Shown in pieces: positions 1-32,036 of a stretch of 32,036 nucleotides of DNA; within the stretch, counting starts at the first letter, position 1, and each line of letters starts with the position of its first letter. The stretch is taken from NCBI GenBank assembly GCA_026984675.1, contig JALSRQ010000149.1, forward strand, positions 1-32,036. Direction: 5' to 3'. A program made the translations under genes and the position numbers. The DNA comes from Thermaceae bacterium. GTDB taxonomy: Bacteria > Deinococcota > Deinococci > Deinococcales > Marinithermaceae. The notes beneath the pieces were generated by a model. That model was given only the letters and a program-made list of their open reading frames with translations. It had not been told where the DNA came from and searched no databases.

Positions 1-364
1 CCGCCGCCAGCCGCAGCCCCCGGTCCCGGAGGGCCTCGAGGACCTCCGGGGTGCCGGGGGTCCGGGGCCAAAGGCCGGGGTCCCGCCAGTGCCCGACCAG
101 CCAGTCGGCGATCCGCTCGGGCTCGGCCACCCCCAACCCGGCCAGGAGGCGGCGGTCGAACTCGTGCCAGAGCCGGAGCGCCCGCTCCCGGTCGGTGGCC
201 TCCATGTGGTGCCGCTCGTAGTAGGCGTAGGCGGACCGGGCGGCCTCCTCAAGCCGCCGCCAGTCGGCCTCGGCGCCGAAGCGCGCGAGCACCGGGGGCA
301 GCCAGGTGCGGGGGTCGGTGTGGATCAGGGTCCCGCCCACGTCGAAGAAGACCGCCTCGATCAT
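1..364 (-). CDS. HAD-family hydrolase, N-terminal part (runs off the window)
   Basis: The reading frame begins at ATG 364 and stays open to the left edge (about 121 residues). It starts MIEAVFFDVGGTLIHTD, the HAD motif I (DxGGT variant of DxDGT) whose first Asp (D8) is the phosphoryl-accepting nucleophile of the family. A helical cap region follows, then the start of the Rossmann core (PGTPEVLEALRDRG), as in phosphatase-type HAD proteins. Motifs II-IV lie outside the window, so substrate and catalytic completeness cannot be judged. It is divergent from the DeoR-type regulator with a 96-nt gap. A TATCGT box ends 6 nt before the ATG and there is no Shine-Dalgarno sequence, suggesting a leaderless transcript. 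The family call is firm; any link to the neighbouring sugar operon (for example as a sugar-phosphate phosphatase) is inference. Confidence 0.85.
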   Translation of the reverse strand, partial: MIEAVFFDVGGTLIHTDPRTWLPPVLARFGAEADWRRLEEAARSAYAYYERHHMEATDRERALRLWHEFDRRLLAGLGVAEPERIADWLVGHWRDPGLWPRTPGTPEVLEALRDRGLRLAA

Positions 365-370
365 GGGGGC

Positions 371-376
371 ACGATA
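371..376 (-). promoter_or_regulatory. -10 box (TATCGT) of the HAD gene, leaderless type
   Basis: TATCGT on the minus strand, separated by 6 nt from ATG 364. It matches the TANNNT box that precedes leaderless genes in Deinococcus-Thermus. No convincing -35 was seen. Confidence 0.5.
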
Positions 377-411
377 CCAAACCGGCGGCGGCGCGCGGTT
401 CGACCCGAGAC

Positions 412-441
412 TTGCCAAAATCGCTCACTTTCGCGCATAAT
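412..441 (+). promoter_or_regulatory. Promoter of the DeoR/sugar operon
   Basis: TTGCCA (412-417) and CATAAT (436-441) are separated by 18 nt and resemble -35 and -10 elements of the main sigma factor. They lie about 20 nt before ATG 461, which has its own purine-rich ribosome-binding site (GAGGAG at 449-454). This would drive the whole operon to 7282. Confidence 0.55.
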
Positions 442-446
442 CGAAA
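429..446. promoter_or_regulatory. Candidate operator, inverted repeat TTTCG-N8-CGAAA
   Basis: A perfect 5-bp inverted repeat, TTTCG at 429-433 and CGAAA at 442-446, flanks and overlaps the -10 element. DeoR-family repressors often bind TTTCG-like half-sites in the promoters of their own operons, so autoregulation by the adjacent repressor is a reasonable inference. Confidence 0.45.
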
Positions 447-460
447 AAGAGGAGTCAAGA

Positions 461-1216
461 ATGCCCCTGGTTCCAAAGCGGCAACGCCGCATCCTCCGCC
501 TCCTCGAGGCCGAGGGCGGGCTCCGCACCCAGGAGCTGGCCCGCCGGCTCGGGGTCTCCGAGGCCACCGTCCGGCGCGACCTGGCGGCGCTGGCCGAGCG
601 GGGGCTCGTGGAGCGCACCCACGGCGGGGCCCTTCCCCTGCGGATGGGGAGCGCCGCCGAGCCCCCCTTCGACCTCAAGGCCCGCCGCAAGGTCCCGGAG
701 AAGGAGCGGATCGCCGCCCGCGCCGCCGAGCTCGTCCCCGAGCGGGCGACGGTGATCCTCGACTCGGGCACCACCGCCCTCGCCCTGGCCCGCCGGCTCG
801 CCGAGCGCCGGGTCACCGTGATCGCCCTCGACCTCAAGACCGCCGAGGCCCTGGCCCGGGGGCGGGCCGAGGTCTGGCTGGTGGGGGGCCGGGCCCGGAA
901 CGGCCTGTTTAGCCTGGTCGGCCCCTGGGCCGAGGCCCAGCTCGCCGAGGTCCACGCCGACCTCTTCTTCCTGGGGGCCGACGCGGTCGACGACGAGGCG
1001 GTGACCAACGCCACCGTCGAGGAGGCGGCGGTGAAGCAGCGGGCGGCGGCGGCGGCCGAGGCCACCTACCTGATCGCCGACCACTCGAAGTTCGGCCGCC
1101 GGGCGCTGGCCCGGGTGGTGGGGCTGGAGGCGCTCACCGGGGTGATCACCGACCGGGCCAGCGCCCCCTTCGTCCCCGCCCTCAAGGAGAAGGTTCCCGT
1201 GGTGGAACTCGTCTAG
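461..1216 (+). CDS. DeoR-family transcriptional regulator
   Basis: A 251-aa protein, normal for the family. Residues 7-57 form the DeoR-type winged helix-turn-helix (LRTQELARRLGVSEATVRRD, then RGLVERTHGGA). The C-terminal part is a DeoR sugar-phosphate sensor domain, with the DSGTT phosphate-binding loop and the late conserved block around IADHSKFGRRA. ATG 461 was chosen because GAGGAG lies 6 nt upstream and the family N-terminus begins exactly there; the frame is open further upstream but that part resembles nothing. It is the first gene of a seven-gene, same-strand run with short gaps or overlaps, so it is probably the local repressor. The effector is likely a phosphorylated intermediate of the pathway (family knowledge); which sugar cannot be told. 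Confidence 0.92.
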   Translation: MPLVPKRQRRILRLLEAEGGLRTQELARRLGVSEATVRRDLAALAERGLVERTHGGALPLRMGSAAEPPFDLKARRKVPEKERIAARAAELVPERATVILDSGTTALALARRLAERRVTVIALDLKTAEALARGRAEVWLVGGRARNGLFSLVGPWAEAQLAEVHADLFFLGADAVDDEAVTNATVEEAAVKQRAAAAAEATYLIADHSKFGRRALARVVGLEALTGVITDRASAPFVPALKEKVPVVELV

Positions 1217-1228
1217 GAAAGGGGGAGT

Positions 1229-2053
1229 ATGGAAGCCTTCGCCAGGTTCGAACGCCTTTTCAAGACCCAAAAGCCGGTCATCGCCATGGTCCACCTCCGG
1301 GCCCTCCCCGGCACCCCGCTCTACGACGAGGCCGGTGGCGTGGAGGCGATCGTCGAGGCGGCCCGGGCCGACCTCGCCGCCCTCAAGGCGGCGGGGGTGG
1401 ACGCGGTGATGTTCGGCAACGAGAACGACCGCCCCTACGAGCTCGAGGTCGACCCCGCCAGCGCCGCCGCCATGGCCTACGCGATCGGGCGGCTTAGGGA
1501 CGAGCTCACCCTGCCCTTCGGGGTGGACGTGCTCTGGGACCCGGTCCTCACCATGGCGGTGGCCGCGGCCACCGGGGCGGCCTTCGCCCGGGAGATCTTC
1601 ACCGGCCTCTACGGCTCCGACATGGGGCTCTGGCAGGGGCGGGCGGCCGAGGCCCTCCGCTACCGCCGGCGGCTGGGGCGGGACGACCTCTTCCTCCTCT
1701 ACAACGTCTCCGCCGAGTTCGCCTCGCCCCTCGACCAGCGGAGCCTGCCGGAGCGGGCCAAAAGCGCGGTCTTCTCCAGCCTGGCCGACGCCGTCCTCGT
1801 CTCCGGGCCGATGACCGGCGAGCCGGCGCCGCTCTCCCACCTCCAGGCGGTGAAGGAAGCGGTGCCCGAGGTCCCGGTCCTGGCCAACACCGGGGTCAAC
1901 CACGAGAACGTCGCCGAAGTGCTGGCCCTCGCCGACGGCTGCGTGGTCGGCACCGCCCTCAAGGTGGACGGAAAGACCTTCAACCCGGTGGACGAGGAGC
2001 GGGCCCGGGCCTTCATGGAGCGCGTTCGGGAGGTGCGGGCGGCGTGGGCGTAG
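1229..2053 (+). CDS. BtpA/SgcQ-family TIM-barrel protein
   Basis: 274 aa, starting MEAFARFERLFKTQKPVIAMVHLRALPGTP. The KPVIAMVHLxxLPGTP opening, the NENDRPY segment, GVDVLWDP, and the late VLANTGVNHENV and VGTALKVDGKT blocks are the hallmarks of the BtpA family (cyanobacterial BtpA, needed for photosystem I stability, and E. coli SgcQ from a sugar operon). The fold is expected to be a TIM barrel; the reaction is not established. It has a GGGGG-type ribosome-binding site just before ATG 1229 and its stop lies inside the next gene, so it is translationally coupled to the sugar kinase. Placement between a DeoR regulator and an FGGY kinase points to a catabolic rather than photosynthetic job (inference). 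Confidence 0.85.
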   Translation: MEAFARFERLFKTQKPVIAMVHLRALPGTPLYDEAGGVEAIVEAARADLAALKAAGVDAVMFGNENDRPYELEVDPASAAAMAYAIGRLRDELTLPFGVDVLWDPVLTMAVAAATGAAFAREIFTGLYGSDMGLWQGRAAEALRYRRRLGRDDLFLLYNVSAEFASPLDQRSLPERAKSAVFSSLADAVLVSGPMTGEPAPLSHLQAVKEAVPEVPVLANTGVNHENVAEVLALADGCVVGTALKVDGKTFNPVDEERARAFMERVREVRAAWA

Positions 2054-3522
2054 TGGGGATCGACGTCGGCACCACCGCGGTCAAGGCGGTCCTGCTCGAC
2101 GAGGAGGCCGCGGTCGTGGCCGAGGCCAGCCGCCCCCACGACTTAATGAGCCCCCGCCCCGGCTGGGCCGAGGAGGACCCCGCCGACTGGTGGACCGGGG
2201 CGGTGGGGGCCCTCGCCGACCTCGACGCCGCGGCGGGCCTCTCGGGGGTGGCGGCGGCGGCGGTGTCGGGGATGGTGCCGGCGCTGGTCCTCCTGGACCG
2301 CGAGGGGAACGTCCTCCGCCCCTCGATCCAGCAAAACGACGCCCGGCACGCCGAGGAGATCCGCTGGTTCAAGGAGCGCTTCCCGGAAGAGGCGCTCTTT
2401 TCCCACACCGGGGCGACCTGGAACGCCCAGGTCATCCCCCCCAAGCTGCTGTGGATCCAGCGGCACGAACCCGAGGTCTTCCGCCGGATCCACCGGATCG
2501 CGGGCTCCTACGAGTACGTCACCTGGCGCTTGGGGGGGCGGGGCCCGGCCTACCTCGAGGCCAACTGGGCGCTTGAGAGCGGGCTCTGGAGCGAAAAGGA
2601 GCGGCGCTGGCTGGGGGAGGTCCTGGCCCTGGTGGACCTCGACCCCGGGGTGCTCGCCCCGGTGCGGTTTCCCACCGAGATCGTCGGCGAGGTCGCCGCC
2701 GACGGGGTGCCCCTGCCCCGGGGCACCCCCCTCACCGCCGGCAGCGCCGACCACATCGCCGCCGCCCTGGCGGCCGGGCTCCTCGACGAGGGGGAGGCGG
2801 TGCTCAAGTTCGGCGGCGCCGGCGACTTCCTCTACGTCGCCCCCACCTTCGCCCCCCTCCGCGAGCTCTTCATCGACTACCACGACGTCCCCGGCCGCTA
2901 CGTGATCAACGGCTGCATGGCCACCTCGGGCTCGCTGGTCAAGTGGTTCCGGGACCGCTTCGCCCCCCACGCCGGCTACGCCGAGCTCGACGCCCAGGCC
3001 GAGGCGGTGCCGGCCGGGAGCGACGGGGTGGTGCTGCTCCCCTACTTCCTGGGCGAGAAGACCCCGATCCACGACCCCCACGCCCGGGGAACCGTCCTCG
3101 GCCTCACCCTGGCCCACGGCCCGGCCCACCTCTACCGGGCGATCCTCGAGGGGGTCGCCTACGCCTTCCGCCACCACGTCGAGGTGCTCCGCTCCCACGG
3201 CCACAAGATCGCGCGGTTCTACGTCATGGACGGCGGGGCCAAGAGCCCGCTTTGGCGCAGGATCACCGCCAGCGTGCTGGGCGAGCCGGTCCACCACCTC
3301 GAGACCGGGACGGCCGGGAGTGCCTACGGCACCGCCTTCCTGGCCGGGGTGGCGGCCGGGCTCTGGGACTACCGGCGGATCAAGGAGGTGGCGACCCCGG
3401 CCGGGGTCACCGAACCGGACCCCGGCTGGGTTCCCGTCTACGACGAGCTCTACGGCGTCTACCGCGAGACCTATCCGCGGCTCAAGGACCTCTACCCCAG
3501 GCTGGAGGTGCGGGATGCTTGA
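2044..3522 (+). CDS. FGGY-family carbohydrate kinase (xylulokinase-like)
   Basis: 492 aa, typical for FGGY kinases. The N-terminal phosphate-binding loop is GIDVGTTAVKAVLLDE (residues 5-20), followed by the GWAEEDPADWW motif. The mid-protein GSADHIAAAL supplies the catalytic aspartate, GGAGDFLYV follows, and the C-terminal signature is seen around MDGGAKSPLWRRI. It should transfer phosphate from ATP to a ketose, sugar alcohol or similar hydroxyl; XylB-like substrates (xylulose and relatives) are the nearest guess. The start is GTG 2044, 8 nt after GGGAGGTG and overlapping the BtpA stop by 10 nt; an in-frame GTG at 2053 is a possible alternative. Its own stop overlaps the next start, so it sits in the middle of a coupled operon. 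Confidence 0.9.
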   Translation: MGVVGIDVGTTAVKAVLLDEEAAVVAEASRPHDLMSPRPGWAEEDPADWWTGAVGALADLDAAAGLSGVAAAAVSGMVPALVLLDREGNVLRPSIQQNDARHAEEIRWFKERFPEEALFSHTGATWNAQVIPPKLLWIQRHEPEVFRRIHRIAGSYEYVTWRLGGRGPAYLEANWALESGLWSEKERRWLGEVLALVDLDPGVLAPVRFPTEIVGEVAADGVPLPRGTPLTAGSADHIAAALAAGLLDEGEAVLKFGGAGDFLYVAPTFAPLRELFIDYHDVPGRYVINGCMATSGSLVKWFRDRFAPHAGYAELDAQAEAVPAGSDGVVLLPYFLGEKTPIHDPHARGTVLGLTLAHGPAHLYRAILEGVAYAFRHHVEVLRSHGHKIARFYVMDGGAKSPLWRRITASVLGEPVHHLETGTAGSAYGTAFLAGVAAGLWDYRRIKEVATPAGVTEPDPGWVPVYDELYGVYRETYPRLKDLYPRLEVRDA

Positions 3523-4309
3523 AGGAAGGATCGCCCTGGTCACCGGCGCCGGCAGCGGCATCGGCGCCGCCATCGCCCAACGGCTCGCCCGCGAGGGGGC
3601 CAAGGTCTGGGTCACCGACCGCGACCCGGCCGCCGCCGAGCGGGTGGCCAAGGCCATCGCCGCCGAAGGCGGCCGGGCCCGAGCCCAGCCGGTCGACGTC
3701 ACCCGGCGGGCCGACCTCGAGGCCGCCCGCGACGCCGCCTACGCCGAGGACGGCCGGGTGGACATCGTGGTGGCCAACGCCGGGGTCAGCACCATGCGGC
3801 CCTTCCTCGACCTCACCGACGAGGACTGGGACTTCAACTTCACGGTTAACGCCAAGGGCGTCTTCTACACCCTCCAGACCTTCGCCCGGCGGATGAAGGA
3901 CCAGCCGCTCATGGCCGGGAGCGAGCTCCGCGGCAAGCTGATCGCCACCGCCAGCATGGCCGCCCGCCAGGCCGCGCCCCTGCTCGCCCACTACTCGGCC
4001 TCGAAGTTCGCGGTCCTCGGCCTGGTGCAGGCGGCGGCCAAGGAGCTCGCGCCTTTTAAGCTCACCGTCAACGCGGTGAACCCGGGCTTCGTGCGGACCT
4101 CGATGCAGGAGCGGGAGGTCCGGTGGGAGGCCGAGCTAAGGGGCATCACCCCGGAGGAGGTGATCGCCGACTACCTCCGGCAGACCCCGCTTGGGCGGCT
4201 GGAGACCCCCGAGGACGTCGCCGGGGTGGTCGCCTTCCTCGCCGGCCCCGACGCCGACTTCATCACCGGCGAGGCGATCGAGGCGAACGGCGGGGCCTGG
4301 ATCTTCTAG
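3515..4309 (+). CDS. Short-chain dehydrogenase/reductase, polyol-dehydrogenase-like
   Basis: 264 aa from ATG 3515, which overlaps the kinase stop by 8 nt. This is a classical SDR: TGAGSGIG dinucleotide loop (10-17), Asp35 at the end of the second strand (favours NAD over NADP), DV at 61-62, NAG at 88-90, catalytic Ser147 (TASMA), Tyr160 and Lys164 (HYSASK), and the closing GEAIEANGGAWI. The overall look is close to sorbitol/galactitol-type dehydrogenases, which oxidise a polyol to a ketose. Together with the downstream transporter and upstream kinase it suggests polyol to ketose to ketose phosphate. The class is certain; the substrate is inferred from context only. Confidence 0.9.
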   Translation: MLEGRIALVTGAGSGIGAAIAQRLAREGAKVWVTDRDPAAAERVAKAIAAEGGRARAQPVDVTRRADLEAARDAAYAEDGRVDIVVANAGVSTMRPFLDLTDEDWDFNFTVNAKGVFYTLQTFARRMKDQPLMAGSELRGKLIATASMAARQAAPLLAHYSASKFAVLGLVQAAAKELAPFKLTVNAVNPGFVRTSMQEREVRWEAELRGITPEEVIADYLRQTPLGRLETPEDVAGVVAFLAGPDADFITGEAIEANGGAWIF

Positions 4310-4320
4310 GAGGCGCGACC

Positions 4321-5136
4321 TTGAAGCGGCAGCGCACCCTGGCCACCTGGATCACCACCGCCCTCCTGCTCGCCGTCACCCTCTACTTCCTGCTCCCGCT
4401 GCTTTGGACCCTGCGCACCGCTCTCCTTCCCGAGGGGCGGGCCTACGCCCTGCCCCCGGAGTGGGGGCCCTGGACGCTGGAGAACTTTGCCGCCATGCTC
4501 ACCGGGCCCTTCGGGCGGGCGTTCAAAAACAGCCTGGTGGTGGCCGGGGCCACCGTGCTGGTGGGGCTGCCGCTCGCCGCCATGCTCGGCTACGCCATGG
4601 CCCGCTACCGGGTCGGCGGGGCCCCCTTAAGGTTCTCGGTGCTGGCCACCCAGATGCTCCCCCCGATCGTGCTGGCGCTGCCGCTTTTCGCCCTCTTCCG
4701 GGCGGCCCGGCTCACCAACACCTACCCCGGGCTGGTGCTCGCCTACCTGGCCTTCGCCCTGCCGTTCATGAGCTGGCTGTTGATGGGGTTCTTCCAGGGG
4801 CTCCCCCGGGACCTCGAGGAGGCCGCCCTGGTCGACGGCGCCACCCCGGCGGTGGTCTTCGCCAAGGTCGTCCTGCCCCTTTCCGCCCCGGGGCTCTTCG
4901 CCGCCGGGGTGCTCGGCTTCATCCTGGCCTGGAACGAGTTCCTCTTCGCCCTTTTGCTCACCGGCCGGGATACCCAGACGATCCCGGTGGCCCTGGCGGC
5001 GCTGATGACCCAGCGGGGGGTGCTGTTTGCCCGGGTGGCCGCCGGGGTGATCCTCTCGGTGCTGCCGGTGCTGCTCCTCGCCCGGGTGGTCGACCGCTAC
5101 CTGGTCGAGGGGCTCACCTTCGGCGCGATCAAGTAG
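4321..5136 (+). CDS. Carbohydrate ABC transporter permease, MalG type
   Basis: 271 aa starting at TTG 4321, with AGGAGG 6-12 nt upstream that overlaps the stop of the dehydrogenase gene. Six hydrophobic segments can be seen. The EAA loop that docks to the ATPase is present (DLEEAALVDGATPAVVFAKV, then LPLSAPG), followed by AWNEFLFALLLTG, which is characteristic of the MalG/CUT1 group, and a C-terminal VEGLTFGAIK tail. It forms the membrane channel together with the MalF-type partner encoded after the binding protein. The rare TTG start is the only well-spaced start; the longer upstream frame overlaps the dehydrogenase. Confidence 0.9.
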   Translation: MKRQRTLATWITTALLLAVTLYFLLPLLWTLRTALLPEGRAYALPPEWGPWTLENFAAMLTGPFGRAFKNSLVVAGATVLVGLPLAAMLGYAMARYRVGGAPLRFSVLATQMLPPIVLALPLFALFRAARLTNTYPGLVLAYLAFALPFMSWLLMGFFQGLPRDLEEAALVDGATPAVVFAKVVLPLSAPGLFAAGVLGFILAWNEFLFALLLTGRDTQTIPVALAALMTQRGVLFARVAAGVILSVLPVLLLARVVDRYLVEGLTFGAIK

Positions 5137-5150
5137 GGAGGTGGTTTGAG

Positions 5151-6422
5151 GTGAAAGGTACGCGGTGGTTTTTGGCGGCGGTGCTGGCGCTGGGCCTCGG
5201 CCTGGCCCAGGCCCAGGTGGTCCTCCGGGCGCTGATGGAGGACGTCCCCGAGACCCACATCATCGAGAAGCTGCTCCCCGACTTCGAGAAGAAGACCGGC
5301 ATCAAGGTCGAGTTCGAGGTGGTGCAGTACGGGGCCATGCACGACAAGCTGGTCTCCCAGCTGTTGGCCCCGGAGAGCGCCTACGACTTCCTCGAGGTCG
5401 ACTTCCTCTGGGCCGGCGAGTTCCCGGCGGCGGGCTGGCTGGAACCCCTCATGCCCTACGTCAAGAAGTCGGGCTTCGACCTCTCCCCCTACCTGCCCTC
5501 GATGCTCGACCTGGTCGGCTACTACAACGGCAAGCTCTACATGATCCCCATGTACAACTACGCGATGGGGCTGATCTACCGCACCGACCTGCTCGCCGAT
5601 CCCACGCTCAAGGCCAAGTACCGGGAGCGCTTCGGCAAGGAGCTGGCGGTGCCGACCACGCTGGAGGACTACGTCCAGACCAGCGTCTTCATGAAGCAAA
5701 ACGCCGGGGTGGCGGGGGCCGCCATGCAGGGCCAGCGGGGCGACCCCAACTTCATGGAGTTCTCCAACTACGTCTTCGGGGCCGGCGGCGACTTCGCCGA
5801 TAAGAACTGGCACGTCACCCTGGACGGCCCGGCCGGCGAGAAGGCCCTCCGTCTCTACGTCAAGAACATCCGCGAGGCCGCCCAGAAAGGCGCCCTGAAC
5901 GCCAACCTCGACGACACCTACCGGGAGATGTGCCAGGGCCGGGCCTGGAGCATGATCACCTACTGGTGGATGCTGCCCCAGCTCGACGACGCCCAGAAGT
6001 GCCCCAAGGTGGCGGGCAAGGTGAAGCTTGCGGTGATGCCCGGCGGCCACGGGGTGAACGGCGGCTGGGGCTGGGCGATCCCCAGGAACTCGGCCCACAA
6101 GGAGGAGGCCTGGAAGTTCATCCAGTGGGTGGAGTCCAAGGAGATCGTGAAGAAGCGGGCCCTCATGGGCCACGCGCCGACCCGCCGGGACGCCCTCACC
6201 GATCCCGACGTCCTCGCCAAGTACCCCTACTACGCCCAGGTCCTCAAGATCCTCGAGGGCGCCAAGAAGGTCCCGATCTTCGCCTACACCGCCGAGATGG
6301 AGGACGTGGTCGGCCGCGAGGTCTCGCTGGCGGCCACCGGCCAGAAGGACGTGAAGACCGCGATCCGGGACGCCGCCAAGGGGCTCTACGGGCTCTTTAA
6401 GAAGGCCGGGCTGGTGAAGTAG
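5151..6422 (+). CDS. Extracellular carbohydrate-binding protein of the ABC transporter
   Basis: 423 aa from GTG 5151, preceded by GGGAGGTGG. The N-terminus is a signal peptide (KGTRWFLAAVLALGLGLAQA, cleavage probably near residue 20); no lipobox Cys is present. The mature part is a family-1 solute-binding protein: LLPDFEKKTGIKVEFEVVQY near the start, a central YNGKLYMIPMYNY hinge region, GGWGWAIPRNS and AWKFIQWVESKE. Many Tyr and Trp residues fit stacking on sugars. It sits between the two permease genes. It should capture the sugar or polyol outside the membrane and deliver it to the MalF/MalG-type pair; the ligand is unknown. Confidence 0.92.
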   Translation: MKGTRWFLAAVLALGLGLAQAQVVLRALMEDVPETHIIEKLLPDFEKKTGIKVEFEVVQYGAMHDKLVSQLLAPESAYDFLEVDFLWAGEFPAAGWLEPLMPYVKKSGFDLSPYLPSMLDLVGYYNGKLYMIPMYNYAMGLIYRTDLLADPTLKAKYRERFGKELAVPTTLEDYVQTSVFMKQNAGVAGAAMQGQRGDPNFMEFSNYVFGAGGDFADKNWHVTLDGPAGEKALRLYVKNIREAAQKGALNANLDDTYREMCQGRAWSMITYWWMLPQLDDAQKCPKVAGKVKLAVMPGGHGVNGGWGWAIPRNSAHKEEAWKFIQWVESKEIVKKRALMGHAPTRRDALTDPDVLAKYPYYAQVLKILEGAKKVPIFAYTAEMEDVVGREVSLAATGQKDVKTAIRDAAKGLYGLFKKAGLVK

Positions 6423-6424
6423 CC

Positions 6425-7282
6425 ATGCGGGCGAGGGTGGGCGCCTCCTTTGCCGCCCCCGGGGTGCTGGTGCTCCTTTTGGTGGTGGCCTTTCCCCTCC
6501 TCTACGCGCTCGCCCTCTCGTTTTCGAGCTACACCTTCCTAAAGCCCACCCTCGCCCCCTGGGTGGGGCTCGCCCACTACCTCGAGGCCTTCCGCGACCC
6601 CTACTTCCTAAACTCCCTCCGACTCACCGCCCTCTACGCCTTCCTCACCGTGGGGCTCTCGCTCTTGATCGGCCTGGCCATCGCCGTGCTCCTCTTCCAG
6701 CCGGCCCCGGGCAAGGAGTTTTTCTACGCGGTGATCTCGGTGCCGATGCTGATCGCCCCGGTGGGGGTGGCGCTGATCTGGAAGATGATCCTCCACCCCG
6801 AGCTGGGGATCGTCACCTACCTGCTCGGCCGGCTGGGGTTTTCCGCCCCCGACTTCTTCGGTGACCCCCGCTACGCCCTCTTCACCCTGGCCCTGGTCGA
6901 CACCTGGCAGCAGGTCTCCTTCGTGGCGCTGGTGCTCCTGGCGGGGCTGAGGAGCCTGCCCAAGGAGCCCCTCGAGGCCGCCCTGGTCGACGGCGCCAGC
7001 TTCCCCCAGCGCTTCCTTCACGTAACGTTGCCCCTGCTCCGGCCGGTGATCGGGGTGGTGCTCATTCTCCAGACCATCGCCGAGCTCCGCACCTACGACC
7101 TGGTCTACGTCCTCACCCGGGGCGGCCCCGGCGCGGCCACCGACCTCCTCGCCTACTTCATCTACCGCAAGGCCTTTTTGGGCCTCGACCTGGGGGGTGC
7201 CTCGGCGCTCGCCTACCTCCTCTTGCTCTTGACCCTGGCCCTGGTGGTCTTCTACTACCGGCGGGTCTTCGCCGAGATCTGA
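6425..7282 (+). CDS. Carbohydrate ABC transporter permease, MalF type
   Basis: 285 aa beginning 2 nt after the binding-protein stop. It has six predicted membrane spans and an EAA loop (PLEAALVDGASFPQRFLHV, then TLPLLRP). The stretch YVLTRGGPGAATDLLAYFIY is the C-terminal signature of MalF/UgpA-type permeases. It is the last gene of the operon; no ATP-binding subunit follows, and the next gene starts on the other strand 4 nt later with no room for a terminator. The pair probably uses a shared MsmK/MalK-like ATPase encoded elsewhere (common for CUT1 transporters). Confidence 0.92.
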   Translation: MRARVGASFAAPGVLVLLLVVAFPLLYALALSFSSYTFLKPTLAPWVGLAHYLEAFRDPYFLNSLRLTALYAFLTVGLSLLIGLAIAVLLFQPAPGKEFFYAVISVPMLIAPVGVALIWKMILHPELGIVTYLLGRLGFSAPDFFGDPRYALFTLALVDTWQQVSFVALVLLAGLRSLPKEPLEAALVDGASFPQRFLHVTLPLLRPVIGVVLILQTIAELRTYDLVYVLTRGGPGAATDLLAYFIYRKAFLGLDLGGASALAYLLLLLTLALVVFYYRRVFAEI

Positions 7283-7286
7283 GCGG

Positions 7287-7619
7287 TTAGAGCAGCTCGA
7301 GGACCCGGTGCTCGAGGCGATGGCGGCCGGGGTGCCCGTAGACCAGCACCGCCTCGACCCGGAAGGGGCGGTCGTCGCGGCCCAGGAGGAAGAGGGCGCT
7401 TTTTTTGATGCGGGCAAGCTTCCAGGGGGTGATCGCCTCCCAGGGGTCGCCGTAGCGGCGGCCGGAGCGCTGCTTGACCTCGACGAAGACCGGGGTGCCG
7501 CCGTCCTCCATCCAGAGGTCGATCTCCCCGAAGGGGGTGCGGCGGTTCCGGGCCCTTAAGCGGTAGCCCCGGGCCCGGAGGTAGGCGAGGGCGGCGTCCT
7601 CGGCCCAGCCCCCCCTCAC
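7287..7619 (-). CDS. YraN/UPF0102-family nuclease-fold protein
   Basis: 110 aa from GTG 7619, whose start overlaps the stop of the upstream gene by 4 nt (GTGA). The family core is clear: [29 protein letters not shown] (E32, D34) and VFVEVKQR (E47-V-K49), the acidic and Lys residues of a restriction-endonuclease-like (Holliday-junction-resolvase-like) fold. The biochemical role of the family is unproven. It is the last gene of the rdgB operon and converges with the sugar operon, the two stops being separated by only 4 nt. Confidence 0.9.
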
Positions 7620-8662
7620 CGGCCCCCCCAGACCGCCCGCAGCACCTCGAAGAGGATCAGGGCGAAGATCCCCACCTCCACCGCCTGGGCCCGGGCGAAG
7701 TTCTGCTCCTCGGTGATCATCTGGTAGAGGCCGGAGAGGACCCCGAGCTTCTCGGCGGTGGCCCGGGAGAGCTCCATCGCGCCGTAGAGCTCGGCGGCGG
7801 CCTCGAGGACCCGGGCGTAGAAGAAGTCCTCGGTGATCCTCAGCGACTCGGCCAGCCGGGAGCGCACCTCGGTGACCTCGGCGTGGACCTGCATCAGCCG
7901 GCGGCGGATCCGCTCGTAGTGGCGGTAGCGCCAGGGGGCGTAGCGGGCGAGCTCCTCGGGGAGCTCCCGCAGGGCCCGGGCCAGCACCCGGTCGTAGTAG
8001 CCGAGCTCGAGGAGCTCGGCGTGAACGAACTCGACCAGGTCGGCGACGTCCCAGATCCCCTCCGAGTCGAAAAGCAGCACCCGCTCGAAGCCGAGCACGG
8101 CGAGGTCCTCCTCGGTGTAGGAAAACCGGTAGCGGGCGAGCCCCCGCTCCACCTCGGGGGCGAACCGCTCCCGCTCCCCCAGCACCAGTTCCGCGACCGG
8201 CAGGGTCTCGGCGAGGCGGCTGGCGGGGAGGGCAGGGTCGGTGCCGGCGAAGAAGAGGACCGCGAACTCCTCCTCGGCGGGCTCGGGAAAGGGGCCCTCG
8301 AGGGCGGCCCCCAGCTCCTCCCTGAGCCGGGCGAGCTCCCCCTCGAAGAACGCCCCCAGCCCGGGGTGCTCGGGGAGCGCCAGGGCCCGCTGGCGAAAGT
8401 CCACCAGGTCGAGCTCCGACCCCAGGTCGAGGACCAGCCGGAGGGCGACCACCCCGAAGGGGTAGAGCCGGGCCCAGAGGGTGCCGTCCTCCCCGGCGAA
8501 GCGCCGGGGCCCCAGGCGGAGCTCGGCGGGGGGCTCGCCGTAGCGCACCGGGCTGCGGGCCCGGCGGAGCCGGTAGCGGGGCAGGTCGGAGGCCCCCAGG
8601 TCGATCTCGTCGGCGACGTCAAAGAGGCGGTAGAGCGCGATCTTGGGCGCGTGCAGCCGCAT
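7616..8662 (-). CDS. RMND1/DUF155-like membrane-anchored protein
   Basis: 348 aa from ATG 8662, 2 nt after the rdgB stop. The central segment [16 protein letters not shown] resembles the YGVVV strand of the DUF155 (yeast RMD1/Sif2, human RMND1, E. coli YagE) family. The C-terminal third is helical and basic ([20 protein letters not shown]), includes [17 protein letters not shown] and [18 protein letters not shown], and ends in one membrane helix ([18 protein letters not shown]), the architecture of that family. The protein is divergent, so this is a best guess. The role is unknown; the coupling with rdgB and yraN suggests housekeeping. Confidence 0.55.
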
Positions 8663-8664
8663 CG

Positions 8665-9276
8665 CTATTCCATCGGCTTGATCTCCCGGGGCGGGGGCCC
8701 GTGGGCCCAGGCCTCCCGGAGCGCCCGCATCGCCTTGCCCCGGTGGGAGTAGCGGGCCTTCTCGCCGGGGAGCATCTCGGCGAAGGTGCGGCCGGCCTCG
8801 GGGACGAAGAAGAGGGGGTCGTAGCCGAAGCCCAGGTGGCCCCGGGGGGCCTCGAGGATCAGCCCCTCGGTCTCGCCGCGGTAGACCTCGAGGTGGCCGT
8901 CGGGGTAGGCCAGCACCAGCACGGCGACGAAGCGGGCGGTGCGCTCCTCTAGGGGCACCCCCTTGAGCCGCTCGAGGAGGTAGAGGTTGCGGTCGAGGTC
9001 GCGGGTGTGGCCGCCGAAGCGGGCGGAGTAGACCCCGGGCTCGCCGCCGAGGGCGTCGACCTCCAGCCCGGAGTCGTCGGCCAGGGCCGGCAGGCCGGTT
9101 TGCTGGGCGGCCGACGCCGCCTTGAGCATGGCGTTGTCCTCGAAGCTCATGCCGGTCTCCTCGGGGGGGCGGTAGGGCCGCTCCGCCGGGGTGACGAACC
9201 GCCAGCCCAGGGGCCGGAGGCCCTTTTTGAGCTCGCCGAGCTTGCCGGGGTTGGTGGTGGCCAGAAAGACCCGCAT
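8665..9276 (-). CDS. rdgB: Non-canonical purine NTP pyrophosphatase (RdgB/HAM1/ITPase)
   Basis: 203 aa, ATG 9276, close to the family norm. All hallmark blocks are visible: FLATTNPGKLGELKKGL (phosphate-binding), ETGMSFEDNAMLKA, ADDSGLEVDALGGEPGVYSARFGG split over residues 80-103, GFGYDPLFF, and SHRGKAMRAL. It hydrolyses ITP, dITP and XTP to the monophosphates, cleaning damaged purines from the nucleotide pool. It heads an operon with the DUF155-like and YraN-like genes. A TAAGCT box ends 9 nt before the ATG and a purine run (GGGGGGAGG) directly abuts it, so the leader is very short. In many bacteria rdgB directly follows rph; here rph lies 2.9 kb away on the same strand. Confidence 0.95.
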   Translation of the reverse strand: MRVFLATTNPGKLGELKKGLRPLGWRFVTPAERPYRPPEETGMSFEDNAMLKAASAAQQTGLPALADDSGLEVDALGGEPGVYSARFGGHTRDLDRNLYLLERLKGVPLEERTARFVAVLVLAYPDGHLEVYRGETEGLILEAPRGHLGFGYDPLFFVPEAGRTFAEMLPGEKARYSHRGKAMRALREAWAHGPPPREIKPME

Positions 9277-9285
9277 CCTCCCCCC

Positions 9286-9291
9286 AGCTTA
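9286..9291 (-). promoter_or_regulatory. Possible -10 box (TAAGCT) of the rdgB operon
   Basis: TAAGCT on the minus strand, 9 nt before ATG 9276. It has the TANNNT form but slightly longer spacing than the other boxes in this window. Confidence 0.35.
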
Positions 9292-9309
9292 CCCACTTCC
9301 CCCGGGTGC

Positions 9310-9315
9310 TAAAGT
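9310..9315 (+). promoter_or_regulatory. -10 box (TAAAGT) of the GGDEF-EAL gene, leaderless type
   Basis: TAAAGT ends 7 nt before ATG 9323. It faces the rdgB box across only about 18 nt, so the two divergent promoters overlap in the 46-nt gap. Confidence 0.45.
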
Positions 9316-9322
9316 TTTGGGG

Positions 9323-11464
9323 ATGACCGCCGCGGTGGGTGGCCGTTCGCGCCGGCTCCTGGGGGTCGCGGCGGCGCTGGCCCTGGCCTTTTTCCTTCTC
9401 CGTCCCGAGCTGGCGCGGGCCCTCGGCGACGTGCACCTCTTGCTGGCGGCCCTCTGGCTGGCCCCCCTGGGCTGGCTGCTCGGGCCCTGGGGCGGGCTCG
9501 GGCTGGGGCTCGCGATGGTGCTGCCCCTGGCCCTCGCCGGCTACCGCGGGGCCGACCTCGTCGCCCTCACCCTGGGAGCGGCGGCGGTGACCGGGGCCGG
9601 CGGGTGGCTGCGCCGCCGCACCGACCTCTACCGCTTCCGCGAGCGGGCCCTCCGCCTCCTGGGGCGGGTGGGGCTCCTGGCCGCCCAGGCCAGGAGCGCC
9701 GGGGAGCTCCTCGAGGGCGCCGCCGAGGCCGCCGTCGCCGAGGGCGGCTACCTGCTGGCGATGATCTGGGACCGGGTGCCCGGCGGCTTCCGCCCCCGGG
9801 TCTGGCGGATCGCCGACCCCCGGTTCGCGATCGAGGAGGAGGCGGGGCGGCTCGTGATCCAGCGGAACGGCCGGCCGGTGCTCACCCTCGACCTCGCCGC
9901 CCTGGACTGGGGGAAAACCGCCGCCGGGCAGGCCCTCGCCCGCCAGGAAACCGTGATCACCGACGCCCGCCGGATGCGGGGCTACGCCTTCGGCGAGGCC
10001 GCCCGGGTGCTCGGCTACCGCACCGCCATCGCGGTGCCGATCGCCGACCGGGAGGAGGTGGTGGGGGCGCTGGCGGTGACCCACCCCGAGCCCAGCCGCT
10101 TCGCCCGTGAGGAGGCCGAGCTGGTGCGGGAGGTGGGGGCGCTTTTGGGCTCGGCGCTGGAGCGGCTCGCCCTCCGCGAGCGGCTCCGCTCCCAGGCGAT
10201 CACCGACGCCCTCACCGGGCTCCTGAACCGGCGGGGTTTTTTGGAGTGGGGCCGGGTCACGCTGGAAAACGCCGCCCGGCGGGGGCGGCCGATGGCCCTC
10301 CTCTACCTCGACCTCGACCGCTTCAAGGAGGTCAACGACGCCCGCGGCCACGAGGCCGGCGACCGCTTGCTGCTGGCGGTGGCCCAGCGGCTGGCCCGGG
10401 CGACCCGGAGCCGCGACCTCCTGGCCCGGCTGGGGGGCGACGAGTTCGCCGCCCTAATCGAGGCCGACCGCGAGGGCGCCGCGACCGTCGCCAAGCGGAT
10501 CCGCCAGGACCTGGCCCGGCCGGTCGCCCTAAACGGCGAGGAGGTGCGAACCGGCGCCAGCATCGGCATCGCCCTCTTCCCCGACGACGCCGAGAGCTTG
10601 GAGGAGCTCCTCCGCAAGGGCGACCTGGCGATGTACCGGGCCAAGCAGGAAGGGCTCGGGTTCGCCCTCTTCGACCCCAAGGACGACCGCGCGCTGAGGG
10701 GCCGGGTGGCCCTGGAACACGCCCTCCGGAAGGCCCTGGCCGAGGGGGGGATCCGGGCCTACTACCAGCCGGTGGTCGACCTCGAGGCCGGGCGGCTGGT
10801 CTACCTCGAGGCCCTGGCCCGCTGGCAGGCGCCGCCCTCCAGCTTTATCCCCCTGGCCGAGGAGATCGGGGTGATCTTCGAACTCGACCTCGCCATGCTG
10901 GAGAACGTCGTCGCCCAGCTGGTGCGCTGGGAGGCGGACGGCCGGGTGCTGGCGGCGGGGGTCAACCTCTCGCCGAAGACCCTGAACCACGAGGGGCTGC
11001 CCGCCCTGATCGAGGAGCGGCTCGCCCACCACGACCTCGCGCCCGCCCGGCTGGTCCTCGAGGTCACCGAGGCCGCCCTCCTCACCCCCCGGGGGGAGGC
11101 CCACCTCGCCGAGCTCCACCGGCTGGGGCTTCGCCTCGCGATCGACGACTTCGGTACCGGCTGCGCCTCGCTGGAACGGCTGACCGACCTGCCCTTCGAC
11201 TACCTCAAGATCCCCCGCACCTTCGTCCGGGAGGTGGCGGCCTCCCCGACCCGCTCGGCGGTGGTGGCGGGGATCGGCCACCTGGCCCGCCACCTGGGGG
11301 TGCGGGCGATCGCCGAGGGGGTGGAGGGGGCGGGGGAGGAGGCCCGCCTCCGCGAGCTCGGCCTGACCCTCGCCCAGGGGTTCCGCTACGCCGCCGCCAT
11401 GCCCCCCGAGGAGGTCCCCGGCTGGCTGGCCCGGTTCCCCGCCCGCCTCCGGAACCCCTCCTAG
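9323..11464 (+). CDS. Membrane GAF-GGDEF-EAL cyclic-di-GMP enzyme
   Basis: 713 aa from ATG 9323. Residues 11-95 hold about four hydrophobic helices. Residues about 105-285 look like a GAF-type sensor. The diguanylate cyclase domain (about 295-455) has an intact GGDEF at 371-375 and an intact inhibitory site RSRD (362-365) exactly five residues upstream, so synthesis of c-di-GMP with product inhibition is expected. The EAL domain (about 465-705) has EAL at 496-498, NLSPKTL, LEVTEAAL, DDFGTG, LK at 628-629 and AEGVE, but the aspartate of the KID motif is Pro631 (KIPRTF), which may impair phosphodiesterase activity. It lies between rdgB and rph on the opposite strand and is followed by a lipoprotein gene. 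The signal sensed is unknown. Confidence 0.92.
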   Translation: MTAAVGGRSRRLLGVAAALALAFFLLRPELARALGDVHLLLAALWLAPLGWLLGPWGGLGLGLAMVLPLALAGYRGADLVALTLGAAAVTGAGGWLRRRTDLYRFRERALRLLGRVGLLAAQARSAGELLEGAAEAAVAEGGYLLAMIWDRVPGGFRPRVWRIADPRFAIEEEAGRLVIQRNGRPVLTLDLAALDWGKTAAGQALARQETVITDARRMRGYAFGEAARVLGYRTAIAVPIADREEVVGALAVTHPEPSRFAREEAELVREVGALLGSALERLALRERLRSQAITDALTGLLNRRGFLEWGRVTLENAARRGRPMALLYLDLDRFKEVNDARGHEAGDRLLLAVAQRLARATRSRDLLARLGGDEFAALIEADREGAATVAKRIRQDLARPVALNGEEVRTGASIGIALFPDDAESLEELLRKGDLAMYRAKQEGLGFALFDPKDDRALRGRVALEHALRKALAEGGIRAYYQPVVDLEAGRLVYLEALARWQAPPSSFIPLAEEIGVIFELDLAMLENVVAQLVRWEADGRVLAAGVNLSPKTLNHEGLPALIEERLAHHDLAPARLVLEVTEAALLTPRGEAHLAELHRLGLRLAIDDFGTGCASLERLTDLPFDYLKIPRTFVREVAASPTRSAVVAGIGHLARHLGVRAIAEGVEGAGEEARLRELGLTLAQGFRYAAAMPPEEVPGWLARFPARLRNPS

Positions 11465-11520
11465 ACGGGGGCCGCCCCCGGGGCACATGTCCCCGAAGGG
11501 CCTTCCCATACTTTTTTTGC
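11465..11520 (+). terminator. GC-rich region with T7 tract, possible terminator after the GGDEF-EAL gene
   Basis: After the stop come short complementary runs (GGGGG/CCCCC and GGGG-CACATGT-CCCC near 11480-11494), then a run of seven T at 11512-11518. The T run is the only long one in the neighbourhood. The hairpin is imperfect and its distance to the T run is large, so this is a weak call; CATACT just before the T run could instead be a -10 element for the next gene. Confidence 0.3.
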
Positions 11521-11534
11521 GGAGGTGAAGCGCG

Positions 11535-12194
11535 ATGCGGGTAGCACGCTGGACCAAGGTCGTTGGGTTCCTCGCACTCCTCCTTACGCTCTCCGCCTGC
11601 GGCGGGCTGAACGCGCCCACCGCAATCTCGGGCGGCCACCTCCAGGGACGGATCGAAAACGGGTCGGGGAGCGCGAACAAACTGTACGCAATAGGCTACA
11701 GCTCCATTGATTCTTACGATCCCAAGCTTCTGGCGATCGCCGATATCAGGACCGACGGAAGCTTCTCGATCAACCTGGGCACGCCGGGTGAGGACGACCT
11801 GGTCTCGATCTCGAGCTTCCTCGATGGTCTGAACCTCACGGCGGACAACGGCAACGCCAAGCTCTACGGGGCCTTTTTGTATGTCGCGCAGGGCTCGTCG
11901 TCCTATGCCCTCTTCCTAGCCAGTAAAGATCCAAAGGATCTAAAAAACTTCCGCCCTGGCGACACCCTGAGCCCGATCCTGATACCCGGCGAGATGACCC
12001 CCTTAGTCAGCATCGTTTACGCCGACCAAAAGGTCACGCTCACTGGGGCGTATTACGGCATCGAGTTCAACGCCACCCTGGAAAAGGGATGGAACATTCT
12101 CCTCGCCACCAAGACCGAAGACGGCTGGAAGGTGACGGCCAAGAACCGAATTCCACCCGATCTCAGGTGGTTTATCTTCTACACTTCCGACTGA
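11535..12194 (+). CDS. Putative lipoprotein of unknown function
   Basis: 219 aa from ATG 11535, with a perfect GGAGGTGA at 11521-11528. A signal peptide ends in a lipobox (LTLSAC, Cys22), so the protein should be lipid-anchored outside the inner membrane. The mature part is rich in Ser, Gly, Asn, Thr and Tyr, looks beta-rich, and contains HLQGRIENGSGSANKLYAIGY and DGSFSINLGTPGEDD, reminiscent of carboxypeptidase-regulatory-like beta-sandwich repeats; I recognise no family with certainty. Base composition is visibly lower in GC than its neighbours (codons such as AAA, ATT, TAT, GAT occur freely), suggesting recent acquisition. Its last 16 nt overlap the 3' end of rph on the other strand. Confidence 0.8.
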   Translation: MRVARWTKVVGFLALLLTLSACGGLNAPTAISGGHLQGRIENGSGSANKLYAIGYSSIDSYDPKLLAIADIRTDGSFSINLGTPGEDDLVSISSFLDGLNLTADNGNAKLYGAFLYVAQGSSSYALFLASKDPKDLKNFRPGDTLSPILIPGEMTPLVSIVYADQKVTLTGAYYGIEFNATLEKGWNILLATKTEDGWKVTAKNRIPPDLRWFIFYTSD

Positions 12195-12904
12195 TCGCCC
12201 CGCAACCCCCGGTGGAGCTCGCGCACCAGGTCGGGGATGCGCCCCAGAGCGAGCTCCACCATCCTTTGGTAGACCGCCCGGGGCACCGGGCGGCCCTCGC
12301 CGCCGCCGTGCACCTCGATCACGTCGCCCTCGGCGGTGGCCACCACGGTGAGGTCGGCGTGGGCGTTCTCGTCCTCGACCTGGGTGGGATCGAGGAGGAT
12401 CCGGTCCTCCCCCTGCCAGACCACCCCCAAAGCGGCGAAGGGCAAAAGCGGCCAGTCGTCGAGCCGCCCCTCGCGCACCAGCCGGTCGAGGGCGAGCCAG
12501 AGCGCGGCGTAGCCCCCGAGCAGGCTGGCCACCCGGGTGCCGCCGTCGGCCTGGAGTACGTCGGCGTCGATCACCACCGTCTTTCCCGGGACCGCCTTGA
12601 GGTCGAGCGCGGCCCGGAAGGCCCGGCCCAAAAACCGCTGCACCTCCTGGGTGCGCCCCCCCAGCTTAAAGCGCTCCCGCTGGGTGCGGGTGCGGGTGGA
12701 GCGGGGCAAGAGGTTGTACTCGACCATCAACCAGCCCGATCGCCGGCCCACGTGCCGGGGCACCCCCTCGGCCAGGGTCGCCGCCGCCAGCACCCGGGTC
12801 TTTCCGAGCTCGACCAGCGCCGAGCCCTCGGCGTACTCGGCGTAGCCGGGGGTGATCCTAAGGGGCCGCATCTCCAGGGGTTCGCGACCGTCCCTCCGCG
12901 TCAC
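12179..12904 (-). CDS. rph: Ribonuclease PH
   Basis: 241 aa from GTG 12904. Recognisable blocks: TRRDGREPLEMRPLRI at the N-terminus, YAEGSALVELGKTRVLAAATL, the VEYNLLPRSTRTRTQRER phosphate/tRNA-binding loop, GRTQEVQRFLGRAFRAALDL, DADVLQADGGTRVASLLGGY, and the catalytic acidic region EDENAHADLTVVAT. It trims tRNA 3' ends phosphorolytically in the cytoplasm. The C-terminal half is somewhat divergent and Rrp41-like, but all expected blocks remain. TATCCT sits 7 nt before the start, suggesting a leaderless message. It normally neighbours rdgB, from which it is separated here by two opposite-strand genes. No terminator is visible at its 3' end, which overlaps the lipoprotein gene. Confidence 0.93.
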   Translation of the reverse strand: MTRRDGREPLEMRPLRITPGYAEYAEGSALVELGKTRVLAAATLAEGVPRHVGRRSGWLMVEYNLLPRSTRTRTQRERFKLGGRTQEVQRFLGRAFRAALDLKAVPGKTVVIDADVLQADGGTRVASLLGGYAALWLALDRLVREGRLDDWPLLPFAALGVVWQGEDRILLDPTQVEDENAHADLTVVATAEGDVIEVHGGGEGRPVPRAVYQRMVELALGRIPDLVRELHRGLRGDQSEV

Positions 12905-12911
12905 GCCGACC

Positions 12912-12917
12912 AGGATA
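12912..12917 (-). promoter_or_regulatory. -10 box (TATCCT) of rph, leaderless type
   Basis: TATCCT on the minus strand followed by 7 nt and GTG 12904; no ribosome-binding site is present in the spacer. Confidence 0.5.
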
Positions 12918-12938
12918 CGCCCCCGGCGGCCGGGCGCC

Positions 12939-12944
12939 TAGCAT
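12939..12944 (+). promoter_or_regulatory. -10 box (TAGCAT) of the binding-protein/two-component operon
   Basis: TAGCAT followed by 6 nt and ATG 12951. The short purine run in the spacer (AGGGG) could also act as a weak ribosome-binding site, so the leaderless reading is tentative. Confidence 0.4.
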
Positions 12945-12950
12945 AGGGGC

Positions 12951-13880
12951 ATGCGACGGCTGGCCTGGCTGCCCCTCCTCCTGCTGGCCGCCTGCCGGCC
13001 GGCCCCCCTTCCCCTGGTCGGGGTGCTGGTCTCCGGCCCCGGCCGCCTCGCCCGGGTGGCCGGCCTCGAGGAGGGCCTCAAGGCCTACCCCGAGCGGGCC
13101 CGCTTCCAAGTCTGCCAGGCCGCCACCAAAGCCGGGCTCGCCGCCTGCGCGCGGCGGCTGGAGGCGGCGGGGGCGACGGCGCTGGTGACGGTGGGCGGGG
13201 TCGAGACCCAGGCGGCGATCGCGGCCACCGGGCGGGTCCCGATCCTCTTCGTGGGCCTCGCCGCCAGCCTCGACTGGGGGTTCTTCCCCCGGCTCGACGC
13301 CCCCGGCGGCCGGGTGAGCGGGGTCGACAACGGCTACGCCGAGCTCGCCGGCAAGCGGCTGGAGTGGCTGGTCCGGGCCTGGCCCGAAACCCGGCGGGTG
13401 CTCGTCCTCTACCAGCCCGAGGTGGTGCCGACCCCGCGGGCGCTCAGGAACCTCCGCCGGGCGGCGGCGATCCTCGGGGTCGCGCTCGACCTTTTCCCCG
13501 CCTCCCGCCCCCAGGCGATCGCCGGCCTCGCCGAGCGCCTCGGGGCCCGACCGCCCGACGCCGCCCTCCTGCTCCCGAGCTTCGTCTGGGAAAACCACCT
13601 CGACCGGGTGCTCGCCACCTTGAACGCCGCCGGCGTCCCCCTGGTCGGCCTGAACCGCGAGGAGGTCGCCCGGGGCGCCGCCCTCGCCTACGGCGCCGGC
13701 AACCGGGACCTGGGCCGCCAGGCCGCCGGCATGCTGGCCCGGGTGCTGGCCGGCTACCCCATCGGCCGCCTGCCGGTGGAGCGGCCCGACCGGCCGCGCC
13801 TCACCCTGAACCGCCGGACCTGGGCGCGGCTCGGTCGGACGCCGGCGCCCCGGGTCGTCGATCTGGCGGAGGCCCCGTGA
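12951..13880 (+). CDS. ABC-substrate-binding-like lipoprotein, likely sensor partner
   Basis: 309 aa from ATG 12951. A short signal peptide ends in a lipobox (LLLAAC, Cys15). The mature protein has two alternating alpha/beta lobes, with VGVLVSGPGRL, ALVTVGGVETQAAIAATGRVPILFVGL and a GVDNGYAEL segment, matching the ABC_sub_bind family (periplasmic-binding-protein fold, TrpX-like). The second lobe has LLPSFVWENH and PLVGLNREEVARGAALAYG. No permease or ATPase gene is nearby. Instead the stop overlaps the start of a histidine kinase (GTGA), so it more likely captures a ligand and passes the signal to the kinase than feeds a transporter (inference from context). The ligand is unknown; aromatic or amino-acid-like ligands occur in the family. 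Confidence 0.8.
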   Translation: MRRLAWLPLLLLAACRPAPLPLVGVLVSGPGRLARVAGLEEGLKAYPERARFQVCQAATKAGLAACARRLEAAGATALVTVGGVETQAAIAATGRVPILFVGLAASLDWGFFPRLDAPGGRVSGVDNGYAELAGKRLEWLVRAWPETRRVLVLYQPEVVPTPRALRNLRRAAAILGVALDLFPASRPQAIAGLAERLGARPPDAALLLPSFVWENHLDRVLATLNAAGVPLVGLNREEVARGAALAYGAGNRDLGRQAAGMLARVLAGYPIGRLPVERPDRPRLTLNRRTWARLGRTPAPRVVDLAEAP

Positions 13881-15511
13881 GCCGGCTGGAGTACCGCTTC
13901 CTGCTGGCTGCCGCGGCGGCGGCGCTCCTGCCCCTGATGCTGGTCTGGGCGGCGGGCTGGCAGCTCGCCCGGGGGGCCTACCTCGAGGCCGCCCGGGCCC
14001 GGCTCGCCGGCACCGCCCTGGCCCTCGCCGCCCAACTGGAACGGCGGATCGCCGCCGAGGACGCGGTCTTGAAGAGCGTCTGCCGGCTGGCCGGCGACGA
14101 CCCCGCCTGGGCCGCCGAGGTGGCCCTCGCCGCCCTCGACGAGCTCGATGAGATCGAGGTCAACGGCCGCCTGGCCTCGCGGTTCCGGGTGGTCGGCCCG
14201 GGGGACGCCCTGCCCCCCGCCCCGGACGGGAGCGTGCGCGACGACGCCTGGGGCGAGCCGCTCCTTCGGCGCGCGACCGGGTGCGCCGGGGGACGGGTCC
14301 GGGCCGACCTCCGCCTGCGTCCGCTGCTGGCCCCGGTGGGGCGGGTGGGCGGCGGGCTCAGGGCCCGGCTCTTCGGCCCCGGGGGGCGGCTCCTGGCGCG
14401 CTCGGGTCCGGGGGGGCCGCCGGGCCGGTGGCTTTCCACCCGGAAGCGGCTCGCCAACGGCTGGCAGGTCGAGGTCGCCCTCCCCGAGCGCGCCCTGCTC
14501 GGCCCCCTCTACCGGGCCAACGCCGCCATGCTCGCCCTCCTCGCCCTGGCCCTCTTCGCCAGCGCCCTGCCGGGGGTCCGGCTCGGCCGCTCGCTGGCCC
14601 GGCCCCTGGGCCTGCTGGCGCGGGCGGCGGGGGACCTCGAGGCCGGCCGGCGACCGCCCCCGATCCCCGAGACCGGCCCCGAGGAGGCCCGCCGGGCGAT
14701 CCGGGCCTTCAACCGCATGGCCGAGGCCCAGGCCGCCCGCACCGAGGCCCTGGAGCAAGCGGTCAAGGCCCGCACCCACGAGCTCGCCCTGGCCCTGGCC
14801 AAGGCGCGGGCGGCGAACCGGGCCAAGACCCGCTTCCTGGCGGCGGTGAGCCACGAGCTCCGCACCCCCCTCACCAGCATCAAGGGCTACGCCAGCAGCC
14901 TTCGGAGCCCCGACGTGGACTGGAGCGAAGAGGAGCGCCGGGAGTTCCTGGCGGTGATCGAGGAGGAGGCCGACCGGCTGGCCCGCCGGGTCGACGACCT
15001 GCTCGACTTCGCCCGGGCCGAGCGGGGGGAGCTGGCGCTGGTGCCCGTGCCCCTGGACGCCGCCGCCTGGCTCCGGGCCCAGCTCCCGAGGCTCCGGGCC
15101 CTGGCCGCCGGGCACCCCCTCACCCTGGACCTCGACCCCCGCCTCCCGGTCCTGGCCGCCGACCCCGACCGGCTCTGGAGCCTGCTCGCCAACCTGGTGG
15201 AGAACGCCGCCCGGCACACCCCGCCGGGTACCCCGATCAAGGTCTGGGCCCGCCCCGCCCCCGGGGGGCTGGAGCTTGGGGTCGAGGACCGGGGGCCGGG
15301 GATCCCCGACGCCGAGAAGGAGCGGGTCTTCGAACCCTTCCACCGGCTCGACGACCGCCCCGGAGGGAGCGGGATCGGGCTGGCGGTGGCCCGGATGGTG
15401 GTCGAGGCCCACGGCGGGCGCGTCGCGATCGAGGACGCCCCAGAGGGGGGCACCCGGGTCCGGGTCTGGCTGCCCGCGGAGGGGAACGATGCGGATACTG
15501 GTGGTGGATGA
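13877..15511 (+). CDS. Membrane sensor histidine kinase
   Basis: 544 aa from GTG 13877, overlapping the previous stop by 4 nt. TM1 is at about 8-32, an external domain covers about 35-210, TM2 about 214-234, and HAMP about 235-287, followed by a short coiled coil. The HisKA H-box is FLAAVSHELRTPLTSIKGY with phospho-accepting His326. The ATPase domain shows the N box (LVENAARHTPPGT), G1 (VEDRGPGIPD), F box (VFEPFHRL) and G2 (GGSGIGLAV), so it looks fully functional. The external domain is poorly conserved and could bind the lipoprotein encoded just upstream. The 3' end overlaps the response regulator by 23 nt, an obvious cognate pair. Confidence 0.93.
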   Translation: MSRLEYRFLLAAAAAALLPLMLVWAAGWQLARGAYLEAARARLAGTALALAAQLERRIAAEDAVLKSVCRLAGDDPAWAAEVALAALDELDEIEVNGRLASRFRVVGPGDALPPAPDGSVRDDAWGEPLLRRATGCAGGRVRADLRLRPLLAPVGRVGGGLRARLFGPGGRLLARSGPGGPPGRWLSTRKRLANGWQVEVALPERALLGPLYRANAAMLALLALALFASALPGVRLGRSLARPLGLLARAAGDLEAGRRPPPIPETGPEEARRAIRAFNRMAEAQAARTEALEQAVKARTHELALALAKARAANRAKTRFLAAVSHELRTPLTSIKGYASSLRSPDVDWSEEERREFLAVIEEEADRLARRVDDLLDFARAERGELALVPVPLDAAAWLRAQLPRLRALAAGHPLTLDLDPRLPVLAADPDRLWSLLANLVENAARHTPPGTPIKVWARPAPGGLELGVEDRGPGIPDAEKERVFEPFHRLDDRPGGSGIGLAVARMVVEAHGGRVAIEDAPEGGTRVRVWLPAEGNDADTGGG

Positions 15512-16124
15512 CGACCCCAAGATCGCCCGCCTGATCGAGAAGAACCTCACCGCCCGGGGCCACCGGGCGGGGGTGGCGAAAAGCGGCGCGGAGGCCCTCC
15601 GGCGCTACGCCGAGGGGGGCTGGGACGCGGTGCTCCTCGACCTCTTGCTGCCGGATCTCGGGGGTCTTGAGGTCCTAAGGGCGATGCGCGAGGACCCCCG
15701 GGTCCCCATCGTGGTGATCTCGGCGATCGGGGAGGAGGCCACCAAGGTCGCCGCCCTCGACCTGGGGGCCGACGACTACCTGACCAAGCCCTTCGGCATC
15801 CCCGAGCTCCTCGCCCGGATCCGGGCGGTGGCCCGCCGCTACGGCGCCGCCCCCGGCCTGGCCCTCGACCCCGGCGGCTTCGTCCGGATCGGCAAGCGGG
15901 AGATCCGCCTCACCCCCACCGAGTTCGCCCTGCTCTCGGTGCTCCTCTCCCGCCCCGGGGCCACCTTCGGCCACGCCGAGCTGCTCGACCGGGTCTGGGG
16001 CCGCGGCGAGGGGGACCTCCACTACCTCCACGTCTACGTCAACCGCCTTCGCAAGAAGCTCGGCGACGCCCTGGCCATCGAGGCCGTCCCCGGCCGGGGC
16101 TACCGCGCGTTGAGGACTTTTTGA
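15489..16124 (+). CDS. OmpR/PhoB-type response regulator
   Basis: 211 aa from ATG 15489, inside the end of the kinase gene. The receiver domain (1-115) has the acidic cluster Asp7-Asp9, the phosphorylation site Asp51 (VLLDLLLPDLGG), a Ser in the switch position (VISAIGEE) and the KPF motif (DDYLTKPFG). The C-terminal winged helix (about 128-210) has RLTPTEFALLSVL, a recognition helix HYLHVYVNRLRKKLGD, and GRGYRALRTF, typical of the OmpR family. It is the output of the adjacent kinase. The next gene downstream, 37 nt away on the same strand, is the dihaem cytochrome, a plausible target. Confidence 0.95.
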   Translation: MRILVVDDDPKIARLIEKNLTARGHRAGVAKSGAEALRRYAEGGWDAVLLDLLLPDLGGLEVLRAMREDPRVPIVVISAIGEEATKVAALDLGADDYLTKPFGIPELLARIRAVARRYGAAPGLALDPGGFVRIGKREIRLTPTEFALLSVLLSRPGATFGHAELLDRVWGRGEGDLHYLHVYVNRLRKKLGDALAIEAVPGRGYRALRTF

Positions 16125-16148
16125 GCCCGGCGGGGCGAAGCTGGGAGG

Positions 16149-16156
16149 GGAGGTGA
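16149..16156 (+). promoter_or_regulatory. Strong ribosome-binding site of tsdA (decides the start)
   Basis: GGAGGTGA, fully complementary to the 16S 3' end, ends 5 nt before ATG 16162 and overlaps the alternative in-frame GTG 16153, which it therefore excludes. Confidence 0.75.
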
Positions 16157-16161
16157 AGTCT

Positions 16162-17025
16162 ATGAGGAACGCCCTTACCCTGGCCCTCGTCGCGGCGGTG
16201 GCCGGCCTCGCGCTGGCCCAGAAGGTCCCCGACCCGCCCAAGGCCTATCCCCCGGGCGAGCTCGGGGAGCTCATCAAGCTGGGCGAACAGATCGTCATGC
16301 AGACCAACACCCACCCGCTGACCAAGGCCTACGTGGGCAACAAGCTCCAGTGCAAGAGCTGCCACCTGCAGGGCGGCAAGACCAAGAACAAGTACGCCAC
16401 CTTCATCGGCACCGCCGCCGTCTTCCCCGCCTATAGCCCCCGGGAAAAGGCGGTGGTGACGCTGGAGGACCGCATCCTGAACTGCTTCATGCGCAGCATG
16501 AACGGCACCCGTCCGCCGGTGGCCTCGAAGGCCTCGGTGGCGATGGCCGCCTACATCACCTGGCTCTCCACCGGGATCCCGATCCAGCAAAACCCCAAGA
16601 AGCCGGTCGGCCTCTACAGCATGCCCTGGCCCGACCCGGCGATCGCCAAGCTGGTGAAGTCGGGTAAGGTGGACGAAACGCACGGCGAGCAGGTCTATAT
16701 GCAGAAGTGCGCCGCCTGCCACGGGCAAGACGGCCAGGGCGTGGGCGCCTTCCCGCCGGTCTGGGGGCCCCATTCCTATAACGCCGGCGCCGGCATGGCC
16801 AATGTGGTCAAGGGGGCCTCCTGGGCGAAGCACAACATGCCCCTCGGCAACCCCAACCTCACCGACCAGGAGGCGGTGGACGTGATGGCCTTCATCAACA
16901 GCCACGAGCGGCCGAGCTTTAAGCTCACCGACCACCTGCCCCCGGCCGACCGGATGGGGGTCTACAACTCCAACGTCCCCGAGCAGATCATCCCCGCCCC
17001 CACCTGGCCGCCGAAGAAGAAGTAG
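16162..17025 (+). CDS. tsdA: Dihaem cytochrome c, TsdA-like thiosulfate dehydrogenase/tetrathionate reductase
   Basis: 287 aa with a Sec signal peptide (MRNALTLALVAAVAGLALAQ) for export. Two haem-binding motifs are present: CKSCH (64-68) and CAACH (183-187). Between them, LEDRILNCFMRSMNG carries Cys108, the unusual thiolate haem ligand typical of TsdA, and WGPHSYNAGAGM plus KHNMPLGN (Met226, probable second-haem ligand) are also TsdA hallmarks. The reaction is thiosulfate to tetrathionate or the reverse, with electrons exchanged with other c-type cytochromes. I start at ATG 16162 because a perfect GGAGGTGA (16149-16156) lies 5 nt upstream; the in-frame GTG 16153 overlaps that site. The gene follows the two-component system and ends before a strong hairpin. 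Direction of catalysis cannot be read from sequence. Confidence 0.85.
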   Translation: MRNALTLALVAAVAGLALAQKVPDPPKAYPPGELGELIKLGEQIVMQTNTHPLTKAYVGNKLQCKSCHLQGGKTKNKYATFIGTAAVFPAYSPREKAVVTLEDRILNCFMRSMNGTRPPVASKASVAMAAYITWLSTGIPIQQNPKKPVGLYSMPWPDPAIAKLVKSGKVDETHGEQVYMQKCAACHGQDGQGVGAFPPVWGPHSYNAGAGMANVVKGASWAKHNMPLGNPNLTDQEAVDVMAFINSHERPSFKLTDHLPPADRMGVYNSNVPEQIIPAPTWPPKKK

Positions 17026-17033
17026 GCCAAAGC

Positions 17034-17066
17034 GCGTCCGGGCGTGGCTTCGCCACGCCCGGACGC
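17034..17066. terminator. Bidirectional hairpin between tsdA and ychF
   Basis: GCGTCCGGGCGTGG (17034-17047) and CCACGCCCGGACGC (17053-17066) form a perfect 14-bp stem, extendable by a C-G pair, around CTTCG. It lies between two convergent stop codons and can serve both strands. There is no T tract on either side. Confidence 0.8.
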
Positions 17067-17084
17067 CCCTACCCCCACAACCCC

Positions 17085-18212
17085 CTAAACGTTAAAGAGC
17101 ACGTGCATCACGTCGCCGTCCTGCATCGCGTAGTCCTTGCCCTCGGTCCGGACCCAGCCCTTCTCCTTGGCCCGGGCCCAGCCCCCGGCCTCGACCAGCC
17201 TCTCCCAGGGGATGACCTCGGCCCGGATGAAGCCCCGCTCCATGTCGGAGTGGATCTCGCCGGCGGCCTCGGGAGCCTTGGTCCCCCGCCGCACCGTCCA
17301 GGCCCGGACCTCCTTTTCGCCGGCGGTGAAGAAGGTAATGAGGTCGAGCGCCCGGTAGGCGGTGCGCACCAGCCGGAAGAGCCCGGGCTCCTTAAGGCCG
17401 TAGGCGGCGAGGAGCTCCCTCGCCTCCTCCTCGGGGAGCTCGGCGAGCTCGGCCTCGAGCTTGGCGCTGACCATCACCAGCTCGGCCCCTTCCTCCCGGG
17501 CGCGCTTTTTTAGCGCCTCCACGTAGGGGTTCCCCGCCCCTTCAGGGAGGTCGGTCTCGGCCACGTTGGCGACGTAGATGAGGGGCTTGGCGGTGATCAG
17601 CCCGAGCTGGCGGAAAAGCCCTTTGAGCCTCTTCCCCGCTTCCCCCTCGGGAAGCGGAAAGCGCCTAAGGGCCCTGCCCTCCGCGAGCCAGTCGTAGAGC
17701 GGGGTGAGGAGCAATAGCTCCTCGCGGTCGGCCTTATGGACCCGGGCGCTTTTTTTTAGCCTTTCGAGCCGGCGCTCGAGCACCCCGAGGTCGGCCAAGG
17801 CGAGCTCGGTCTCGATCGTCCCCACGTCGCGAAGGGGGTCCACCGAGCCCTCGACGTGGACCACGTTCGCGTCCTCGAAGGCCCGGATCACGTGGGCGAT
17901 GGCGGCGACCTCGCGCACGTGGGCGAGGAACTGGTTGCCAAGCCCCTCCCCCTTGTGGGCCCCCCGCACCAGCCCGGCGATGTCCACGAACTCCACGTGG
18001 GTGGGGACGATCGGCGGGGTGCGGTCGCCCTTTTTAAAGACCGCGGCGAGCGCCTCCAGCCGCGCGTCGGGGAGCGGCACCACCCCGACGTTCTTCTCGA
18101 TGGTGGCGAAGGGGTAGTTGGCGGAAAGCGCCCCCGCCCGGGTCAGGGCGTTGAAGAGGGTGGACTTGCCCACGTTGGGAAGGCCGACGATTCCGACTCC
18201 GAGGTTCGGCAT
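17085..18212 (-). CDS. ychF: Ribosome-binding ATPase YchF (Obg-related)
   Basis: 375 aa from ATG 18212. The P-loop is GLPNVGKS (10-17), G2/G3 are in the PFATIEKN and VDIAGLVRGAHKGEGLGN blocks, and the G4 position reads NVAE instead of NKxD, the reason this family prefers ATP to GTP. A coiled-coil region sits in the middle (LERRLERLKKSARVHK) and the C-terminal TGS domain starts near ITFFTAGEKEVRAWTVRRG and ends in DVMHVLFNV. It is a conserved cytoplasmic ribosome-associated P-loop NTPase involved in translation and stress responses. It is transcribed alone, divergent from the hydrolase gene, and ends before the hairpin shared with tsdA. Confidence 0.97.
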   Translation of the reverse strand: MPNLGVGIVGLPNVGKSTLFNALTRAGALSANYPFATIEKNVGVVPLPDARLEALAAVFKKGDRTPPIVPTHVEFVDIAGLVRGAHKGEGLGNQFLAHVREVAAIAHVIRAFEDANVVHVEGSVDPLRDVGTIETELALADLGVLERRLERLKKSARVHKADREELLLLTPLYDWLAEGRALRRFPLPEGEAGKRLKGLFRQLGLITAKPLIYVANVAETDLPEGAGNPYVEALKKRAREEGAELVMVSAKLEAELAELPEEEARELLAAYGLKEPGLFRLVRTAYRALDLITFFTAGEKEVRAWTVRRGTKAPEAAGEIHSDMERGFIRAEVIPWERLVEAGGWARAKEKGWVRTEGKDYAMQDGDVMHVLFNV

Positions 18213-18223
18213 GCCAAAGAGGA

Positions 18224-18229
18224 AGTATA
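18224..18229 (-). promoter_or_regulatory. -10 box (TATACT) of ychF
   Basis: TATACT on the minus strand, 11 nt before ATG 18212, giving a leader of only a few nucleotides and no ribosome-binding site. It overlaps a TATACT on the plus strand (18226-18231) because the core GTATAC (18225-18230) is palindromic. Confidence 0.45.
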
Positions 18230-18232
18230 CTC

Positions 18233-18238
18233 TAGACT
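18233..18238 (+). promoter_or_regulatory. -10 box (TAGACT) of the alpha/beta hydrolase, leaderless type
   Basis: TAGACT followed by 6 nt and ATG 18245, with no ribosome-binding site. TATACT at 18226-18231 is an alternative with a short leader. Confidence 0.4.
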
Positions 18239-18244
18239 CGAGCC

Positions 18245-19069
18245 ATGCCGAACATCCCCTGGCGTCGCTACCAGGCCTTTTTGCAGGCCCACCCTTACCG
18301 AGAAACGAACGGGATCGCCTACCTCGAGGCCGGCCAAGGCGACCCGCCCCTGGTCTTCCTCCACGGCCTTCTGGAGACCGCCGACGCCTGGTGGCAGCAG
18401 TTCGAGGACTTCAGCCACGCCTTGCGGGTGGTCGCCCCCACCCTCCCCGCGTTCGACACCCTGGAGGACCTCGCCGAACGGGTGCTCGGCTTCTTGGACG
18501 CGCTCGGCCTGGACCACGTCGTGCTGGTGGGGAACTCGCTGGGCGGCTACCTGGCCCAGTACCTGGCGGCCCGGGCCCCCGAGCGGCTGCGGGCGGCGGT
18601 GTTCAGCAACACCGCGCCGCCCCTGCTCGCCTTTCGGCTCCGGGTGGCCCTGCGGGTGGCCCGCTACCGCCGGATGCCGGAGGAACGGCTCAAGGCGAGC
18701 CTCCGCCGGTTCGTCGAGAAGCGGGTCTACCTGTTCGAGGGGGCCTCGCCCCTGCCCCGGGACTACCTGCTCCAGGCGGTCGAGCGGATCAGCAAGGCGA
18801 CCTTCCTGCAGCGCTACCAGGCCCTCACCACCCCGTTCCGCGTCCCCCGGCTGGAGATCCCCCACATGGTGATCTACAGCACCGAGGACCAGCTGATCCC
18901 CCGGGGAATCGCCAGGGAGATGCTAAGGGTCTACCCCGAGGCCGAACACCACCACATGATCGGCCACTTCAGCTACCTCTCCGACCCGCGCAAGTACGAC
19001 GAGCACCTGGGGCGGTTTTTGAACCGCTACATCCTGTTCCCGTTTCCAAGCCCGCCCTCGAGCACGTAG
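18245..19069 (+). CDS. Alpha/beta-fold hydrolase
   Basis: 274 aa from ATG 18245. The oxyanion region is VFLHGLLE (near residue 40), the nucleophile elbow is GNSLGG with Ser98, the acid is probably Asp215 (YSTEDQLIP) and the base His241 (MIGHFSYL), so the catalytic triad is complete. The lid between about 130 and 195 is Arg-rich. It most resembles esterase/MhpC-like carboxylic-ester or C-C hydrolases; the substrate is not predictable. It is divergent from ychF. Its 3' end runs 43 nt into the rhodanese gene on the other strand, and the C-terminal tail there (FPSPPSST) is probably dispensable. Confidence 0.88.
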   Translation: MPNIPWRRYQAFLQAHPYRETNGIAYLEAGQGDPPLVFLHGLLETADAWWQQFEDFSHALRVVAPTLPAFDTLEDLAERVLGFLDALGLDHVVLVGNSLGGYLAQYLAARAPERLRAAVFSNTAPPLLAFRLRVALRVARYRRMPEERLKASLRRFVEKRVYLFEGASPLPRDYLLQAVERISKATFLQRYQALTTPFRVPRLEIPHMVIYSTEDQLIPRGIAREMLRVYPEAEHHHMIGHFSYLSDPRKYDEHLGRFLNRYILFPFPSPPSST

Positions 19070-19308
19070 GCCTGGTAGCCGTCGGCCTCGAGGTAGAGGG
19101 CGGCGAGGCTCGACTTCTGGCCCAGCTGGCATACCAGCAACAGGGGCCGGTCCTTGGGGAGCTGGTAGCGCTTTTGGGCGATGGCCTCCAGCGGCACGTT
19201 CACCGCCCCGGGGAGCGAACCCTCCCGGAACCGCTCGGGGTCCCGCACGTCGACGACCAGGAACCGGTCGGGGTCGGCCCGGTAGGCGGCCCAGTCGATC
19301 CGCTTCAT
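19027..19308 (-). CDS. Single-domain rhodanese-like sulfurtransferase
   Basis: 93 aa from ATG 19308. The rhodanese fold is shown by FLVVDVRDPERFREGSLPGA (16-35) and AVNVPLEAI, with active-site Cys60 in the loop CQLGQKS and the closing YVLEGGLG. It should carry a persulfide on Cys60 and move sulfur between cytoplasmic acceptors (family knowledge). The longer upstream frame is not needed because the fold begins at this ATG. An AGGGGT run precedes the start. Its 3' end overlaps the hydrolase gene tail-to-tail. Presence in the same window as a TsdA-like protein fits sulfur metabolism, but no operon link exists. Confidence 0.9.
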   Translation of the reverse strand: MKRIDWAAYRADPDRFLVVDVRDPERFREGSLPGAVNVPLEAIAQKRYQLPKDRPLLLVCQLGQKSSLAALYLEADGYQAYVLEGGLGNGNRM

Positions 19309-19374
19309 ACCCCTGATTCTTCCTCGCGCATCCCCGAGGCGCAAGCCTGGTGGCGAAGCCGCCGGGGTTCCCGG

Positions 19375-19380
19375 TAGGCT
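19375..19380 (+). promoter_or_regulatory. Possible -10 box (TAGGCT) of the PfkB-like gene
   Basis: TAGGCT lies about 28 nt before GTG 19409 in the 100-nt divergent gap; the message would carry a leader containing GGGGAGG (19394-19400). No clear -35 was found. Confidence 0.3.
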
Positions 19381-19408
19381 AGGAGGGGTTTTTGGGGAGG
19401 TGCGAGCG

Positions 19409-20173
19409 GTGCTCCTAGTCGTCGGCGAGGCCCTGATCGAGCTCCAGGCGGAAAGCCCGGGGCCCTTTTCCCCTGACGTCGCCTTCCAGCCCCGCCCCGG
19501 GGGCGACGCCCTGACCGAGGCGCTGGCGGCCCAGGCCGCCGGGGCGCGGGTGCGCCTTCTCACCCGGGTCGGCCGCGACGCCGGTGGGGGCTGGATCAAG
19601 AAGACCCTGCAGCAGTCGGAGCTGGAGACCGCCCTCCAGGAGGACCCCGTCCACGCCACCAGCCTCCGCCTGCGGGGGCCCGACACCCTGATCTACCGGT
19701 CCGCCGACGCCCACCTCGAGGAGGCCGGCGAGGCCTTCTTCGAGGGGGGCACGATGCTCCACCTCACCGCCTGGCCGTTCGGCCTCGACCCCGGCCGCAC
19801 CCACGCGATCAGGATCGTGCGCGAGGGGATCCGCCGGGGCCTCGCCCTCTCGCTCGACCTCAACTACCACCCCCGCGCCTTCCGGGGGGAGTTCCTCGAG
19901 GTCGTCCGCCCCTTCATGCCCTTTTCCTACCTCAAGGTCGACGAGGAGGCCGCCGGCCACCTGGGGCTGAAGCCCGGCGAGCTCTTCCAGCTGGCCGCCA
20001 CCGTGCTCTTTTTCCGCCGAGGTCGGGTCCGCCTGCTCTCCCTCCTGGAGGAGCACGACCACCCCCTCCCCGAGGGGGCTGAGCCCGAGGCGATCTACGG
20101 CCGCTTCCTGGGGCGGGTGGCCCAGGGCGAGGAGCCCGAGGCGGCCCTCAAGAACGTGCTGGCCCCCGCCTAG
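19409..20173 (+). CDS. Degenerate PfkB-family (ribokinase-like) protein
   Basis: 254 aa from GTG 19409, 8 nt after GGGGAGG; GTG 19400 overlaps that site and is less likely. The ribokinase fold is recognisable: VVGEALIEL at the start, RPGGDALTEALAAQAAGARVRLLTRVGRDAGG in the place of the GGxxxNxA motif (from residue 29), LSLDLNYHPRAF and the final helix GRFLGRVAQGEEPEAALKNV. The signature that should read GAGD, with the catalytic Asp, reads GAEP (about 223-226), and the protein is shorter than active kinases (usually about 300). It may have lost kinase activity and kept a binding role, or act on something else. It stands alone. Its 3' end overlaps the PolX gene by 26 nt on the other strand. Confidence 0.75.
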   Translation: MLLVVGEALIELQAESPGPFSPDVAFQPRPGGDALTEALAAQAAGARVRLLTRVGRDAGGGWIKKTLQQSELETALQEDPVHATSLRLRGPDTLIYRSADAHLEEAGEAFFEGGTMLHLTAWPFGLDPGRTHAIRIVREGIRRGLALSLDLNYHPRAFRGEFLEVVRPFMPFSYLKVDEEAAGHLGLKPGELFQLAATVLFFRRGRVRLLSLLEEHDHPLPEGAEPEAIYGRFLGRVAQGEEPEAALKNVLAPA

Positions 20174-21773
20174 CCCGGGCGTGCGCCAGCAGCCGCTCGG
20201 CGTCCCAGGTGTTCACCACCCGCTCGGGACCGACCCCGGCCTTGTTGAGCATCAGGACCCCGAGCTCGACGAACGCCAGCATCTCCCGGCTGTGGGCGTC
20301 GGGGCCGATGGCGAAAAGGAGCCGGTCGCGGAAACGGAGCGCCAGCCGCCAGTCGAGATCGAGCCGGGCGGGGCTCGCGTTCACCTCGACCACCACGCCC
20401 TTCTCGGCCGCCGCCGCCAGCACCGCCTCCCAATCCGCCCGGGCCCCCGGCCGGCGCAGGAGGAGCCGCCCCGAGGGGTGGCCGAGGATCGCCAGGTAGG
20501 GGTTCTCGATCGCCCGTAGGAGCCTTTTCGTCTGCTCCGCCTCGGAGAGGTCGAGGTGGCTGTGGAGGCTCCCGATCACCAGGTCGAAGCCGGCCAGGAC
20601 CTCCTCCGGGTAGTCGAGGCTCCCGTCCTTCAGGATGTCGGATTCGATCCCCTTGAGGACGCGGAAGGGGGCGAGCTCGGCGTTCAGGCGGTCGATCTCG
20701 GCCCACTGGGCCCGGACCCGCTCGATCGAGAGCCCGCCGGCGTAGCCGGCCGAGCGCGAGTGGTCGCTGACCAGCAGGTAGCGGTAGCCCGCCGCCCGCG
20801 CCGCCTCGGCCATCGCCCGGAGCGGCTCGGCGCCGTCGGAGGCGGTGGTGTGGACGTGGAGGAGGCCCCGTAGATCCTCCCGGGAGAGCGGCCGCGCCGG
20901 GGGGAGGAGGCCGACGTGCTCGGGCTCGCGGAAGTAGGGGGGCACGTAGGGCCGGCCCAGGGCGGAAAAGACCGCCTCCTCTGTGGGCGCTTCGGGAAGG
21001 GCCCCGAGGGCCTCGAGGTAGGCCCGGCTCCCGGTCGCCCGCACCAGCACGGTGCCGAAGTTCGCCGCCCCGGCCAGGAAGACCTTGAGGGGCATCCCCT
21101 CGACCCGGCCGTGGAGCACCCCCTCCTCCTCGCGTTCGACGTGCGCCCCGAGCGCCTCCCGAACCGCCTCCGGCGCCCCCCGGGCCACCAGGTCCACCCC
21201 GCCCGCGGTCTCCAGCCCCCGCCTAAGGCTGCCCGCGAGCTCGGCCTCGATCCCGGCGGCCTCCAGGTCGGCGAGGACGATCCCGGCCGCCTCCAGCCCC
21301 ACCGGAAGGAGCACCCGCCGGCTGCTTTTGAGCGCGAAGCGGGCGGCGGCCACCGCCTTCTCGGCGCTCTTTTTCCCGAAGCCGGGAAGGCTTTCGAGCC
21401 GGCCGGTCGCCCCCGCCTCGACCACCGCCTCGAGGCTCGCGATCCCCTCCTCCAAAAGCCGCCGGATCTTCTTGGGCCCGAGCCCCTGAACCGAAAAGAG
21501 CTCCAGCGCCCCCGGGGGCAGGCGCCCCTCGAGCTCCTCGAGGTAGGGGAACTCCCCGCTTTCGTAGATCTCGGCAAGCAGCCGGGCCAGCGAGGGGCCA
21601 ACCCCGCGGACCCCGGCAAACCCCCGCGCGGCCAGGTCCTCGACCGGCTCGGGGGCGGCCTCCAGCGCCCGGGCCGCCCGGCGGTAGGCGAGGACCCGGA
21701 ACTCGCCCTCGCCGAGGACCTCCATCAGGTCGGCGGCCCGCTTTAAGAGGGCGGCGAGCTCCTTCTTGTTCAT
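20148..21773 (-). CDS. polX: DNA polymerase X-like protein with C-terminal PHP domain
   Basis: 541 aa from ATG 21773, overlapping the upstream stop (ATGA). It has an N-terminal 8-kDa-like helical domain with helix-hairpin-helix motifs (GVRGVGPSLARLL, VQGLGPKKIRRLL, LPGFGKKSAEKA), then the nucleotidyltransferase core with GSLRRGLETAGGVDL (181-195). The usual DxD reads G192-V-D194, so the first catalytic Asp is missing, and the later VDLRVV block reads PLKVFLA, so the third is missing too. The PHP domain (about 300-541) looks intact: HVH 306-308, DHS 337-339, Glu377, SLHSH, GHP, NASP and PDAHS, which bind three metals and give 3'-5' exonuclease/phosphoesterase activity in bacterial PolX. Expected role: base-excision or break repair, here perhaps as nuclease only (inference). 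Confidence 0.9.
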   Translation of the reverse strand: MNKKELAALLKRAADLMEVLGEGEFRVLAYRRAARALEAAPEPVEDLAARGFAGVRGVGPSLARLLAEIYESGEFPYLEELEGRLPPGALELFSVQGLGPKKIRRLLEEGIASLEAVVEAGATGRLESLPGFGKKSAEKAVAAARFALKSSRRVLLPVGLEAAGIVLADLEAAGIEAELAGSLRRGLETAGGVDLVARGAPEAVREALGAHVEREEEGVLHGRVEGMPLKVFLAGAANFGTVLVRATGSRAYLEALGALPEAPTEEAVFSALGRPYVPPYFREPEHVGLLPPARPLSREDLRGLLHVHTTASDGAEPLRAMAEAARAAGYRYLLVSDHSRSAGYAGGLSIERVRAQWAEIDRLNAELAPFRVLKGIESDILKDGSLDYPEEVLAGFDLVIGSLHSHLDLSEAEQTKRLLRAIENPYLAILGHPSGRLLLRRPGARADWEAVLAAAAEKGVVVEVNASPARLDLDWRLALRFRDRLLFAIGPDAHSREMLAFVELGVLMLNKAGVGPERVVNTWDAERLLAHARARRGPARS

Positions 21774-22558
21774 AGCGGGTAGGCCTCGGGCCGCCGCCCG
21801 CGAAAGACCACCGCCTCGGTGTACCCGGCCTCCTTTAGCGCCCGCACCGCCTCGGGGAAGCGGTGGCCGACCTCCTCGGGGGCATGGGCGTCGGAGCCGA
21901 GCACCGCCGGGATCCCCAGCTCGCGGGCCCGGACCAAAAGGGCCGGGCTGGGGTAGAGCTCGCCCACCGGCTTGCGCCAGCCGGCGGTGTTGACGTCGAG
22001 GGCGAGGCCGGCGGCGGCGATCGCCTTGAGGGCGTCCTCGGCCAGGTCGAGGTAGCCCTCGGCGGGCACGTGGCCGAACTTCTTGGGCAGGTCGAGGTGG
22101 CCGATGGCGTCGAAGAGCCCGCTCTCGGCGGCCTGCCGGACCAGCTGGAAGTAATCGCGGTAGACCGCCCGCACCTCGCGCCAGGCGAACTCCTCGGCGT
22201 AGAGGGGGTTGTCGAAGCCCCAGGCGCCGATGTAGTGGACCGAGCCGATCACGTAGTCGTAGGGGTAACCGGCCAGCAGCTGGGCCACGAACCGCTCGGT
22301 GCCCGGGTGGTAGTCGGCCTCGAGGCCGATTCCCACGTAGACCTCGGGGTTCGCCTCCCGGAGGCGCTCCAGCGTCGCCAGGTAGAAGGGGAGCGCCCCC
22401 GCCTCCATCCGGGTGTCGGGGTCGAACCAGGGGGGCATCGGGCTGTGGTCGGTGAAGACCAGGCCCTTGAGCCCCCGGCTCCGGGCGGCCTCGAGGTAGG
22501 CCGCCGGCTCCCCCCGGGCGTGCTTGCAAAGCGGGGTGTGGACGTGGCTGTCGTACAC
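21770..22558 (-). CDS. hisK: PHP-family histidinol-phosphatase (HisJ/HisK type)
   Basis: 262 aa from GTG 22558. It starts MYDSHVHTPLCKHA (His5, His7), then FTDHSPMP, GLEADYHPG, SVHYIGAWGFDN, AIGHLDLPKKFG, DVNTAGW and GSDAHAPEEVG, which together supply the metal-binding His, Asp and Glu residues of the PHP trinuclear site. The family removes phosphate from L-histidinol phosphate, the penultimate step of histidine synthesis. It is the first gene of a two-gene operon with the PolX-PHP gene; both carry the same metal-dependent phosphoesterase fold. TATGCT lies 6 nt before the start with no ribosome-binding site. The family assignment is strong; a different phosphoester substrate cannot be excluded. 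Confidence 0.9.
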   Translation of the reverse strand: MYDSHVHTPLCKHARGEPAAYLEAARSRGLKGLVFTDHSPMPPWFDPDTRMEAGALPFYLATLERLREANPEVYVGIGLEADYHPGTERFVAQLLAGYPYDYVIGSVHYIGAWGFDNPLYAEEFAWREVRAVYRDYFQLVRQAAESGLFDAIGHLDLPKKFGHVPAEGYLDLAEDALKAIAAAGLALDVNTAGWRKPVGELYPSPALLVRARELGIPAVLGSDAHAPEEVGHRFPEAVRALKEAGYTEAVVFRGRRPEAYPL

Positions 22559-22564
22559 GGGCCC

Positions 22565-22570
22565 AGCATA
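22565..22570 (-). promoter_or_regulatory. -10 box (TATGCT) of the PHP phosphatase/PolX operon, leaderless type
   Basis: TATGCT on the minus strand, then 6 nt and GTG 22558, with no ribosome-binding site. Confidence 0.5.
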
Positions 22571-22603
22571 CCGGCCCCGTCCTTAGCCGAGGCCGCGCAA
22601 GGG

Positions 22604-22609
22604 TATAAT
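22604..22609 (+). promoter_or_regulatory. -10 box (TATAAT) of the E1 alpha/beta operon, leaderless type
   Basis: A perfect consensus TATAAT followed by CGTTCG and ATG 22616. With normal promoter geometry transcription starts at or next to the A of the ATG. No good -35 is seen at 17 nt (TTAGCC lies at 15 nt). Confidence 0.65.
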
Positions 22610-22615
22610 CGTTCG

Positions 22616-23665
22616 ATGAGCCGAAAAGCGGTTTCCTACCTGGAAAAGGGCGAGCTCCCCCTCGCCCGGGAGGAGGCCACCGCCCTCTACCGGGCGATGG
22701 TGCGGGCCCGCCGCTTCGACGAGCGGGCGGTGCGCCTAAGGCGCCAGGGCCGGCTGGGGGTCTACCCGCCCCACCTCGGCCAGGAGGCCGCCCAGGTGGG
22801 GCTCGGCCTCGCCCTGGAAGCGGGCGACTGGCTGGTGCCGAGCTACCGCGAGAACGCCCTGATGCTGACCGTGGGGGTGCCGATCGCCCAGCTCCTCCTG
22901 CTCTGGCGCACCCACCCGGCGGGCTGGCGGTTCCCCCCCGAGCTGCCGGTCTTGAACCCCTTCATCCCCATCGCCACCCAGATCCCCCAGGCGGTGGGCC
23001 TCGCCCTCGCCGCCCGCTACCAGGAGCGCCCCTGGGTGGTGGCCACCGCCATCGGCGACGGCGGCACCAGCGAGGGCGACTTCGCCGAGGGGCTGAACTT
23101 CGCCGCCGTGTTCGCCGCCCCGGTGGTCATTCTGGCCCAGAACAACGGCTACGCGATCAGCGTGCCCCGCGAACGCCAGATGAAAAACCGCTACCTCGCC
23201 GAGCGGGCGGCCGGGTTCGGGATTCCCGCGGCGGTGGTGGACGGCAACGACGCGGTGGCGGTCTACCTCGAGGCCAAGCGGGCGGTCGAGCGGGCCCGGC
23301 GGGGCGAGGGCCCCACCCTGATCGAGGCCCTCACCTACCGGCTCGGCCCCCACACCACCTCCGACGACCCCCGCCGCTACCGCGACCCCAAGGAGGAGGA
23401 GGAGGCCCGCGCCAAGGACCCCATCCCCCGGATGCGCAGGGCGCTTTTGGAACGGGGATGGTGGGACGACGAACGGGAGGCCGCCCTCCTCGCCGAGCTC
23501 GACGCCGAGTTCGAAGCCGCCCTGGCCGAGGCCGACGCCGTCCCGCCGCCCCGCCCCGAGGAGATCGTCGAGCACGTCTACGCCGAGCTCGGCCCCGACC
23601 AGCAACCGGTTTGGGCGGCCCTCAGGAGCGGGAAATCGCTGGAGGCGACATGGCGCGAACGCTGA
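22616..23665 (+). CDS. 2-oxoacid dehydrogenase E1 component, alpha subunit
   Basis: 349 aa from ATG 22616. The thiamine-diphosphate motif is clear: [19 protein letters not shown] through [10 protein letters not shown] (about 146-181), and the phosphorylation-loop equivalent [18 protein letters not shown] is present. The [13 protein letters not shown] and [10 protein letters not shown] segments are typical of the bacterial alpha-type E1 of branched-chain 2-oxoacid or pyruvate dehydrogenase complexes. With the beta subunit it decarboxylates a 2-oxoacid and passes the acyl group to a lipoyl E2. The next gene overlaps by 16 nt. E2 and E3 do not follow in this window. The start choice rests on the adjacent -10 box and the family N-terminus. 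Confidence 0.92.
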
Positions 23666-24633
23666 ACCAGGTCGAGGCGATCCGGGAGGCGCTCGACCAG
23701 GCCCTCGCCGCCGATCCCCGGGTGCTGGTCTTCGGCGAGGACGTGGGCCGGATGGGCGGGGTCTTCCGGGCCACCGAGGGGCTCCAGGCGAAGCACGGCG
23801 AGGACCGGGTCTTCGACACCCCGCTGGCGGAGAGCGGCATCCTGGGCGCCGCCATCGGGCTCGCGATCGGGGGGATGCGGCCGGTCGCCGAGATCCAGTT
23901 CGCCGGCTTCCTCTACCCCGCCCTCGACCAGATCCTCTCCCACCTGGGGCGCTGGCGCCACCGCTCCCGGGGCCGGTTCGGCCTGCCGGTGGTGGTCCGG
24001 GCCCCCTACGGCGGCGGGGTGAGGAGCCCGGAGCAGCACTCCGACAGCCCCGAGGCGATCCTCGCCCACACCCCCGGGGTCAAGGTGGCGATCCCCGCCT
24101 CCCCCGAGCGGGCCAAGGGGCTCCTCCTCGCCGCGATCGAGGACCCCGACCCGGTCTTCTTCCTGGAGGCGATCCCCCTCTACCGCAGCGCCCGCGTCCC
24201 GGTCCCCGAGGAGCCCTACACCCTCCCGCTGGGCCGGGCCCGGGTGGTGCGGGAGGGCACCGACGCCACCGCGGTGGCCTACGGGGCCATGGTCGGGGTG
24301 GCCCTGGAGGCCGCCGGCCGGCTCGCGGAGGAGGGGGTCGCGGTCGAGGTGGTGGACCTCGAGACCCTGGTCCCCCTCGACACCGAGACCCTGCGCGCCT
24401 CGGTGGAGAAGACCGGTCGGGTGGTGGTGGTTCACGAGGCGATGCGGACCGGGGGGTTCGGCGCCGAGGTCGTCGCCCGGATCGCCGAGGCCGCCCTCGA
24501 CGTCCTCGAGGCCCCGCCGGTCCGGGTGGCCGGCTACGACGCCCCCTACCCCCCGTTCACCATGCTCGAGGACCACTACCGCCCCACCCCCGAGCGGGTC
24601 GAGGCCGCCCTGCGCTACCTGCTTGGGTACTAA
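23650..24633 (+). CDS. 2-oxoacid dehydrogenase E1 component, beta subunit
   Basis: 327 aa from ATG 23650, preceded by GGAGGCG inside the alpha gene. It has the transketolase-like pyrimidine-binding domain ([52 protein letters not shown] with the conserved Glu, [35 protein letters not shown]) and the C-terminal transketolase domain ([38 protein letters not shown]). The YPP(F) ending and REGTDAT block match branched-chain/pyruvate dehydrogenase beta subunits. It pairs with the upstream alpha subunit in an alpha2beta2 E1. It is the last gene of the operon; a hairpin lies about 110 nt downstream. Confidence 0.93.
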
Positions 24634-24739
24634 GGCGGCTGAAGTACACGCCCCATGCCAAGGGGCGGACCGCCCGTGGCGAACCAAGGCCGATTCCTTC
24701 TTTACGAACCTTCCTGGCACGGCCTGCGGCTGACCTCGA

Positions 24740-24770
24740 GAATCCCAGGGCGACCCCGGCCCAGGGATTC
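24740..24770 (+). terminator. Hairpin downstream of the E1 operon
   Basis: GAATCCC (24740-24746) pairs with GGGATTC (24764-24770); after one A-A mismatch GGG (24748-24750) pairs with CCC (24760-24762), leaving a 9-nt loop. It sits between the E1 beta stop and the toxin-antitoxin promoter and may be a terminator, though no T tract follows directly. I see nothing else in the rest of 24634-24806. Confidence 0.45.
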
Positions 24771-24806
24771 CAAGACCTATCCCTCAGAGCCCCGAATTTC
24801 TTCTTT

Positions 24807-24835
24807 TTGCTCCTTACATGTACATCTCGTACATA
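24807..24835 (+). promoter_or_regulatory. Promoter of the toxin-antitoxin-like pair
   Basis: TTGCTC (24807-24812) and TACATA (24830-24835) separated by 17 nt. The surrounding stretch is AT-rich compared with the rest of the window. A leader of roughly 25-30 nt with GGGAGG (24855-24860) leads to ATG 24869. Confidence 0.5.
24818..24834. promoter_or_regulatory. Operator-like inverted repeat ATGTAC-N5-GTACAT
   Basis: A perfect 6-bp inverted repeat, ATGTAC at 24818-24823 and GTACAT at 24829-24834, with a 5-nt spacer, overlapping the proposed -10. Antitoxins of the Phd/YefM family usually bind such repeats to repress their own operon, so this is a likely autoregulatory site (inference). Confidence 0.55.
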
Positions 24836-24868
24836 AAAGAGGTAAACTTGGACTGGGAGGGCATAAGG

Positions 24869-25135
24869 ATGAAAACCTCCACCGAGCGTCTGAAGCCGGT
24901 AACCGTGGCCGAGTTTCGCCAGCACTTAAAGCGCTACCTGGAGCTCGGGGAGCCGTTGCTCGTGGCCCGGAGGGGGAAGGAGCCCCTGGGGATCTTCATT
25001 CCCCTGCGCTCGCGTGCCGAGCGCGAGCGGGCCTGGAAGCGGATGGAGGAGCGCCTGGCTGCGCTGGATCGCCTCCTCGCCGAGCACGGCATTCGCTTCT
25101 CGGAGGAGGAGCTCGACGAGCTTGCGGAAGGTTGA
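24869..25135 (+). CDS. Phd/YefM-like antitoxin
   Basis: 88 aa from ATG 24869, with GGGAGG 8 nt upstream. Residues about 8-45 show the Phd/YefM pattern (VTVAEFRQHLKRYLELGEPL, VARRGKEPLGIFIPL): an N-terminal DNA-binding, dimerising domain. The rest is a charged helix (RAERERAWKRMEERLAALDRLL) that would wrap the toxin. A longer frame upstream lacks a ribosome-binding site and would cover the operator. The PIN-domain gene follows 9 nt after the stop in the same reading frame. Base composition is a little lower in GC at the promoter than in neighbouring genes. The family match is by pattern only. Confidence 0.75.
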   Translation: MKTSTERLKPVTVAEFRQHLKRYLELGEPLLVARRGKEPLGIFIPLRSRAERERAWKRMEERLAALDRLLAEHGIRFSEEELDELAEG

Positions 25136-25144
25136 GGAACGGCC

Positions 25145-25600
25145 GTGGACGGGGGTTCGCTTCCCTTCGAAGCGCTTGCCCTCGACGGGAGCTTCCTGCA
25201 AGGGGTGCTGCTCGGACGCACCCGCCGTGTGCTCGCGGGACGGCTCACCCGGGAGGGGGTTTTCCTTCTCACCGCCCCGCTCCAGTTCGCGACCGCGCTG
25301 AACTCGGTTCGCCTTCGGCTTCTGGACCGGGGTTTGGGGACGTCCGAGGTGGCGGCCTTTCTGACGGAAGGGGAAGACCTCCTCGCCGAGCTCTGCACCG
25401 TAATTGAGCCCGGCCGTGGCGCGATGATGGAGGCGAGGAACCGGGGATTTAAACCCGGGAAGGATGCCGAGTTGGCCGCGCTTGCGCTGGAGCTCGGCGT
25501 GCCGGTGCTTACCAGCGACGGCGACTTCTGGGGACGGGGCCTGGCCACCTGGACGCCCGAAAACCTTGCGAGCTACCTCGAAAGCAAAGGGCTTGGGTAG
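25145..25600 (+). CDS. PIN-domain protein, putative toxin
   Basis: 151 aa from GTG 25145, with GAGGAA (25134-25139) 5 nt upstream, overlapping the antitoxin stop. The PIN pattern is weak at the front (ALDGSFLQGVLLG supplies the first Asp) but clear at the end: GKDAELAALALELGVPVLTSDGDFWGRGL, then TWTPENLASYLE, matching the D-x6-A-x4 and T-D-x-D-F blocks of VapC-like nucleases. The usual mid-domain Glu is uncertain. PIN toxins cleave RNA using Mg and the acidic residues. The pairing with a Phd/YefM-type antitoxin and a shared operator supports a toxin-antitoxin unit, but a chromosomal RNase role is possible. It ends before an AGGGG/CCCCT hairpin followed by TTT. Confidence 0.65.
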   Translation: MDGGSLPFEALALDGSFLQGVLLGRTRRVLAGRLTREGVFLLTAPLQFATALNSVRLRLLDRGLGTSEVAAFLTEGEDLLAELCTVIEPGRGAMMEARNRGFKPGKDAELAALALELGVPVLTSDGDFWGRGLATWTPENLASYLESKGLG

Positions 25601-25624
25601 GGGACTGGAGGCTTAACCCCTTTT
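25599..25624 (+). terminator. Weak terminator after the PIN gene
   Basis: AGGGG (25599-25603) pairs with CCCCT (25617-25621), followed by a short T run (25621-25624). The 5-bp stem has a 13-nt loop, so efficiency is uncertain. Confidence 0.4.
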
Positions 25625-25835
25625 CACGCTGCCGCCCTTCCAAAATCCCTTCACCGGGCGGCGAAAGCCAAGGAAAGAACCCCACCGCCACCTAGGACTG
25701 CGTCGCCATCAGCTGTAAACGCCTCGAGGAACCAAAGAAGGGATGTTGCAATATGGAACCGGGTTCCAGCAGATCCCCCCTAACTGCTTGTCGGCACGGT
25801 TGGAAGGGGACCGGCAATGCCCCCTGCAAGCAACT

Positions 25836-25860
25836 CGGCCGCCCTTTGTCTGGGCGGCCG
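25836..25860. repeat. 9-bp GC inverted repeat with 7-nt loop
   Basis: CGGCCGCCC (25836-25844), loop TTTGTCT, GGGCGGCCG (25852-25860): the strongest hairpin of the gene-free stretch. It could be a terminator for either flanking operon, but no T tract follows on either strand. Confidence 0.55.
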
Positions 25861-25989
25861 TCAAATTGCTCGACGTTCCCGTGAAGCACATGGGCACCTC
25901 CCCACTGGCGTCACCGCTCCCGCCCCATCAACCTCGAGCGGGACCCCGCCCGCAGGCAAAAGCCCCGGTGACCCCATGGCCTGATTCCC

Positions 25990-26008
25990 GGGCGGTCGAA
26001 AACCGCCC
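25990..26008 (-). terminator. Hairpin terminator of the paa operon
   Basis: Read on the minus strand, GGGCGGT, loop TTTCG, ACCGCCC form a perfect 7-bp stem starting 11 nt after the paaZ stop codon. No T tract follows, as with the tsdA/ychF hairpin. Confidence 0.65.
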
Positions 26009-26018
26009 CGTTCGCGCG

Positions 26019-28013
26019 CTACTCCCGGGGTTTCCGCGCCACCAGGGTGAGGATCGTGTAGCGGGCGACCGGTTTTTCCTCCTGGTTGGTGACCAAGACG
26101 TCCCAGGCCACGACGCCGGTGTTCTCGTCGCGGGGGGTCTTTCGCTTGACCGTGAGCCGGGCCCTTAGGGTGTCCCCGACCCCCACCGGCTCGAGGAAGC
26201 GAAGCCCCTCCAGGCCGTAGTTGGCGAGCACCGGCCCGGGCGCCGGATCGACGAAGAGCCCGGCCGCCGACGAAAGGACGAAGTAGCCGTGGGCCACCCG
26301 CCGGCCGAAGAGGCTCTCCTTGGCGGCGAGGTCGTCGGTGTGGGCGTAGAAGTGGTCCCAGGAGAGGTTGGCGAAGGCGGCGATGTCGGCCTCGGTGACG
26401 GTGCGGCGGTGGGTGGTGAGGGTCTCGCCCACCTCGAGCTCCTCGAAGTGCTTGCGGAAGGGATGGACCGCCGCCGGCCGCTCGGCCCCCTCGACGTGCT
26501 CGTCGAAGAGGGTCTGAAGGGTTTTGGGATCGCCCTGCACCGCCACCCGGAGGAGGTGGTGGGAAACCGCCAGCAACCCCCCGAGCTCCTCGCCGCCGCC
26601 GGCCCGCCCCGGACCCCCGTGCTTTAAGACCGGAATCGGCGAGCCGTGGCCGGTGGTGCTCCTCGCGTCCCGCCGGTTCAGGAAGTGGACCCGGCCGTGG
26701 CGGGGGGCGAGCCCTTCGAAGAACGCCCGGGCCTCCTCGGGATCGGGGGTGGCCACCGTGGCCACCAGGCTCCCCCCGCCCCGGTTCGCGGTCCGCACCG
26801 CCTCGTCCCGGTCGCGGTAGGGGAGGAAGGTGGCCACCGGGCCGAAGGGCTCGACCGCGTGCACCGCCTCGACGTCGGGCTCGGCAACCAGCAGGGTGGG
26901 CGGGAAGAACGCCCCCTCCGCCGGGCCCGGGTGCCGCCAGGCGACCCGGGCGCCCCCGGCCTCAAGGGCGGCGACCGCCCGCGCGACCTCGGCCCGCTGC
27001 TCCTCCGAGACCAGGGGGCCGAGGGTCACCCCCTCCTCACGGGGGTCGCCGAGGACGTGCCCCCCGAGCCGCTCGGCGACCGCCTCGAGCACCGCCTCGA
27101 GGCGCCCCGCCGGCACCAGCACCCGGCGCACCGCGGTGCAGCGCTGGCCGGCCTTGATGGAAAGCTCGTCGGCGACCATGGCGGCGAAGGCGGCCTCGTC
27201 CTCCGCCTCGGCCCGCTCCCCAAGGATCGCCGCGTTCAGCGAGTCGGTCTCGGCGTTGAGGCGGGCGCCCCGTTCGGTAAACGCGGGCTGGCGGCGGAGA
27301 CGATCGGCGGTCGCCGCGGAGCCGGTGAAGTAGACCGAATCCCCCTCGGCCAGGGCGTCGAAGGCGTCGCCGAGCCCCCCGGCCACGAACTGCAGGCTCC
27401 CCTCGGGCAAGAGCCCCGAGTCCACCATCGCCCGCACCAGGGCGGCGGCGACGTGGGCGGTGGGGCTCGCCGGCTTGGCGAGGGTGGGCACCCCGGCGAG
27501 GAAGGCGGGGGCGAACTTTTCCAAGAGCCCCCAGACCGGAAAGTTGAAGGCGTTGATCTGGACGGTGATCCCCTCCCGAGGGACCAGGGCGTGGCGGCCC
27601 CAGAAGGTGCCGTCCTTGGAAAGCGGCAGGAGGGCGTCCTCGGGAAGGAGGTTTCCCTCCGGCAGCTTGCGGGCGAGCCTGGCGTAGCTAAAGAGCACCC
27701 CGACGCCGCCGTCGACGTCGTACCAGGCGTCCTTCCGGGTGGCGCCGGTGGTCGCCGAGAGGCGGTAGAGCGCCTCCTTGTGCCCGAGCAGGTGCTCGGC
27801 GAGCCGCCTCAGGATCCGCCCCCGCTCGGCGAAACCGAGGGCGCGGAGGTTCTCCCCCCCCACCGCCCTTCCCCACGCCACCGCCTCCTTTAGCGGCAGG
27901 CCCCGACTCGTCACCCGGGCGAGCGGCGCCCCGGTGGCGGCGTCCGCCACCGTCCGCCCCTCGCCGGCGCCGGTTTTCCACTCGCCGAGAAGGTAGCTTG
28001 CGATCGTCTCCAT
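26019..28013 (-). CDS. paaZ: PaaZ: oxepin-CoA hydrolase / semialdehyde dehydrogenase fusion
   Basis: 664 aa, normal for PaaZ. Residues 1-500 are an aldehyde dehydrogenase with [20 protein letters not shown], Glu255 (LNAETDSLN) and catalytic Cys292 ([11 protein letters not shown]). Residues about 520-660 are a MaoC-type R-specific hydratase domain with Asp553 and His558 in [11 protein letters not shown], then RVAHGYFVL. PaaZ opens the oxepin-CoA ring with the hydratase domain and oxidises the resulting semialdehyde to 3-oxo-5,6-dehydrosuberyl-CoA. Both active sites look intact. It is the last gene of the paa operon, 9 nt after the enoyl-CoA hydratase gene and followed by a hairpin. Confidence 0.95.
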
Positions 28014-28022
28014 GCGCGCCTC

Positions 28023-28814
28023 CTAGAAGGGGGGTTCGTCCTCGAAGCGCGGCGGCCGGCGCTCCCGGAACGAGGCCAGGCCCTCGGCGAGGTCGGGGCC
28101 GGTAAAGCCCAAAAACTCGAGCGCAAGGCTCGAATCGAAGATCGGGAGCGCCAGCCGGAGCCAGCCGTTTAGGGCGTGCTTGGTCCAGGAAAGGGCGCTC
28201 GGGCTGCCGGCGGCGAGCCGCCGGGCGATCCCCCGCGCGGCGGGAAGGAGGTCCTCCGGCGGGTAGGCCCGGGCCACCAGCCCGATCCGGGCCGCCTCCT
28301 CCCCGCTGACCGGTTCGTTCAAGAGCAGGTGGTACTTGGCCCGGGCGAGGCCCACCAGCAGCGGCCAGACCAGGGCGGCGTGGTCGCCGGCGGCGAGGCC
28401 GAGCCGGGGGTGGGCGTCGAGCAGCCGGGCGTCGGTGGCGGCGAGGGGGATGTCCGAGAGCAGCGCGGCGGCGAGCCCGGCCCCGGCGGCGGCGCCGTGG
28501 ATCGCCGCCACCACCGGCCGGGGGAACTCGAGGAGGTTCGCCACCAGGTCCCGGGCCTCCTTCCAGACCCGCGCCCGGGTGCGCCAGTCGGCCCGCATCC
28601 GCTCGATTAAGTCGAAGTCGCCGCCGGCGGAGAAATCCGCCCCCTGGCCGCGGAGCAGCACCGCCCGCACGTCCTTGCGCGCCGCCAGCGCCGGCCACAG
28701 GTGGGCGAGCTCCCGGTGGCCGGTCCCCGAGAGGGCGTTCTTCTTGCCGCCCTTGAGGACGACCTCGAGCACCCCCTCCTCGGGCCCGATGAGGGCGAGT
28801 TCGGAAAGCTCCAC
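28023..28814 (-). CDS. Enoyl-CoA hydratase/isomerase (PaaG/PaaF-like)
   Basis: 263 aa from GTG 28814, 1 nt after the paaD stop; a longer frame upstream only overlaps paaD. Crotonase fold: oxyanion-hole segments [15 protein letters not shown] (about 66-80) and [19 protein letters not shown] (about 105-123), then [21 protein letters not shown], and [14 protein letters not shown]. In paa operons such proteins isomerise the 1,2-epoxyphenyl-CoA to oxepin-CoA (PaaG) or hydrate enoyl-CoA intermediates (PaaF). The usual second catalytic Glu position is occupied by the GDH region of a known subgroup, so which of the two reactions applies is unclear. Position between paaD and paaZ favours a PaaG-like step (inference). 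Confidence 0.85.
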
Positions 28815-28815
28815 C

Positions 28816-29289
28816 CTAGACCACCTTGAAGATCTCGAAGGGCTGGCGGCAGTCGTTGCAGTAGCCAAGCGCCCGGCAGGCGGTGGGGCCGAAGCGGTTG
28901 ATCAGGGTGGTGGCCCGGGAGCCGCAGTGGGGGCAGGCCGCCGGCGCCTCCTCCGCCACCTCGGCGCCAAGGTCGTCGGGGAGGGCGAACCCGGCCAGCG
29001 AGAGCATCAGCTTGCCGGTCTCGGTGAGGCGCTCGGGGGTCCAGGGGTGGGCGTGGTCGATCGCCACCTCGACCGGGCCGAAGGCGGAGAGCCGCTCCTC
29101 GATCTCCCGCTTCATCCGGTCCACCGCCGGGCAGCCGAGGAAGGTGGGGGTAAAGCGCACCACGATCCGCTCCCCCACCTCGACGTCCCGGATCACCCCG
29201 AGATCCACCAGGGTCAGGGTGGGGATCTCGGGGTCGGTGAGCTCCTTCAGGGCCGCCCACACCTCGGCCTCGGTCACCCCTGGCCTCAC
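28816..29289 (-). CDS. paaD: PaaD (PaaJ): MIP18/DUF59 subunit of phenylacetyl-CoA epoxidase system
   Basis: 157 aa from GTG 29289, overlapping the paaC stop by 4 nt; GGAGGGG (29301-29295 on the minus strand) is 5 nt upstream, so the neighbouring in-frame GTG 29292 is less likely. The N-terminal DUF59 domain reads [20 protein letters not shown], then [14 protein letters not shown] with a conserved Cys, and the C-terminus has a metal-binding set CPHCGS and CNDCRQPFE plus further Cys. PaaD is thought to help mature the iron centres of the epoxidase. The next gene begins 1 nt after the stop, indicating one transcript. Confidence 0.93.
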
Positions 29290-30113
29290 CACGTCCCCTC
29301 CGGTTCGAGCCGGCGGACCATCGTCATCTCCTCGTAGAGTTCGTCCCAGCCGGGGCCGTGGATCCCCTGACGGCCGCCGGTGCGGGCCTCGACCCCAAGC
29401 CTCCATTCCGCCCCCGCCTTCTCGCCGGGGAAGGGGAGGGCGTGGGCCTCGAAGTAGGGATAAATGCGCTCGAGCCAGGGATCGAGCAGGGCGTCGGTGG
29501 TCCGGGCGATCAGCCCCGCCTCGACCAGCGCCTCCTCCCCCGGGGCCGGCTCGAAGAGCCCGAGGAGGTCGGGCCAGATCGCCTCCAGCGCGGCCTCCAG
29601 CCGTTCCCGGGCCTCGACCGAGCCCACCGCCAGCGTCCGCCACCAGGCCTCGCCGTGGCGGAGGTGGTATTTCTCCTCCCGGCGGATCTTCTCGGCCGCC
29701 CCGGCGAGCTCGGGATCCGCCGAGGAAAGGAGCCCCTCGACCCGGAGGTCGTCGAAGAGGTCGTAGAGAAAGCGGCGGGCGACCGCCTTGGCCCAGTCGC
29801 CACCCCCCTGGTGATCCCCCCCGGGGTCGTACTTGGGGGTGGTGCGGTCCTCGAGGAGCCGGGCGTGGTAGTAGCCCTCCTTGGGACGGAGCAGCGCCAG
29901 GTGGTCGGGATCCTTTCCGAGCCGCTGGCCGGCCAGGGTGTAGTAGAGCCGGGCGTGGCCGATCTCGTCCTGGGCCAGCGAGGAGAAGGCGACGTCCTCC
30001 TCGATCACCGGCGCCACCCCGGTCCACTCCGAGTCGCGGTAGCCGATCACGATCTCGTCGTCGGCCAGGGTGAGGAGGTAGCGGGCGTAGGCCTCCTTGA
30101 GCTCAGGACTCAC
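29286..30113 (-). CDS. paaC: PaaC: structural subunit of phenylacetyl-CoA epoxidase
   Basis: 275 aa from GTG 30113, starting inside the end of paaB. Ferritin-like four-helix fold: [15 protein letters not shown], then [18 protein letters not shown] with an ExxH at Glu50-His53, and [16 protein letters not shown]. PaaC is the paralogue of PaaA that forms the PaaAC heterodimer; it supports but does not hold the catalytic diiron site. It ends [20 protein letters not shown], typical of the family. The overlaps on both sides (11 nt with paaB, 4 nt with paaD) show translational coupling. Confidence 0.95.
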
Positions 30114-30414
30114 CGTAGACCTCCTTGGCCAGGTCCTCGAACATCCGCTTGATCTGCCGGCGCTTCTCCACCGTCACCCGGTAGGCGACGCCCATGCGGT
30201 AGGTGCGGTCGATGGGGGGCTGGAGGTAGTCGAGGTCGGTGATCTCGACCACCGCCTCGCGGGGCACCAGCCAGAGCCGGTAGGCCTCGTAGCGCCGGGA
30301 GTAGATGTCGCGGGCGTACTCCCGCGCCCGCTCGCGGTCGGGGGCGACCACCGAGCCCACGTGGACCATCGGCTCGCCCTCCTGTTCCTGACGGAAGACT
30401 TCCCAGACGTGCAT
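30103..30414 (-). CDS. paaB: PaaB: small subunit of phenylacetyl-CoA epoxidase
   Basis: 103 aa from ATG 30414, 8 nt after the paaA stop. It begins MHVWEVFRQEQEGEPMVHVG and continues GSVVAPDRERAREYARDIYSR, the standard PaaB pattern (usually about 95 aa); the C-terminal YRVTVEKRRQIKRMFEDLAKE extension is slightly longer. PaaB bridges PaaAC heterodimers in the epoxidase complex. It lies between paaA and paaC in the canonical order. Confidence 0.95.
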   Translation of the reverse strand: MHVWEVFRQEQEGEPMVHVGSVVAPDRERAREYARDIYSRRYEAYRLWLVPREAVVEITDLDYLQPPIDRTYRMGVAYRVTVEKRRQIKRMFEDLAKEVYGES

Positions 30415-30422
30415 GGCGCCCC

Positions 30423-31340
30423 CTAGGCGGCCTGGGCCCGCTCGCCGAGGATCGCCCGGCGCACCCAGGCGGTCTCCTCCAGCGAGAGCCGCCGGAAGGA
30501 GAGCCTTTGCTTCGAGGCCGGTCCGTTCCCGGTGACGATGGCGTAGAGCTTGTCCCAGTCGGGCTCGGTGTAGCTCCAGCGGCCGGTGTCGCTATCGAAC
30601 TTGAGCTTGGGGTCGGGGATCTTGAGGCCGATCTCCTGGATCTTGCGGACGTAGGTGGAGAGGAACTCCTGGCGGAGCTGCTCGTTGGGCTTGGTCTTGA
30701 TCCCCCAGGCGAGGTCCTTGTCCTTCTCCGGCGGGGTGGGGGGGCCGTGGAACATCATCAGGGGCTCCCACCACCGCTCCAGGGCCTCCTGCATCAGGCG
30801 CTTTTGCCTCTCGGTGCCCATCACCGCGGTGAGCACGATGTCCTCGCCGTGCTTGAGGTGAAAGGCCTCCTCCCAGCAGATCCGCCGCATGGTGCGGCCG
30901 TAGGGGGCGTAGGACGAGCGCTGGAGCGCCCCCTGGCTGATCACCGCCGCCCCGTCCACCAGCCAGGCGATGATCCCCACGTCGCCCCAGGAGTGGGTGG
31001 GGTAGTGGAAGACGTTGTGGAACTTGGTGCGGCCCTGCACCAGGTCCTCGAAGATCTTCTCCCGGGGCTTGCCGAGGTCCTCGACCAGGCGGTAGAGCAG
31101 CTGGGCGTGGCCGACCTCGTCCTGGATCTTGGCGGTGACCGCGAGCTTGCGGTGGAGGCTCGGGGCCCTTAGGATCCAGTCCCGCTCGGGGAGCGCCCCC
31201 ATCAGCTCGGAGTTCGCGTGCATCTCGATGAACTTGAGGAGCCGCGCCCGGTACTCGTCGGGCATCCAGTCGGTGGCCTCGACCTTGTGCCCCTCCTTGA
31301 TCCGCTTTCGAAAGGTTTCGACCCGTTCCTCGTAGGTCAT
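30423..31340 (-). CDS. paaA: PaaA: catalytic diiron subunit of phenylacetyl-CoA epoxidase
   Basis: 305 aa from ATG 31340, preceded by a strong AGGAGGGGGG ribosome-binding site. Diiron ligands are visible: Glu45 (ANSELMGALPE), Glu75-x-x-His78 (KIQDEVGHAQ), Asp/Glu near 130, and Glu158-x-x-His161 (WEEAFHLKHGED). The block FHYPTHSWGDVGIIAWLVDGA and the C-terminal TEPDWDKLYAIVTGNGP are PaaA signatures. The enzyme uses oxygen and reducing power to convert phenylacetyl-CoA to its 1,2-epoxide. It is the first structural gene after the short unknown gene. No PaaE reductase gene is in the window. Confidence 0.97.
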   Translation of the reverse strand: MTYEERVETFRKRIKEGHKVEATDWMPDEYRARLLKFIEMHANSELMGALPERDWILRAPSLHRKLAVTAKIQDEVGHAQLLYRLVEDLGKPREKIFEDLVQGRTKFHNVFHYPTHSWGDVGIIAWLVDGAAVISQGALQRSSYAPYGRTMRRICWEEAFHLKHGEDIVLTAVMGTERQKRLMQEALERWWEPLMMFHGPPTPPEKDKDLAWGIKTKPNEQLRQEFLSTYVRKIQEIGLKIPDPKLKFDSDTGRWSYTEPDWDKLYAIVTGNGPASKQRLSFRRLSLEETAWVRRAILGERAQAA

Positions 31341-31351
31341 CTTCCCCCCTC

Positions 31352-31672
31352 CTATCCCAGCTCCTCCCAGTACTCGAGCTCGACCCCCTCGGGGTCCACG
31401 TACTGCTCGAAGACCCGGCGGATCGCCTCGTGCACCGCCGAGTCCTTGTAGAACTGCCAGAGCATCTCCATGTCCTCGGCCCGGTAGACGATCTTCACCC
31501 GGCGGGGGTCGCCGAGCGAGCGCAGGATGCGGTTTTCCGAGGTCGGGCTGACCCCGTACTCGCGGGCGATCCCGTCCAGCGTTGAGAGCTCCTTGTAGGC
31601 CCGGGCGAACCTCGAGGCGCTGGCCCCCGGCTTAAGGGGCAGCGTCTCCACCACCGTGTAGCGGTATCCCAT
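31352..31672 (-). CDS. Conserved small protein of the paa cluster, function unknown
   Basis: 106 aa from ATG 31672, chosen because GGAGGTGA (31688-31681 on the minus strand) lies 8 nt upstream; GTG 31684 would overlap that site. The sequence has a helical middle (ASRFARAYKELSTLDGIARE), a phrase YGVSPTSENRILRSLGDPRR and an acidic end (QYVDPEGVELEYWEELG). No motif for catalysis or metal binding, no signal peptide and no membrane helix. It sits between the TetR regulator and paaA, 11 nt before paaA, so it should be co-expressed with the epoxidase. I do not recognise the family and assign no role. Confidence 0.8.
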   Translation of the reverse strand: MGYRYTVVETLPLKPGASASRFARAYKELSTLDGIAREYGVSPTSENRILRSLGDPRRVKIVYRAEDMEMLWQFYKDSAVHEAIRRVFEQYVDPEGVELEYWEELG

Positions 31673-32036
31673 CCTTTCCCTCACCTCCCAGTGCCCCGAG
31701 CACGAGCGGGCAGAAACCCCGGCCGAGCTCCTCGGGGCCGAGCCGGCCGCGGGGGGAGTACCACTGGTAGACCCAGTTGAGGGCGCCGAGGACGAACTTG
31801 GCGGCGAGGTCGGGGTCCTCCACCCGGAAGACCCCCTCCCGCACCCCCTCCTCGATCAAGCCCTTGAGGGCGGCCTCGTAGCCGTCCCGGAGCCGGCGGA
31901 CCCGGGCCTGGTAGGGCTCGGAGAGGAACTTCCACTCGTGGAAGAAGACGGTGGCGTAGGGAAGCTCCTCGACCACGACCCTCAGGTGCCCGCGCACGAA
32001 GGCGCAGATCCGCTCGCGGGCGCCCCCCTGGGGAAG
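31632..32036 (-). CDS. paaR: TetR-family regulator, C-terminal part (PaaR-like)
   Basis: The frame is open from the right edge to the stop at 31632 (about 134 residues); the helix-turn-helix is outside the window. The visible helices (ERICAFVRGHLRVVVEELPY, ATVFFHEWKFLSEPYQARVR, LIEEGVREGVFRVEDPDLAA, FVLGALNWVYQWYSPRG) are typical of the ligand-binding domain of AcrR/TetR regulators. In Thermus thermophilus a TetR protein, PaaR, represses the paa genes and is released by phenylacetyl-CoA; position and type fit that role (inference). The last 41 nt overlap the start of the next gene, and the tail after ALGG may be non-conserved read-through. Confidence 0.8.
   Translation of the reverse strand, partial: LPQGGARERICAFVRGHLRVVVEELPYATVFFHEWKFLSEPYQARVRRLRDGYEAALKGLIEEGVREGVFRVEDPDLAAKFVLGALNWVYQWYSPRGRLGPEELGRGFCPLVLGALGGEGKDGIPLHGGGDAAP

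Follow-up and report, generated by a model that had tools for sequence, protein, structure and literature searches.

What is a transporter-type binding protein doing among signalling genes, directly ahead of a sulfur-converting cytochrome, when it has no transporter beside it? We examined this question for a four-gene block in a 32,036-nucleotide stretch of DNA from a Thermaceae bacterium, referred to below as the window, and for the corresponding loci of related genomes.

A lone lipoprotein overlaps a two-component pair and is followed by tsdA

The four genes lie on the plus strand between positions 12951 and 17025, tightly packed and with all frames open. The first (12951-13880) encodes an ABC_sub_bind lipoprotein of the type I periplasmic-binding fold (PF04392), the second (13877-15511) a sensor histidine kinase, the third (15489-16124) an OmpR/PhoB-type response regulator composed of a receiver (Response_reg) and a winged-helix Trans_reg_C domain, and the fourth, tsdA (16153-17025), a TsdA-type dihaem cytochrome c (thiosulfate dehydrogenase/tetrathionate reductase). 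The stop codon of the lipoprotein gene and the GTG start codon of the kinase gene share 4 bp (GTGA, at 13877), the regulator start overlaps the kinase end by 23 bp, and 28 bp separate the regulator stop from the tsdA start. The flanking genes, both on the minus strand, are from their families what we take to be rph (RNase PH; 12179-12904) on the left and a ychF-type GTPase gene (17085-18212) on the right; they served as markers of the empty site. No ABC permease or ATPase gene adjoins the lipoprotein gene, the neighbours being rph, the kinase, the regulator and tsdA, and the window's ABC genes at 4191-7282 belong with a different binding-protein family (SBP_bac_1, BPD_transp_1). The reading frames and domain matches thus bear out the layout described by an earlier sequence-only reading of this DNA, namely a lone ABC_sub_bind lipoprotein that overlaps a two-component pair and is followed by tsdA.

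The tsdA product combines a SoxA-TsdA_cyt-c domain (PF21342) with cytochrome c domains, and phmmer aligned it over most of its length (residues 31-257, E 1.6e-42) to A. vinosum TsdA (4wq7/4v2k). Both CXXCH motifs, at 67-71 (C67/C70/H71) and 186-190 (C186/C189/H190), are invariant in nine aligned copies, and so are C111 and M229, to which we transferred, through this alignment, the roles of haem 1 Cys ligand and haem 2 Met ligand from PMC5146829. The enzymes of Allochromatium vinosum and Campylobacter jejuni, as presented in that source (PDB 4v2k, 4wq7), likewise have two CXXCH haems, a Cys at haem 1 and a strictly conserved Met at haem 2. At the sequence level the cytochrome is of the TsdA type, an enzyme predicted to interconvert thiosulfate and tetrathionate.

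Candidate ligands of the lipoprotein and the kinase

The lipoprotein matches PF04392 across the whole domain (residues 23-299; 103 bits, cut-off 25.9) and is the only PF04392 protein in the window's genome. Its lipobox, LLLLAAC15, contributes a cysteine (Cys15) that is invariant in 9/9 orthologs, and ortholog identity is 49-77%. The kinase contains only HAMP, HisKA and HATPase_c/HATPase_c_2 domains, and its periplasmic residues (about 27-213) are predicted to adopt a dCache-like fold. Its N-terminal part gave no match to PDB sequences at E 1 or better, and none to plasmids at E 1e-3. Binding-protein-coupled two-component systems share this arrangement, in which the gene for a separate binding protein adjoins that for a kinase whose sensor domain is extracytoplasmic. 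With a predicted sensor fold of its own, the kinase may also sense directly.

The ligand need not be a sulfur compound for the trio to control tsdA. The lipoprotein could report an amino acid, an organic acid or another nutrient, or it could merely modulate a kinase that itself senses redox state or a small molecule; the signal would then switch tsdA in its capacity as a gene for energy supply. A predicted structure of the lipoprotein is consistent with this, as its best matches are 3lft, 3lkv and 6hni/6hnj, and its closest counterparts in structure take L-Trp, Phe or Tyr as ligands. TrpX, CD0873 and VC_1101, as described in PMC6816091 and PMC9382623, share its fold and detectable sequence similarity, and CD0873 is also a lipoprotein. 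Because the solved relatives bind Tyr, Phe or Trp (PMC6816091), they give no pointer to a sulfur ligand, and for many of the dCache domains matched by the kinase model the entries name amino acids or other small metabolites. However, Glu263 and Tyr279 of CD0873, given in PMC6816091 as specificity positions of aromatic amino acid binders, align to N235 and N251 of the lipoprotein, and both positions vary among the orthologs, whereas the loops SGxGR, GGxET and GLAASxDW show little or no variation. The lipoprotein also scores only 37.4 bits against the NCBIfam TrpX equivalog model, far below the cut-off of 390, and tsdA alone is tied to the block. A non-sulfur ligand therefore seems to us doubtful, although it deserves serious consideration. 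We also tried to call the ligand from the comparison of loops with the solved relatives, and rejected this approach: the aromatic-specificity positions are not conserved, yet no ligand is identified thereby.

The block is present or absent as a unit

PF04392 proteins occur in 9 of 111 genomes of the phylum that were searched, one copy in each, and every one is the lipoprotein of the block and adjoins the kinase. The two genes overlap in all nine, by 4 bp in eight and by 1 bp in G010/L018. Eight of the nine genomes have a tsdA ortholog, at the regulator in every case, if we count G004, in which the block is spread over two contigs, and G011, in which it is cut by a contig end. In the ninth genome, G008, a transposase-like ORF adjoins the kinase, which breaks off after about 222 residues, and we found neither a tsdA ortholog in this genome nor a regulator at the broken kinase. 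The whole block is missing between rph and ychF in three relatives. At the empty site these two genes are 14 bp (G003) or 23 bp (G006) apart, and in G013 and G008 murI alone stands between them; this count leaves out G002, where rph and ychF each lie at a contig end, and G005, where neither ortholog was found. Because the lipoprotein gene is always beside the kinase and, in eight of nine cases, accompanied by tsdA at the regulator, the block is no chance neighbourhood. The survey also looked for the case that the sequence-only reading had named as counting against it, a trio that is common without tsdA, and none of the 111 genomes proved to have an intact trio lacking tsdA.

We also looked at plasmids. 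TsdA relatives matched in 51 plasmid records, and six regions were inspected, one of which, from Cupriavidus, is unannotated; the other five show no kinase annotation within 4.5 kb. Two of these five carry other binding proteins, three in all and each a PF13531 protein, and the one that we compared with the lipoprotein of the block is unrelated to it in sequence. For PF04392 relatives on plasmids (72 records), no kinase is annotated in the two regions inspected.

A direct repeat precedes tsdA

An 11-bp direct repeat, TT(G/T)AG-N6-TT(G/T)AG, which is new here, lies upstream of all nine block-linked tsdA copies, a small set in which some sequences are near-identical (G007, G009, G011). In the window this candidate regulator box reads TTGAG-GACTTT-TTGAG (16110-16125, plus strand), overlapping the regulator stop codon and preceding tsdA. 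Self-matching peaks at an offset of 11, with 46 of 63 positions, compared to 29 of 63 at most for the other offsets from 6 to 15. A search of 12 family genomes returned 10 matches, of which the 9 at tsdA are there by construction, the pattern having been derived from these sites, so that the informative part is the absence elsewhere; the single off-target match has one mismatch and lies inside a gene. None of the four searched genomes that lack the regulator and tsdA of the block contains the box. Five tsdA loci without the trio in the Thermus-like group g6 lack it too, here at up to 2 mismatches. A -10-like TGAAAT follows 11 bp downstream of the box, clear in 5/9 copies and weak in the window's own genus. 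Two direct half-sites about 11 bp apart would suit a regulator of the OmpR/PhoB type, and the spacing of our candidate box fits the site of M. tuberculosis PhoP, described in PMC4832192 as 7-bp direct repeats with a 4-bp spacer. Since the box stands before every block-linked tsdA, is nearly unique, and is missing where the regulator and tsdA are missing, control of tsdA by the regulator is supported, and we consider it quite probable that the trio controls this gene.

It could be argued that tsdA is a mere passenger in a cassette with the trio, that the regulator controls other genes, and that the repeat either binds some other factor or is what remains of the 3' end of the regulator gene. Linked genes can be lost together regardless of function, and in one genus the repeat does lie inside the last codons of the regulator. 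In the second genus, however, it keeps its 11-bp period in another register, starting at codon position 2 instead of position 1, which argues that the DNA has been kept and not the protein. Furthermore, in the second copy of G010 and in G012 the box stays by tsdA despite about 240 to 400 bp of other DNA upstream, and the repeat has essentially no other genomic site. We regard a passenger role for tsdA as improbable. Still less probable is that the lipoprotein is the subunit of an ABC importer whose permease and ATPase are encoded elsewhere, its place before the kinase being incidental: its studied relative TrpX is an importer subunit, encoded, unlike our lipoprotein, with a permease and an ATPase (PMC9382623), and BPD_transp_2 permeases are plentiful (53 matches in three genomes, five unpaired-looking examples of which appeared on scanning to be of sugar or LivM types), but the start-stop overlap with the kinase is kept in 9/9 genomes, no second PF04392 protein exists in the 111, and the lipoprotein is lost along with the kinase, the regulator and tsdA.

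A proposed three-component circuit

As a whole explanation, we think it likely that the block serves a single enzyme as its dedicated three-component signalling unit. In such a circuit the lipoprotein, anchored outside the cytoplasmic membrane, would close on its ligand and, once loaded, would dock on, or be read by, the predicted dCache-like periplasmic domain of the kinase. The kinase would phosphorylate the OmpR-type regulator, which would in turn bind the direct repeat and start transcription of tsdA. A search of the window and of loci L013-L020 and L023, allowing ≤2 mismatches, found no autoregulatory box before the lipoprotein gene. With no such site ahead of the three sensor genes, their expression is probably constant. 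Our leading candidates for the ligand are thiosulfate and tetrathionate, either of which would be substrate or product to the cytochrome, and sulfur oxyanions related to them; we make this assignment tentatively and rate it slightly short of an even chance. The proposal of three-part sensing coupled to the cytochrome is thus strengthened by the conserved translational overlap, the presence or absence of the genes as a unit and the near-unique box; its sulfur-ligand part stays at the level of a suggestion.

LuxP-LuxQ pairs a type I binding protein with a tandem-PAS kinase; LuxQ was not among the 50 fold matches listed for the periplasmic part of our kinase, an absence from which nothing follows. 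The three-component principle itself is exemplified by GltB-GtrS-GltR (PMC7927077), with CuaD as a further case (PMC10384115), and binding-protein-coupled kinases have been discussed in general terms (PMC11113362). In these systems, as the sources present them, a separate binding protein, often encoded beside its kinase, relays the ligand signal, as we propose here, although their families, ligands and targets are different. We found no report in the literature of a PF04392 protein in such a role.

The sequence-only reading had also called the ligand link apparently undescribed for this family, which needs narrowing, as sensors of both ions have precedents. TtrSR senses tetrathionate and ThsSR thiosulfate (PMC5408782), and these Shewanella/Salmonella two-component sensors, in the account given there, resemble our system in having a receptor of periplasmic-binding-protein fold and in lying beside the enzyme genes they control. 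Their receptor, however, is a PhnD-like domain (PF12974) fused before HisKA and HATPase_c, a fusion that our kinase lacks; here the putative receptor is a PF04392 protein, unfused and lipid-anchored. In Vibrio parahaemolyticus, TtrRS senses tetrathionate and directly activates tsdBA, so that a two-component system clustered with tsdA is found there also (TtrRS-ttrBCA-tsdBA; PMC11293645). The Vibrio cluster, as described in that source, includes ttrBCA and tsdB, and TtrRS autoregulates; in contrast, our locus has a separate lipoprotein, a dCache-like kinase and an OmpR-type regulator, with neither ttr genes nor tsdB beside tsdA and no box before the lipoprotein gene. Such circuits are therefore known elsewhere, and it is this combination of parts that looks new.

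If the ligand is thiosulfate or tetrathionate, thermophiles would have provided a second way of detecting these two ions, with an unrelated protein, and the compact circuit with its single target could be transplanted into a laboratory host to act as a heat-stable sensor of sulfur compounds. Whatever the ligand, the box pairs a regulator with a target in a way open to direct testing, and the system would exemplify an importer-type binding protein turned dedicated sensor. A more detailed history, which we put forward as speculation and think rather unlikely to hold in full, is that a PF04392 lipoprotein of an aromatic amino acid importer lost its transporter and became the tetrathionate/thiosulfate receptor of a dCache kinase, whose regulator has its only genomic box before tsdA. 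This would make it a new class of extracellular sulfur-oxyanion receptor, within a one-input, one-output sulfur switch of thermophilic Deinococcota that evolved independently of TtrSR/ThsSR.

Compared to the A. vinosum and C. jejuni enzymes, the cytochrome differs in host lineage and regulation. The genus of O. profundus is presumably among the relatives studied here. With thiosulfate as the electron acceptor O. profundus fails to grow (PMC3111992), which counts against our explanation. The K-x-N-M pattern of our cytochrome is that of C. jejuni TsdA, an enzyme described as biased to tetrathionate reduction (PMC5146829). The host of the window is a hot-vent bacterium.

The gene block and its products

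The sequence-only reading had recognized neighbouring genes for a binding-protein lipoprotein, a histidine kinase, a regulator and a TsdA-like cytochrome; all four genes, on the forward strand, read as stated. The lipoprotein (SBP; 12951-13880) has a full-length ABC_sub_bind domain and a lipobox, and its stop codon shares a 4-bp overlap with the GTG start of the kinase (13877-15511). In the kinase, two membrane-spanning helices predicted from the sequence and a structure model flank a periplasmic domain, which is followed by HAMP, HisKA and HATPase_c. The regulator (RR; 15489-16124) joins a receiver domain to a winged-helix domain.

The cytochrome (16153-17025) is, judging from its sequence, a TsdA. 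Residues 31-257 align with the solved A. vinosum TsdA (E 1.6e-42). The two CXXCH motifs are kept, as are cysteine C111 for haem 1 and methionine M229 for haem 2. Its K226-H-N228-M229 corresponds to K252-x-N254-M255 in C. jejuni TsdA, an enzyme described as biased towards tetrathionate reduction (PMC5146829). One genome, G010, carries two tandem tsdA copies (L018:10988-11893 and 12131-13039) with 67% and 73% identity to that of the window, and each is preceded by a copy of the direct repeat described below.

Distribution and linkage of the block

With the SBP as query, matches were found in nine of the 61 genomes searched, a count that includes the window's own; an alignment of the nine orthologs matched 9 of 111 genomes of the phylum, and the PF04392 family model found exactly those nine, with a single copy in each. 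All nine come from the window's own family, represented by 14 genomes in our searches. TsdA orthologs (E 1e-25 or better) were present in 13 of the 111 genomes, namely eight of the nine SBP genomes and five of genus g6, in another family. These g6 genomes have tsdA without the SBP, and therefore tsdA can occur without the trio of SBP, kinase and RR. The reverse case, a trio common without tsdA, had been named in the sequence-only reading as evidence against a functional link; no intact trio without tsdA was found among the 111 genomes.

The four genes are contiguous and identically ordered in six genomes (G000, G001, G007, G009, G010 and G012), a contig end truncates tsdA in G011, and in G004 the block is divided between two contigs whose pieces fit together. 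The site of the block is marked by two reverse-strand genes that we take, from their sequences, to be rph (12179-12904) and ychF (17085-18212); murI was assigned in the same way. The window and G001 have the block between these two markers; G009 has it there too, together with murI and an MFS gene. The ychF-rph gap is 14 bp in G003 and 23 bp in G006, with unchanged outer neighbours, and murI alone separates the two genes in G013 and G008. G008 has no tsdA ortholog and retains a remnant away from this site, which itself is empty of the block; in the remnant (L013:8467-10050) the SBP frame is intact and the kinase is cut at ~222 residues, followed by a transposase-like gene. Wherever its site is assembled, the block is whole or wholly absent, with clean absence in 3 of the 14 family genomes (G003, G006 and G013); G002 and G005 were left out of this reading.

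Two neighbouring genes were also seen. The gene directly before the G008 SBP (L013:6775-7440) encodes a cytochrome, possibly an electron partner, in which two stretches match the cytochrome c family PF00034. Beyond rph in the window, a GAF-GGDEF-EAL protein (9191-11464) still adjoins rph in the block-free G003 and G006.

A direct repeat before tsdA

An 11-bp direct repeat precedes tsdA and is a candidate site of the block's RR. This box reads TTGAG-GACTTT-TTGAG in the window (16110-16125), G001 and G004, and TTTAG-GACTTG-TTGAG in G007, G009, G011 and G012; the two G010 copies have TTTAG-GACATT-TTTAC and TTTAG-GACTTT-TTTAG. Over the nine copies, half-sites agree with themselves at 46 of 63 positions at offset 11; for offsets 6-10 and 12-15 the figure is no higher than 29 of 63. 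The first half-site starts at RR codon position 1 in the window's genus (TTG AGG ACT TTT TGA), and in the other genus at position 2, including the stop (GTT TAG). The box of G012 and that of the second G010 tsdA are both separated from the RR yet still lie ~40 bp before tsdA. Because the codon register differs between genera and the box stays at tsdA away from the RR, it appears to be kept as DNA. The extra ~350 bp between the RR and the box in G012 (L017:1835-2187) has TTTAGG at both ends and looks like a small mobile insertion.

A search of 12 family genomes with TTKAGGACWTKTTKAG (at most one mismatch) gave 10 matches, nine at the tsdA sites and one inside a G001 gene, presumably an M32 carboxypeptidase; the reversed pattern gave three. 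There were no such matches in G003, G006, G008 and G013, all without the block's RR and tsdA, nor any box at up to two mismatches at the five trio-free g6 tsdA loci. Because the pattern was derived from the tsdA sites themselves, the weight of this evidence lies in the absence of the box elsewhere. TGAAAT, 11 bp 3' of the box in five of nine copies, could be a -10 element, and is weak in the window. The site described for the OmpR-type PhoP of M. tuberculosis consists of 7-bp repeat units with 4-bp spacers (PMC4832192).

The receptor side

A structure model of the SBP built on three sequences (mean pLDDT 80.3) was closest to 3lft, 3lkv and 6hni/6hnj. Such relatives are described as binding Trp, Phe and Tyr, with Glu263 and Tyr279 of CD0873 as specificity-setting residues (PMC6816091). 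In a phmmer alignment, with an offset of 21 derived by hand, these map to SBP N235 and N251, both of which vary among the orthologs. The motifs SGxGR, GGxET, AASxDW and DNxYAEL are invariant in all nine orthologs, and the fold suggests that these loops would line the ligand cleft. Invariant loops together with varying CD0873-type positions argue that the orthologs probably have one ligand in common, and that this may be something other than an aromatic amino acid.

The periplasmic part of the kinase was also modelled from three sequences (mean pLDDT 78.9). Its fold matches are dCache domains and related sensors, at Z 12-14.5 across ~157-231 residues. From the gene overlap and co-loss, we infer that the SBP signals to this domain. 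The SBP cysteines at residues 55 and 66 (13113-13148), invariant in 9/9 orthologs, are perhaps a disulfide or redox-sensitive pair; conservation of a cysteine pair in the kinase sensor domain is confined to G008 and the window's genus.

Relation to known systems

The principle of a binding protein and kinase sensing for an enzyme gene is already known. Kinases with separate binding proteins as signal readers have been described (PMC7927077, PMC11113362). TtrSR and ThsSR are described as sensing tetrathionate and thiosulfate through a PhnD-like domain fused to the kinase (PMC5408782), and TtrRS of V. parahaemolyticus as activating ttrRS-ttrBCA-tsdBA (PMC11293645). In the open-access literature we found no report of an ABC_sub_bind protein paired with a kinase, or of tsdA control by a separate SBP.

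Relatives were also seen on plasmids. On a Rhizobium plasmid (L115:4677-7470), the gene of an SBP relative, annotated as an ABC transporter substrate-binding protein, has a 17-bp overlap with an adenylate/guanylate cyclase gene; the family may have a further signalling role there. Plasmid tsdA genes of Bosea and Paraburkholderia (L116:6174-7163 and L119:890-3513) have lone binding proteins of the PF13531 family in their vicinity, as well as TlpA/thioredoxin-like proteins.

Follow-up and report, generated by a model that had tools for sequence, protein, structure and literature searches.

A noncanonical PolX with a degenerate polymerase site and an intact PHP nuclease site accompanies a canonical PolX in a Thermales genome

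The window, by which we mean the whole stretch of DNA that was analysed (32,036 nucleotides of contig JALSRQ010000149.1, Thermaceae bacterium), encodes a PolX protein that by its sequence is a noncanonical PolX, a class already published in 2022 and not a new kind of protein. We predict, with activity carried over from relatives that are ~40% identical, that it is polymerase-dead and acts as a Mn-dependent PHP nuclease, and we consider this very probable. What is unusual is that this genome has, in addition, a separate PolX whose DNA-copying site is intact.

Noncanonical PolXs were defined by Prostova et al. (2022; PMC9226535) by an altered Asp triad, deletions in the palm and fingers, substitutions in the dNTP site and an intact PHP site, and most belong to a Bacteroidetes/Deinococcus-Thermus cluster in which Meiothermus and Deinococcus are named. 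In that study, the PolXs of D. radiodurans and D. gobiensis were assayed and showed no polymerisation and a Mn2+-dependent 3'-5' exonuclease; in B. subtilis PolX, the one triad change D203A is enough to abolish synthesis (PMC9226535). A 2026 survey found the PHP site to be better preserved than the polymerase site (PMC12926913). Literature searches among openly licensed papers turned up no further study, and no assay, of a noncanonical PolX from Thermales. The window PolX shows each of the features by which PMC9226535 describes the class, namely those of the triad, palm, dNTP site, fingers and PHP site and the place in the cluster.

The gene occupies 20148..21773 on the minus strand, with ATG at 21773, the last codon ending at 20151 and the stop codon at 20148-20150, and its 541 aa product was identified from the open reading frame and translation, the tree presented below and a phmmer match to D. 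radiodurans PolX (2w9m, E = 2.3e-109), the solved structure that it matches best in sequence. An N-terminal 8 kDa (HHH_8) domain and HhH thumb (residues 1-152; 21318..21773, minus strand; PF14716 and PF14520 above cut-off) precede a palm and fingers region (residues 153-279; 20937..21317, minus strand) that alignment lengths and dN/dS indicate to be degenerate, and residues 303-541 form the PHP nuclease domain with its nine metal ligands (20151..20867, minus strand; PF02811 above cut-off and ligand columns). The sequence-only reading had described a PolX that lost polymerase catalytic aspartates and kept its PHP site; the frame and all of the motifs it quoted are where it placed them, with GSLRRGLETAGGVDLV at residues 181-196, PLKVFLA at 228-234, and HVH, DHS, ESD, SLHSH and PDAH all found in the protein.

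Residue equivalences were taken from a MAFFT alignment of the window PolX with those of T. thermophilus (3au2) and D. radiodurans (2w9m). D. radiodurans mutants have been made at E199, E234, H332 and H334 (PMC9226535), and because the alignment reproduces this numbering (triad A197/E199/E234; PHP residues H332/H334), we take its register to be right. T. thermophilus D198, D200 and D243 correspond to G192 (codon 21198..21200), D194 (21192..21194) and K230 (21084..21086; all minus strand) in the window PolX, such that two of the three Asp are lost, the first to Gly192 and the third in the PLKVFLA strand, as had been proposed along with the retention of Asp194. The protein thus has no full acidic triad, since D194 alone is kept of the three acidic palm residues of canonical PolX. 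Triads among the 32 aligned Thermales-type copies, the window counted, were NDR (23), GDK (4), NDK (3), GDR (1) and SDK (1); position 2 is Asp and position 3 Lys or Arg in 32/32, and an acidic residue occurs at position 1 or 3 in none. As the loss is common to all 32 copies, it is not a sequencing error. The substitutions are shared by relatives, and a check of the alignment for a displaced catalytic Asp found none in the palm strands scanned across these copies.

Position 2 was Asp in each of the 36 sampled noncanonical PolXs that have Lys or Arg at position 3, an association that is not significant given too few independent cases. We do not claim a salt bridge between D194 and K230 in place of the metal, as the tree offers no more than 4 independent pairs (median p 0.25) and the published triads DAR and ARE do not fit it.

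Changes extend to the rest of the polymerase site. The palm spans 87 aa versus 96 in T. thermophilus (−9 aa), a length set by our own domain boundaries and not by the length cut-off of PMC9226535, and the fingers 40 aa versus 59 (−19 aa). In the dNTP pocket, the T. thermophilus steric-gate Y258 is replaced by R245 and K263 by R250, while S266, the equivalent of Pol beta N279, is replaced by the hydrophobic L253, with TGS retained. RATGSRAYL takes the place of the YF/HF-TGSK-xN type dNTP motif and 19 aa are absent after it. PF14791 is under its cut-off and the full fingers of canonical PolX are lacking; the Pfam beta-thumb model scores 19.5 bits against the window PolX versus 83.2 against the canonical copy (cut-off 25).

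If D194 and an unrecognised second carboxylate supported weak or specialised polymerisation or nucleotidyl transfer, this would agree with the invariance of D194, and with the synthesis once reported for D. radiodurans PolX, which the authors of PMC9226535 discuss and attribute to a contaminating polymerase. We nevertheless consider such an activity very unlikely, as no universally conserved acidic residue lies at or beside positions 1 and 3, position 3 is Lys or Arg, and the altered pocket (Y258 to R245, S266 to L253) is accompanied by fingers 19 aa shorter; E225, the nearest acidic candidate by position 3, is Gly in 4/32 copies.

The PHP side is intact. All nine ligands (HHHEHHEDH) were located at H306, H308, H338, E377, H404, H432, E463, D492 and H494, confirming that every PHP metal motif is present, and they are identical to the D. 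radiodurans residues and across 32/32 Thermales-type copies; T. thermophilus has Gln (Q342) where the window PolX has H306. In B. subtilis PolX, F440, R469, R474, N498, R503 and K545 are each required for nuclease activity (PMC6616362). Equivalents of R469, R474, N498, R503 and K545 are kept in 32/32 copies, and the DNA-path residues R436, R441, N465, R470 and K511 of the window PolX are kept. The equivalent of F440 is L407, and Leu occupies this position in 24/32 copies. L407 and the one retained Asp of three, D194, count against the protein being a polymerase-dead nuclease, to which we still assign a high probability. Sequence, phylogeny and the assayed D. radiodurans and D. gobiensis enzymes together support the prediction of a repair nuclease, which the sequence-only reading had also reached.

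We searched 111 genomes of the order and found orthologues at 59-85% identity in two families, with a noncanonical copy retained in 33 genomes of the two. The window polX is under purifying selection, with a pairwise dN/dS of ~0.2 overall against two same-genus relatives; values were lowest in the HhH part (0.14-0.15), intermediate in PHP (0.18-0.21) and highest in the palm and fingers (0.32-0.33). The high palm and fingers value and the presence of a canonical copy on contig C15 might be expected if the window gene were a decaying remnant, redundant with that copy, but an open full-length frame, PHP ligands that are the same in 32/32 copies, the low overall dN/dS and retention in 33 genomes of two families make this almost certainly wrong, and decay is largely refuted by conservation.

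In a tree of 113 proteins, one branch (support 98) parts noncanonical from canonical PolX. The window PolX groups with its own genus (99) inside a Deinococcota noncanonical group (100) that includes D. radiodurans PolX. With the palm and fingers columns removed, the Deinococcota noncanonical group stays (97) and the larger noncanonical set needs four changes; these PolX trees were built quickly, with SH-aLRT as the sole measure of support. An AF2 model of the window PolX built from a 59-sequence alignment reached a pLDDT of 96.1, versus 45.6 for single-sequence AF2. Foldseek with the former ranked 2w9m first by E-value, and the highest TM-score shown was 0.79, to T. thermophilus 3au6. Large rmsd to the other PolX entries suggests a different domain arrangement.

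Compared with the PolXs of D. radiodurans and D. gobiensis (PMC9226535), the window PolX has the same domain order, replacement of two to three triad residues, a short palm, an altered dNTP site, the PHP ligands HHHEHHEDH and a place in the same tree group. It differs in its triad (GDK versus AEE in D. radiodurans and ARE in D. gobiensis) and in its fingers (40 aa versus 58 in D. radiodurans), and, unlike in those cases, the genome adds a canonical PolX. M. silvanus PolX has been modelled, and Meiothermus PolX was described with an altered triad and a deleted fingers segment (PMC9226535). Noncanonical copies sampled from family f4, which probably include Meiothermus (genus names are our own assignment), are 60-65% identical to the window PolX and have fingers of 40-41 aa, and their triads are mostly NDR or NDK rather than GDK. 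The window PolX shares domain order, HhH core and PHP domain with the canonical enzymes of T. thermophilus (3au2, 3auo; ~36-37% identity in the structural match) and B. subtilis. These enzymes fill gaps and possess DDD and full fingers, whereas GDK and short fingers occur here, in agreement with the proposed distinction from the active Thermus and Bacillus PolX; their counterpart in this genome is the C15 copy and not the window gene. PolX-like proteins of Actinobacteria (PMC12926913) resemble the window PolX in that the PHP part persisted beyond the polymerase part, but those proteins have lost the polymerase domain itself, while the window PolX keeps a folded but degenerate one.

Immediately upstream lies a HisJ-family histidinol phosphatase gene (21770..22558, minus strand; NCBIfam TIGR01856, 191 bits, cut-off 90.2), whose stop codon overlaps the polX start by 4 nt. 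A same-strand hisJ is upstream of noncanonical polX in 29/30 Thermales-type loci with enough sequence, within ~130 nt in 27. Stand-alone PHP neighbours of altered PolXs have been noted in Deinococci, with the suggestion of an extra nuclease activity (PMC9226535). The window hisJ is the sole hisJ over cut-off in its genome, which also has hisD, and in genera g1 and g3 no match to a HAD-type histidinol phosphatase exceeded the cut-off. By these sequence matches, from a search that covered HisJ- and HAD-type phosphatases, a histidine-pathway phosphatase HisJ is a simpler reading of the upstream PHP gene than an aid to the nuclease, and the neighbour is probably not part of window PolX function. 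HisJ and PolX have the PHP fold in common, which gives no evident functional reason for the conserved adjacency of the two genes.

Noncanonical PolX is associated with non-homologous end joining (NHEJ) genes across phyla, an association that is frequent and not defining (PMC9226535), and the window PolX could by this token serve as a nuclease in Ku/LigD end joining, as suggested in other phyla. Such a role would agree with the LigD-type polymerase domain that passes its cut-off in 8/14 genomes of the window's family (f1), own genome included. However, Ku (PF02735) was detected in 0/14 f1 genomes and, across the order, in 6/111 genomes, each from family f5, by a search that found the B. subtilis control. 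The genome itself is 93% complete, such that the absence of Ku there alone is weak evidence, but it holds across f1. Because Ku was not found, we judge a role in end joining to be very unlikely here. The LigD-type polymerase domain of the own genome lies at G000:C81:1450-2184, in a family without detectable Ku.

The canonical PolX of the genome (contig C15, L004:4254-5981) has DDD and full fingers. Both PolX forms occur in 10/14 f1 genomes; three of the other four are 64-76% complete, and the fourth (G009, 99% complete) has the noncanonical form only. In f4, the noncanonical form was found in 21 genomes, 8 of which also have the canonical one, and 28 genomes have the canonical form only. One genus, probably Thermus since the 3au2 sequence has its closest relative there, accounts for 27 of these 28. 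Family f5 genomes have canonical or noncanonical PolX and, unlike f1 and f4, none with both among the matches listed.

Independent horizontal gains have been proposed for most genomes with two PolXs (PMC9226535). The f1 canonical copies form one clade in the tree, and grouping the noncanonical f1 copies in one clade is likewise compatible with the data (p-AU 0.176); an ancestral pair with later losses would therefore fit f1 at least as well, which makes horizontal gain unneeded as the source of the f1 pair.

The canonical copies differ on the nuclease side. At PHP ligand 1, f1 and f4 canonical copies have Gln in 24/25 and Lys in 1/25, with His in 0/25, while f5 canonical copies and every noncanonical copy have His; the Gln variant is listed for T. 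thermophilus (PMC9226535). Gln at this position is independent of the present-day partner, as the Thermus-type genus without the noncanonical form has it too. At the position of window Asn465, f1 and f4 canonical copies have mostly Asp. The most extreme case is the canonical PolX of one genome (G013, 98% complete; L063:183-1919), an open 578-aa frame in which DDD is kept and 7/9 PHP ligands are lost (K F R E R R E G K at the nine positions), while its noncanonical PolX (L035) keeps HHHEHHEDH. Against relatives, dN of this canonical copy was 0.14-0.16 in the core and 0.30-0.32 in PHP, with dS saturated. Other canonical pairs also had lower dN in the core than in PHP, and noncanonical pairs lower dN in PHP than in the core. 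By these sequence comparisons, the two copies look reciprocally constrained. Together they hint, tentatively and with doubt outweighing confidence, that an old Thermales pair split the work, with the window-type form nuclease-only and the canonical form drifting towards polymerase-only, the extreme case being a single genome.

In the window PolX, DNA binding by the HhH core is presumably retained, but the core would no longer hold two catalytic metals and a dNTP, and polymerisation would therefore not occur. The PHP domain would trim or clean 3' ends with Mn2+ as a 3'-5' exonuclease, possibly also as an AP-endonuclease and 3'-phosphatase, and the protein probably works beside the separate canonical PolX that does the gap filling, a cooperation that, like the cellular substrate, we infer. 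If the division of work is true, polymerisation and 3'-end cleaning by PolX are supplied by two proteins in these bacteria. The window adds another Thermales genus to the published noncanonical class, and the wider pattern of PolX pairs matters more. Genomes in which a dead and an apparently polymerase-proficient PolX occur together with no detectable Ku offer a natural test of the dead form without Ku-dependent end joining, and the apparent reciprocal losses in the G013 pair show a route to testing whether the nuclease and polymerase of PolX need to be in one protein.
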